From: Acidocella sp.
GTDB taxonomy: Bacteria; Pseudomonadota; Alphaproteobacteria; Acetobacterales; Acetobacteraceae
Length of the DNA: 38,871 bases
NCBI RefSeq assembly: GCF_027352905.1
Contig: NZ_DAIEIF010000052.1
Location: forward strand, 1-38,871
Reading direction: 5' to 3'
How positions within the stretch are numbered: position 1 is the stretch's first letter; every line of letters begins with the position of its first letter. Below are positions 1 through 38,871 of the stretch, piece by piece. The notes under the pieces are model-generated. The model had not been told where the DNA came from. It was given only the letters and a program-made list of their open reading frames with translations, and did not search any database. The position numbers were made by a program, and so were the translations under genes.

Positions 1-2
1 CC

Positions 3-1169
3 GCGGGCGCGGCGGCCCGCGCCGCCACCTCGCCCCAGCCGGCCGAGGAGATGGTCGATCTCGCGAGATCCTACCCGTTTTATGGCGCGGGCGAGCAGGC
101 GGGCATCCGCACTCCGCCGCAACGCCATGTGTTCTTCATGAGTTTCGACCTCACCACCGCGCGGCGCGAGGATTTGCGCATGCTGCTGGCGCTGTGGTCG
201 GGCGCCATCGCCCAGATGGTGCAGGGCCGGACCATCGGCCAGGTGGAGCCCGCCGGGCCGAACGGGGTGGGAATGGATACCGGTGAGGCGCTGGAGATCG
301 GCCCCGCCGCGCTGACGGTGACGGTGGGGCTCGGCCCGCGCGTATTCGGCGATGAATTTGGCCTGGCGGCGCAAAAACCCGCCCGGCTGCGCCCTCTCGT
401 GCAACTGCCGAGCGACGCTTTCGACCCAAGCCTGACGGGGGGTGATCTCTCCCTGCAAGCCTGCGCCGATGATCCGCAAGTCGCCTATCACGCGGTGCGC
501 GATCTGGCCCGGCTCGCCCGGAGCACGGGCGCGGCCAGTACGCGCTGGGCCGTTCTCGGGTTCGGCCGCGCCTCCGCCGGCCCCGCCCAGACCACACCGC
601 GCAATCTTCTCGGCTTCAAGGACGGCACCCGCAACATCCAATCCGATGAGGATTATGAGCGGTTCGTCTGGGTTGCAGACGGCCCGGCCTGGCAGCGCCG
701 CGGCACGTATCAGGTGGTGCGCAAGATCAGCATGAATCTGGAAAATTGGGATACCAACCGTGTCGGCAACCAGAACCGCGTCTTCGGGCGGCATAAGCTC
801 TCCGGCGCGCCGCTCAGCGGGACGCGGGAATTCGACACGCCGGATTTCACCAGGCTGGGCGCGGATGGCAAGCCCATGATCCCGCTCAATGCCCATATCG
901 CCCTCGCCGCGCATGAGAATAATGGCGGGCTGAAAATTCTCCGGCGCTCCTATAATTACACGGATGGGATCGGCCCGTATGGCCAGCTGAGCGCCGGGCT
1001 GTTGTTCATTTCCTACCAGAACGATCCCGCCCATTTCGAGGCGTTGCAGACGAAGCTGGGCGCCGCCGACGCGCTCAATGAATATATCTCCCATATCGGC
1101 TCGGCGGTCTTCTTCGTCCCGCCCGCTCCCGCCGAGGGGCATCACATCGCCCAGGAGATGTTCACATGA
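3..1169 (+). CDS. efeB: Dyp-type haem peroxidase, EfeB/deferrochelatase family (5' end cut off)
   Basis: Haem-dependent dye-decolorising peroxidase of the EfeB type, which in EfeUOB systems acts in the periplasm in iron acquisition. The frame is open from base 3, and the alanine-rich residues before the first ATG (51) read like the end of an export signal, so the true start and Tat signal lie upstream. Visible family marks are YPFYG…QAGI…TP near the start, the Dyp GxxDG motif in GFKDGTRN near base 612, a histidine-bearing stretch LNAHIALAAH near 886–915, where the proximal haem ligand is expected, and ILRRSYNYTDG near 937–967. The efeO and efeU partners are not in the window and would be expected upstream. 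The family call is firm; haem-iron release versus general peroxidase activity cannot be told from sequence. Confidence 0.9.
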   Translation, partial: AGAAARAATSPQPAEEMVDLARSYPFYGAGEQAGIRTPPQRHVFFMSFDLTTARREDLRMLLALWSGAIAQMVQGRTIGQVEPAGPNGVGMDTGEALEIGPAALTVTVGLGPRVFGDEFGLAAQKPARLRPLVQLPSDAFDPSLTGGDLSLQACADDPQVAYHAVRDLARLARSTGAASTRWAVLGFGRASAGPAQTTPRNLLGFKDGTRNIQSDEDYERFVWVADGPAWQRRGTYQVVRKISMNLENWDTNRVGNQNRVFGRHKLSGAPLSGTREFDTPDFTRLGADGKPMIPLNAHIALAAHENNGGLKILRRSYNYTDGIGPYGQLSAGLLFISYQNDPAHFEALQTKLGAADALNEYISHIGSAVFFVPPAPAEGHHIAQEMFT

Positions 1170-1257
1170 TCCGGCCGGTTCGGCATTGCCGCTCTTCGGT
1201 TTTTCGATATTACCGCGCTCTCTCTTCCGGCTAGCATCCCTCCACGGAGGAATGCCC

Positions 1258-2880
1258 ATGGACATCATAAACCCGGTGCCCGACGGTTCTGCCGCGACGC
1301 TGGCGGCGCTGCTCGACCGGCAGGCCGCGGCGGCGCCGGAGGCCATCGCCTTTATCGACCGGGACCGCCCGCTGCGCTATGGCCCGCTGGCGCGGGAGAG
1401 CGCCGGCCTCGCCGCCGGTTTGGCGCGGCTGGGCGTGGGGGCGGGGGACCGGGTCGCGGTTTGGCTGCCAAATATCCCGGCCTGGTTCGCGGGTTTTTTT
1501 GCCTGCGCGCGGCTGGGGGCCATCGCCGTCGCGGTCAATACCCGCTTCAAGAGCGGCGAGGTCGCCGATATCGTCCAGCGCTCGGGGGCCAAGATCCTCA
1601 TCTATTGGCCGGGATTCAAGGGGATTGATTTCAACGGCATCATTGGCGGCGTTCCCGCCGAGGCCCTCGCCGCCGTCAGCGGCCTCGTGCTGTATCATGA
1701 AAACGAAGCGGCCCTGCCCGCGCGGGTGCATGGGGTGGAGGCGCATGACTACCACGCTCTCGCGGCCACGCCGCCCATGCCGGGCGATGAAGGCGGCCCC
1801 GAGGCTGGATGCGTGATCTTTACCACCTCCGGCACCACCCGCGCGCCGAAATTCGTTCTCCATCCCCAGCGCTCCATTCTCGCCCACGCCGCCGATGTGG
1901 CGGCCGCCCTTGCCCTCAATGCGCAGGATGCGGTGATGATGCCCGCCGTGCCCTTTTGCGGCGTTACCGGCTTCTGCCAGGCCATGGCGGCGCTCGCGGC
2001 GGGAAGGCCGGTCATCGGCACGCCCGCCTTCGAGCCGGGGGAGGCGGCGGGGCAGATCCGCCGCCACGCCGTTACCCACACCGCCATGTTGGGCGAGATG
2101 GCCGCCAACCTCATCGCCGCCGCCCCGCCCGGCCCGCGCCCCTTCCCCAGCCTGCGGCTGGTTGGCTTCGCCGCCTTCTCTCCCACGCAGTTGAACGTGG
2201 TACCCGAGGCCGAGGCGCTGGGGATTCCGCTGGTCGGGCTCTATGGCTCTTCCGAGGTGCAGGCCTTGTTCTCCCGCCAGCCCTTCCATCTGCCCGCGCT
2301 GGAGCGGGCGCAAGGCGGGGGGATACCGATGTCTCCCCAGGCGCGGGTGCGGGTCCGCGACGCCGAGACCGGGGAGTTGCTGCCGCCGGAGTGCTCCGGT
2401 GAGCTTGAATTCGCCGGGCCGAGCCGGATGATGGAATATTTCAACAATCCCGAGGCGACGCGCGCGGCTTTGACCGAGGACGGATATTTCCGCTCCGGCG
2501 ATCTCGGCTACCTCACCGGGGATGGCCGCTTCGTGTATCAGAGCCGGATGGGCGACGCGCTCCGTCTCGCCGGGTTTCTCGTCAGCCCGGTCGAGATCGA
2601 GGCCTTCATCAAGGAACACCCCGCCATCGCCGATGCGCAGGTGGTGGGGGTTGAGATCGCCGGCTCACCGCGAGCGGTGGCGTTTGTCATCATCGTTGAT
2701 GGGTCGGAATGGAGTGAGGAGGTTTTGATCGCCCATTGCCGCGCGCGAATGGCGAATTACAAGGTGCCGGCGCGGATCCTGGCGATCGAAGAATTTCCCG
2801 TGACACCATCCGCCAATGGCAACAAGATTCAAAAAGCGCGCCTGCGCGGAATGGCGCAGGCGGCGCTTGAGGCCGTGTAA
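1258..2880 (+). CDS. AMP-dependent acyl-CoA ligase (FadD/CaiC-like)
   Basis: ANL-superfamily ligase, predicted to activate a carboxylic acid to its CoA thioester through an acyl-adenylate; substrate unknown. The frame opens at 1078, but a GGAGG at 1246–1250 sits 7 bases before the ATG at 1258, which starts MDIINPVPDG and gives 540 residues; ATG 1252 is only 1 base from the SD. The phosphate loop near residues 189–198 reads TTSGTTRAPK, with Arg where most relatives have Gly. GLYGSSEVQ replaces the usual YGxTE motif. The hinge region FRSGDLGYL and the C-terminal lysine region (NKIQKARLR) are present. It follows efeB by 88 bases and converges on the rhodanese gene. It could feed the oxygenase/acyl-CoA cluster downstream, but nothing in the sequence ties it to that pathway. 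Confidence 0.85.
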   Translation: MDIINPVPDGSAATLAALLDRQAAAAPEAIAFIDRDRPLRYGPLARESAGLAAGLARLGVGAGDRVAVWLPNIPAWFAGFFACARLGAIAVAVNTRFKSGEVADIVQRSGAKILIYWPGFKGIDFNGIIGGVPAEALAAVSGLVLYHENEAALPARVHGVEAHDYHALAATPPMPGDEGGPEAGCVIFTTSGTTRAPKFVLHPQRSILAHAADVAAALALNAQDAVMMPAVPFCGVTGFCQAMAALAAGRPVIGTPAFEPGEAAGQIRRHAVTHTAMLGEMAANLIAAAPPGPRPFPSLRLVGFAAFSPTQLNVVPEAEALGIPLVGLYGSSEVQALFSRQPFHLPALERAQGGGIPMSPQARVRVRDAETGELLPPECSGELEFAGPSRMMEYFNNPEATRAALTEDGYFRSGDLGYLTGDGRFVYQSRMGDALRLAGFLVSPVEIEAFIKEHPAIADAQVVGVEIAGSPRAVAFVIIVDGSEWSEEVLIAHCRARMANYKVPARILAIEEFPVTPSANGNKIQKARLRGMAQAALEAV

Positions 2881-2891
2881 CAATCTGGAAT

Positions 2892-3290
2892 TTATTTCTC
2901 GCGCCGTTCATATGCCTCAACGGGGCCGCCGCCCTTCTTCCAGGCGGTGAAACCGCCGCCGAGATGCGAGACGGCGCCCAGCCCCATATCCTGGGCGGTC
3001 TTTGCCGCCAGGGCGGAGCGCCAGCCGCTGGCGCAGTAGAAGACGAATTGCTTCTGCTCGGCGAAGACCGGTTTGTGGTAGGGGCTCTCAGGGTCGATCC
3101 AAAATTCCAGCATGCCGCGCGGGCAGGAGAACGCACCGGGAATTTTGCCCTCCCGTTCCAGTTCGCGCGGGTCGCGCAGGTCGACGAACACCGTGCCATT
3201 CTGACCATATCGCGCCCTGGCGGTTTCGAGATCGAGCGTGACGATCTCCTTGTTCGCTTCCTCCAGCAGATCCTTATAGCCTTTTTTCAT
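2892..3290 (-). CDS. Single-domain rhodanese-like protein
   Basis: Cytoplasmic 132-residue rhodanese domain, expected to carry a sulfane sulfur on a catalytic cysteine. That residue is Cys86 in the loop YCASGWRSA; the CH2A-type VFVDLRDPRE (residues 34–43) and the terminal GGGFTAWKKGG support the fold. Three in-frame ATGs lie close together (3308, 3296, 3290). AAGGAG at 3302–3297 is spaced 6 bases from the ATG at 3290, which is therefore chosen. There is no signal peptide or second domain. The physiological sulfur donor and acceptor are unknown. It converges with the acyl-CoA ligase, with 11 bases between stop codons. Confidence 0.85.
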   Translation of the reverse strand: MKKGYKDLLEEANKEIVTLDLETARARYGQNGTVFVDLRDPRELEREGKIPGAFSCPRGMLEFWIDPESPYHKPVFAEQKQFVFYCASGWRSALAAKTAQDMGLGAVSHLGGGFTAWKKGGGPVEAYERREK

Positions 3291-3729
3291 AGACATCTCC
3301 TTCATCAAACATTGGCTCCGTTGCGGCCATCAATCCCGTGCCTGGCGTATGCGCCGTTTTAGCGCGCCACGCCGCTGGCCCCGCGCCAGGATATTTTTCC
3401 GATCATTTTTTATCATGTATGGCGAAGCGGATATTGCTATGATGTCCGGCCCTCCTGCCGATGGCCTCGTCTGGTTTTGTGGTATGAAAGACACACCCAT
3501 TGACAAGCTATCATGATCCTGAAATTCTGCAAGCGTAACCGGTCGCCGATAATGGACCGAAAAGGAAACGTGATGGTAACAGACGATGCGTGGGCTCTCT
3601 CCCACTAGGCGCCAGGGCGATGCACGCCAGTTTTTCACCCAACCTAATGAAGGGCGTCGTTGCCAGGACGTGGTGTCTTTCGATCTGAATTCAATAAGAT
3701 AATTTGGACCGGCGAAGGAGGAAACAATA
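3291..3729. promoter_or_regulatory. 440-bp gene-free divergent region before the monooxygenase operon
   Basis: This is the longest gene-free stretch in the window and is visibly AT-richer than its surroundings. It separates the reverse rhodanese gene from the forward monooxygenase operon, so it must hold at least one promoter each way. A TTGACA is at 3500–3505 but has no good -10 partner at 16–18 bases. A GATAAT lies at 3698–3703, close to the start codon. An excellent ribosome site, AAGGAGGA, lies at 3715–3722 before the ATG at 3730. Three very short ATG frames occur (from 3484, 3513 and 3573) with no convincing coding signal. I see no RNA gene. The individual promoter boxes are weak calls. 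Confidence 0.4.
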
Positions 3730-5376
3730 ATGGACAATAACGTGATAATGGAAACTGGCGCGGCGCCCTCCGTGCAAACCACAGACGTCGACGTGCTGGT
3801 GGTGGGGGCGGGGTTTGCCGGGCTGTATCAGCTCCATAAGCTGCGGCAGGCCGGATTCAGGGTCAAGGTGATCGAGGCTGGATCCGATATTGGCGGAATT
3901 TGGCATTGGAATCGCTATCCGGGAGCGCGGGTAGATTCCCATGGCGCTATGTACCAATACTCAGATCCGGACCTATGGAAGGATTGGGCCTATAAGGAGC
4001 TTTATCCCGGCTGGGAGGAGTTGAGGGCCTATTTCGATCACGTCGATGCCAAGTGGGATTTGCGCAAGGACGTGGTTTTGAGCACGCGTGTGACAGGGGC
4101 GGATTTTGATGAATCCACGCGCAAATGGACGGTGCATACCGATAAGGGCGGGGATTACGTCGCCCGGTCTTTCGTGCTGTGCACCGGCTTCGCCTCCAAG
4201 CCCTATATACCGGAATTCGAGGGAATGAAGGATTTCAAGGGCGAGATTCATCACACCGGCCTCTGGCCTCAGCAGGGGGTGGACATGCGTGGCAAGCGGG
4301 TCGCGGTGATCGGCATGGGCGCCAGCGGCGTGCAAGTGATGCAGGAAGCCGGCGCGGAGGCGAAGCGCGTCACGCATTTTCTCCGCACCCCTTGCCTCGC
4401 GATTCCCATGTGGCAGCGCCAGATGACGGAGGTGGATAACGAGGAGATGCGCAAGCATCTGCCGGAAGACATGATGAAGCGCAAGCAGACCTTTGGCGGC
4501 TTCAATTACGATTTTCAGGATGTCGGTGTTTACGAGGTCGATGACGCCAAGCGCGAGGAGATGTTCGAGAGCATCTGGAAGGCCGGCGGCTTCTGGTGGT
4601 GGCTCAATAATTTCAATGACGTTTTGTTCGACGAGAGATCAAACCGCGCCCAATATGATTTTTGGCGGAAGAAAGTGCTGGCGCGGATCAAGGATCCTCG
4701 CCTGGCCGAGATCTACGCGCCCGAGCAGCCGCCGCATCCGTACGGGGTCAAGCGCCCCTCTCTCGAGCAGAATTTCTACGAGGTCGTCCAGCAGGACAAT
4801 GTGGACGTCGTGGATTTGAAGCAGGAGCCGATCGTCAGATTTACGGAAAAGGGAATCCAGACGACGAAGGGCGAGTACGAATTCGACATCATTGTGCTGG
4901 CCACGGGGTTCGACGCGGTTTCGGGCGGGTTGACCCAGCTTGATATCCGGGGGACGGCGGGCCGTACCCTGGGCGAGAAATGGCGGGATGGCGTGCGTAC
5001 CCATCTTGGCATGGCCAGCCGGGAGTTTCCCAACCTCTATTTCATTTATGGCCCCCAGAGCCCAAGTGGTTTTTGCAACGGCCCCACCGCCGCCGAGGCG
5101 CAGGGTGACGAGCTAGTGAAACTTCTCGTGAAATTCAGGGATGCGGGCATCACCAGGGTAGAGGCCAAGGCGGATGCCGAGGAAGCCTGGCGGAACCATT
5201 GCAAGATGGTGGCGGATATGACCCTTTTTCCCAAGGCTGATTCCTGGTACATGGGCGCTAATATTCCAGGCAAGCCGCGGGAATTGCTGATGTATCCCTC
5301 CGGGCTGCCCGCGTATCTGCAAGCCTGTGAAGACTCGATATCGAAACATTTCGCCGGTTTCGAGGTCTCGCGCTGA
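3730..5376 (+). CDS. Flavin monooxygenase, type I Baeyer–Villiger family
   Basis: FAD- and NADPH-dependent monooxygenase of 548 residues, predicted to insert one oxygen of O2 next to a ketone carbonyl, giving an ester or lactone. Two Rossmann motifs are visible: G26-A-G28-F-A-G31 for FAD and G195-M-G197-A-S-G200 for NADPH. The family fingerprint FxGxxxHxxxWP is matched exactly at residues 169–180 (FKGEIHHTGLWP). The second signature, GGxWxxxxYPGxxxD, is at 55–69 (GGIWHWNRYPGARVD). The length is normal for the cyclohexanone/phenylacetone monooxygenase group. It is the first gene of a forward run with an SDR, a GrdB-like protein and a CoA-transferase, and it has a strong ribosome site at 3715–3722. 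The ketone substrate cannot be read from the sequence; oxidation of other heteroatoms is possible. Confidence 0.92.
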   Translation: MDNNVIMETGAAPSVQTTDVDVLVVGAGFAGLYQLHKLRQAGFRVKVIEAGSDIGGIWHWNRYPGARVDSHGAMYQYSDPDLWKDWAYKELYPGWEELRAYFDHVDAKWDLRKDVVLSTRVTGADFDESTRKWTVHTDKGGDYVARSFVLCTGFASKPYIPEFEGMKDFKGEIHHTGLWPQQGVDMRGKRVAVIGMGASGVQVMQEAGAEAKRVTHFLRTPCLAIPMWQRQMTEVDNEEMRKHLPEDMMKRKQTFGGFNYDFQDVGVYEVDDAKREEMFESIWKAGGFWWWLNNFNDVLFDERSNRAQYDFWRKKVLARIKDPRLAEIYAPEQPPHPYGVKRPSLEQNFYEVVQQDNVDVVDLKQEPIVRFTEKGIQTTKGEYEFDIIVLATGFDAVSGGLTQLDIRGTAGRTLGEKWRDGVRTHLGMASREFPNLYFIYGPQSPSGFCNGPTAAEAQGDELVKLLVKFRDAGITRVEAKADAEEAWRNHCKMVADMTLFPKADSWYMGANIPGKPRELLMYPSGLPAYLQACEDSISKHFAGFEVSR

Positions 5377-5428
5377 AAAACCCGGGCCGCCTACGCATAA
5401 TAAAACCATGTCTTGATAGGAGTCTGCC

Positions 5429-6199
5429 ATGCAGCTGAAGAATAAGCTCGCCGCCATCACCGCCGCCGGGTCCGGCATGGGCCGCGCCGCCGTGAAATTA
5501 TTTTCGCAGGAGGGCGCGCGTGTCGCCGCCATCGACCTCAACGCAGAGGCTCTCGCCTCGCTCAAGGCGGAAATGAAGGCGGCCGGCTTCGACATCGTTA
5601 CGATCACGGCCGATCTCTCCACCGAGGCGGGCGCGCGCGACAGCCTCAACCAGGCGGCGGATGCGCTGGGCGGGCTCGATATTCTCTGGGCCCATGCGGG
5701 GGTTCCCGGCCCGGCCGGGATCGAGGGCGTGGATATGCAGGCCTTTCACAAATCCATGGCGATCAATGTCGACGCGGCGGTGATCGGCGCGGGCGAGGCG
5801 GTGCGCTATATGCGCAAGCGCGGCGGCGGCTCCATCATCTTCACGGCCTCCATCTCGGGTCTCGTCGGCTCGATGTTCAGCCCGCTTTATTCCGTCGCCA
5901 AATTCGGGATCGTCGGCCTCACGAAATCCCTGTGCCAGACCTTCGCGCCGGATAATGTGCGGGTCAACGCGATCTGTCCCGGCCTGACCGACACGCCGAT
6001 GTGCGACCAGTTCATGAGCCGCAAGGGTGACCCGGAGGAGGCGGCCCGCAACCGGGAGATGATGATCAACAGCCTTCCGCTCAAACGGCTCGGCCGGCCC
6101 GAGGACATGGCCCAGGCGGCGCTTTGGCTGGCCTCTGACGCCTCGTCCTACGTGACAGGCGTCGCGCTGGCCGTGGATGGCGGTTTCACGGCGAAATAG
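5429..6199 (+). CDS. SDR-family oxidoreductase
   Basis: Classical short-chain dehydrogenase/reductase of 256 residues, expected to interconvert an alcohol and a ketone with NAD(P)(H). The cofactor loop is TAAGSGMG at 11–18, slightly off the usual TGxxxGxG. The catalytic set is Ser141, Tyr154 and Lys158 (YSVAK), and the C-terminus has the VTGVALAVDGG pattern. Asp36 at the end of strand β2 (AAIDLN) favours NAD over NADP. A ribosome site (TAGGAG) lies just before the ATG, and only 52 bases separate it from the monooxygenase, so the two are likely co-transcribed. A natural role would be to oxidise a secondary alcohol to the ketone used by the monooxygenase; this is inference. Confidence 0.88.
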   Translation: MQLKNKLAAITAAGSGMGRAAVKLFSQEGARVAAIDLNAEALASLKAEMKAAGFDIVTITADLSTEAGARDSLNQAADALGGLDILWAHAGVPGPAGIEGVDMQAFHKSMAINVDAAVIGAGEAVRYMRKRGGGSIIFTASISGLVGSMFSPLYSVAKFGIVGLTKSLCQTFAPDNVRVNAICPGLTDTPMCDQFMSRKGDPEEAARNREMMINSLPLKRLGRPEDMAQAALWLASDASSYVTGVALAVDGGFTAK

Positions 6200-6270
6200 A
6201 CCAAACCGGGGGCGAGGCGGCTTGCAAACCCCTCGCCGCCGCGACCCTTATGCCGAGCAAGGTGTTACCG

Positions 6271-7212
6271 ATGCAGCCGCCATTTCACTTCGCCCCGGAA
6301 TATGACCAGCCCGTGCGCTACATGCAGCGCACCCGTGAATGGTATCTCGCGCTGGGCTACGACAACCCCTATGAATGGGCGCATTTTCTCGATGTGCCTT
6401 TTCAGCCGCTGAAAAAACCTCTCGCCGCCTCGCGGGTCGCCATTCTAACGACGGCGGCGCCTTTCCAGCCGGATAAGGGGCCGCAAGGCCCGGGCGCTCC
6501 CTATAACGGCGCCGCGAAATTTTACGAGGTCTATTCCGGCGATACCGATCAGGAGCATGATCTGCGGATCGCTCATGTGGGCATCGATCGCATCCATACC
6601 AGCATGGAGGACAGCCATTGCTGGTTTCCCCTGGCCGCGCTGCGCCGCGCGGCGGCGGCGGGGCGCATCGGCTCCATCGCGCCGCGATTCCACGGCGTGC
6701 CGACCAACCGCAGCCAGCGGCATACGCTGGAGGTGGATGGCCCCGAGCTGCTCCGGCGCTGCCTCGAGGACGAGGCGGACATCGCCCTGCTGGTGCCGAA
6801 TTGCCCGATCTGCCACCAAACGATGAGCCTCGTGGCGCGTGAGCTGGAACGTAACGGCATCGCCACCGTTATCATGGGCTGCGCCAAGGACATCGTGGAA
6901 TATTGCGGCGTGCCGCGGTTTCTGTTCAGTGATTTTCCTTTGGGCAATGGCGCCGCCCGCCCGCATGACACCGCCTCGCAGGACCAAACCCTGGCTTTGG
7001 CCCTCGCCCTGGCACAGGCCGCGCCCGCGCCGCGCACCACCGTGCAAAACCCGTTGCGCTGGAGCGCGGATGCGAGCTGGAAGCTCGACTACTGCAATGT
7101 GGAGCGCGTGGCGCCGGAGGAACTCGCCCGGCTGCGCGCCGAGACCGATCGCGAAAAGGAAAAGGCGCGTCTCATTCGCGAGGCCGCTTATGCCAAGGCG
7201 CAACTCCCATGA
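6271..7212 (+). CDS. GrdB-like protein (glycine/sarcosine/betaine reductase B family) without selenocysteine
   Basis: Protein of 313 residues (320 if the ATG at 6250 is used; AAGGTG at 6257–6262 favours 6271). Its core resembles selenoprotein B of the anaerobic glycine/betaine reductases: RIHTSMEDSHCWFPLAALR, RIGSIAPRFHGVPT, and a CxxC in VPNCPICHQTM with cysteines at 178 and 181. GrdB has a UxxCxxC motif; here the matching stretch is VPNCPIC, so the selenocysteine position appears to be Val. It is shorter than GrdB, and no other reductase subunit is nearby. Its stop overlaps the CoA-transferase start by 4 bases, so the two proteins are probably made together. Its biochemical role is unknown; a thiol-based role with the CoA-transferase substrate is a guess. 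Confidence 0.72.
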   Translation: MQPPFHFAPEYDQPVRYMQRTREWYLALGYDNPYEWAHFLDVPFQPLKKPLAASRVAILTTAAPFQPDKGPQGPGAPYNGAAKFYEVYSGDTDQEHDLRIAHVGIDRIHTSMEDSHCWFPLAALRRAAAAGRIGSIAPRFHGVPTNRSQRHTLEVDGPELLRRCLEDEADIALLVPNCPICHQTMSLVARELERNGIATVIMGCAKDIVEYCGVPRFLFSDFPLGNGAARPHDTASQDQTLALALALAQAAPAPRTTVQNPLRWSADASWKLDYCNVERVAPEELARLRAETDREKEKARLIREAAYAKAQLP

Positions 7213-8402
7213 CCGGCCCTTACGACGATCTGCGGATTCTCGATTTCACCCGCTATTATGCGGGTCCATTTGGAACTTACCAGTTCGCGTTGCAGGGCGC
7301 GGACGTCATCAAGATCGAGCCGCCAGGCGGGGAGGAATACCGTGAGGCGCAGCTCGACCCGGTATGGGCGCAACGCAAACTGGCCCCGGCCTATATGTCG
7401 GTCAATGCCAATAAGCGCAGCATTATCCTCGATCTGCGGACGGACGAGGCCCAGGACATCGTGAGGCGGCTGGTGAAATCCGCGGACATCGTGTGGGAGA
7501 ATTTTCGCCCCGGCGTCATGGACCGTTTCGGTCTGGGCTATGAGGCGCTGCGGCAGATCAACCCCCGCTTGATCTATTGCGCGGTCTCGGGGTTCGGCCA
7601 GACCGGCCCGGCCGCCCACCAGGCCGCCTTCGACGGCAAGATCCAGGCGATGTCAGGCATCATGGCGATGACTGGCGACGCTGCGGGCGGGCCGACGCGG
7701 GCGGGTTTCGCGGTTTGTGACCTAATCGCCGGAATGACGGCCGCCTTCGCGGTCTCCACGGCGCTGCACCACCGGCAGCGCACGGGGCAGGGACAGATGG
7801 TCGATGTGGCGCTGCTGGACGCGACGCTGAACTTCCTCACCCAGCATGTCACGGAATACACCGTGTCCGGGCATGTCCAGCAGCAATACGGCAATCTTTC
7901 AGTGACCCGCAAACCAACCGCTGACAGGTTCCGCTGCGGTGAGGGCTATGTGGTTCTGGCGGCTCTCACCGAGCGGCAGTTTCAAGCCTTGATGAAGACG
8001 CTCGGCCGGCCGGAGGCGCTCGATGACCCGCGTTTCGCGGATTGGCCGAAGCGGATGGAAAACACCGCCGAATTGCGCCGGATCATCGAGGAGGCGATGG
8101 CGACGGGCGACCCCCTCACTTGGGAGGCGCGGTTGACGGCGGCGGACGTGCCCTGCTCGCGCATCATGTCGGTCGACGAGATCGTCGCGCATCCGCAAGT
8201 GACGCACCGCCAGCTTTTGCATACCGTTGATTCGGAGTACGGACCGCTGAGACTTGTCGGCTCCGGTTTCAAGCTCGAGCATGGCGGTGGCGAGGTCACC
8301 CGGGCTCCGGCGAGCCCCGGCGCGCATACGGCGGAAATTCTCGCGGAGGCCGGGTACACGAGGGCGGAAATCGACGCGTTTCTTGGCCAGCTGGCCGGTT
8401 GA
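7209..8402 (+). CDS. Family III CoA-transferase (CaiB/BaiF type)
   Basis: CoA-transferase of 397 residues that should move CoA from an acyl-CoA donor to a free acid through a covalent aspartyl intermediate. The start is ILDFTRYYAGPF, followed by DVIKIEPPGGEEYR, NKRSIILDL, ADIVWENFRPGVMDRFGLGYE and NPRLIYCAVSGFGQTGP, all family hallmarks. The catalytic residue is probably Asp142 in AAFDGKIQAMSGIMAMTG. The length is normal for the family. It starts inside the stop of the GrdB-like gene (ATGA, 7209–7212) and ends 4 bases before the convergent kinase gene. The acid it activates is unknown; a hydroxy acid derived from the monooxygenase product would fit the neighbours. Confidence 0.92.
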   Translation: MTGPYDDLRILDFTRYYAGPFGTYQFALQGADVIKIEPPGGEEYREAQLDPVWAQRKLAPAYMSVNANKRSIILDLRTDEAQDIVRRLVKSADIVWENFRPGVMDRFGLGYEALRQINPRLIYCAVSGFGQTGPAAHQAAFDGKIQAMSGIMAMTGDAAGGPTRAGFAVCDLIAGMTAAFAVSTALHHRQRTGQGQMVDVALLDATLNFLTQHVTEYTVSGHVQQQYGNLSVTRKPTADRFRCGEGYVVLAALTERQFQALMKTLGRPEALDDPRFADWPKRMENTAELRRIIEEAMATGDPLTWEARLTAADVPCSRIMSVDEIVAHPQVTHRQLLHTVDSEYGPLRLVGSGFKLEHGGGEVTRAPASPGAHTAEILAEAGYTRAEIDAFLGQLAG

Positions 8403-8406
8403 GAGC

Positions 8407-9468
8407 CTACCCGCCGGCGCTGACCACCCGCCAGCCCAGCGCGGAGGCGAGCTTGGCCCGCTCATGCATGCGGTGCGCATTCGCGTCGGCCGCGTTGCCG
8501 GCGAGCGCGCGGGCATAAACGCCCTCGACGATCGCCGCCGAGCGGAACATGGAAAACCCAAGGAAGAATGTCCAATCCGGGATATCGGCGCGGCCCGTGC
8601 GCGCGCAATAGAGGGCCAGCACCTCCGCCTCGCTCATCAGCCCCTGGGCGCCGAGATCGACGCCGATATATCCCTCCTGGGCGGGGCCGGTCCCTGGCGG
8701 CATGTGATAGGCCATGCAGCAATAGGCGAGGTCGGCCAGCGGATGGCCGAGGGTGGAAAGCTCCCAGTCCAGCACGGCGATGACCCGCGGCTCGGCCGGG
8801 TGGATCATGGCATTGCCGAGGCGGAAATCTCCATGGGCGATCGCGGTTTCGTCATGCGCGGGCCGGTTCTCCCGCAGCCAGGCGATCAGCCGGTCCATAT
8901 CCGGCAGATCCTCGCTCTTCGAGGCCTCGTATTGTTTCGTCCAGCGCTCGATCTGCCGCGCGACATAGGCTTCCGGGCGGCCGAAATCCGCAAGGCCGAT
9001 GGCTTTGTAGTCAACCGAATGCAGCGCGGCGATCGTCTCGATCAGCGAGCGCTGGATGGCGCCGCGCTCGGCGGGGGCAAGCCCGGGGGCAAGGAGGTTC
9101 TGGAGCACGCGCCCATCGAGATACTCCATCACGTAGAATTCGGTGCCGATGACGGCGGGGTCGGCGCAATAATGATACATGCGCGCCACCGGCACGCCCG
9201 TTCCCCAAAGCGCCTGCTGGATGCGGTATTCACGGTCGATCTGATGAGCGGAGGGCAATAATTTGCCGGGCGGCTTCTTGCGCAGCACATAGGCGCGGGC
9301 GGGCGTCTCGATGAGAAAGGTGGGGTTGGACTGGCCACCCTGGAATTGCCGCAGGCGCGCGGGCCCGGCGAAGCCCTCGACGTGGCGGGCGAGATGCTCG
9401 AAGAGCGGCTCGGGGTCGAACCGGTGCGCGGGCAGCGGCTCGACGAGAACGGGTTTGGTCTCGCTCAT
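8407..9468 (-). CDS. APH-type phosphotransferase, ACAD10/11 kinase-domain / LvaA-like
   Basis: Aminoglycoside-phosphotransferase-fold kinase of 353 residues. From memory it closely resembles the N-terminal kinase half of ACAD10/11: GGQSNPTFLIE, YVLRKKPPGKLLPSAHQIDR, VIGTEFYVMEYLDGR, the Brenner motif HGDFRLGN (His212–Asn219) and VLDWELSTLGHPLADLAY. In that family the kinase phosphorylates the hydroxyl of 4-hydroxyacyl-CoA; aminoglycosides are not the expected substrate. The chosen ATG (9468) begins MSETKPVLVEP; the frame runs on to 9813 without homology. It follows the SDR gene by 7 bases, so the pair is co-transcribed, and the matching acyl-CoA dehydrogenase is divergent at 10366. A separate LvaB-like small partner is not seen. 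Confidence 0.88.
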   Translation of the reverse strand: MSETKPVLVEPLPAHRFDPEPLFEHLARHVEGFAGPARLRQFQGGQSNPTFLIETPARAYVLRKKPPGKLLPSAHQIDREYRIQQALWGTGVPVARMYHYCADPAVIGTEFYVMEYLDGRVLQNLLAPGLAPAERGAIQRSLIETIAALHSVDYKAIGLADFGRPEAYVARQIERWTKQYEASKSEDLPDMDRLIAWLRENRPAHDETAIAHGDFRLGNAMIHPAEPRVIAVLDWELSTLGHPLADLAYCCMAYHMPPGTGPAQEGYIGVDLGAQGLMSEAEVLALYCARTGRADIPDWTFFLGFSMFRSAAIVEGVYARALAGNAADANAHRMHERAKLASALGWRVVSAGG

Positions 9469-9475
9469 CGCATCG

Positions 9476-10252
9476 TCACGCGAAATGGCTGGTGACGACC
9501 GCGCCGCCATCCACCACGATGGTCTGACCGGTGATGTATCTGGCCGCGTCGCTGGCGAGAAACGCGCCGACCCCGCCGATATCCTCGGGCTCGCCGATCC
9601 GCCCGAGCGGGGTTGATTGCTGGATGTTGCGCTCCTTCTCCGGGTCGTCCCATAGCGCGCGGGCGAAATCCGTGCGGATGACACCGGGCAGGATGGCGTT
9701 GACCCTGATCTGCTTCGGCCCCCATTCCACGGCGAGATTCTGCACGAGTCCGATCTCGGCGAGTTTGGAGATATTATAGGCCGGAATGGCGAGATTGCCG
9801 CGCAGCGCGCCAATGGAGGAAATGGCGGTGAAGCTGCCGCCCCCCTGTTTGGCGATCTCTGGCAGCGCCATATTGGCGAGCCAGAGCGTGGAGCGGAGAT
9901 TGGTGCCCATGATTTTGTCCCAGGCGCTGTCTGGCACGGTGGAAAGCGGGCCGTAATGGGGATTCACGGCGACGTTGGCGACAACATGGTCGAGCCGGCC
10001 ATAGGTTCGCAGCGTGAAGTCCAGCAGGGCTTCCAGCGCTTCCTTCGTTCCCGTGTTGCAGGCAGTGGCCGCCGCCTTTCCCCCCCGCTCGGTGATTTTT
10101 TTCGTCACTTCCTGGCAGGCATCGAGTTTGCGCGAGGAAATCACGACGGCGGCCCCGAGTCCGGCCATCGTTTCGGCGATGGCGCGGCCGATGCCGCGCG
10201 AGGAACCCGTGACGATGGCGACCTTGCCATCCAGCCGGAATAGATGATCCAT
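9476..10252 (-). CDS. SDR-family oxidoreductase
   Basis: Classical SDR of 258 residues with the full motif set: cofactor loop TGSSRGIG (15–22), VANVAVNP in place of the NNAG strand, catalytic Ser146, Tyr159 and Lys163 (YNISK), and the terminal [12 protein letters not shown]. Arg41 after the β2 strand (SSRK) suggests NADP could be accepted. GGAG is spaced 8 bases from the ATG at 10252. It heads a two-gene reverse operon with the ACAD10/11-type kinase. In 4-oxo/4-hydroxyacid pathways an SDR can reduce the keto group or act on the 3-hydroxyacyl product; either role fits and neither is proven here. Confidence 0.88.
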
Positions 10253-10365
10253 TGGGCGTTCTCCTTTGGGCGGGGATGGTTCTCCGCAGAGACCAGGAAG
10301 TCAAGCTTGCATCCCGGCGCGGGGGCGTTACCATCTTCGCGAGAACAAACCCTCGAGGAACCAGC
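10253..10365. promoter_or_regulatory. Divergent promoter region, SDR–kinase operon versus acyl-CoA dehydrogenase
   Basis: These 113 bases separate the reverse SDR start (10252) from the forward acyl-CoA dehydrogenase start (10366), so both promoters must lie here and may be co-regulated. GAGGA at 10355–10359 is the ribosome site of the dehydrogenase. An imperfect inverted pair GGTTCT…AGAGACC occurs near 10284–10302 but is too poor to call an operator. No regulator gene lies next to it. Confidence 0.4.
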
Positions 10366-11655
10366 ATGCCCATCACCTATTCGCCCAAAGTGGAGGCGCT
10401 GCGCGCACGCCTTGCCGATTTCATGGCCGAGCACATCTACCCCGCCGAGGAGGCTCTCTTCGCCGAGACGGCGCTCGCCACCGGGGAGGATCGCTGGAAG
10501 CCGCACGCGAGGCTGGAGGAGATCAAGCAGAAGGCCCGCGCGGCGGGGCTATGGAATCTTTTTCTTCCCGACAGCGAGTATGGCTATGGCCTTTCCAATG
10601 AGGAATACGCGCCTCTGGCCGAGATCATGGGGCGCTCGCCCTTCGCGCCGGAGGCCTTCAACTGTTCCGCCCCGGATACGGGGAATATGGAGGTGCTGGT
10701 CCGCTATGGCACGGCGGAACAGAAGGAGCGCTGGCTCAAGCCGCTTCTCGCCGGCGAGATACGCTCCGCCTTCGCGATGACCGAGCCGAACGTGGCCTCC
10801 TCCGACGCGACGAACGTGACCACGGAAATCCGCCGCGAGGGCGGTGAATACGTCATCAACGGCCATAAATGGTGGATTTCCGGCGCGCCCGATCCGCGCT
10901 GCCGCATCCTCATCGTCATGGGCAAGAGCGATCCGGCAAATCCCGACCGTTACAAGCAGCAGAGCATGATCCTCGTGCCGCTTCCCCATCCCGGCGTCAC
11001 CATCAAGCGGGCCTTGCCGGTCTTTGGTCATGACGACGCGCCGCATGGCCATGCCGAGCTGATCTTCAAGGATGTGCGGGTGCCCGCCGCGAATATTCTG
11101 CTGGGGGAGGGCAGGGGGTTCGAGATCGCCCAGGGCCGGCTCGGCCCGGGGCGCATCCATCATTGCATGCGCTCAATCGGCTGCGCGGAGCGGGCGCTGG
11201 AGCGGATGATGCGCCGCCTGCAAAGCCGGGTCGCCTTCGGCAAGCCGGTGGCCGAGCAGAGCGTCTGGCGCGAGCGCATCGCCGAAAGCCGCTGCATGAT
11301 CGATCAGGCCCGGCTGCTTTGCCTGCAGGCGGCGCGGCTGATGGACACGCAAGGCAACAAGGCGGCGCGCACGGAAATCTCGATGATCAAGATCGTCGCC
11401 CCCAACATGGCCTGCAAGGTCATAGACTGGGCGATCCAGGCCTTTGGCGGCGGCGGCGTCGCGGATACCTGGTTGACCATGGCCTATACGCTCCAGCGCA
11501 CCCTCCGCTTCGCCGACGGGCCGGACGAGGTGCATCGCGACCAGCTCGCCCGCACCGAGCTGAAGCGCCTCGACAATACCGACCCGGCGCGCACCGGCGC
11601 CTGGCCGCAGGTCATCGTGGCAGATGGGGTGAGCGCGCCCGGCCTGCCGGCCTAG
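10366..11655 (+). CDS. Acyl-CoA dehydrogenase, ACAD10/11 / LvaC-like
   Basis: Flavin-dependent acyl-CoA dehydrogenase-fold enzyme of 429 residues. The middle domain shows [15 protein letters not shown] and [13 protein letters not shown]. The C-terminal domain ends with [20 protein letters not shown]; the glutamate in DGPDEVH, about residue 388, sits where the usual catalytic base lies. The DGPDEVH wording is typical, from memory, of ACAD11 and LvaC rather than of ordinary fatty acyl-CoA dehydrogenases. ACAD11-type enzymes remove phosphate from a 4-phosphoacyl-CoA and yield an enoyl-CoA. The ATG at 10366 has GAGGA 6 bases upstream; the open frame reaches back to 10252 without homology. The partner kinase is encoded divergently at 8407–9468. 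Ordinary α,β-dehydrogenation is the alternative. Confidence 0.88.
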
Positions 11656-11681
11656 CCCGCTCCCCTTTGCTGGCGGCCTGG

Positions 11682-12521
11682 TTATTCCGCGGGCGAGGCG
11701 GCGCCGTTGGAGCCAAGGGCGCGCCTCTCCTGCTCCGCCCGCACCCGCGCCGGCAGGAAGGGGTGGATGAGAAGCTGGTAGGCGCCGCCGCCGATCACGC
11801 CGCCGATCAACGGCGCCGCGATCGGGATCCACCAGAAATTATCCGGCGAGGGCAGGGCCGAATGTCCCCAGCCGGCGAAATAGGCGAAGAGGCGGGGGCC
11901 GAAATCGCGCGCCGGGTTCAGCGCCCAGGCTTCCAGATACCCCATCGAGGCGCCGATGGCGGCGACGAGAAAGCCGATGATGAGCGCGCCGGAATTCGCT
12001 TGCGGCGCCATCTCGTTATATTGCTCGGTGATCGCGAATATGCCGAATAACAGGATGGCGGTGAGGATGATCTCATCGGAGAAGGCGTGCATGGGCGAGA
12101 TCGCGAGGCCGGGATGGGTGAAGAACACGCCCGCCGCGCCGCCCGCCGCCCGGGTGAGATGGTTGACCTGGTTGAAGTGATCGATGACGGGCTGGAACAG
12201 CACATAAACGATCACCGCGCCGAGAAAGGCGCCCACGATCTGCGCGAACCAGTAAGGCGCCACCTTGCGCCAGGGAAAGCCCCGGAACACCGCCAGGGCC
12301 AAGGTCACGGCCGGGTTGGCGTGGGTGCCGGAAACCGAGCCGGTGACATAGATCGCGATGGTGACCGAAAGCCCCCAGGCGATGCAGACCCCCCAATAGG
12401 CGTTCACATACGGGCTTGGGTCATACAGCACATACATGCAGGCCACGGAATCGCCAAAGGCGATGATGATGAATATCGCGACGGCTTCCGAGATCAGCTC
12501 GCCGAATAATTGCCGGTTCAT
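11682..12521 (-). CDS. glpF: Glycerol facilitator (aquaglyceroporin)
   Basis: Inner-membrane MIP-family channel of 279 residues for glycerol uptake. Both NPA boxes are intact: Asn69-Pro-Ala (THANPAVT) and Asn202-Pro-Ala-Arg-Asp (LNPARDFGPR). The aspartate after the second NPA-Arg is the classical mark of glycerol rather than water channels. Six hydrophobic helices plus two half-helices can be traced. GGGAG lies before the ATG at 12521; the upstream 41 codons of open frame are unrelated. It is the last gene of glpD-glpK-glpF, 32 bases behind glpK, so glycerol entering the cell is trapped by the kinase. The C-terminal tail (AEQERRALGSNGAASPAE) is cytoplasmic and not conserved. Confidence 0.93.
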   Translation of the reverse strand: MNRQLFGELISEAVAIFIIIAFGDSVACMYVLYDPSPYVNAYWGVCIAWGLSVTIAIYVTGSVSGTHANPAVTLALAVFRGFPWRKVAPYWFAQIVGAFLGAVIVYVLFQPVIDHFNQVNHLTRAAGGAAGVFFTHPGLAISPMHAFSDEIILTAILLFGIFAITEQYNEMAPQANSGALIIGFLVAAIGASMGYLEAWALNPARDFGPRLFAYFAGWGHSALPSPDNFWWIPIAAPLIGGVIGGGAYQLLIHPFLPARVRAEQERRALGSNGAASPAE

Positions 12522-12553
12522 GTCGTTTCTCCCTCGTCTTTGATTTGGTTGCC

Positions 12554-14053
<1,500 letters not shown>

Positions 14054-14076
14054 ATGTTTCGTTTCCTCAATGTTGG

Positions 14077-15585
14077 TTACGCCGTAAGTTTAGATATCCG
14101 GCCGAGACGCTCCTCGATCCGCGCCGCCGCGCCGGCGGGCGCGTGCAGCCCCAGGCGCGAGCGGCGCCAGAGAACATCCTCCGCCGTGCGCGCCCATTCA
14201 TGACGGACGAGATAATCGAGTTCGGCTTCGCTGAGCCCGCCGCCGAGATCCTCCCCCATCTCCGCCCCGGCGAAGCGCTCCGCCCTGGTGCCGTAGGAGC
14301 GGACCAGACGGTGGGCGAGCTCCGGCGGCAGCGAGGGAAAACGGCGGCGGAATTCGGTGAGATAGGCGGCGAAATCGGCGAACTCCCCGCCCGGCAGCGG
14401 CGCGCTCCCGGTCCAGGACGGGCCGGGGGAACAGCCCAGCGCCGGCAGCAGCCTTTCCAGGGCGTGTTCGGCGAGCTTGCGCGAGGTGGTGATCTTGCCC
14501 CCGAATACGGAAAGCACGGGCGGGGTCGCCGCGTCATGCTTCAAATCCAGCACGTAATCGCGGGTCACGGCCTTCGCCTCGGCGGCATGGTCGTCATAGA
14601 GCGGGCGCACCCCGGAATAGGACCAGACCACATCCTCGGGCGTGATGGGAGCGCGGAAATACCGGCTGACCGCCTCGCAGAGATAGGCGGTTTCCTCCGG
14701 GGAGATCTCGACCCGGGCAGGGTCGGCGTCGAAGGGCACATCGGTGGTGCCGATCAGCGAGAATTCGCGCTCGAAGGGAATGACGAAGACGATCCGCCCG
14801 TCCGGATTCTGAAGGATGAAGGCGAAATCACCCTCATAGAGGCGGCGGGTGACGATATGGCTGCCCTTGACCAGACGCACCGTGGCCTGGTGGTTGATCC
14901 CCAGCCTTTGGCCCAGCACCTCTCCCACCCAGGGGCCGGCGGCGTTCACCAGCGCGCGCGCGGTGAAACTCCCGGCCTCGGTCTCGGCCCGCCATACCCT
15001 TTCCTCGGGCCGCGCGGAGAGGAGCCGGCAGCGCGTGTGAATCACGCCGCCCCGCTCGGCGGCGTCCAGCGCGTTCAGCACCACCAGGCGGGAATCCTCG
15101 ACCCAGCAATCCGCGTAGGTGAAGCCGCGCTTGAAGCCGGGCTGGAGGACCCGCTCCGCCGGATGGGTCTTGAACGAGACGCCGCGCGATGACGGCAACC
15201 GCCGCCGCCGGGCCAGATGGTCGTATAAAAACAGCCCGGCGCGGATCATCCAGGCCGGGCGTAAATGCGCCTCGTGCGGCAGCACGAATTCGAGCGGCCA
15301 GATGATATGGGGCGCGATTCCGAGCAATTTTTCCCGCTCTATCAGTGCCTCGCGAACAAGGCGGAACTCGTAATATTCGAGGTAACGCAAGCCGCCATGA
15401 ATCAGCTTGGTGCTGGCCGAGGAAGTGTGCTGGGCGAGATCGTGCTGCTCCAGCAGCCGCACGGAAAGCCCGCGCCCCGCCGCGTCGCGGGCGATGGCAG
15501 CCCCATTCACGCCGCCCCCGATGATCAGCAGATCGGTCGGCGGCGTCCCTGAACCGGCTTGTTTCACCTGGCCGTTCCCCTTCAC
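14077..15585 (-). CDS. glpD: Aerobic glycerol-3-phosphate dehydrogenase
   Basis: FAD enzyme that oxidises sn-glycerol 3-phosphate to dihydroxyacetone phosphate at the membrane and passes electrons to quinone. It shows the dinucleotide loop [17 protein letters not shown] near residue 23, the family stretch [23 protein letters not shown], and the DAO_C domain in the last third ([17 protein letters not shown]). No ATG start fits. A GTG at 15585 gives 502 residues; a second GTG at 15567, preceded by AAGGGG, gives 496, and either may be used. It is the first gene of the glycerol operon. Two GlpR-like operators lie 25–60 bases upstream, so it should be induced by glycerol 3-phosphate. Confidence 0.95.
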
Positions 15586-15609
15586 CGGTTGGCTTTCCGC
15601 ATTCCGGAG

Positions 15610-15621
15610 TTCGTTATCGTA
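15610..15621. promoter_or_regulatory. GlpR-type operator, site 1
   Basis: TTCGTTATCGTA matches the inverted core TTCGwTAwCGAA of E. coli GlpR operators (from memory) at 11 of 12 positions. It lies 25 bases upstream of the glpD GTG start and 22 bases, about two helical turns, from site 2. A repressor bound here would sit in the early transcribed leader of glpD. Confidence 0.65.
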
Positions 15622-15631
15622 AAACCCGATC

Positions 15632-15643
15632 TTCGTAAACGAA
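15632..15643. promoter_or_regulatory. GlpR-type operator, site 2
   Basis: TTCGTAAACGAA matches the GlpR core TTCGwTAwCGAA at 11 of 12 positions. It extends outward as TCTTCGT AA ACGAAGA, a 16-base inverted repeat at 15630–15645. It begins 8 bases downstream of the putative glpD -10 box, so repressor bound here would cover the transcription start. GlpR is encoded next door at 15854. Confidence 0.7.
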
Positions 15644-15651
15644 GATTTTTG

Positions 15652-15682
15652 ATTCTATTTTTCATTTAATTCGCGTATTCAA
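15652..15682 (-). promoter_or_regulatory. Candidate glpD promoter
   Basis: Reading on the reverse strand, a -10-like TAGAAT (15657–15652, 5 of 6 matches to TATAAT) follows a -35-like TTGAAT (15682–15677, 4 of 6). The 19-base spacer is longer than ideal. The stretch is AT-rich in a GC-rich genome, and both GlpR-like operators lie just downstream, as expected for a repressed promoter. Confidence 0.38.
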
Positions 15683-15799
15683 CAGGCGGGGGAAAGATGA
15701 AAGCGCCGTCAGCCGCCGGGCAAGCTGGCGGCGGAGTTCGCTTAAAAGCCATAATCATCTGATTTGCCTCAGCTCAGAGGTGCTCGCTAAAACAAGATC

Positions 15800-15829
15800 A
15801 GAGTGTTTTTGATTGGTGAAAAACACTCT
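15800..15829. repeat. Perfect 11-bp inverted repeat in the glpR leader
   Basis: AGAGTGTTTTT (15800–15810) and AAAAACACTCT (15819–15829) are exact reverse complements around the 8-base loop GATTGGTG. The repeat lies 15–25 bases before the GGAGGG ribosome site of glpR. Weak boxes TTGCCT (15764–15769) and TAAAAC (15788–15793) would start transcription near 15800, which would place the structure at the very 5' end of the mRNA. It could be an RNA stem-loop or a DNA operator. No U-run follows the repeat on the forward strand, so it does not look like a normal terminator. Confidence 0.65.
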
Positions 15830-15853
15830 AAACCGGCGAAAGCGGAGGGATGG

Positions 15854-16627
15854 GTGTCGGAGAAGCAAGGCAACGATGAGCGGCATAACGGCATCGTCGA
15901 GCTGGTCGCCAAGCAAGGCTTCCAGACCATGGAGACGCTGGCCCGCCATTTCGGCGTGACCGTGCAGACCATCCGCCGGGACGTGAATTTTCTCGCCGCG
16001 GAGGGGCGGCTGTCCCGTTACCGGGGCGGGGCGGGGCTTTCCTCTTCCATCGAGAATATGGAATATGAGCGCCGTCAGGTGGTCAATCTGGCCGCCAAGC
16101 AGCGCATCGCCGCCCGGTTGGCGCGCGATGTGCCGGATAGCGCCTCGCTCTTCATCAATATCGGCACCACCACGGAGCAGGCGGCGCGGGCGCTGCTATC
16201 GCATCGCAATCTGCGCGTCGTCACCAACAACATCAACGTCGCCAAGATATTGAGCGATAACCCGCAATGCTCGATCGTGATGGCGGGCGGCAAGGTCCGC
16301 AACCGCGATGGCGCGGTGATCGGCCAGCTGGCGGTGCAGATGCTGGAGCAGTTCCGCGCCGATATCGGCATCATCGGCGTTTCCGGAATCGACAAGGATG
16401 GCGGCTTGTTCGATTACGATCTCGATGAGGTGATGTGCACGCAGGCCATCATCCGCAATTCCCGGCGCGTGCTGCTCCTGGCGGATCATTCCAAGTTCGG
16501 CCGCCCCGCCATGGTGAAGATCGGCGAGCTGACGCAGATCTCCGCGCTTTATACCGATGCGCCGCCGCCCGAAGCCATCGCCGCGTTATTGAGCTCGGCG
16601 GGCGCGACGCTGGAAATCGCGCCCTGA
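15854..16627 (+). CDS. glpR: GlpR, DeoR-family glycerol-3-phosphate repressor
   Basis: Transcriptional repressor of 257 residues (E. coli GlpR has 252). The winged helix at residues 10–60 reads RHNGIVELVAKQGF, then LARHFGVTVQTIRRDVNFLAAEG, the usual DeoR recognition region. The C-terminal DeoRC domain has the phosphate-sugar loop SLFINIGTTTEQAARAL and ADHSKFGRPAMV. The start is taken as GTG 15854 with GGAGGG at 15844–15849; the frame is open back to a GTG at 15803, but those codons overlap an inverted repeat and carry no homology. It is divergent from glpD, with matching operators in between, and ends 7 bases before the convergent aldehyde dehydrogenase. Autoregulation is possible. Confidence 0.93.
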   Translation: MSEKQGNDERHNGIVELVAKQGFQTMETLARHFGVTVQTIRRDVNFLAAEGRLSRYRGGAGLSSSIENMEYERRQVVNLAAKQRIAARLARDVPDSASLFINIGTTTEQAARALLSHRNLRVVTNNINVAKILSDNPQCSIVMAGGKVRNRDGAVIGQLAVQMLEQFRADIGIIGVSGIDKDGGLFDYDLDEVMCTQAIIRNSRRVLLLADHSKFGRPAMVKIGELTQISALYTDAPPPEAIAALLSSAGATLEIAP

Positions 16628-16634
16628 GACCAAT

Positions 16635-18089
16635 TCAGCCGATCGCCGAGCAGAGATATTTCATTTCCAGATATTCCTCGATCCCGTGGCGGGAGCCCTC
16701 CCGCCCCAGACCGGATTGCTTGACGCCGCCGAACGGAGCGACCTCATTGGAGATCAGCCCGGTATTATGGCCGACCATGCCGTATTCCAGCGCCTCCGCC
16801 ACCCGCCAGACGCGCCGGGCGTTCTCGGTGTAGAAATAGGAGGCGAGGCCATATTCCGTGTCGTTGGCCATGGCGATGACTTCCTCCTCGCGCGCGAATT
16901 TGAAGATGGGCGCCACGGGGCCGAAGGTTTCCTCGCGGGCGATCTTCATCGCCTGGGTGGCGTTGGCCAGCACCGTCGGCTCGAAGAAGAGCCCGCCGAG
17001 CTGATGGCGGCGGCCGCCCGTCAGCAGCTTCGCCCCCTTGGCCAGCGCGTCGGCCACATGGCTTTCGACCTTCTCGACCGCCGCCTCGTCGATCAGCGGG
17101 CCGATCGTCACGCCCGGCGCGGTGCCGGGCCCCACCGCGAATTTGGCCACCCGTTCGGCCAGCTTCGCGGCGAAGGCGTCATGGATGCCGGCCTGGACAT
17201 AGAGCCGGTTGGCACAGACGCAGGTCTGCCCGGCATTGCGGTATTTGGAGATGATCGCGCCTTCCACCGCCGCGTCGAGATCCGCGTCGTCGAAGACGAT
17301 GAAGGGCGCGTTGCCGCCGAGTTCCAGGGAGAGTTTCTTGATGGTGGGGGCGCTCTGGGCCATGAGGATGCGCCCGACCTCGGTGGAGCCGGTGAAGGAG
17401 AGCTTGCGCACCTTGTCGCTGGCGGTGAGCGCGGCGCCGATGGGCCGGGCATGGCCGGTGATCACCTGCAGCACGCCGGCGGGCACGCCCGCCTCCTCCG
17501 CCAGCACGGCGAGGGCGAGGGCGGTGAGCGGCGTCTGCTCGGCGGGTTTGATGATCATCGGGCACCCCGCCGCCAGAGCGGGGGCGACCTTGCGGGTGAT
17601 CATCGCCGCCGGGAAATTCCACGGCGTGATGGCGGCGCTGACGCCGATGGGCTGTTTGAGCACCAATATCCGCTTATCGGTGGTGGGGGCGGGGATCGTC
17701 TCGCCATAGACGCGCTTGGCTTCCTCGGCGAACCATTCGATGAAGGAGGCGGCGTAGAGCGCCTCGCCCTTGGCCTCGGCCAGCGGCTTGCCCTGCTCGG
17801 CGGTCATCAGCGCGCCGAGATCATCCGCGTGGGCCACCACCAGCTCGAACCAGCGCCGCAGGATGGCGGCGCGCTCGCGCGCGGCGCGCCCGGCCCAGGG
17901 CTTGAACGCGGCCTCGGCGGCGGCGATGGCCCGCTCCGTTTCCGCCGCGCCCAGGCACGGCACGGTGCCGACCAGGCTATGATCGGCGGGGTTGCGCACC
18001 TCGATCCTTTCCGCGGCGCCCGCATCCGTCCAGGCGCCGCCGATCAGGCAGGAATCGCGCAAAAGAGAGGGGTTTTTGAGGGTCAGCAT
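16635..18089 (-). CDS. gabD: NAD(P)-dependent succinate-semialdehyde dehydrogenase (GabD-like)
   Basis: Aldehyde dehydrogenase of 484 residues. It follows the GabD pattern: LIGGAWTDAG at the start, ITPWNFPAAMITRKVAPALAAGC, KPAEQTPLTALALA, FTGSTEVGRILM, LELGGNAPFIVFDDADLDAA with the general-base glutamate, and the nucleophile Cys290 in NAGQTCVCANR, followed by Cys292. The product would be succinate from succinate semialdehyde; glutarate semialdehyde is a common second substrate. GGAGAG precedes the ATG at 18089. No GABA aminotransferase is in the window, so the supplier of the semialdehyde is unknown. Two overlapping inverted repeats lie just upstream, in the space shared with the divergent acyl-CoA ligase. 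Confidence 0.88.
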   Translation of the reverse strand: MLTLKNPSLLRDSCLIGGAWTDAGAAERIEVRNPADHSLVGTVPCLGAAETERAIAAAEAAFKPWAGRAARERAAILRRWFELVVAHADDLGALMTAEQGKPLAEAKGEALYAASFIEWFAEEAKRVYGETIPAPTTDKRILVLKQPIGVSAAITPWNFPAAMITRKVAPALAAGCPMIIKPAEQTPLTALALAVLAEEAGVPAGVLQVITGHARPIGAALTASDKVRKLSFTGSTEVGRILMAQSAPTIKKLSLELGGNAPFIVFDDADLDAAVEGAIISKYRNAGQTCVCANRLYVQAGIHDAFAAKLAERVAKFAVGPGTAPGVTIGPLIDEAAVEKVESHVADALAKGAKLLTGGRRHQLGGLFFEPTVLANATQAMKIAREETFGPVAPIFKFAREEEVIAMANDTEYGLASYFYTENARRVWRVAEALEYGMVGHNTGLISNEVAPFGGVKQSGLGREGSRHGIEEYLEMKYLCSAIG

Positions 18090-18107
18090 AGCGTCTCTCC
18101 ATATCTG

Positions 18108-18133
18108 TGGTTCGTTGGAACCATGTTATGGTT
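18108..18133. promoter_or_regulatory. Two overlapping inverted repeats between gabD and acyl-CoA ligase
   Basis: TGGTTC-GTTG-GAACCA (18108–18123) overlaps AACCAT-GTT-ATGGTT (18119–18133). Three TGGTT/AACCA half-sites therefore alternate in orientation, and the two direct copies are 21 bases apart. They sit 19 bases upstream of the gabD start in the 119-base divergent gap. The symmetry and helical spacing suggest an operator for a dimeric repressor acting on both genes; the protein that binds it is not identified. Confidence 0.55.
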
Positions 18134-18208
18134 TGGATTATCCAGCGCCTCCCGCGCCCGTCAAGAATGGCCGGGGCGAGGGCGGCCGCGGTGATGGGAG
18201 GAGAAAGC

Positions 18209-19843
18209 ATGCTGGGCCGAATGATGTTCATGCCGCTGACGATCCAGTCGCTGATCGACCATGCGGCGCGCTACCACCACGAAACGGAGATCGTCTCGGT
18301 CGAGACCGACGGGGCCAAGACCCGCACCAACTGGCGCAACGTCGCGGCGCGGGCGCGCCGGCTCAACGACGCGCTGCGGCGGCGCGGCCTGGCGAAGGGG
18401 GATCGCTGCGGGACGATCGCCTGGAACAATGCGCGTCATCTCGAATGCTATTTCGGCATTTCCGGCGCGGGAATGATCTGCCACACCATCAACCCGCGCC
18501 TGTTTCCCGAGCAGCTGGCCTATATCATCAACCATGCCGGAGACCGCGTGATCTTTTGCGACAAGACCTTTCTGCCGGTTCTCGCCGGCTTGCGCGGCAG
18601 GCTGCCCGGGGTGGAGGCGTTCATCCTGCTCTCCGGCCCGGATGAGGAGGCGGCGCGGACCCTGCCGGGGCTGCTGTTCTATGAGGAGTTCATCGCCGCC
18701 GGCGCGGCGGACGCGCCCTGGGCGGAGGTGGAGGAGACGGATGGCTCCAGCCTTTGCTACACCTCCGGCACCACGGGCAATCCCAAGGGGGTCCTTTATA
18801 CCCATCGCTCGACGGTGCTTCACTCCCTCGTCGCCGCCACCCCGGACGTGCTCAGCATCTCGGCCCGCGACATGGTGCTGCCCGTGGTGCCGATGTTTCA
18901 CGTCAATGCCTGGGGCACGCCCTACGCCGCCGCCCTGGCCGGGGCCAGCCTCGCCTTGCCCGGCCCGTTTCTCGACGGCGAGAGCCTGGCGCGGCTGATC
19001 GAGGCGGAGGGGGTGAATGTCGCGCTCGGCGTGCCCACCATCTGGCAGGCGCTGTTGCGGGCGCTGGACGCCTCCGGCGCCAAAACCACCCCGCTCAAGC
19101 GCACCGTGGTCGGCGGCGCCGCCTGCCCGCCCGCGCTCATCGCCGCCTTCCGGGACAAATACGGGGTCGAGGTCGTCCATGCCTGGGGCATGACCGAGAC
19201 CTCGCCGCTCGGCACGGTCAACAATCTGCTGCGCCGCCATGGCGGCTTGCTGGAAATCGAGCAGGCGCGGCTGCGCGAGAGCCAGGGCCGTCCGCCTTAC
19301 GGGGTGGAGCTCAAGATCGTGGACGATCAGGGCCACCCATTGCCGGAAGATGGCAAGGCCCAGGGCAATCTGCGCATTCGCGGCCATTGGGTCGTCGCCG
19401 ATTATTTCGGCGCCGGGCCGGGCGAGACGCTGGCCGAGGATGGCTGGTTCGAGACCGGAGACGTCGCCTCCATCAGCGAGGATGGGTTCATGACCATCCG
19501 CGACCGCGCCAAGGACATCATCAAATCAGGCGGGGAGTGGATCTCGACGATCGAGCTGGAGGGCATCGCCCTCAGCCACCCGGATATCGATGACGCCGCC
19601 GCCATCGCCGCCCGCCATCCGAAATGGGACGAACGGCCGGTGCTGCTCGCCGTGCCCCGGCCGGGCGCCTCCATCACCGAGGCGGGGTTGCTCGATTACT
19701 TCAAGGACAAGGTGGCGAAATGGCAGATCCCGGATAAGGTGATCTTCGTGCCCAGCCTGCCGCGCAACAATAGCGGCAAGCTGATCAAGACGGCTCTGCG
19801 CCAGGAATATGGCAATGTGCTGAGCGAGGCGGCGGAAGGCTGA
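18209..19843 (+). CDS. AMP-dependent fatty acyl-CoA ligase
   Basis: Acyl-CoA ligase of 544 residues, probably for medium- or long-chain acids. The phosphate loop YTSGTTGNPKGVLYTHRS starts near residue 184. It also has MFHVNAWGTPY, HAWGMTETSPLGT, WFETGDVASISEDGFMTIRDRAKDIIKSGGEWISTIELE and the C-terminal catalytic lysine region NNSGKLIKTALR. GGGAGGAG at 18196–18203 lies 5 bases before the ATG at 18209 and decides the start; the frame runs open to 18107 without homology. It is divergent from gabD with a possible shared operator. It resembles the third ligase at 26197–27882 in its C-terminal domain, but the two are clearly different proteins. Confidence 0.92.
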   Translation: MLGRMMFMPLTIQSLIDHAARYHHETEIVSVETDGAKTRTNWRNVAARARRLNDALRRRGLAKGDRCGTIAWNNARHLECYFGISGAGMICHTINPRLFPEQLAYIINHAGDRVIFCDKTFLPVLAGLRGRLPGVEAFILLSGPDEEAARTLPGLLFYEEFIAAGAADAPWAEVEETDGSSLCYTSGTTGNPKGVLYTHRSTVLHSLVAATPDVLSISARDMVLPVVPMFHVNAWGTPYAAALAGASLALPGPFLDGESLARLIEAEGVNVALGVPTIWQALLRALDASGAKTTPLKRTVVGGAACPPALIAAFRDKYGVEVVHAWGMTETSPLGTVNNLLRRHGGLLEIEQARLRESQGRPPYGVELKIVDDQGHPLPEDGKAQGNLRIRGHWVVADYFGAGPGETLAEDGWFETGDVASISEDGFMTIRDRAKDIIKSGGEWISTIELEGIALSHPDIDDAAAIAARHPKWDERPVLLAVPRPGASITEAGLLDYFKDKVAKWQIPDKVIFVPSLPRNNSGKLIKTALRQEYGNVLSEAAEG

Positions 19844-19855
19844 TATCCTCGCGGG

Positions 19856-20569
19856 TCAGCCATCACGCGCCTCGATCATCAGCCGCTTCATCTGGGCGAT
19901 GGCGGCGGGCAGCCCGGTTAGGATGGCCTCGCCGATGAGAAAATGGCCGATATTCAGCTCCCGCACCTGCGGCAGCGCCGCGATGGGGGTGACGTTGGCG
20001 AAGGTGAGGCCGTGCCCGGCATGGCATTCTAGGCCCAGCCCCTCCGTCAGCGCCGCCGCCTCGCGCAGCCGTTCCAGCTCGCCCAGCCGGCCATTGGCAT
20101 AGGCGCCGGTATGCAGCTCCACCACGTCGGCCCCCAGCGCGGCGGCGGCGCGCAGCTGCGCCGGGTCCGGGTCCACGAAGAGCGAGACGCGAATTCCCGC
20201 CTCCCGCAACCGGGTGATGGCGGGGCGCAGGCCCTGGCCGTGATTCGCCACGTCCAGCCCGCCCTCGGTGGTGATCTCGGCCCGGCGCTCCGGCACGATG
20301 CAGCAGCCATGCGGCCTCAGCCGCGCGGCGATGCCGACCATCTCATCCGTCGCCGCCATCTCGAAATTCACCGGCCTGCCCGCCCAGGCGCAGATCGCCT
20401 CCGCATCCGCGTCGCGGATGTGGCGGCGGTCCTCGCGCAGATGGATGGTCACCCCATCCATGCCGCTGCCCACCAGCGCCTTCGCCACCGTCAGCGGGTC
20501 CGGGTGATTGCCGCCGCGCGCGTTCCGCAGCGTGGCGACATGGTCGATATTGACGCCGAGCCGGATCAT
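19856..20569 (-). CDS. pdxJ: Pyridoxine 5'-phosphate synthase
   Basis: TIM-barrel enzyme of 237 residues. It condenses 1-deoxyxylulose 5-phosphate with 3-amino-1-hydroxyacetone phosphate in the last ring-forming step of the DXP-dependent vitamin B6 pathway. It begins with the PdxJ signature LGVNIDHVATLRNARGG and continues with HPDPLTVAKALVGSGMDGVTIHLREDRRHI, VNFEMAAT, CIVPERRAEITTEGGLDV, ELHTGAYA, LECHAGHGLTFANV and ELNIGHFLIGEAI. The ATG overlaps the lpdA stop as TGATG (20571–20567), so translation is probably coupled. The open frame extends further upstream but only into the end of lpdA. Confidence 0.97.
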   Translation of the reverse strand: MIRLGVNIDHVATLRNARGGNHPDPLTVAKALVGSGMDGVTIHLREDRRHIRDADAEAICAWAGRPVNFEMAATDEMVGIAARLRPHGCCIVPERRAEITTEGGLDVANHGQGLRPAITRLREAGIRVSLFVDPDPAQLRAAAALGADVVELHTGAYANGRLGELERLREAAALTEGLGLECHAGHGLTFANVTPIAALPQVRELNIGHFLIGEAILTGLPAAIAQMKRLMIEARDG

Positions 20570-21960
20570 CAGATGTGGATCGCCCTTCCTTCGACCGCCA
20601 AAGCGGCCTCCTTCACGGCCTCGCTCAAGGTGGGATGGGCGTGGCAGATGAGCGCCACATCCTCGGCGGACGCGCCGAATTCGAGGGCGGTGACGCATTC
20701 GGCGATCAGCGAGCCCGCGTCGGGGCCGATGATATGCGCGCCGAGCAGCCGGTCCGTCTCTTTCTCGGCGAGGAGTTTGACGAACCCCTCCGTGGCGCCC
20801 ATGGCGCGGGCGCGGCCATTGGCGGTGAAGGGGAATTTGCCGATCTTATACGCCACCTTGGCCGCCTTCAGCTCTTCCTCGGTCTGGCCGACCGCGGCTA
20901 CCTCCGGCCAGGTGTAGATGATGCTGGGGATGGCGCCGTAATTCACATGCCCGGCCTTTCCGGCCAGGATCTCGGCCAGGGCCACGCCCTCATCCTCCGC
21001 CTTATGGGCGAGCATCGGCCCCGCCACCACGTCGCCAATGGCGTAGATGCCGGGCACGTTGGTGCGGAAATGCTCGTCGATCTTCACCCGCCCGCGCTCA
21101 TCGGTCTCCACCCCGGCGGCGGCGAGATTGAGCCCCCCGGCATAGGCGCGGCGGCCAATCGCCAGCAGCACGATATCGGCGGTCACGGTCTCGGCCTCGC
21201 CGCCCTTGGCCGGCTCCACGGTCAGCGCCACCGTTTCGCCCTCGATTTTGGCGGCGCTCACCTTGTGGCCGAGCTTGAACTTGAAGCCCTGCTTGGTGAG
21301 ACTTTGCTGGAAGGCCTTGGAAATCTCCCCATCCATGGTGGGGGTGATCTTGTCGAGGAACTCGATGACGGTGACCTCCGCCCCCAGCCGGCGCCAGACC
21401 GAGCCCAGCTCCAGCCCGATCACGCCGCCGCCGATGACGACGAGATGACCCGGCACCTTGTCCAGCTCCAGCGCCCCGGTGGAGGTGACGATGCGCTTTT
21501 CATCCACATCGACCCCCTTGAGCGGCACGGAATCGGAGCCGGTGGCGATGACGATGTGCTGGGCGGTATAGGCCTTGCCCTCGACCTCGATCTCGCGCGG
21601 GCCGGTGAATTTCGCCGCACCCTTGATCCAGGTGATCTTGTTCTTCTTGAACAGGAACTCCACGCCCTTGGTGTTGGCGGCCACCACCTCGCCCTTGCGG
21701 GCCTGCATGCGGGCGAGATCGAGCTTGATCTCGCCGATCTCGATCCCGTGATCCTTGAAGGAATGGGCGGCCTCATGAAAATTCTCGGAGGATTGCAGCA
21801 GCGCCTTGGAGGGGATGCAGCCGATATTGAGACAGGTGCCGCCCAGCGTCGCGCGCTTCTCGACGCAGGCGACCTTGAATCCCAGCTGGGCGGCGCGGAT
21901 GGCGCAGACATAGCCGCCCGGCCCCGACCCGATGATGATGACGTCGAAAGTTTCGGCCAT
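20569..21960 (-). CDS. lpdA: Dihydrolipoyl dehydrogenase (E3)
   Basis: FAD disulfide oxidoreductase of 463 residues that reoxidises lipoyl groups of 2-oxoacid dehydrogenase or glycine cleavage complexes and makes NADH. FAD loop GSGPGG is at 11–16, the redox disulfide is Cys43–Cys48 ([13 protein letters not shown]), the NAD loop is [16 protein letters not shown], and the C-terminal dyad is His442/Glu447 in [16 protein letters not shown] precedes the ATG at 21960; 19 further codons upstream are open but unrelated. No E1 or E2 genes are nearby, so the complex served is unknown. It is co-transcribed with pdxJ. Confidence 0.96.
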
Positions 21961-22156
21961 GTTCCTTCTCCAGGCAATCAGCCCTCGGGTCATAGCCCCA
22001 CTCGCCGCGCCGGACAATTCGGCCGGGGTGAGGGCGGGGCTGCCCAGCCCCGGGCGCTGGGCGTTATTCTGTCGTGTCTTTCATGAACTCATAATTCGCT
22101 CCGCCCCCATCTCCCCCCATCTCCACTTTAACGGTTGAAAACATGGAGCGTATCTC

Positions 22157-22321
22157 GTGACCCTGCTTCTGCTTATTCTCATTCTCGTGCTGCTTTTCGG
22201 CGGCGGCGGCGGCTATTACGCCCATCGCACCTATGGCGGTTATGGCTCCGGCGGGGTTCTCGGCCTGGTACTGGTCGTCATCATCATTGTCTGGCTCGCG
22301 GGCGGGTTCCACACCGTCTAA
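22157..22321 (+). CDS. Small membrane protein, DUF3309-like (54 residues)
   Basis: A 54-residue frame with a GTG start. The first 14 residues (MTLLLLILILVLLF) form one hydrophobic segment; a Gly/Tyr-rich linker (GGGGGYYAHRTYGGYGSGG) and a second segment (VLGLVLVVIIIVWLAGG) follow. This two-helix hairpin resembles, from memory, the short DUF3309 membrane proteins of proteobacteria. GGAG at 22145–22148 is spaced 8 bases from GTG 22157, and the only in-frame upstream codons end at a TGA (22136). A five-codon ATG mini-frame (22143–22160) overlaps the start as GTGA. Function unknown. It is transcribed away from lpdA and converges with the CobW-like gene. Confidence 0.7.
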   Translation: MTLLLLILILVLLFGGGGGYYAHRTYGGYGSGGVLGLVLVVIIIVWLAGGFHTV

Positions 22322-22330
22322 TCCCGGGCT

Positions 22331-22348
22331 CCGCCTCAGGCGAGGCGG
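22331..22348. terminator. GC-rich hairpin between convergent small genes
   Basis: CCGCCTC (22331–22337) and GAGGCGG (22342–22348) form a perfect 7-bp stem with a 4-base loop AGGC. It begins 9 bases after the stop of the small membrane protein and overlaps the last codons of the convergent CobW-like gene. No T-run follows on either strand, so if it stops transcription it would do so weakly or with help from Rho. Confidence 0.35.
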
Positions 22349-22665
22349 AAGCGGGCTCTGGTAACGGCGTCCTGCTCCAGAGCCGCCCTCACATCCGCCT
22401 GGCCAGGCAAGGAGGCCAGCACGATTACCCGGCGGAAATAGGGGGCGAGTCCCATCGCCCGGTCCCGGTAAAGAGCGGAGAAGGCGCTCGCCGCCGGCCC
22501 CCGCCCCGCGCAGCAGAAACAGCCGGGTTGATGGCCGGTGCTGGGCGCGGTGAAGCGGCGGGCATGGCCCCAAGCGGGCATCGCCGCCATGCCTTCCACC
22601 AGCACCGCATCCTCCGGCCCTGGCACGCCGCCGATATGAACGGGAATACGCCGGTCCTCCTTCAT
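22336..22665 (-). CDS. Small CobW/COG0523-like protein lacking the P-loop
   Basis: A 109-residue protein that, by eye, follows the course of COG0523 (CobW) metal-chaperone GTPases but is much shorter. It opens with RRIPVHIGGVPGPEDAVLVEG where CobW has RIPVTxxxGFLGAGKTT, so Walker A is absent. Next comes HQPGCFCCAGRG (Cys49, 51, 52), like the CobW GCxCC metal motif. The end, FRRVIVLASLPGQADVRAAL then DAVTRARFRLA, resembles CobW FDRVVIETSGLADPxPVL then DPxLAxRYRL. GTP hydrolysis is therefore unlikely; metal binding is possible. No clear ribosome site precedes the ATG at 22665, and only 23 bases separate it from metH. The CobW relation is an inference from remembered motifs. Confidence 0.6.
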   Translation of the reverse strand: MKEDRRIPVHIGGVPGPEDAVLVEGMAAMPAWGHARRFTAPSTGHQPGCFCCAGRGPAASAFSALYRDRAMGLAPYFRRVIVLASLPGQADVRAALEQDAVTRARFRLA

Positions 22666-22688
22666 GGATTGGAAATAGGAAGGCGCCG

Positions 22689-25600
22689 GTGTATCTGGCA
22701 AGCATGCCACAATCCCCGCCTCTGCTCGAAGCCCTCTCCCGCCACGTCCTGCTTTGCGACGGGGGCATGGGTTCGCGCGTCCAGGCACTGACCCTCGATA
22801 TCGAAAGGGATTTCTGGGACAAGGAGAACTGCACCGAGGTGCTCAACCTCTCCCGCCCGGATCTGGTGCGCGACATTCACCGCGGCTATTTCGCCGCCGG
22901 CTCGGACATGGTGCAGACCAACAGCTTCGGCGGCTCGCCCATCACTTTGGCCGAGTTCGAGCTGCAGGACCGCGCCTTCGAGATCAACCGGATCGCGGGC
23001 GAGCTGGCGCGCGAGGCGGCGGAGAGCTTCGCCGATGGCCGTCCCCGCTGGGTGGTGGGCTCCATTGGCCCCGGCACCAAGCTGCCCAGCCTCGGCAACA
23101 TCGCCTACGACCCGCTGGAGGCGGCGCTCCACCTCCAATCCCAGGGGCTGCTGGCGGGCGGGGTGGACGCGCTGCTCATCGAAACCTGCCAGGACACCTT
23201 GCAGATCAAGGCGGCGGTCAACGGCGCCAAACGCGCCATCGCGGCGGCGGGGCGGGATGTCCCCATCTTCGTGCAGGTCACGGTGGAGACCACCGGCACG
23301 CTCCTGGTGGGGCCGGACATCGCCGCCGCCGCCACCGTCATCCACGCGCTCGACGTGAAGCTGATGGGGCTGAACTGCGCCACCGGCCCGCAGGAAATGG
23401 CGGAGCATGTACGCTGGCTCTCGCGCAACTGGCCGGGAATGATCTCGGTGCAGCCCAATGCCGGCCTGCCGGAGCTGGTGGACGGCAAGACCCATTACCC
23501 CCTCACCGGCGCGCAGATGGCGGTGTGGGTGGAGCGCTTCGTCGCCGAGGACGGGGTGAATCTCATCGGCGGCTGCTGCGGCACCTCCATCCCGCATATC
23601 GAGGCGCTGGACGCCATGCTGCGCCAACGCGGCCAGCCCCGCCCCGCGCCGGTCGCCCGCGCCTTCCACTGGGTGCCCTCCGTCGCCAGCCTCTACGGGG
23701 CGGTGCCGCTGCGCCAGGAGAACAGCTATTTCTCCATCGGCGAGCGCTGCAACGCCAACGGCTCGAAGAAATGGCGGGAGTTGCAGGAAGCGGGCGATTG
23801 GGATGGCTGCGTGACGATGGGGCGCGAGCAGGTGGCGGAGGCCTCCAACGCGCTCGATATCTGCACCGCCTTCGTCGGGCGCGACGAACTGGCGGAAATG
23901 TGCGAGGTCGTCACCCGCTTCACCGCCTCGGTCAACGCGCCGCTGGTCATCGATTCCACCGAAACCCCGGTGATCGCGGCGGCGCTGAAGCTGCATGGCG
24001 GCAAGCCGATCATCAATTCGATCAATTTCGAGGATGGCGAGCACCACGCCGCCGAGCGCCTAGCCCTGGCCAAGACCTTCGGCGCCGCCGTCATCGCTCT
24101 CACCATCGACGAGACGGGCATGGCGAAGGAGCCGGAGGACAAGCTGCGCATCGCCCGCCGCCTCGTCGCGTTCGCCTGCGACCGCTACGGCCTGCCCCAG
24201 AGCGACCTGCTCATAGACCCGCTGACCTTCACCATCGCCACCGGCAATGAGGATGATCGCAAGCTGGGGCTGTGGACGCTGGAGGGCATCCGCCTGATCC
24301 GTGAGGCCTTCCCGGAGATCCAGATCATTCTCGGCCTCTCCAACATCTCCTTCGGCCTCAACCCTGCCGCCCGCGCGGTGCTCAACTCCGTGTTCCTCGA
24401 CCACGCCGTCAAGGCCGGCATGACCGGGGCGATCGTCCATGTCTCGAAAATCCGGCCCCTGCACCAGATCGACCCGGCGGAGGTGAAGGTGTGCGAGGAC
24501 CTCATTTTCGACCGCCGCGCCGAGGGCTACGACCCGCTGCAAAAATTGCTGGAGATGTTCGCGGGCCGCAAGGCGGCGGACGCCACGGCCAAGAAACGCG
24601 CCGAGACCCCGGAGGGGCGGCTCAAGGACCGCATCATCGACGGCGACCGCAAGGGGCTGGAGGAAGATCTGCAAGCCGCGCTTAAAACCCACGCGCCGCT
24701 CGCCATCATCAATGAGATATTGCTGGACGGCATGAAGGTGGTGGGCGAGTTGTTCGGCGCGGGCAAGATGCAGCTGCCCTTCGTGCTGCAATCGGCGGAG
24801 ACGATGAAGGCCGCCGTCGCCTATCTTGAGCCGATGATGGAGCGCGTGGAGGGGGAGGAGCGCGGCATTATCGTGCTCGCCACCGTCAAGGGCGACGTGC
24901 ATGACATCGGCAAGAATCTCGTCGATATCATCCTCACGAATAACGGCTACAAGGTCGTCAATCTCGGCATCAAGGTGCCGCTGGCGGATATGGTCGCGGC
25001 GGCGCGGGAGCATAGGGCGCACGCCATCGGCATGTCCGGCCTGCTGGTGAAATCCACCGTGGTGATGCGGGAGAATCTGGAGGAGATGTCGCGCCAGGGG
25101 GTGGATATCCCCGTGCTGCTGGGCGGCGCCGCCCTCACCCGCAATTATGTCGAGGATGATTGCGTCGGCGCCTACGCCTCGGGCCGGGTCGCCTATGCGC
25201 GGGACGCCTTCGACGGGCTGCACCTGATGGATAAGGTAACGGGCAACGCCTTCGACGATTATCTCGCCGCCATCCAGGCCCGGCGCGCGGGCAAGGCGCG
25301 CAACACCCGGCGCACGCTCGGCCAGGCGGAGGCACGCGCCTTCGCTCCGGTGGACATCAAGGAGGCGCAGGCCCGCCGGCGGCGGCTGAACGCGGATGAG
25401 CCGGTGCTCACCCCGCCCTTCTGGGGGCCGCGGGTCATCGAGGCGGCGCCCAAGGCGGTGGTGCCCTTCCTCAACGAGCGTTCGCTGTTCCAGTTCCAAT
25501 GGGGGTTCCGCAAGCAGGGTAAGAGCCTGGAGGATTTCATGGGCTGGGCGCGGCAGGAGCTGCGGCCCGTGATGCGCCGCATGCTCGATCTCTGCGAGGC

Positions 25601-26189
25601 GGAGAGCATTCTGCGCCCCCAGGCCGTCTATGGCTATTGGCGCGCCGCGGGGCAGGGCAACGATCTCATCCTGTTCGATGAAGCCGGCGTCACCGAGCTT
25701 GTCCGCTTCTCCCTGCCGCGCCAGCCGCGCCAGGATGGCGAGTGCATCGCCGATTTCCTCCCGGATATCGAGGACGGGCGCGGCGTCATCGCCCTGCAAG
25801 CGGTGACGATGGGCGAGCGCGCCTCGGAGGTGGCCCGCGCCTGGTTCGAGGCCAACCGGTACCAGGATTATCTTTATCTGCACGGGCTCTCGGTGGAGAT
25901 GGCGGAGGCCCTGGCGGAATACACCCATAAGCGCATCCGCGCCGAGCTCGGCTTCGCGGCCGAGGATGACCGCGATATGGAAAAGATGCTGGCCCAGGGT
26001 TATCGCGGCAGCCGCTATTCCTTCGGCTATCCCGCCTGTCCGCGGCTGGAGGATCAGGCCGGGCTACTGGAGCTGCTCGGCGCGTCGCGCATCGGCATTT
26101 CGCTCTCGGACGAACACCAGCTTCACCCCGAGCAATCCACCAGCGCCCTGGTGATCCTCAACAGCCACGCCCGGTATTTCTCGGTGTAG
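22689..26189 (+). CDS. metH: Cobalamin-dependent methionine synthase
   Basis: Four-module enzyme of 1166 residues that transfers a methyl group from methyltetrahydrofolate via B12 to homocysteine. The homocysteine domain has zinc ligands Cys230 (LNCATGP) and Cys296/Cys297 (GGCCGT). The pterin domain starts near FSIGERCNANGSKKW and includes PLVIDSTE and PIINSINFEDGE. The B12 domain has His738 in GDVHDIGKNL, the lower axial ligand. The reactivation domain ends with RGSRYSFGYPACP near 1105 and the terminal SxALVILNSHARYFSV. AGGAAGG at 22677–22683 fits a GTG start at 22689; the ATG at 22704 lies too far from it. No B12 riboswitch fits in the 23-base gap upstream. Confidence 0.97.
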   Translation: MYLASMPQSPPLLEALSRHVLLCDGGMGSRVQALTLDIERDFWDKENCTEVLNLSRPDLVRDIHRGYFAAGSDMVQTNSFGGSPITLAEFELQDRAFEINRIAGELAREAAESFADGRPRWVVGSIGPGTKLPSLGNIAYDPLEAALHLQSQGLLAGGVDALLIETCQDTLQIKAAVNGAKRAIAAAGRDVPIFVQVTVETTGTLLVGPDIAAAATVIHALDVKLMGLNCATGPQEMAEHVRWLSRNWPGMISVQPNAGLPELVDGKTHYPLTGAQMAVWVERFVAEDGVNLIGGCCGTSIPHIEALDAMLRQRGQPRPAPVARAFHWVPSVASLYGAVPLRQENSYFSIGERCNANGSKKWRELQEAGDWDGCVTMGREQVAEASNALDICTAFVGRDELAEMCEVVTRFTASVNAPLVIDSTETPVIAAALKLHGGKPIINSINFEDGEHHAAERLALAKTFGAAVIALTIDETGMAKEPEDKLRIARRLVAFACDRYGLPQSDLLIDPLTFTIATGNEDDRKLGLWTLEGIRLIREAFPEIQIILGLSNISFGLNPAARAVLNSVFLDHAVKAGMTGAIVHVSKIRPLHQIDPAEVKVCEDLIFDRRAEGYDPLQKLLEMFAGRKAADATAKKRAETPEGRLKDRIIDGDRKGLEEDLQAALKTHAPLAIINEILLDGMKVVGELFGAGKMQLPFVLQSAETMKAAVAYLEPMMERVEGEERGIIVLATVKGDVHDIGKNLVDIILTNNGYKVVNLGIKVPLADMVAAAREHRAHAIGMSGLLVKSTVVMRENLEEMSRQGVDIPVLLGGAALTRNYVEDDCVGAYASGRVAYARDAFDGLHLMDKVTGNAFDDYLAAIQARRAGKARNTRRTLGQAEARAFAPVDIKEAQARRRRLNADEPVLTPPFWGPRVIEAAPKAVVPFLNERSLFQFQWGFRKQGKSLEDFMGWARQELRPVMRRMLDLCEAESILRPQAVYGYWRAAGQGNDLILFDEAGVTELVRFSLPRQPRQDGECIADFLPDIEDGRGVIALQAVTMGERASEVARAWFEANRYQDYLYLHGLSVEMAEALAEYTHKRIRAELGFAAEDDRDMEKMLAQGYRGSRYSFGYPACPRLEDQAGLLELLGASRIGISLSDEHQLHPEQSTSALVILNSHARYFSV

Positions 26190-26196
26190 CGCCCGC

Positions 26197-27882
26197 TCAG
26201 CTCGCCGCCGCGCCTTGGTAACGGGCGCTGAACTGCTCGCGGATGAGTTTCTTGTTCATCTTGCCCACGCTGGTGCGGGGCAGCTCCGCGACGAAGAGGA
26301 TCTCATCCGGCAGCTGCCATTTGGCGAAATGGGGGAGAAGATGCGCGTGCAACTCCTCCATCGTCGCGCTCTTGCCTGGGCGCAGCACCACCAGCGCCAG
26401 CGGGCGCTCCTGCCATTTGGGGTGGGCGATGCCCACCACCGCCGCCTCCAGCACGGCGGGGTGGCCGGTCAGCGCGTTCTCCATATCGATCGAGGAGATC
26501 CATTCGCCGCCGGATTTGACGACATCCTTCACCCGGTCCGTCACCTTGATATAGCCATCGGGGTCGATGGAGCCGACATCGCCGGAGCGCCAATACCCGT
26601 CGATGAAATTCTGGGCGGCCCCCGGCATGTTGTGGTAGCTGGTGGAGATCCACGGCCCGCGCACGCAAATCTCGCCAACGCAGACGCCGTCGAAGGGAAG
26701 GTCGCGGTCATCCGGCCCGAGAATCCTGAAATCCACGCCGGAGACCATCAGCCCCTGCTTGCGGCGCAGATTCCATAGCTCATCCTGGCTCAGCCTTTTC
26801 CGCAAGGAGGGTTTCACCCGGTTGAGCGAGACGAGCGGCGATGTCTCGGTGGCGCCATAGGCCTGGATCACCTCCGCCCCGGTCAATTCGTAAAACCCCC
26901 GCATCATCGAGAGCGGCGGCTCCGTCGCGCCGGAGAGCATGCGCAGGCGGCGGAAATCCGGTTTTTCCGGCAGCGTCTCGATATAATGCAACATCGGCAT
27001 GAAGATGGCGGGCGCCCCGTTCACCACCGTCACCTCCTCGGCGATGATCGCGTCCACCAGCGGTCCGGTATCCTCGGCCATGTAGCGCCCGGGCAGAACG
27101 ATCTTCGTCGCGGCGAAAATCGCGGCATGCGGCAGCCCCCAGCATTGACCATGAAACATCGGCGTGATCAGCATCGTGCAGTCATCGGCGGACATGGTGA
27201 GGATGCTCGTCATCACCAGCGTGTGCAGATATTCGGAGCGATGCGCGTAATACACCCCCTTGGGGCGGCCCGTGGTGCCGGTGGTGTAGCAGGCCGCGCA
27301 GGCGGAGCGCTCATCGATCATCGGCCAGCGGATTTCCGCGCTCGCCCCGGCCAGCATGTCCTCATAATGCCTGATCGGGCTGAGCGGGGTGGAAATCTCC
27401 TCCAGGGGGCGGTCGGTCATCACCAGCCAGGCCTGCACGCCGGGGGTGAGCGGCGCCAGGCTCTCCGCCAGGCCGAGCAGGGATTCATCCACGAGGATAA
27501 AGCGCGCCTCGCCATGGTTGACGACATAGGCGAGATCCTCCAGCGCCAGGCGCTGGTTGAGTTGCAGCATGACCCCGCCCACGCCGCAGATGGAATAATA
27601 GAGCTCGAAATGGCGGCGGCTGTTCCAGTCCAGCACGCCCGCCCTCTCGCCCGGCCGCAGGCCCAGGTCGCGCAGCGCGTTAGCGCTGCGGATCACCCGC
27701 GCATAGCAATCGGCATAGGTGTAGCGCGCCCAGCCGCCATCCGGGCGGCGATAGACGATCTCCTGTTCCGGATAGGTGCGCGCCGCGTGGCGGATCAGGG
27801 TGGTGAGGTTGAGCTGATACTCGTTGCCGACTGTCGAGGGGCAGCCGGCCGTGATTGTCCCGGGGCCTTCAATCTCATCCAT
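26197..27882 (-). CDS. AMP-dependent acyl-CoA ligase
   Basis: Acyl-CoA ligase of 561 residues. Key parts are the phosphate loop YTTGTTGRPKGVYYAHRS from Tyr199, FHGQCWGLPHA, the acceptor motif YGATETSPL, the hinge YWRSGDVGSIDPDGYIKVTDRVKDVVKSGGEWISSIDMEN and the catalytic lysine stretch TSVGKMNKKLIRE. It is the last gene of the reverse operon hydratase–hydratase–dehydrogenase–ligase, 34 bases behind the dehydrogenase. A strong site, GAGGAGG, lies 7 bases before the ATG at 27882. The operon layout suggests that it loads the acid which the dehydrogenase and hydratases then oxidise. Chain length is not readable from the sequence. Confidence 0.93.
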   Translation of the reverse strand: MDEIEGPGTITAGCPSTVGNEYQLNLTTLIRHAARTYPEQEIVYRRPDGGWARYTYADCYARVIRSANALRDLGLRPGERAGVLDWNSRRHFELYYSICGVGGVMLQLNQRLALEDLAYVVNHGEARFILVDESLLGLAESLAPLTPGVQAWLVMTDRPLEEISTPLSPIRHYEDMLAGASAEIRWPMIDERSACAACYTTGTTGRPKGVYYAHRSEYLHTLVMTSILTMSADDCTMLITPMFHGQCWGLPHAAIFAATKIVLPGRYMAEDTGPLVDAIIAEEVTVVNGAPAIFMPMLHYIETLPEKPDFRRLRMLSGATEPPLSMMRGFYELTGAEVIQAYGATETSPLVSLNRVKPSLRKRLSQDELWNLRRKQGLMVSGVDFRILGPDDRDLPFDGVCVGEICVRGPWISTSYHNMPGAAQNFIDGYWRSGDVGSIDPDGYIKVTDRVKDVVKSGGEWISSIDMENALTGHPAVLEAAVVGIAHPKWQERPLALVVLRPGKSATMEELHAHLLPHFAKWQLPDEILFVAELPRTSVGKMNKKLIREQFSARYQGAAAS

Positions 27883-27916
27883 CTTCGTTCCTCCTCACGG
27901 CGCGTCTCGTTATCGT

Positions 27917-29062
27917 TCACAGCTTGCGAGAGATCAGATCCTTCATCACCTCATTGGCCCCGCCATAGATGCGCTGCACGCGGGAATCCGCGTAGAGCCG
28001 GGCGATGGGATATTCCATCATATAACCATAGCCGCCGAAAAGTTGCAGGCAGATATCCACCACGCGGCATTGCTGTTCCGTGCACCAGTATTTCGCCATA
28101 TAGGCGGCGTCGTCATCCAGCTCGCCATCCAGCAGGCGCTGGATGCAGTCATTCACATAGGTGCGGGCGATATGCGCGGTCGTCGCCACATCGGCCAGCA
28201 TGAAGCGTGTGTTCTGGAAATCGAACAGGGTCTGGTCGAAGGCCTTGCGCTGCTTGGTATAGTCCACGGTAAGCGCCAGGGCGCGTTCCATCACCGCCAC
28301 GGCCGGCACGGAGATCAGCATCCGCTCATAGGGAAGCTGGCTCATCAGCTGCGCGAAGGCCCGGCCCTCCACGCCGCCCAGCAAATTTTCCACCGGCGCG
28401 CGCACGCCGTCGAAGAACAATTCGGCGGTGTCGGAGGCATGCTGGCCGATCTTCTCCAGCCGGCGGCCGACGCGAAAGCCGGGCAGGTTCTCGGTCTCCA
28501 GCACGATCAGCGAGAGCCCATGCGCCCCCGCCTCCCCCGTGCGGGCGACGACGACGAGAAGATTGCACGTCTCGCCATTGGTGATGAAGATTTTGGCGCC
28601 ATCGATGACGTAATGATCGCCCTCGCGCCGCGCGCGGGTGCGGATCGCCTTGAGGTCGGAGCCGCAGCCCGGCTCGGTCATCGCGATGGCGGCGAGACGC
28701 TCGCCCTTGGCGAGGCCGGGCAGCCAGCGCCGCTTCTGCGCCTCGGTGCCGTAATCCAGCAGGTAATGGGAGGCGATGCTGTGCACGCCGATGCTGCCCG
28801 GCAATTCGGCCCGCGTCAGCTCGTCCTGCACCACCAGCTGGTGCGCGAGCGTGCCGCCGCCCCCGCCATACTCCTCCGCCAGTTCCGGCAGCATGAAGCC
28901 CATTTCGCCGAAGCCGCGCCAGACCGCGCGCGGCACGAAGCCCTGCCGCCGCCAATCTCCCACATGCGGCGCCAGCTCGGCCTCGATGTAGCGGCGCAGC
29001 TGGTCGCGGAAGCTCTCCATTTCGTCATCCATCCAGCGATGACGGTGCAGGCGCGGTGCCAT
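27917..29062 (-). CDS. Acyl-CoA dehydrogenase, long-chain (LCAD)-like
   Basis: FAD-dependent acyl-CoA dehydrogenase of 381 residues that introduces the α,β double bond. The sequence resembles mammalian LCAD: LAEEYGGGGG, AMTEPGCGSDL, YVIDGAKIFITNG, LPYERMLIS and YPIARLYADSRVQRIYGGANEVMKDLI. LCAD uses the glutamate in the PYER/PQER helix as base (here Glu246); Glu371 in GGANEVM fills the alternative position, so both candidates are present. AAAGGAG precedes the ATG at 29062. It lies 12 bases behind the MaoC hydratase gene and 34 before the ligase. Branched or cyclic acyl chains are as plausible as straight long chains. Confidence 0.93.
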   Translation of the reverse strand: MAPRLHRHRWMDDEMESFRDQLRRYIEAELAPHVGDWRRQGFVPRAVWRGFGEMGFMLPELAEEYGGGGGTLAHQLVVQDELTRAELPGSIGVHSIASHYLLDYGTEAQKRRWLPGLAKGERLAAIAMTEPGCGSDLKAIRTRARREGDHYVIDGAKIFITNGETCNLLVVVARTGEAGAHGLSLIVLETENLPGFRVGRRLEKIGQHASDTAELFFDGVRAPVENLLGGVEGRAFAQLMSQLPYERMLISVPAVAVMERALALTVDYTKQRKAFDQTLFDFQNTRFMLADVATTAHIARTYVNDCIQRLLDGELDDDAAYMAKYWCTEQQCRVVDICLQLFGGYGYMMEYPIARLYADSRVQRIYGGANEVMKDLISRKL

Positions 29063-29074
29063 GGCCTTACTCCT

Positions 29075-29497
29075 TTAATGCAAAACCACCAGCGCCTCGC
29101 CGGCGATCTTCACCTCGCCGCTCTCATTGGCGCTCTGCACCTCCACGCGGGCCAGGGTCGCGCCATCCCGTTCCAGTTTTTCAACCACCCGGCCGGTGCA
29201 GCGTATCACATCGCCGAGCTGGGTGATGGCCTGGAAGCGGACGTTCAGGGCGCGCAGATCCTTCTGCGGCGCCCAATCCGTCAGCAGGCGGCCGAGCCAG
29301 GCCATGCCGAGCATTCCCTGGGCGAACACGTCCTTCATGCCGGCGGCGCGGGCGAAATCGCTGTCGATATGGATGGGGTTATGGTCGCCCGAGGCGCCGG
29401 CGAACAAGGCCAGCGTGGCGCGGCTGACAGGGGGGAGAAGAAGCGGCGGCAATTCATCGCCGACATTGACACGGGAGGCGGACAGGCTGGCGGACAT
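29075..29497 (-). CDS. MaoC-type enoyl-CoA hydratase, C-type subunit
   Basis: Single hot-dog domain of 140 residues with the complete hydratase-2 motif: Asp38 and His43 in ASGDHNPIHIDSDFAR. These form the dyad that adds water to trans-2-enoyl-CoA, giving the (R)-3-hydroxyacyl-CoA. The further stretch VFAQGMLGMAWLGRLL is typical. GAGGTGA lies before the ATG at 29497. It is 11 bases behind a second hot-dog gene, so the two products probably pair into one heteromeric hydratase, as in the two-gene hydratases of actinobacteria (family knowledge). Confidence 0.9.
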   Translation of the reverse strand: MSASLSASRVNVGDELPPLLLPPVSRATLALFAGASGDHNPIHIDSDFARAAGMKDVFAQGMLGMAWLGRLLTDWAPQKDLRALNVRFQAITQLGDVIRCTGRVVEKLERDGATLARVEVQSANESGEVKIAGEALVVLH

Positions 29498-29508
29498 TTG
29501 ATTTCACC

Positions 29509-29949
29509 TCAATGGCGGCAGACGAGAACGGAGCGCATCTCGGCGACGCAGGCGCCGCCAGCATCGAGAACGCGCGATTGCTTGACGACGAATTCCAGCG
29601 CGCCGTTCTTCTTCGCGTAGATATCCTCGATGCGGGAATGAACCGTGACGGTCTCCCCGGCGCAAACCGGGCGGTGCCAGGTGAACCCCTGCTCGCCATG
29701 CAGCAGCTTGGCGATCGGCACGCCGAGATCATCGAGCAGGCGCTCCGAGACGCCGGAATCGAGTTCCGCCGCGAAGATGAAGGTGGGCGGGGCGACGAGA
29801 TCGGCATAGCCCGCCGCCCGCGCGGCGGCGGGATCGAGATGGATGGGGTTGGTCTCGCCGATCGCCTTGGCGAAAAATTGCACCCGCGTCCGCTCAATCG
29901 GCAGGACGGAAAGGGATAGCTCATGGCCGATCCATTTCGGGTCGATCAT
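29509..29949 (-). CDS. MaoC-like hydratase, N-terminal (FAS1-like dehydratase) subunit
   Basis: Hot-dog protein of 146 residues of the MaoC_dehydrat_N type. It has GETNPIHLDPAAARAAGYADLVAPPTFIF; Glu32 replaces the catalytic Asp, while His37 is kept. Such half-domains usually support substrate binding beside a catalytic MaoC partner, here the next gene. GGGGGAG lies 6 bases before the ATG at 29949, which starts MIDPKWIG; an in-frame start at 29982 has no ribosome site. It is the first gene of the operon and is divergent from an AraC-family regulator. Confidence 0.88.
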   Translation of the reverse strand: MIDPKWIGHELSLSVLPIERTRVQFFAKAIGETNPIHLDPAAARAAGYADLVAPPTFIFAAELDSGVSERLLDDLGVPIAKLLHGEQGFTWHRPVCAGETVTVHSRIEDIYAKKNGALEFVVKQSRVLDAGGACVAEMRSVLVCRH

Positions 29950-30181
29950 CGCCGGCTCCCCCTGGCGCGGATTGGCGGGCACGTATCCCCGGCATAGACA
30001 TTTCGCGTCATTTTCCCTCCCTGGCCGTTTGGGGCCGCTCCTGGTTGCGGCGGACCCGGCCTCTGGCTTGACCCTGGCGCGAAACTTGGTTTTCCTGCCG
30101 CATCCGCCGTGGCCAGCCGTTCAACCGGCGCCGTTATGGGCGAATACTTGCCGGGCGGCGGGGCGAAAGCGATTACCGATC
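29950..30181. promoter_or_regulatory. Divergent promoter region, hydratase operon versus AraC regulator
   Basis: These 232 bases must carry promoters in both directions. A TTGACC is at 30069–30074, but no convincing -10 box follows, and I find no strong inverted repeat. The divergent layout suggests that the AraC-type protein controls the hydratase operon from here. Confidence 0.35.
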
Positions 30182-31267
30182 ATGTCATTTGCATGGCAAA
30201 AAACGTCAAATTCGCCGGCGCCGGCGCGGGAGGCGGGGCTCGCCCACTCCCCCGCCGCCATCCCCATGGCCATCGTGCGCGGCATGCTTTCCGGCCTGGC
30301 CGCCCCGGCGGAGCCGCCCTGGCTGGGCGGGCTGCTGCGCCAATGCGGCATCCCGCCGGAGCGGCTGCGGCTGGAGGGCGCCTGCGTCACCGGCGAGCAA
30401 TATGTCGGGCTCTACCGGCTCTTGATGGACCGGCTGGATGATGAATGCGTGGGCCTGCTCTCCCGCCCCTTGCGGCGGGGCAGCTTCGCCCTCATCGCCC
30501 GCTCGGCCCTGGGCGCGCGCTCGGTGCGGGGCGCCCTCCACCGCATCATCCGCGCGCTCGGCATCCTCATCGACGATGTGGGAATCGAGCTTGTCGCCGG
30601 CGAGGGACTCCTCGGCATGGCGGTGCGCCCGCGCGGCCAGGCCGCCCCGCCGGATTTCTTTTTCGAGCTTTTGCTGCGCGTCGGCTGGGGCCTCACCGCC
30701 TGGCTGGGCGGCGGGCGGCTGCCCCTGCCCCGGGTGGAGTTCTGCTTTTCCCGCCCCGCCTACGCCGCCCTATACGAGAGCGCCTTTCCCGCCGCCCTCG
30801 CCTTCGACCGCCCCGCCGCCGCCATCTGGTTCGCGGCGGCGGAGCTGGAAACCCCCATCCGCCGCGACGCGCGGGAATTGGAGCGGTTTCTCGCCGGCAC
30901 GCCCGCCAACGTGGTGCTGGCCTGGCCGGTCAATGGCGGGCTGGGCGCGAGGATCTATAACCGCCTGCTGGATGAGCGCCCGCTCTGGCCGGGGCTGAAG
31001 CTCCTCGCCCAGGAGCTCAACATGTCGGTGAGCACGCTCCAGCGCCGGCTCGCGGCGGAGGGCGCCTCCTATCAATCCATCAAAGACGGGCTGCGCCGCG
31101 ACCTCGCCGCCATGCGGCTGGCGACGGGCGAGGCCACCCTTTCCACCCTCGCGGCCGAACTCGGCTATTCGGACGCCGCCGCCTTCCAGCGCGCCTTCAA
31201 GGGCTGGACGGGGCTGGCCCCCGGCGCCTACCGCCTGCGCCGCCGCCAGGCGGGTTTCGCGCCTTAA
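30182..31267 (+). CDS. AraC-family transcriptional regulator (Arabinose_bd-type N-domain)
   Basis: Regulator of about 361 residues. The N-terminal two thirds match the layout of the Arabinose_bd family found next to fatty-acid and acyl-CoA genes (GLLRQCGIPPERL, then YRLLMDRLDDECVGLLSRPLRRGSF). The C-terminal 90 residues hold the two AraC helix-turn-helix units: LAQELNMSVSTLQRRLAAEG and LAAELGYSDAAAFQRAFKGWTG, with the usual closing PGAYR. The start is uncertain. ATG 30182 gives MSFAWQKTS without a clear ribosome site; 30268 (MAIVRGML) is an alternative. It probably activates the divergent hydratase–dehydrogenase–ligase operon in response to an acyl ligand. Its stop overlaps that of the convergent ABC ATPase gene. 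Confidence 0.85.
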   Translation: MSFAWQKTSNSPAPAREAGLAHSPAAIPMAIVRGMLSGLAAPAEPPWLGGLLRQCGIPPERLRLEGACVTGEQYVGLYRLLMDRLDDECVGLLSRPLRRGSFALIARSALGARSVRGALHRIIRALGILIDDVGIELVAGEGLLGMAVRPRGQAAPPDFFFELLLRVGWGLTAWLGGGRLPLPRVEFCFSRPAYAALYESAFPAALAFDRPAAAIWFAAAELETPIRRDARELERFLAGTPANVVLAWPVNGGLGARIYNRLLDERPLWPGLKLLAQELNMSVSTLQRRLAAEGASYQSIKDGLRRDLAAMRLATGEATLSTLAAELGYSDAAAFQRAFKGWTGLAPGAYRLRRRQAGFAP

Positions 31268-33045
31268 GGCCCCGGCGCCGCCGCAGCGATCAGCGCCCGC
31301 GTGTACTCGTGGCGCGGCTGGGCGATCAGCGCGGCGGTCTCCGCCAGCTCGATCATCCGGCCCGCCCGCAACACGGCGATCCGGTCGGCCATGGTGCTGA
31401 CCGCGGCGAGATCATGGCTGATGAAGAGATAGGTCAGGCCGTGGCGGCGCCCGAGATCCTTGAGCAGGTTGAGCAGCATCGCCTGGGTCGAGACATCGAG
31501 GGCGGAGCCCGGCTCGTCCAATACCACCAGCGCCGGCCCGGGGGCGAGCGCGCGGGCGATGGCGATGCGCTGCGCCTGCCCGCCCGAGACCGCGCCCGGA
31601 TAGCGCGCCGCGATGGCGGCGCTCAGCCCCACCTGGGCGAGCAGCGCCTCCACCCGCGCCGCTCTCGCGGCCCGGCTCAACCCGCCTTGCAGGCGCAGCG
31701 GCTCAGCGATGATCTCGCCCACCCGCATGCGCGGGTTCAGGCTCTCGCGCGGGTCCTGGAACACCGGCTGCAGCCGCCGCCGCGCCGCCCGCCGCGCGGC
31801 GGGGGTCATCCGGGCGAGGCTTTCCCCCTCCAGGCTCATCTCCCCCTCATAGCCGATCATCTGCAACACGGCGCGGCCCAGTGTGGATTTGCCGGAGCCG
31901 CTCTCCCCCACCACGCCCAGGCATTCCCCCCGGCCCAGCGTCAGGGAAATCCCTTCCAGCGCCGGGGCAAGGCGGCGGCGTCCCAGCCAGCCGCCCGGCG
32001 CCGGGTAGCGCACGCTCAGCCCCTTTATCTCCAGCAGCGGCGGAAAGACGCGCGGCGGCGCGGGGGCGGCCGCCAATCCCGCCCGCGCGGCGGCGGGCAG
32101 GGGGAAGAAACAGGCCGCCACGGTATTGCCCGCCACATCCGCGGGCGGGCGGGCGCGCCCGCAAATCTCCTCCGCCCGGGCGCAGCGCGGGGCGAAGCGG
32201 CAGCCGGGCGGCCTCGCCTCCGGCTCCGGCAGGCTGCCGGGGATGGAACGCAGCCGCGCCTGGCCGAGATGAGGCACCGCGCCCAGCAGCGCCTCCGAAT
32301 AAGGGTGGCGGGGATGGGCGAAAAACGCCCGCGCCGCTCCCCATTCCACCATCTCCCCGGCATAGAGGACATGGATGGCGTCCGCCTCCCGCTCGACCAG
32401 AGCGAGGTCATGGGTCACGAACAGCACCGCCATGTCGCGCTCCCGGCGCAGCCGGGCGAGCAGCTCCATGATCTGCCGGGCGCGCGGCGGGTCCAGCCCC
32501 GCCGTCGGCTCATCGGCGATGAGCAGCCGGGGCGCGCAGGCCAGCGCCATGGCGATCATCACCCGCTGGCGCATGCCGCCCGAAAACTGGTGGGGGTAGT
32601 CGTCCAGCCGCGCCGCCGGGTCGGGAATGCCCACCTCCGCCAGCAAATCCAGCGCCCGGGCGCGGGCGGCGCGGCGGCCGCCACCCTCATGCATCCGCCA
32701 CACCTCGCCGATCTGCGCCGCCACGGTGCGGGTGGGGTTGAGCGCGGCGAGCGGGTTCTGGAACACCATCGCCGCCCGCTTGCCCCGCAGCGCCCGCAGG
32801 CGGGATTCGCTGGCCTGGGCGATGTCCTCGCCCTCCAGCAGAATTTGCCCGGCCAGAAGCGCCCCCTCCGGCAGCAGCCGCATCACCGCCAGCGCCGTCA
32901 CCGATTTGCCGGAGCCGCTCTCCCCCACCAGCGCCGCCATCTCGCCGGGGGCGATGGCGAGGCTGATCCGGTCGAGAACCGGCACGTCCCGCCCGCCCCG
33001 CCGCAGCGAGACGCCAAGCCCCTTGAGCTCCAGCACCGGACTCAT
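31264..33045 (-). CDS. Fused double ATPase of a Dpp/Opp-type ABC importer
   Basis: Cytoplasmic ATPase of 593 residues with two complete nucleotide-binding domains in one chain, as in GsiA or YejF. Domain 1 has Walker A GESGSGKS (41–48), signature SGGMRQ near 155 and Walker B LLIADE near 174. The oligopeptide-type tail follows with cysteines 282, 288 and 295 (PGCRFAPRCARAEEIC). Domain 2 has Walker A GESGSGKS (380–387), signature VSGGQAQR and LVVLDEPGSALD. The start at 33045 overlaps the stop of the upstream permease as ATGA; the longer open frame to 33888 is another frame of that permease gene. Last gene of the operon. Confidence 0.93.
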   Translation of the reverse strand: MSPVLELKGLGVSLRRGGRDVPVLDRISLAIAPGEMAALVGESGSGKSVTALAVMRLLPEGALLAGQILLEGEDIAQASESRLRALRGKRAAMVFQNPLAALNPTRTVAAQIGEVWRMHEGGGRRAARARALDLLAEVGIPDPAARLDDYPHQFSGGMRQRVMIAMALACAPRLLIADEPTAGLDPPRARQIMELLARLRRERDMAVLFVTHDLALVEREADAIHVLYAGEMVEWGAARAFFAHPRHPYSEALLGAVPHLGQARLRSIPGSLPEPEARPPGCRFAPRCARAEEICGRARPPADVAGNTVAACFFPLPAAARAGLAAAPAPPRVFPPLLEIKGLSVRYPAPGGWLGRRRLAPALEGISLTLGRGECLGVVGESGSGKSTLGRAVLQMIGYEGEMSLEGESLARMTPAARRAARRRLQPVFQDPRESLNPRMRVGEIIAEPLRLQGGLSRAARAARVEALLAQVGLSAAIAARYPGAVSGGQAQRIAIARALAPGPALVVLDEPGSALDVSTQAMLLNLLKDLGRRHGLTYLFISHDLAAVSTMADRIAVLRAGRMIELAETAALIAQPRHEYTRALIAAAAPGP

Positions 33046-33884
33046 GCGTCCCCCTGCCAGGATGTCAGCAGCCCCTGCCCGGTCATCGCGGCCGCGAGCA
33101 GCGCCGCGAAGATCAGCAGGCCGGGCGGCAGGATCAGCCACCACGGGTTGAGCGCCGCGAGGCTCAGCCCGCTTTCCAGCAGGCTCCCCCAGCTTTCCTG
33201 GGGCGGCTGCACGCCAAGTCCGAGGAAGGAGAGGGCGGAGAGGGAGAGAATGGCGTCGCCGGTCATGAAGGTGGCGTTGACCACCAGCACCGGCGCCACG
33301 ATCCGCGAGAGATGGACGAGGGCGAGATAGGCGCGGGAGGCGCCGGCCTGCTCGGCGGCGAGGATGAAATCCCGCCCGCGCTGGGCGCGCGCCTCGTTGC
33401 GCACCAGCCGGGCCAGGCCGGGCCAGGAGATCAGCCCCAGCAGGAGGATGAGGTTGAGATTGGTCTGCGGCACCAGCGCGGCGAAGAAGAGCAGCACGAT
33501 GAGGCCGGGCAGCGCCAGCGCCACATCGAGCAGGCGCATCAGCGCCTTGTCCAGCCAGAGAGGGCCGAGCCCGGCGGCGAAGCCATAGGCCGCGCCGGTT
33601 AGGAAGGCCAGCGCTGCGGCGGGCAGCGCCACCGCCAGGGTGGAAAACCCGCCGGAGAGCAGCAGGGCCAGCGCGTCGCGCCCCAGCTCGTCCGTGCCCA
33701 GCGGAAACAGGCGGCTGGGCGGCCGCAGCGCCTGGGCGGGGTGGATGGCGTAGGGGTCGGCGGGATAGAGAAAGGGGGCGATGAAGCCGCAGAACAGCAC
33801 GAGCCCCGCCAGGCCGAGCCCCGCCGCCAGCGTGCCGTGGCGGCCGGGGCGCCGGCCCAGCCAGCTCGTAACCCCCTGCCTCAT
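33042..33884 (-). CDS. DppC-type ABC importer permease
   Basis: Inner-membrane permease of 280 residues. It has a hydrophobic first helix (LAAGLGLAGLVLFCGFIAPFLY), a periplasmic stretch with the DppC mark PLGTDELGRDALALLLSG, and the cytoplasmic EAA loop EQAGASRAYLALVHLSRIVAP that contacts the ATPase. The end FLGLGVQPPQESWGSLL is also typical. Start and stop codons overlap those of the neighbouring transporter genes by 4 bases each (ATGA), so translation of the whole transporter is coupled. It pairs with the DppB-type permease to form the channel. Confidence 0.93.
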   Translation of the reverse strand: MRQGVTSWLGRRPGRHGTLAAGLGLAGLVLFCGFIAPFLYPADPYAIHPAQALRPPSRLFPLGTDELGRDALALLLSGGFSTLAVALPAAALAFLTGAAYGFAAGLGPLWLDKALMRLLDVALALPGLIVLLFFAALVPQTNLNLILLLGLISWPGLARLVRNEARAQRGRDFILAAEQAGASRAYLALVHLSRIVAPVLVVNATFMTGDAILSLSALSFLGLGVQPPQESWGSLLESGLSLAALNPWWLILPPGLLIFAALLAAAMTGQGLLTSWQGDA

Positions 33885-34834
33885 TCATAGCTCTCCCTGG
33901 GGTCGAGCAGCCCGTTGGCCAGATCGGCGAGGAGATTGCCGAGCACGGTGAGGATGCCGATGACCAGCACGATGGCGGTGAGGATGGGGTAGTCCTGCGA
34001 GAGGGCGGAGCGCCACATCAGCCAGCCCAGCCCCGGATAGTTGAACACGGATTCGACGATGACCCCGCCGGTGAAGATATAGGGAAAGGAGAGGCCGAGC
34101 AGGGTGACGAGCGGGCGCAGGGCGTTGCGCAGCACGTGGCGCAGCAGAATGGCGGCGGGCCCCGCCCCCATGGCGCGGGCGGTGCGCACGTAATCCTTGC
34201 CCAGCTCCTCATGCACTGCCTCGCCGAAATAGCGGGAGAGGGAGGCGGCGGTGAACAGCGCCACGGTGGCGACCGGCAGCGCCAGATGCGCCGCGAAGCT
34301 GGCCAGGCCCGGATGGGGATCGCGCAGATCGGTGATGCCGCTGGCGGGCAGCCAGCCCAGATCCACGGCGAACCACAGGATCAGCATCGCCGCGACGAAG
34401 AAGGAGGGCATGGCATAGAAGCCGAGCTGGAACGCGCCGATGAGCCGCGCGGGCCAGCGCCCGGACCACACCCCCTGCGCCAGCCCGAGCAGGAGGGAGA
34501 GGCCCGTGCCGATGAAAATGGAGAGGGCGTAGAACACCAGCGTGTTGCGCTCATACACCCAGAGAAGCTGTCCCACCGGCCGGTTGAGCAGATAGGAATA
34601 GCCGAGCCGCCCGTGCAGGAGATGCCAGAGCCAGAGGCCGAACTGGCGGGGCAGGCTCTCATCCAGCCCCAGCCGCTGGTTGAGCGCCGCCACCGAGGCC
34701 GGGGTCGCCTTCTGGCCGAGGATGGAATAGGCCGGCCCGCCTGGGGTGAGATGGGCCATGAAGAACACCAGCGTCACCAGGATGAACAGGGAGAGGCAAG
34801 AGGAGGCGAGCCGCCGGGCGGTCATCGCCATCAT
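33881..34834 (-). CDS. DppB-type ABC importer permease
   Basis: Inner-membrane permease of 317 residues. An N-terminal helix (LASSCLSLFILVTLVFFMAHLTPGGP) is followed by LNQRLGLDESLPRQFGLWLWHLLHGRLGYSY, a DppB hallmark, four further helices and the EAA loop TARAMGAGPAAILLRHVLRNALRP. The end has GGVIVESVFNYPGLGWL. ATGs at 34834, 34831 and 34825 are all in frame. The first overlaps the stop of the binding-protein gene as ATGA and is chosen for that reason; no separate ribosome site is seen. Upstream codons of the frame up to 35161 are shadow of the binding-protein gene. Confidence 0.92.
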   Translation of the reverse strand: MMAMTARRLASSCLSLFILVTLVFFMAHLTPGGPAYSILGQKATPASVAALNQRLGLDESLPRQFGLWLWHLLHGRLGYSYLLNRPVGQLLWVYERNTLVFYALSIFIGTGLSLLLGLAQGVWSGRWPARLIGAFQLGFYAMPSFFVAAMLILWFAVDLGWLPASGITDLRDPHPGLASFAAHLALPVATVALFTAASLSRYFGEAVHEELGKDYVRTARAMGAGPAAILLRHVLRNALRPLVTLLGLSFPYIFTGGVIVESVFNYPGLGWLMWRSALSQDYPILTAIVLVIGILTVLGNLLADLANGLLDPRESYE

Positions 34835-36471
34835 GGCCGGGGCCGGGCCGGGCCGGGGCAGGAGAGCGCCGCGTAATCGTAATTGCCGAGCGGGTCGGCG
34901 AAGCCCGCCGCCCCCGCGATCCGCTCTTTCACCAGCAGCGCCACCGCCCCGGTGGGAAGAAAGATCACCGGCTGCTGGGCGCTGGCATAGGTCTCGTAGG
35001 CGTAAAGCGCCTCCAGCCCCGGCTCGCTGGTGCTGGCGTCGATCAGCCGGTCCATCTCCGGGTCGGAATAACCGCCCGCATTGCCATAGGAGCCGGTCTT
35101 GAACAGATCCTCCCCGGTGGGATAGGCCGTCCCGCTCTCGCCCAGCGCCGCCGCCTGCCAATCCGCCCCGGGGTCGTTCAGCAAAGCGAGCATCTGGTTG
35201 AACTCGATCCGCCGCGCCTTCATCTCGATCCCCACCCGGCGCAGATAGGCCTGGATCATCACCGTCATCTGCTCGCCCGCCGCGTTATCCGCCCCCGTCA
35301 GCTCGGTGAAGCTCAGCCTCTGGCCGTTTTTCTCCAAAATCCCGTCCGGCCCGGGGGTGAAGCCCGCCTCGCGCAGCAAGGCGCGGGCCCGGGCAGGGTC
35401 GTAGCCCACCGGATAGCGCCCGTCTCGCATCGCCGGGGTGAGGAAGACGGGCGGTTGCGGCGGCACCGGCCCCCGATGCGCCTCGCCCAGCCCATGGTCG
35501 ATCAGGCTGATCATTTCCTCCTGGTCGATGGCGTCCGCCATCGCCTGCCGCACCCGGACATCGCGGAAAAACGCCACCTCCGGATTGCGGAGGTTGAGCG
35601 CCATCTCGTCGAAGCCGATGCCGGGCGCCAGCCGCGCCATCCGCGCGCCGGGCAGGCTCTGAATCACCCGCCACAGGGCCATCGGCGCGTTGATCATATC
35701 CAGCTCCCCCGCCTCGAATTGCTGGAGCGTCTGGCCGGCGGATTGGACGAATTTGAAGATCAGCCGGGAAAAATGCAGCCCGCCGCCCGGCCAGACGGGG
35801 TTGGGGGTGAACACCATATCCTGGCCGATATTCAGCGCGGCGGGGCGCAGCGGCCCGTCCACCACCTGGAAGAACCCCACATCGCTCTGGCGCTGATAGA
35901 TCTCGTCACTGTCATAGGCGGCCCAGGCATGGGCGGGCAGGGGGGTGAGCTGGCCCAGCCCGTTGAGGATGAACCATTGCGGGTTCACCCGCCGCCGGAG
36001 CAGAACGGTGAAGCTGCGCGGCCCGGTCACCCGCAATTCCCGGACGATGCCGGGCATGCCCCCCGCCCCATAGCCCGCATAGGCCGGGCCGAATTGCTGG
36101 ATGAGCTTCCAGGTGAAGGCGACATCCGCGCTGGTCACCGGCGCGCCGTCGGACCACATCCAGGGCCGCATCGTCACATCGAAGCTCAGCCCCTCATCCG
36201 GGGTGGCGATGGCGCTGGCGAGGCTGCGGCTCCAGTCGATCCCCAGCGTCCAGCCATTCACCCAGATCAAGGGCTGGAACATCGCCCCCGCCGCCTCGGC
36301 ATTGTAGAGGGAGTTGCTGAGCAGCGGGTTGAAGCCGGTGATATCCGCGCCGGGGGCGATGCCGATGCCGGTGGGCAGAATGATCGTGCCGCAATCCCCG
36401 GCCACGGGCGCGGCCATCGCGCCGCCGCCCAGGCCCAGCAGCAGCGCCGCGCCGCCCAGCAGCCTCCGCAT
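34831..36471 (-). CDS. Periplasmic substrate-binding protein of the ABC importer (SBP_bac_5)
   Basis: Binding protein of 546 residues for the Dpp/Opp-type importer. A signal peptide is clear: MRRLLGGAALLLGLGGGAMA with likely cleavage after AMA; there is no lipobox. The mature part follows the family 5 pattern: GFNPLLSNSLYNAEAAGAMFQPLI, MWSDGAPVTSADVAFTWKL, FFRDVRVRQAMADAIDQEEM and YDPARARALLREAGFTPGPDGI. The ligand cannot be inferred; dipeptides, glutathione, haem and 5-aminolevulinate are all carried by relatives. Its ATG follows the hemY stop with no gap (TAGATG), so it is read from the haem gene transcript. Confidence 0.9.
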   Translation of the reverse strand: MRRLLGGAALLLGLGGGAMAAPVAGDCGTIILPTGIGIAPGADITGFNPLLSNSLYNAEAAGAMFQPLIWVNGWTLGIDWSRSLASAIATPDEGLSFDVTMRPWMWSDGAPVTSADVAFTWKLIQQFGPAYAGYGAGGMPGIVRELRVTGPRSFTVLLRRRVNPQWFILNGLGQLTPLPAHAWAAYDSDEIYQRQSDVGFFQVVDGPLRPAALNIGQDMVFTPNPVWPGGGLHFSRLIFKFVQSAGQTLQQFEAGELDMINAPMALWRVIQSLPGARMARLAPGIGFDEMALNLRNPEVAFFRDVRVRQAMADAIDQEEMISLIDHGLGEAHRGPVPPQPPVFLTPAMRDGRYPVGYDPARARALLREAGFTPGPDGILEKNGQRLSFTELTGADNAAGEQMTVMIQAYLRRVGIEMKARRIEFNQMLALLNDPGADWQAAALGESGTAYPTGEDLFKTGSYGNAGGYSDPEMDRLIDASTSEPGLEALYAYETYASAQQPVIFLPTGAVALLVKERIAGAAGFADPLGNYDYAALSCPGPARPRP

Positions 36472-37680
36472 CTAGCCTTCCGCCGGGGCCAGACCCGCGT
36501 TGTTGGGCCGCAGCGTGCCGATCTTGCCGCAGGCCGGGCAGAGGCAGTGCCACGCCGCCTCGGGCGTATGGCAGGCCTCGCAGCGCCAGGCCGGGGCAAA
36601 AGGCGGCGGCGGTTTGCCCTCCAGCTGCGCCAATATCGCCGCCGCGCGCCCATCCGCGTTGCCCGCGCGCAGCGCCGCCTCGGCATGGCGCCGCGCCTCG
36701 CCGGGCAGCCGCGCCGCGAGCGCCGTGCCGGCCAGCAATAATTCGGATTCCACGTGGCCAGGGTTTGCCGCCGCCAGTTTCTGCGCCGCCTGGGCGCGGG
36801 CCAGCGGGTCGGTCACCGGGGCCAGCCAAAGCTCCGCCAGCCAGGGATGCGGGGCGCGCTTCCACCCTTTCAGCAAGGTCCGGCGCGCGGCCCGCTCCTT
36901 GCCCGCGCCGCGCTGGGCCTTGGCCAGGGCGGCCAGCGCCACGGGGGAGGCCGGCTCCGCCTTCACCGCCTCGCGCGCCAGGGCCAGGGCCCGCCCGGGC
37001 ATGCGCGCCTGGGCCGCCGCCGCCACGGCCAGGGCGGTGCGGGCGCGGGGTTCTTTCGCCAGCGCCAGCGCGGCGGCGTAGTCCTCCTGCTTCACCGCCA
37101 CTTCCAGCCGCTCATTGCGCGCCCAGCCGCCGCGCGGATACGCGGCCTCGGCGGCGCGCGCATGCCGGGCCGCCTCATCCAGCCGCCCTTCCCGCAGCGC
37201 CTCCCGCGCCAGGCCTTGAAAGCCGAGAAACCGCACATCCGGGTTGCGGGTCAGCCGCTCGAATCCGGCCCGGGCGGCGGCGTCGCCAGAGAGCCGCGCC
37301 GCCTCGGCGCTCAGCCAGTCCACCAGCGGCTCATCGCCCAGCAGGGCGCCCGCCCGCGCCGCCTCCGTCCGCGCGCCGTTGGCATCCCCCGCCGCCACCG
37401 CCACCAGCCCGCGCTGCAAGGCGAGGTCTCCGGCCCGCAGCCGCCGCCCCCGCCTCCAGGCGGCCAGCCGGCGCGGCGCCCGGCGCAGCCCGCCCAGCCC
37501 GCGTAGCAGCAGCGCGAGAATGACGGCCAGCACCGCCAGCGCCACCACCGCCAGCGCGGTGGAGGTGACGATGTGATACCGCCCCGCCTCTATGTTCACC
37601 TCGCCGGGCAGCCCCGCCACCCACCAGGCGAGGGCGAGGATGAGAGCGGCGGCGACGCAGAATTTCAGCGCCCCCCACAT
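36472..37680 (-). CDS. hemY: HemY-type membrane TPR protein with C-terminal cysteine cluster
   Basis: Protein of 402 residues with two N-terminal membrane helices (LKFCVAAALILALAWWVAGL and STALAVVALAVLAVILALLL), the HemY_N motif around GEVNIEAGRYHIVTS, then α-helical TPR-like repeats to about residue 340. It is the HemY of haem-synthesis operons, not protoporphyrinogen oxidase; its molecular role is still unclear. The tail holds Cys367-x2-Cys370 and Cys379-x-Cys381-x2-Cys384 in WRCEACHTPEAAWHCLCPACG, resembling the rubredoxin-like metal site of LapB. It starts 3 bases after the hemX-like gene and its stop abuts the binding-protein start. Confidence 0.88.
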   Translation of the reverse strand: MWGALKFCVAAALILALAWWVAGLPGEVNIEAGRYHIVTSTALAVVALAVLAVILALLLRGLGGLRRAPRRLAAWRRGRRLRAGDLALQRGLVAVAAGDANGARTEAARAGALLGDEPLVDWLSAEAARLSGDAAARAGFERLTRNPDVRFLGFQGLAREALREGRLDEAARHARAAEAAYPRGGWARNERLEVAVKQEDYAAALALAKEPRARTALAVAAAAQARMPGRALALAREAVKAEPASPVALAALAKAQRGAGKERAARRTLLKGWKRAPHPWLAELWLAPVTDPLARAQAAQKLAAANPGHVESELLLAGTALAARLPGEARRHAEAALRAGNADGRAAAILAQLEGKPPPPFAPAWRCEACHTPEAAWHCLCPACGKIGTLRPNNAGLAPAEG

Positions 37681-37683
37681 CGC

Positions 37684-38565
37684 CTACTGGTCCTGCCGGG
37701 TGGCCATCTGCACCAGCGCCGCCCGCGCCGCGAGCAATTGCCGCGCCGGGGTCAGCCAGCTCGCCATCGCCGCCTGCACGTTGGGCGGCAGCGTGTCCAG
37801 CGCCGCCACCGCCCCGGCGAGGTCGTCGTTGGCGAGGGCGGCGCGCGCCCGGTTGAGCGCCGCGGCGGCGGGCGGGCCGAAGATCACCCGCTCGCCATCG
37901 GCGATGGTCACCAGCCCTTCCAGCCGCAGCCTGGCGCGGGCCCAGAAACCGGCCTGGCCGTTGGCGGCGAGGCTCGCCGCCAGGGCGGCGCGCGCGGCGG
38001 CGGGAAACTCCTCCCGCAATTGGGCCATGGTGGGCGGCGCGTTGTCCGCGAACACCTGCAAGGCGGGCGGCGCGCCCGGAATCGCCCCCAAGGGTTGCCC
38101 CGCCTCCAGCGCCATGCTGGCCGCCGCCGCCGCGTTCAGCTGTTCGAGCCGCGCCGTCAGCTTGCCGATATCGCCGGTATTCACCTGCAAGGCGGTCAGC
38201 GCCCCATGGTCGGCGGCCAGCTGCCCCTGCATGGCGTTGAGCTGCGCGGCCAGCGCCGCCAGCTTCTGGGCCTGGTCCTCTTGCGCGGTGAGCAATTGCG
38301 CCAGCGGGGTGGGTTTGGCGGCGGCGGCGCGCATATCGGCGAGCTGGGCCTGCGTCACCGCCAGCGGCGTGCGCAAGGCCTCCAACTGGACAAGGAGATA
38401 ACCCTCCCCCGCCGCCAGCAGAAGAAAAAGAACCGCCAGCGCCAGCCAGAGCGGCCAGAGCGCGCCCCGGCGTGGCGGGGCGGCGGGAGTGGGCGCGGGA
38501 GCGGCGGGCGGCGGCAACAAGAGCGGCGGCGGCTCCGCCGTACCGCTTGCCTCGGTGCCGCTCAT
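37684..38565 (-). CDS. HemX/mitofilin-like membrane-anchored coiled-coil protein
   Basis: Protein of 293 residues. A proline-rich cytoplasmic head (residues 1–34) precedes one membrane helix (ALWPLWLALAVLFLLLAAGEGYLLV), then a long helical, probably coiled-coil, segment (LEALRTPLAVTQAQLADMRA to about 140), and a helical C-terminal domain. This layout and the place between hemD and hemY are those of the alphaproteobacterial mitofilin/HemX-type proteins. The ATG overlaps the hemD stop as ATGA (38562–38565). A scaffolding role for haem enzymes is inferred from position only. Confidence 0.78.
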   Translation of the reverse strand: MSGTEASGTAEPPPLLLPPPAAPAPTPAAPPRRGALWPLWLALAVLFLLLAAGEGYLLVQLEALRTPLAVTQAQLADMRAAAAKPTPLAQLLTAQEDQAQKLAALAAQLNAMQGQLAADHGALTALQVNTGDIGKLTARLEQLNAAAAASMALEAGQPLGAIPGAPPALQVFADNAPPTMAQLREEFPAAARAALAASLAANGQAGFWARARLRLEGLVTIADGERVIFGPPAAAALNRARAALANDDLAGAVAALDTLPPNVQAAMASWLTPARQLLAARAALVQMATRQDQ

Positions 38566-38871
38566 GTCAGCAACGCCATCAAATCCGCCTCCGCCGGAGC
38601 CCTCGCCACATGAATGGCGGCCCAGGGCTGATCTTGCAAGGCCCGCGCGACATTCGGGCTGAGCGCGTAGGCGCGCATGCGGGCGGTGCCGGGCGGGTTG
38701 AGCGCGGTGAAGGCGCGGGCGGTGGCGGCGGAATAGAACAGCGCCCCCTCCAGCGCGCCCGCCGCCAGCGCCGCGCTTATTTCCTCGGGCAGATGCCGCA
38801 ACGGCGTGGTCTCGTAGACGCGCCGGCGCAGCACGGCGAGCCCCGCCGCCCGCAAGGCCGCCGCCAAGGCC
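38562..38871 (-). CDS. hemD: Uroporphyrinogen-III synthase, C-terminal part (5' end cut off)
   Basis: The last ~103 residues of HemD, the enzyme that cyclises hydroxymethylbilane with inversion of ring D. The frame is open to the window edge, so the N-terminal half is missing. Visible family traits are YETTPLRHLPEEISAALAAG, then ALFYSAATARAFTAL, a loop matching the FxSxxxVxAF pattern, then AYALSPNVARALQ and a final AIHVARAPAEADLMALL. Sequence conservation in HemD is low, so the call also rests on the following hemX-like and hemY genes. It is the first visible gene of the operon; hemC may lie upstream. Confidence 0.85.
   Translation of the reverse strand, partial: ALAAALRAAGLAVLRRRVYETTPLRHLPEEISAALAAGALEGALFYSAATARAFTALNPPGTARMRAYALSPNVARALQDQPWAAIHVARAPAEADLMALLT

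Follow-up and report, generated by a model that had tools for sequence, protein, structure and literature searches.

A split ACAD10/11-type kinase and dehydrogenase pair with an SDR in Acidocella, predicted to remove the 4-hydroxyl of acyl-CoA esters

In the 38,871-nucleotide stretch of Acidocella sp. DNA analysed here (contig NZ_DAIEIF010000052.1, hereafter the window), we identified a kinase and a dehydrogenase whose homology to ACAD11, as judged by sequence comparison, is far beyond chance. The locus very probably represents a split bacterial ACAD10/11 pair with an SDR, by which a 4-hydroxyl would be phosphorylated, the phosphate eliminated and the resulting 2-enoyl-CoA passed to β-oxidation. 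In the proposed mechanism, the kinase would use ATP to phosphorylate an acyl-CoA at its 4-hydroxyl, and the dehydrogenase-fold enzyme, which would hold FAD while performing no net oxidation, would then take the phosphate off and leave the 2-enoyl-CoA. This product could enter β-oxidation, for which the genome is richly equipped, with 19 matches to the enoyl-CoA hydratase family and 30 to the dehydrogenase family. Conversion of 4-hydroxyacyl-CoA to 2-enoyl-CoA via a 4-phospho intermediate is the most likely reaction of the pair because of its homology to ACAD10/11 and to a bacterial pair that lacks LvaB and has been assayed; the substrate class, 4-hydroxyacyl-CoA, is assigned by homology. A split pair of this kind without LvaB is not a novel simpler form, as related bacteria commonly show this arrangement and the chemistry has been described before.

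Organization of the locus

The SDR gene lies 7 bases before the kinase gene on the same strand, and this unit diverges from the dehydrogenase gene, with 113 bases between the gene starts (Table 1), in agreement with the divergent arrangement described in the first-pass annotation. All four kinase stretches quoted there (including VIGTEFYVME, HGDFRLGN and DWELSTLGHPL) and the DGPDEVH of the dehydrogenase were likewise found in the translations. The best kinase start is the ATG at 9468; a 468-residue frame from TTG 9813 was rejected because its start falls inside the SDR gene, which it would overlap. The kinase and the dehydrogenase are separate chains on opposite strands, unlike the fused ACAD10/11, and none of the loci examined encoded both in one frame. 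The SDR-kinase unit is kept in six congeners, five of which also have the divergent dehydrogenase, and alignment of six congeneric regions revealed no clear operator common to the divergent gaps.

Table 1. Features of the locus and of its adjoining cluster (positions in the window)
Feature	Position	Strand	Remarks
Adjoining cluster	3730..8402		flavin monooxygenase (taken as Baeyer-Villiger type), SDR, PrdB-like protein, CaiB-family CoA-transferase
ACAD10/11-type kinase, putative 4-hydroxyacyl-CoA kinase	8407..9468	-	APH fold, 353 aa, ATG at 9468
Catalytic D214 to N219, HGDFRLGN motif	8812..8829	-	alignment columns
R171 (= mouse ACAD11 R176)	8956..8958	-	alignment columns; CoA contact in published modelling (available text of PMC12440821)
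SDR family reductase	9476..10252	-	258 aa; co-directional with kinase
Divergent intergenic region	10253..10365	.	113 bases between SDR and dehydrogenase genes
ACAD11/LvaC-type acyl-CoA dehydrogenase	10366..11655	+	429 aa, ATG at 10366; predicted 4-phosphoacyl-CoA phosphate eliminase
Equivalents of mouse R626, R631, H634, R637	11137..11172	+	12-residue stretch; roles from the available text of PMC12440821
D384 (= catalytic D753), in DGPDEVH	11515..11517	+	alignment

Relationship of the kinase and the dehydrogenase to ACAD11

The kinase matches PF01636 with an E-value of 1.4e-57, which places it in the APH fold family. In phmmer searches of the PDB, its best matches were 3dxp (1.9e-113) and mouse ACAD11 (3e-94), and it is 49% identical to the kinase half of the mouse protein. 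According to the alignment columns, the catalytic residues D214 (mouse D220), N219 (mouse N225) and D234 in the DWE motif (D240 in the mouse protein by our own residue count) are all present. Published modelling of ACAD11, in the available text of PMC12440821, has two kinase arginines in contact with CoA, one of them R176. Both positions are filled in the window kinase, by R171 and by R79 beside the αC glutamate E80; here R79 is the arginine of D-R-E that adjoins the glutamate, and the published R86 falls two places away from it. In a tree of 82 of the 209 distinct kinases plus three PDB sequences (the kinases being every one of the 8 in the window's clade, a hand-picked list, 35 random choices, 16 of 31 LvaA-type and 3 weak matches), the window kinase, mouse ACAD11 and 3dxp share a group of 58 rows (support 98), and the 16 kinases linked to DUF6285 stand apart from it (support 92). 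The kinase, which has no second copy of its type in the genome, thus groups with ACAD11 and away from the LvaA type.

The dehydrogenase gave a similar picture, with best PDB matches to 4hr3 (4.4e-133) and mouse ACAD11 (1.6e-130) and 54% identity to the ACAD11 half, while the best ordinary dehydrogenase in the PDB, FadE3, reached only 6e-40. All five equivalents of mouse R626, R631, H634, R637 and D753 are present, and among the 12 dehydrogenases of the genome that best match presumed LvaC, the window protein alone carries the complete signature. The tree was built from 35 rows drawn randomly from 132 high-scoring ones, the full set of 12 low-scoring rows with the signature, 14 of 29 ordinary dehydrogenases, 8 members of the window's clade and three PDB sequences. 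It placed the window protein with mouse ACAD11 among 45 rows (support 99) and 15 ordinary rows apart (support 99); the placement among ordinary fatty acyl-CoA dehydrogenases, named at the outset as evidence against the assignment, did not occur.

The two genes could in principle be chance neighbours, with an ordinary fatty acyl-CoA dehydrogenase lying next to an unrelated antibiotic or small-molecule kinase of the APH family. The weak and generic NCBIfam names would fit such a reading (APH_3p at 36.9 bits against a cut-off of 205; acryloyl-CoA reductase at 155 bits against 640). However, the PDB comparison, the trees, the signature residues and the co-occurrence of the genes all argue against it, and we consider it extremely improbable. 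Among 397 Pseudomonadota genomes, all 157 that had the dehydrogenase also had the kinase, against 2 of the 240 that lacked the dehydrogenase, as raw counts that include shared descent, with at most four dehydrogenase or five kinase candidates scored per genome. Within the genus, both searches covered 37 genomes, and an identical set of 16 of these gave strong hits for the kinase (E up to 3.2e-76) together with hits for the dehydrogenase (best E up to 2.2e-52). When identical kinases were counted once, 71 of 175 distinct kinases had no signature dehydrogenase within 5 kb on the stretch covered, many of these stretches being short. The current database names, aminoglycoside phosphotransferase and putative acyl-CoA dehydrogenase, mask a well-defined step in the catabolism of 4-hydroxy acids, and the residue signatures permit a better annotation.

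The SDR and the probable substrate

The SDR matches PF13561 (E 6.2e-63), and its best PDB match is DHRS4 (3.3e-59). It is 37% identical to the SDR of an operon with the lva gene order (L220), and we regard it as a candidate 4-oxoacyl-CoA reductase like LvaD, which would make or unmake the 4-oxo group on the acyl-CoA. The pairing of the kinase with an SDR was initially read as a departure from the lva scheme. This does not hold, since LvaD, the producer of 4-hydroxyvaleryl-CoA, is itself an SDR in the available text of PMC6692424, and a similar SDR adjoins 45 of the 175 distinct kinases of the ACAD11 type, the window included.

The SDR, kinase and dehydrogenase match LvaD, LvaA and LvaC in kind, and the window also contains two acyl-CoA synthetase genes (1078-2880 and 18107-19843). 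A true levulinate pathway, in which the SDR reduces levulinyl-CoA and the other two enzymes convert 4-hydroxyvaleryl-CoA, nevertheless seems unlikely: the kinase and the dehydrogenase sit in ACAD11 branches and not with the lva-ordered operon, the genome holds no LvaB match, and the synthetases lie at distances of 5.5 kb and 6.5 kb, separated from the locus by several ORFs, so that neither is a linked LvaE. Service to the adjoining cluster is less probable still. Its chemistry is plausible, as a ketone ring could be opened to a hydroxy acid, converted to a CoA ester by the transferase and then relieved of its hydroxyl by the neighbouring pair. However, the cluster is convergent with the pair and does not form one operon with it, its PrdB-like gene occurs in 1 of 38 congeneric genomes versus 16 with the pair, and the cluster is absent from the 12 and 94 loci examined, save for a single CaiB-like gene in L296, which lies 4.7 kb from the kinase there.

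More weight, though as a minority possibility, is given to the same chemistry acting on the 4-hydroxyl of a complex CoA ester (a terpenoid, a steroid side chain or other) instead of a straight fatty acid. Some catabolically rich replicons have many kinase-like places, such as the 10 (E up to 1e-5) on a Novosphingobium plasmid, and the ACAD11 substrate cavity is described as broad in the available text of PMC12440821; nothing in the window points directly to a complex substrate.

LvaB and comparison with known systems

DUF6285 is presumed to be the LvaB family, based on the gene order in L220 and on two cases in which a kinase and DUF6285 are joined in a single frame. No DUF6285 match was found in the genome, which is 99% complete. 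The idea that DUF6285 neighbours ACAD11-type dehydrogenases was rejected, since none of 107 stretches (the window, 100 survey loci and 6 congeneric loci) had a match. The survey loci were hand-picked for spread among the matches listed. In another selection step, 39 loci were left out, 31 as repeats of places covered elsewhere and 8 as short stretches (L052, L063-L066, L069, L071, L076). The reading of the locus as a split pair of the ACAD10/11 type that lacks LvaB is borne out by the identities, the trees, the kinase residues and this absence. Its presentation as a simpler bacterial novelty is not: 120 of the 157 Pseudomonadota genomes with the dehydrogenase have no DUF6285 match, so that in the phylum as sampled this form is the more frequent one. 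Among the Pseudomonadota sampled, it is common to find the two-gene version of ACAD10/11 with no recognisable LvaB.

Both CoA-contact arginines are invariant in all 175 kinases of the window/ACAD11 type and hardly ever occur in 31 DUF6285-linked kinases, a set that came mostly from the DUF6285 search, so that the linkage is partly by construction. This suggests that LvaB may replace the arginines. We tentatively propose, as a rather doubtful extension, two kinds of 4-hydroxyacyl-CoA kinase: an ACAD11 kind with two built-in arginines and no partner, and an LvaA kind without them that relies on LvaB as a CoA-holding subunit, sometimes fused. If true, this small protein would gain a function and the bacteria that need it would become predictable; the arginine/LvaB split offers a simple handle on what LvaB does.

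In mammals, the kinase and the dehydrogenase are fused in ACAD11, which removes the hydroxyl from 4-hydroxy fatty acids, and ACAD10 has an extra HAD domain, with later cleavage (PDB 8v3u, 8v3v; available text of PMC12440821 and PMC11342911). Both halves are homologous to the window proteins, with the same catalytic and phosphate-binding residues; the mammalian proteins are one polypeptide, whereas in the window the two enzymes are encoded by separate, divergent genes accompanied by an SDR. According to the available text of PMC11342911, a bacterial kinase (UniProt Q63VL0) and dehydrogenase (Q63VL1) without LvaB could replace ACAD10 parts in vitro, so one such pair had already been assayed; by this description, it resembles the window in having the two enzymes separate.

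The Pseudomonas lva operon (LvaA-LvaB-LvaC-LvaD-LvaE; available text of PMC6692424) shares with the window a kinase, a dehydrogenase with the same signature and an SDR, but the window has no LvaB match, no linked synthetase and another gene order. With identities to the L220 proteins of 27% for the kinase and 38% for the dehydrogenase, and by their positions in the trees, the window proteins are not of the LvaA/LvaC type, provided that L220 is a true lva operon. The L220 dehydrogenase is 39% identical to mouse ACAD11, whereas LvaC is reported as 62% identical to ACAD10 and 56% to ACAD11 (available text of PMC11342911), so L220 may not contain a true LvaC orthologue. The best PDB matches, 3dxp and 4hr3, are both named putative acyl-CoA dehydrogenase, although 3dxp aligns as a kinase. 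A further comparison is offered by the ACAD-SDR-kinase operons of Stutzerimonas (L232), Marinobacter (L229), Alloalcanivorax (L233), Caldovatus (L248), Acidisphaera (L261) and Pseudoroseomonas (L271), which have the same three genes by score and in which DUF6285 was not found. These operons all lie on one strand, whereas in the window and five congeners the dehydrogenase is turned round.

Assignment of the kinase and the dehydrogenase

The dehydrogenase gene is separated by 113 bases from the divergent SDR and kinase genes. The first-pass annotation had read the two enzymes as a split ACAD10/11-type pair, and all the motifs it quoted for them were found in place. Searched against the PDB, the kinase matched 3dxp best (1.9e-113), followed by mouse ACAD11 (3e-94) and 9o56 (7.9e-53), while the dehydrogenase matched 4hr3 (4.4e-133), mouse ACAD11 (1.6e-130), the ACAD11 domain 2wbi (8.1e-128) and FadE3 (6e-40). 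Pairwise identity of the kinase was 54% to 3dxp, 49% to mouse ACAD11 and 27% to the kinase of the operon ordered as the Pseudomonas levulinate (lva) operon; that of the dehydrogenase was 54% to mouse ACAD11, 38% to the lva-ordered dehydrogenase and 34% to FadE3.

Features of the window and of comparison loci (L-numbers) from other genomes
Feature	Locus	Coordinates	Strand	Pfam match or remark
Flavin monooxygenase, SDR, PrdB-like protein, CaiB-family CoA-transferase, in a row	window	3730-8402	+	
Kinase gene	window	9468-8407	-	APH
SDR gene	window	10252-9476	-	SDR; 7 bases ahead of kinase gene
Acyl-CoA dehydrogenase gene	window	10366-11655	+	acyl-CoA dehydrogenase
Opposite-strand ORF	window	11682-12644		after dehydrogenase gene
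Zinc-type alcohol dehydrogenase-like gene and SDR	L222, Acidiphilium rubrum	2716-4559	-	after dehydrogenase
Regulator	L220, genome G391			PrpR_N and sigma-54 domains; divergent from kinase
Kinase, DUF6285, dehydrogenase, SDR, synthetase	L220, genome G391			352, 118, 390, 255, 564 aa
LvaA-type kinase and DUF6285 in one open frame	L101	382-1812	+	
LvaA-type kinase and DUF6285 in one open frame	L106	1438-2871	-	
SurE-family gene	L232, Stutzerimonas zhaodongensis	7026-7865	+	between kinase and synthetase

Trees were built by a quick method without bootstrap. In the kinase tree (85 rows), the window enzyme, mouse ACAD11 and 3dxp fell into one 58-row set (98), and 16 DUF6285-linked kinases were grouped on the opposite side (92). 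The end branch of mouse ACAD11 is long, and its exact sister is therefore unsure. In the dehydrogenase tree (72 rows), the window enzyme and mouse ACAD11 shared a 45-row set (99), and 15 ordinary dehydrogenases, whose long branches raised a program warning, stood apart from it (99), in agreement with the proposed assignment. The lva-ordered dehydrogenase (L103, the same place as L220) formed another branch with seven congeneric sequences, and three rows formed a third. In seven congeneric loci (L013, L015, L018, L020, L023, L027 and L046) the pairing is mixed: the kinase is of the ACAD11 type, its partner dehydrogenase belongs to the branch of the presumed LvaC, and DUF6285 is absent from the examined stretches.

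Signature residues and proposed reaction

Modelling of ACAD11 has R626, H634 and R637 binding the 4-phosphate, together with R631 and the catalytic D753, and changes at these positions lower activity (PMC12440821). Equivalents of all five residues, the signature used here, are present in the window dehydrogenase (19 protein letters not shown); of the 190 dehydrogenase rows collected, repeats counted, 159 carry them as well. Among the 12 own-genome dehydrogenases best matching the presumed LvaC, only the window enzyme carries them.

In the window kinase, D220 and N225 have their counterparts, and the DWE-motif Asp and both CoA-contact arginines are present too. The arginine beside the alphaC glutamate occurs in 175/175 ACAD11-type kinases compared with 1/31 distinct DUF6285-linked kinases, and the R176 equivalent in 175/175 compared with 0/31; catalytic residues align in both groups, and the main weakness of this comparison is an alignment at about 27% identity. 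This split hints that LvaB may take over CoA holding where the kinase lacks the two arginines.

By homology to the described enzymes (PMC12440821, PMC11342911), the kinase would convert 4-hydroxyacyl-CoA and ATP to 4-phosphoacyl-CoA, from which the dehydrogenase would yield 2-enoyl-CoA and phosphate, FAD being required but not consumed. Levulinate, a product of the neighbouring monooxygenase cluster and another 4-hydroxy acid are candidates for the natural substrate. This cluster, whose flavin monooxygenase is taken as Baeyer-Villiger type, stops 4 bases short of the end of the kinase gene. Its PrdB-like protein has no Pfam match, and the corresponding gene is present in 1 of 38 congeneric genomes.

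Distribution and gene order

The phylum sample comprised 397 genomes, own included, with E cut-offs of up to 1e-100 for the dehydrogenase and 1e-30 for the kinase; at most four dehydrogenase and five kinase candidates were scored per genome, which makes absence less certain than presence. In raw counts ignoring kinship, the dehydrogenase was found in 157 genomes, the kinase in 159, both in 157 and the kinase alone in two (L215, L216), where a more distant signature dehydrogenase adjoins the kinase. DUF6285 was matched in 45 of the 397 genomes and in 37 of the 157 with the dehydrogenase. Within the genus, both enzymes occur in the same 16 of 37 genomes covered by both searches, kinship again ignored, and five others gave weak kinase-like matches alone (near 1e-14 to 1e-18).

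A signature dehydrogenase lies within 5 kb of 104 of the 175 distinct ACAD11-type kinases, window included, and is absent from the stretch examined for 71; these linkage counts are a lower bound, since stretch lengths vary. The linked dehydrogenases are on the same strand as the kinase in 84 cases, divergent in 12 and convergent in 8. A window-like SDR was found within 1.5 kb of 45 of the 175 kinases. The window arrangement of SDR-kinase and divergent dehydrogenase occurs in 6/175, all in this genus; in the congener L035, kinase and dehydrogenase are 8.5 kb apart. No single frame holds both enzymes among the loci examined. Downstream of the dehydrogenase, the window differs from Acidiphilium rubrum (table).

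LvaB and comparison with known systems

LvaB, with a mass of 12 kDa, is described as a binding partner of LvaA, and LvaD as the reductase; the region analysed in P. citronellolis LA18T lacked lvaB, and the P. citronellolis cluster includes a histidine phosphatase gene (PMC6692424). Since the gene order of L220 matches lvaR/ABCDE, we infer that DUF6285 is LvaB. The two frames joining an LvaA-type kinase to DUF6285 are apparently natural fusions with this presumed LvaB. The own-genome search gave no DUF6285 match, bearing out the earlier remark that no LvaB was visible, and DUF6285 was found within 600 bases of none of 187 ACAD11-type kinase rows (repeats counted). In L232, a SurE-family gene was observed. 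Among 33 DUF6285-linked kinase rows (L077-L106; 31 distinct), 28 lay in short stretches that yielded no dehydrogenase match of full length, with partial matches in a few more; a dehydrogenase without the signature accompanied three and one with it two (one place, L103/L220). These kinases may serve another pathway.

LvaC is reported to be 62 and 56% identical to ACAD10 and ACAD11 (PMC11342911), whereas the L220 dehydrogenase is 39% identical to mouse ACAD11. Either L220 is something other than the true lva operon, or the identities were calculated differently. This would make less secure both the reading of LvaB and the separation of the window pair from the lva kind; the ACAD10/11 assignment would be unaffected.

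The literature searches, covering mostly open-access papers, brought up further work on levulinate engineering, no title on bacterial ACAD10/11 operons and nothing on DUF6285 by name. The "simpler bacterial form" suggested in the first-pass annotation is not new. Bacterial kinases are up to 51 and 38% identical to the ACAD10 and ACAD11 kinases, and kinase and dehydrogenase orthologues of another bacterium stood in for ACAD10 parts in vitro in a study whose main text does not contain the word LvaB (PMC11342911); the LvaB-less reaction was therefore already known.
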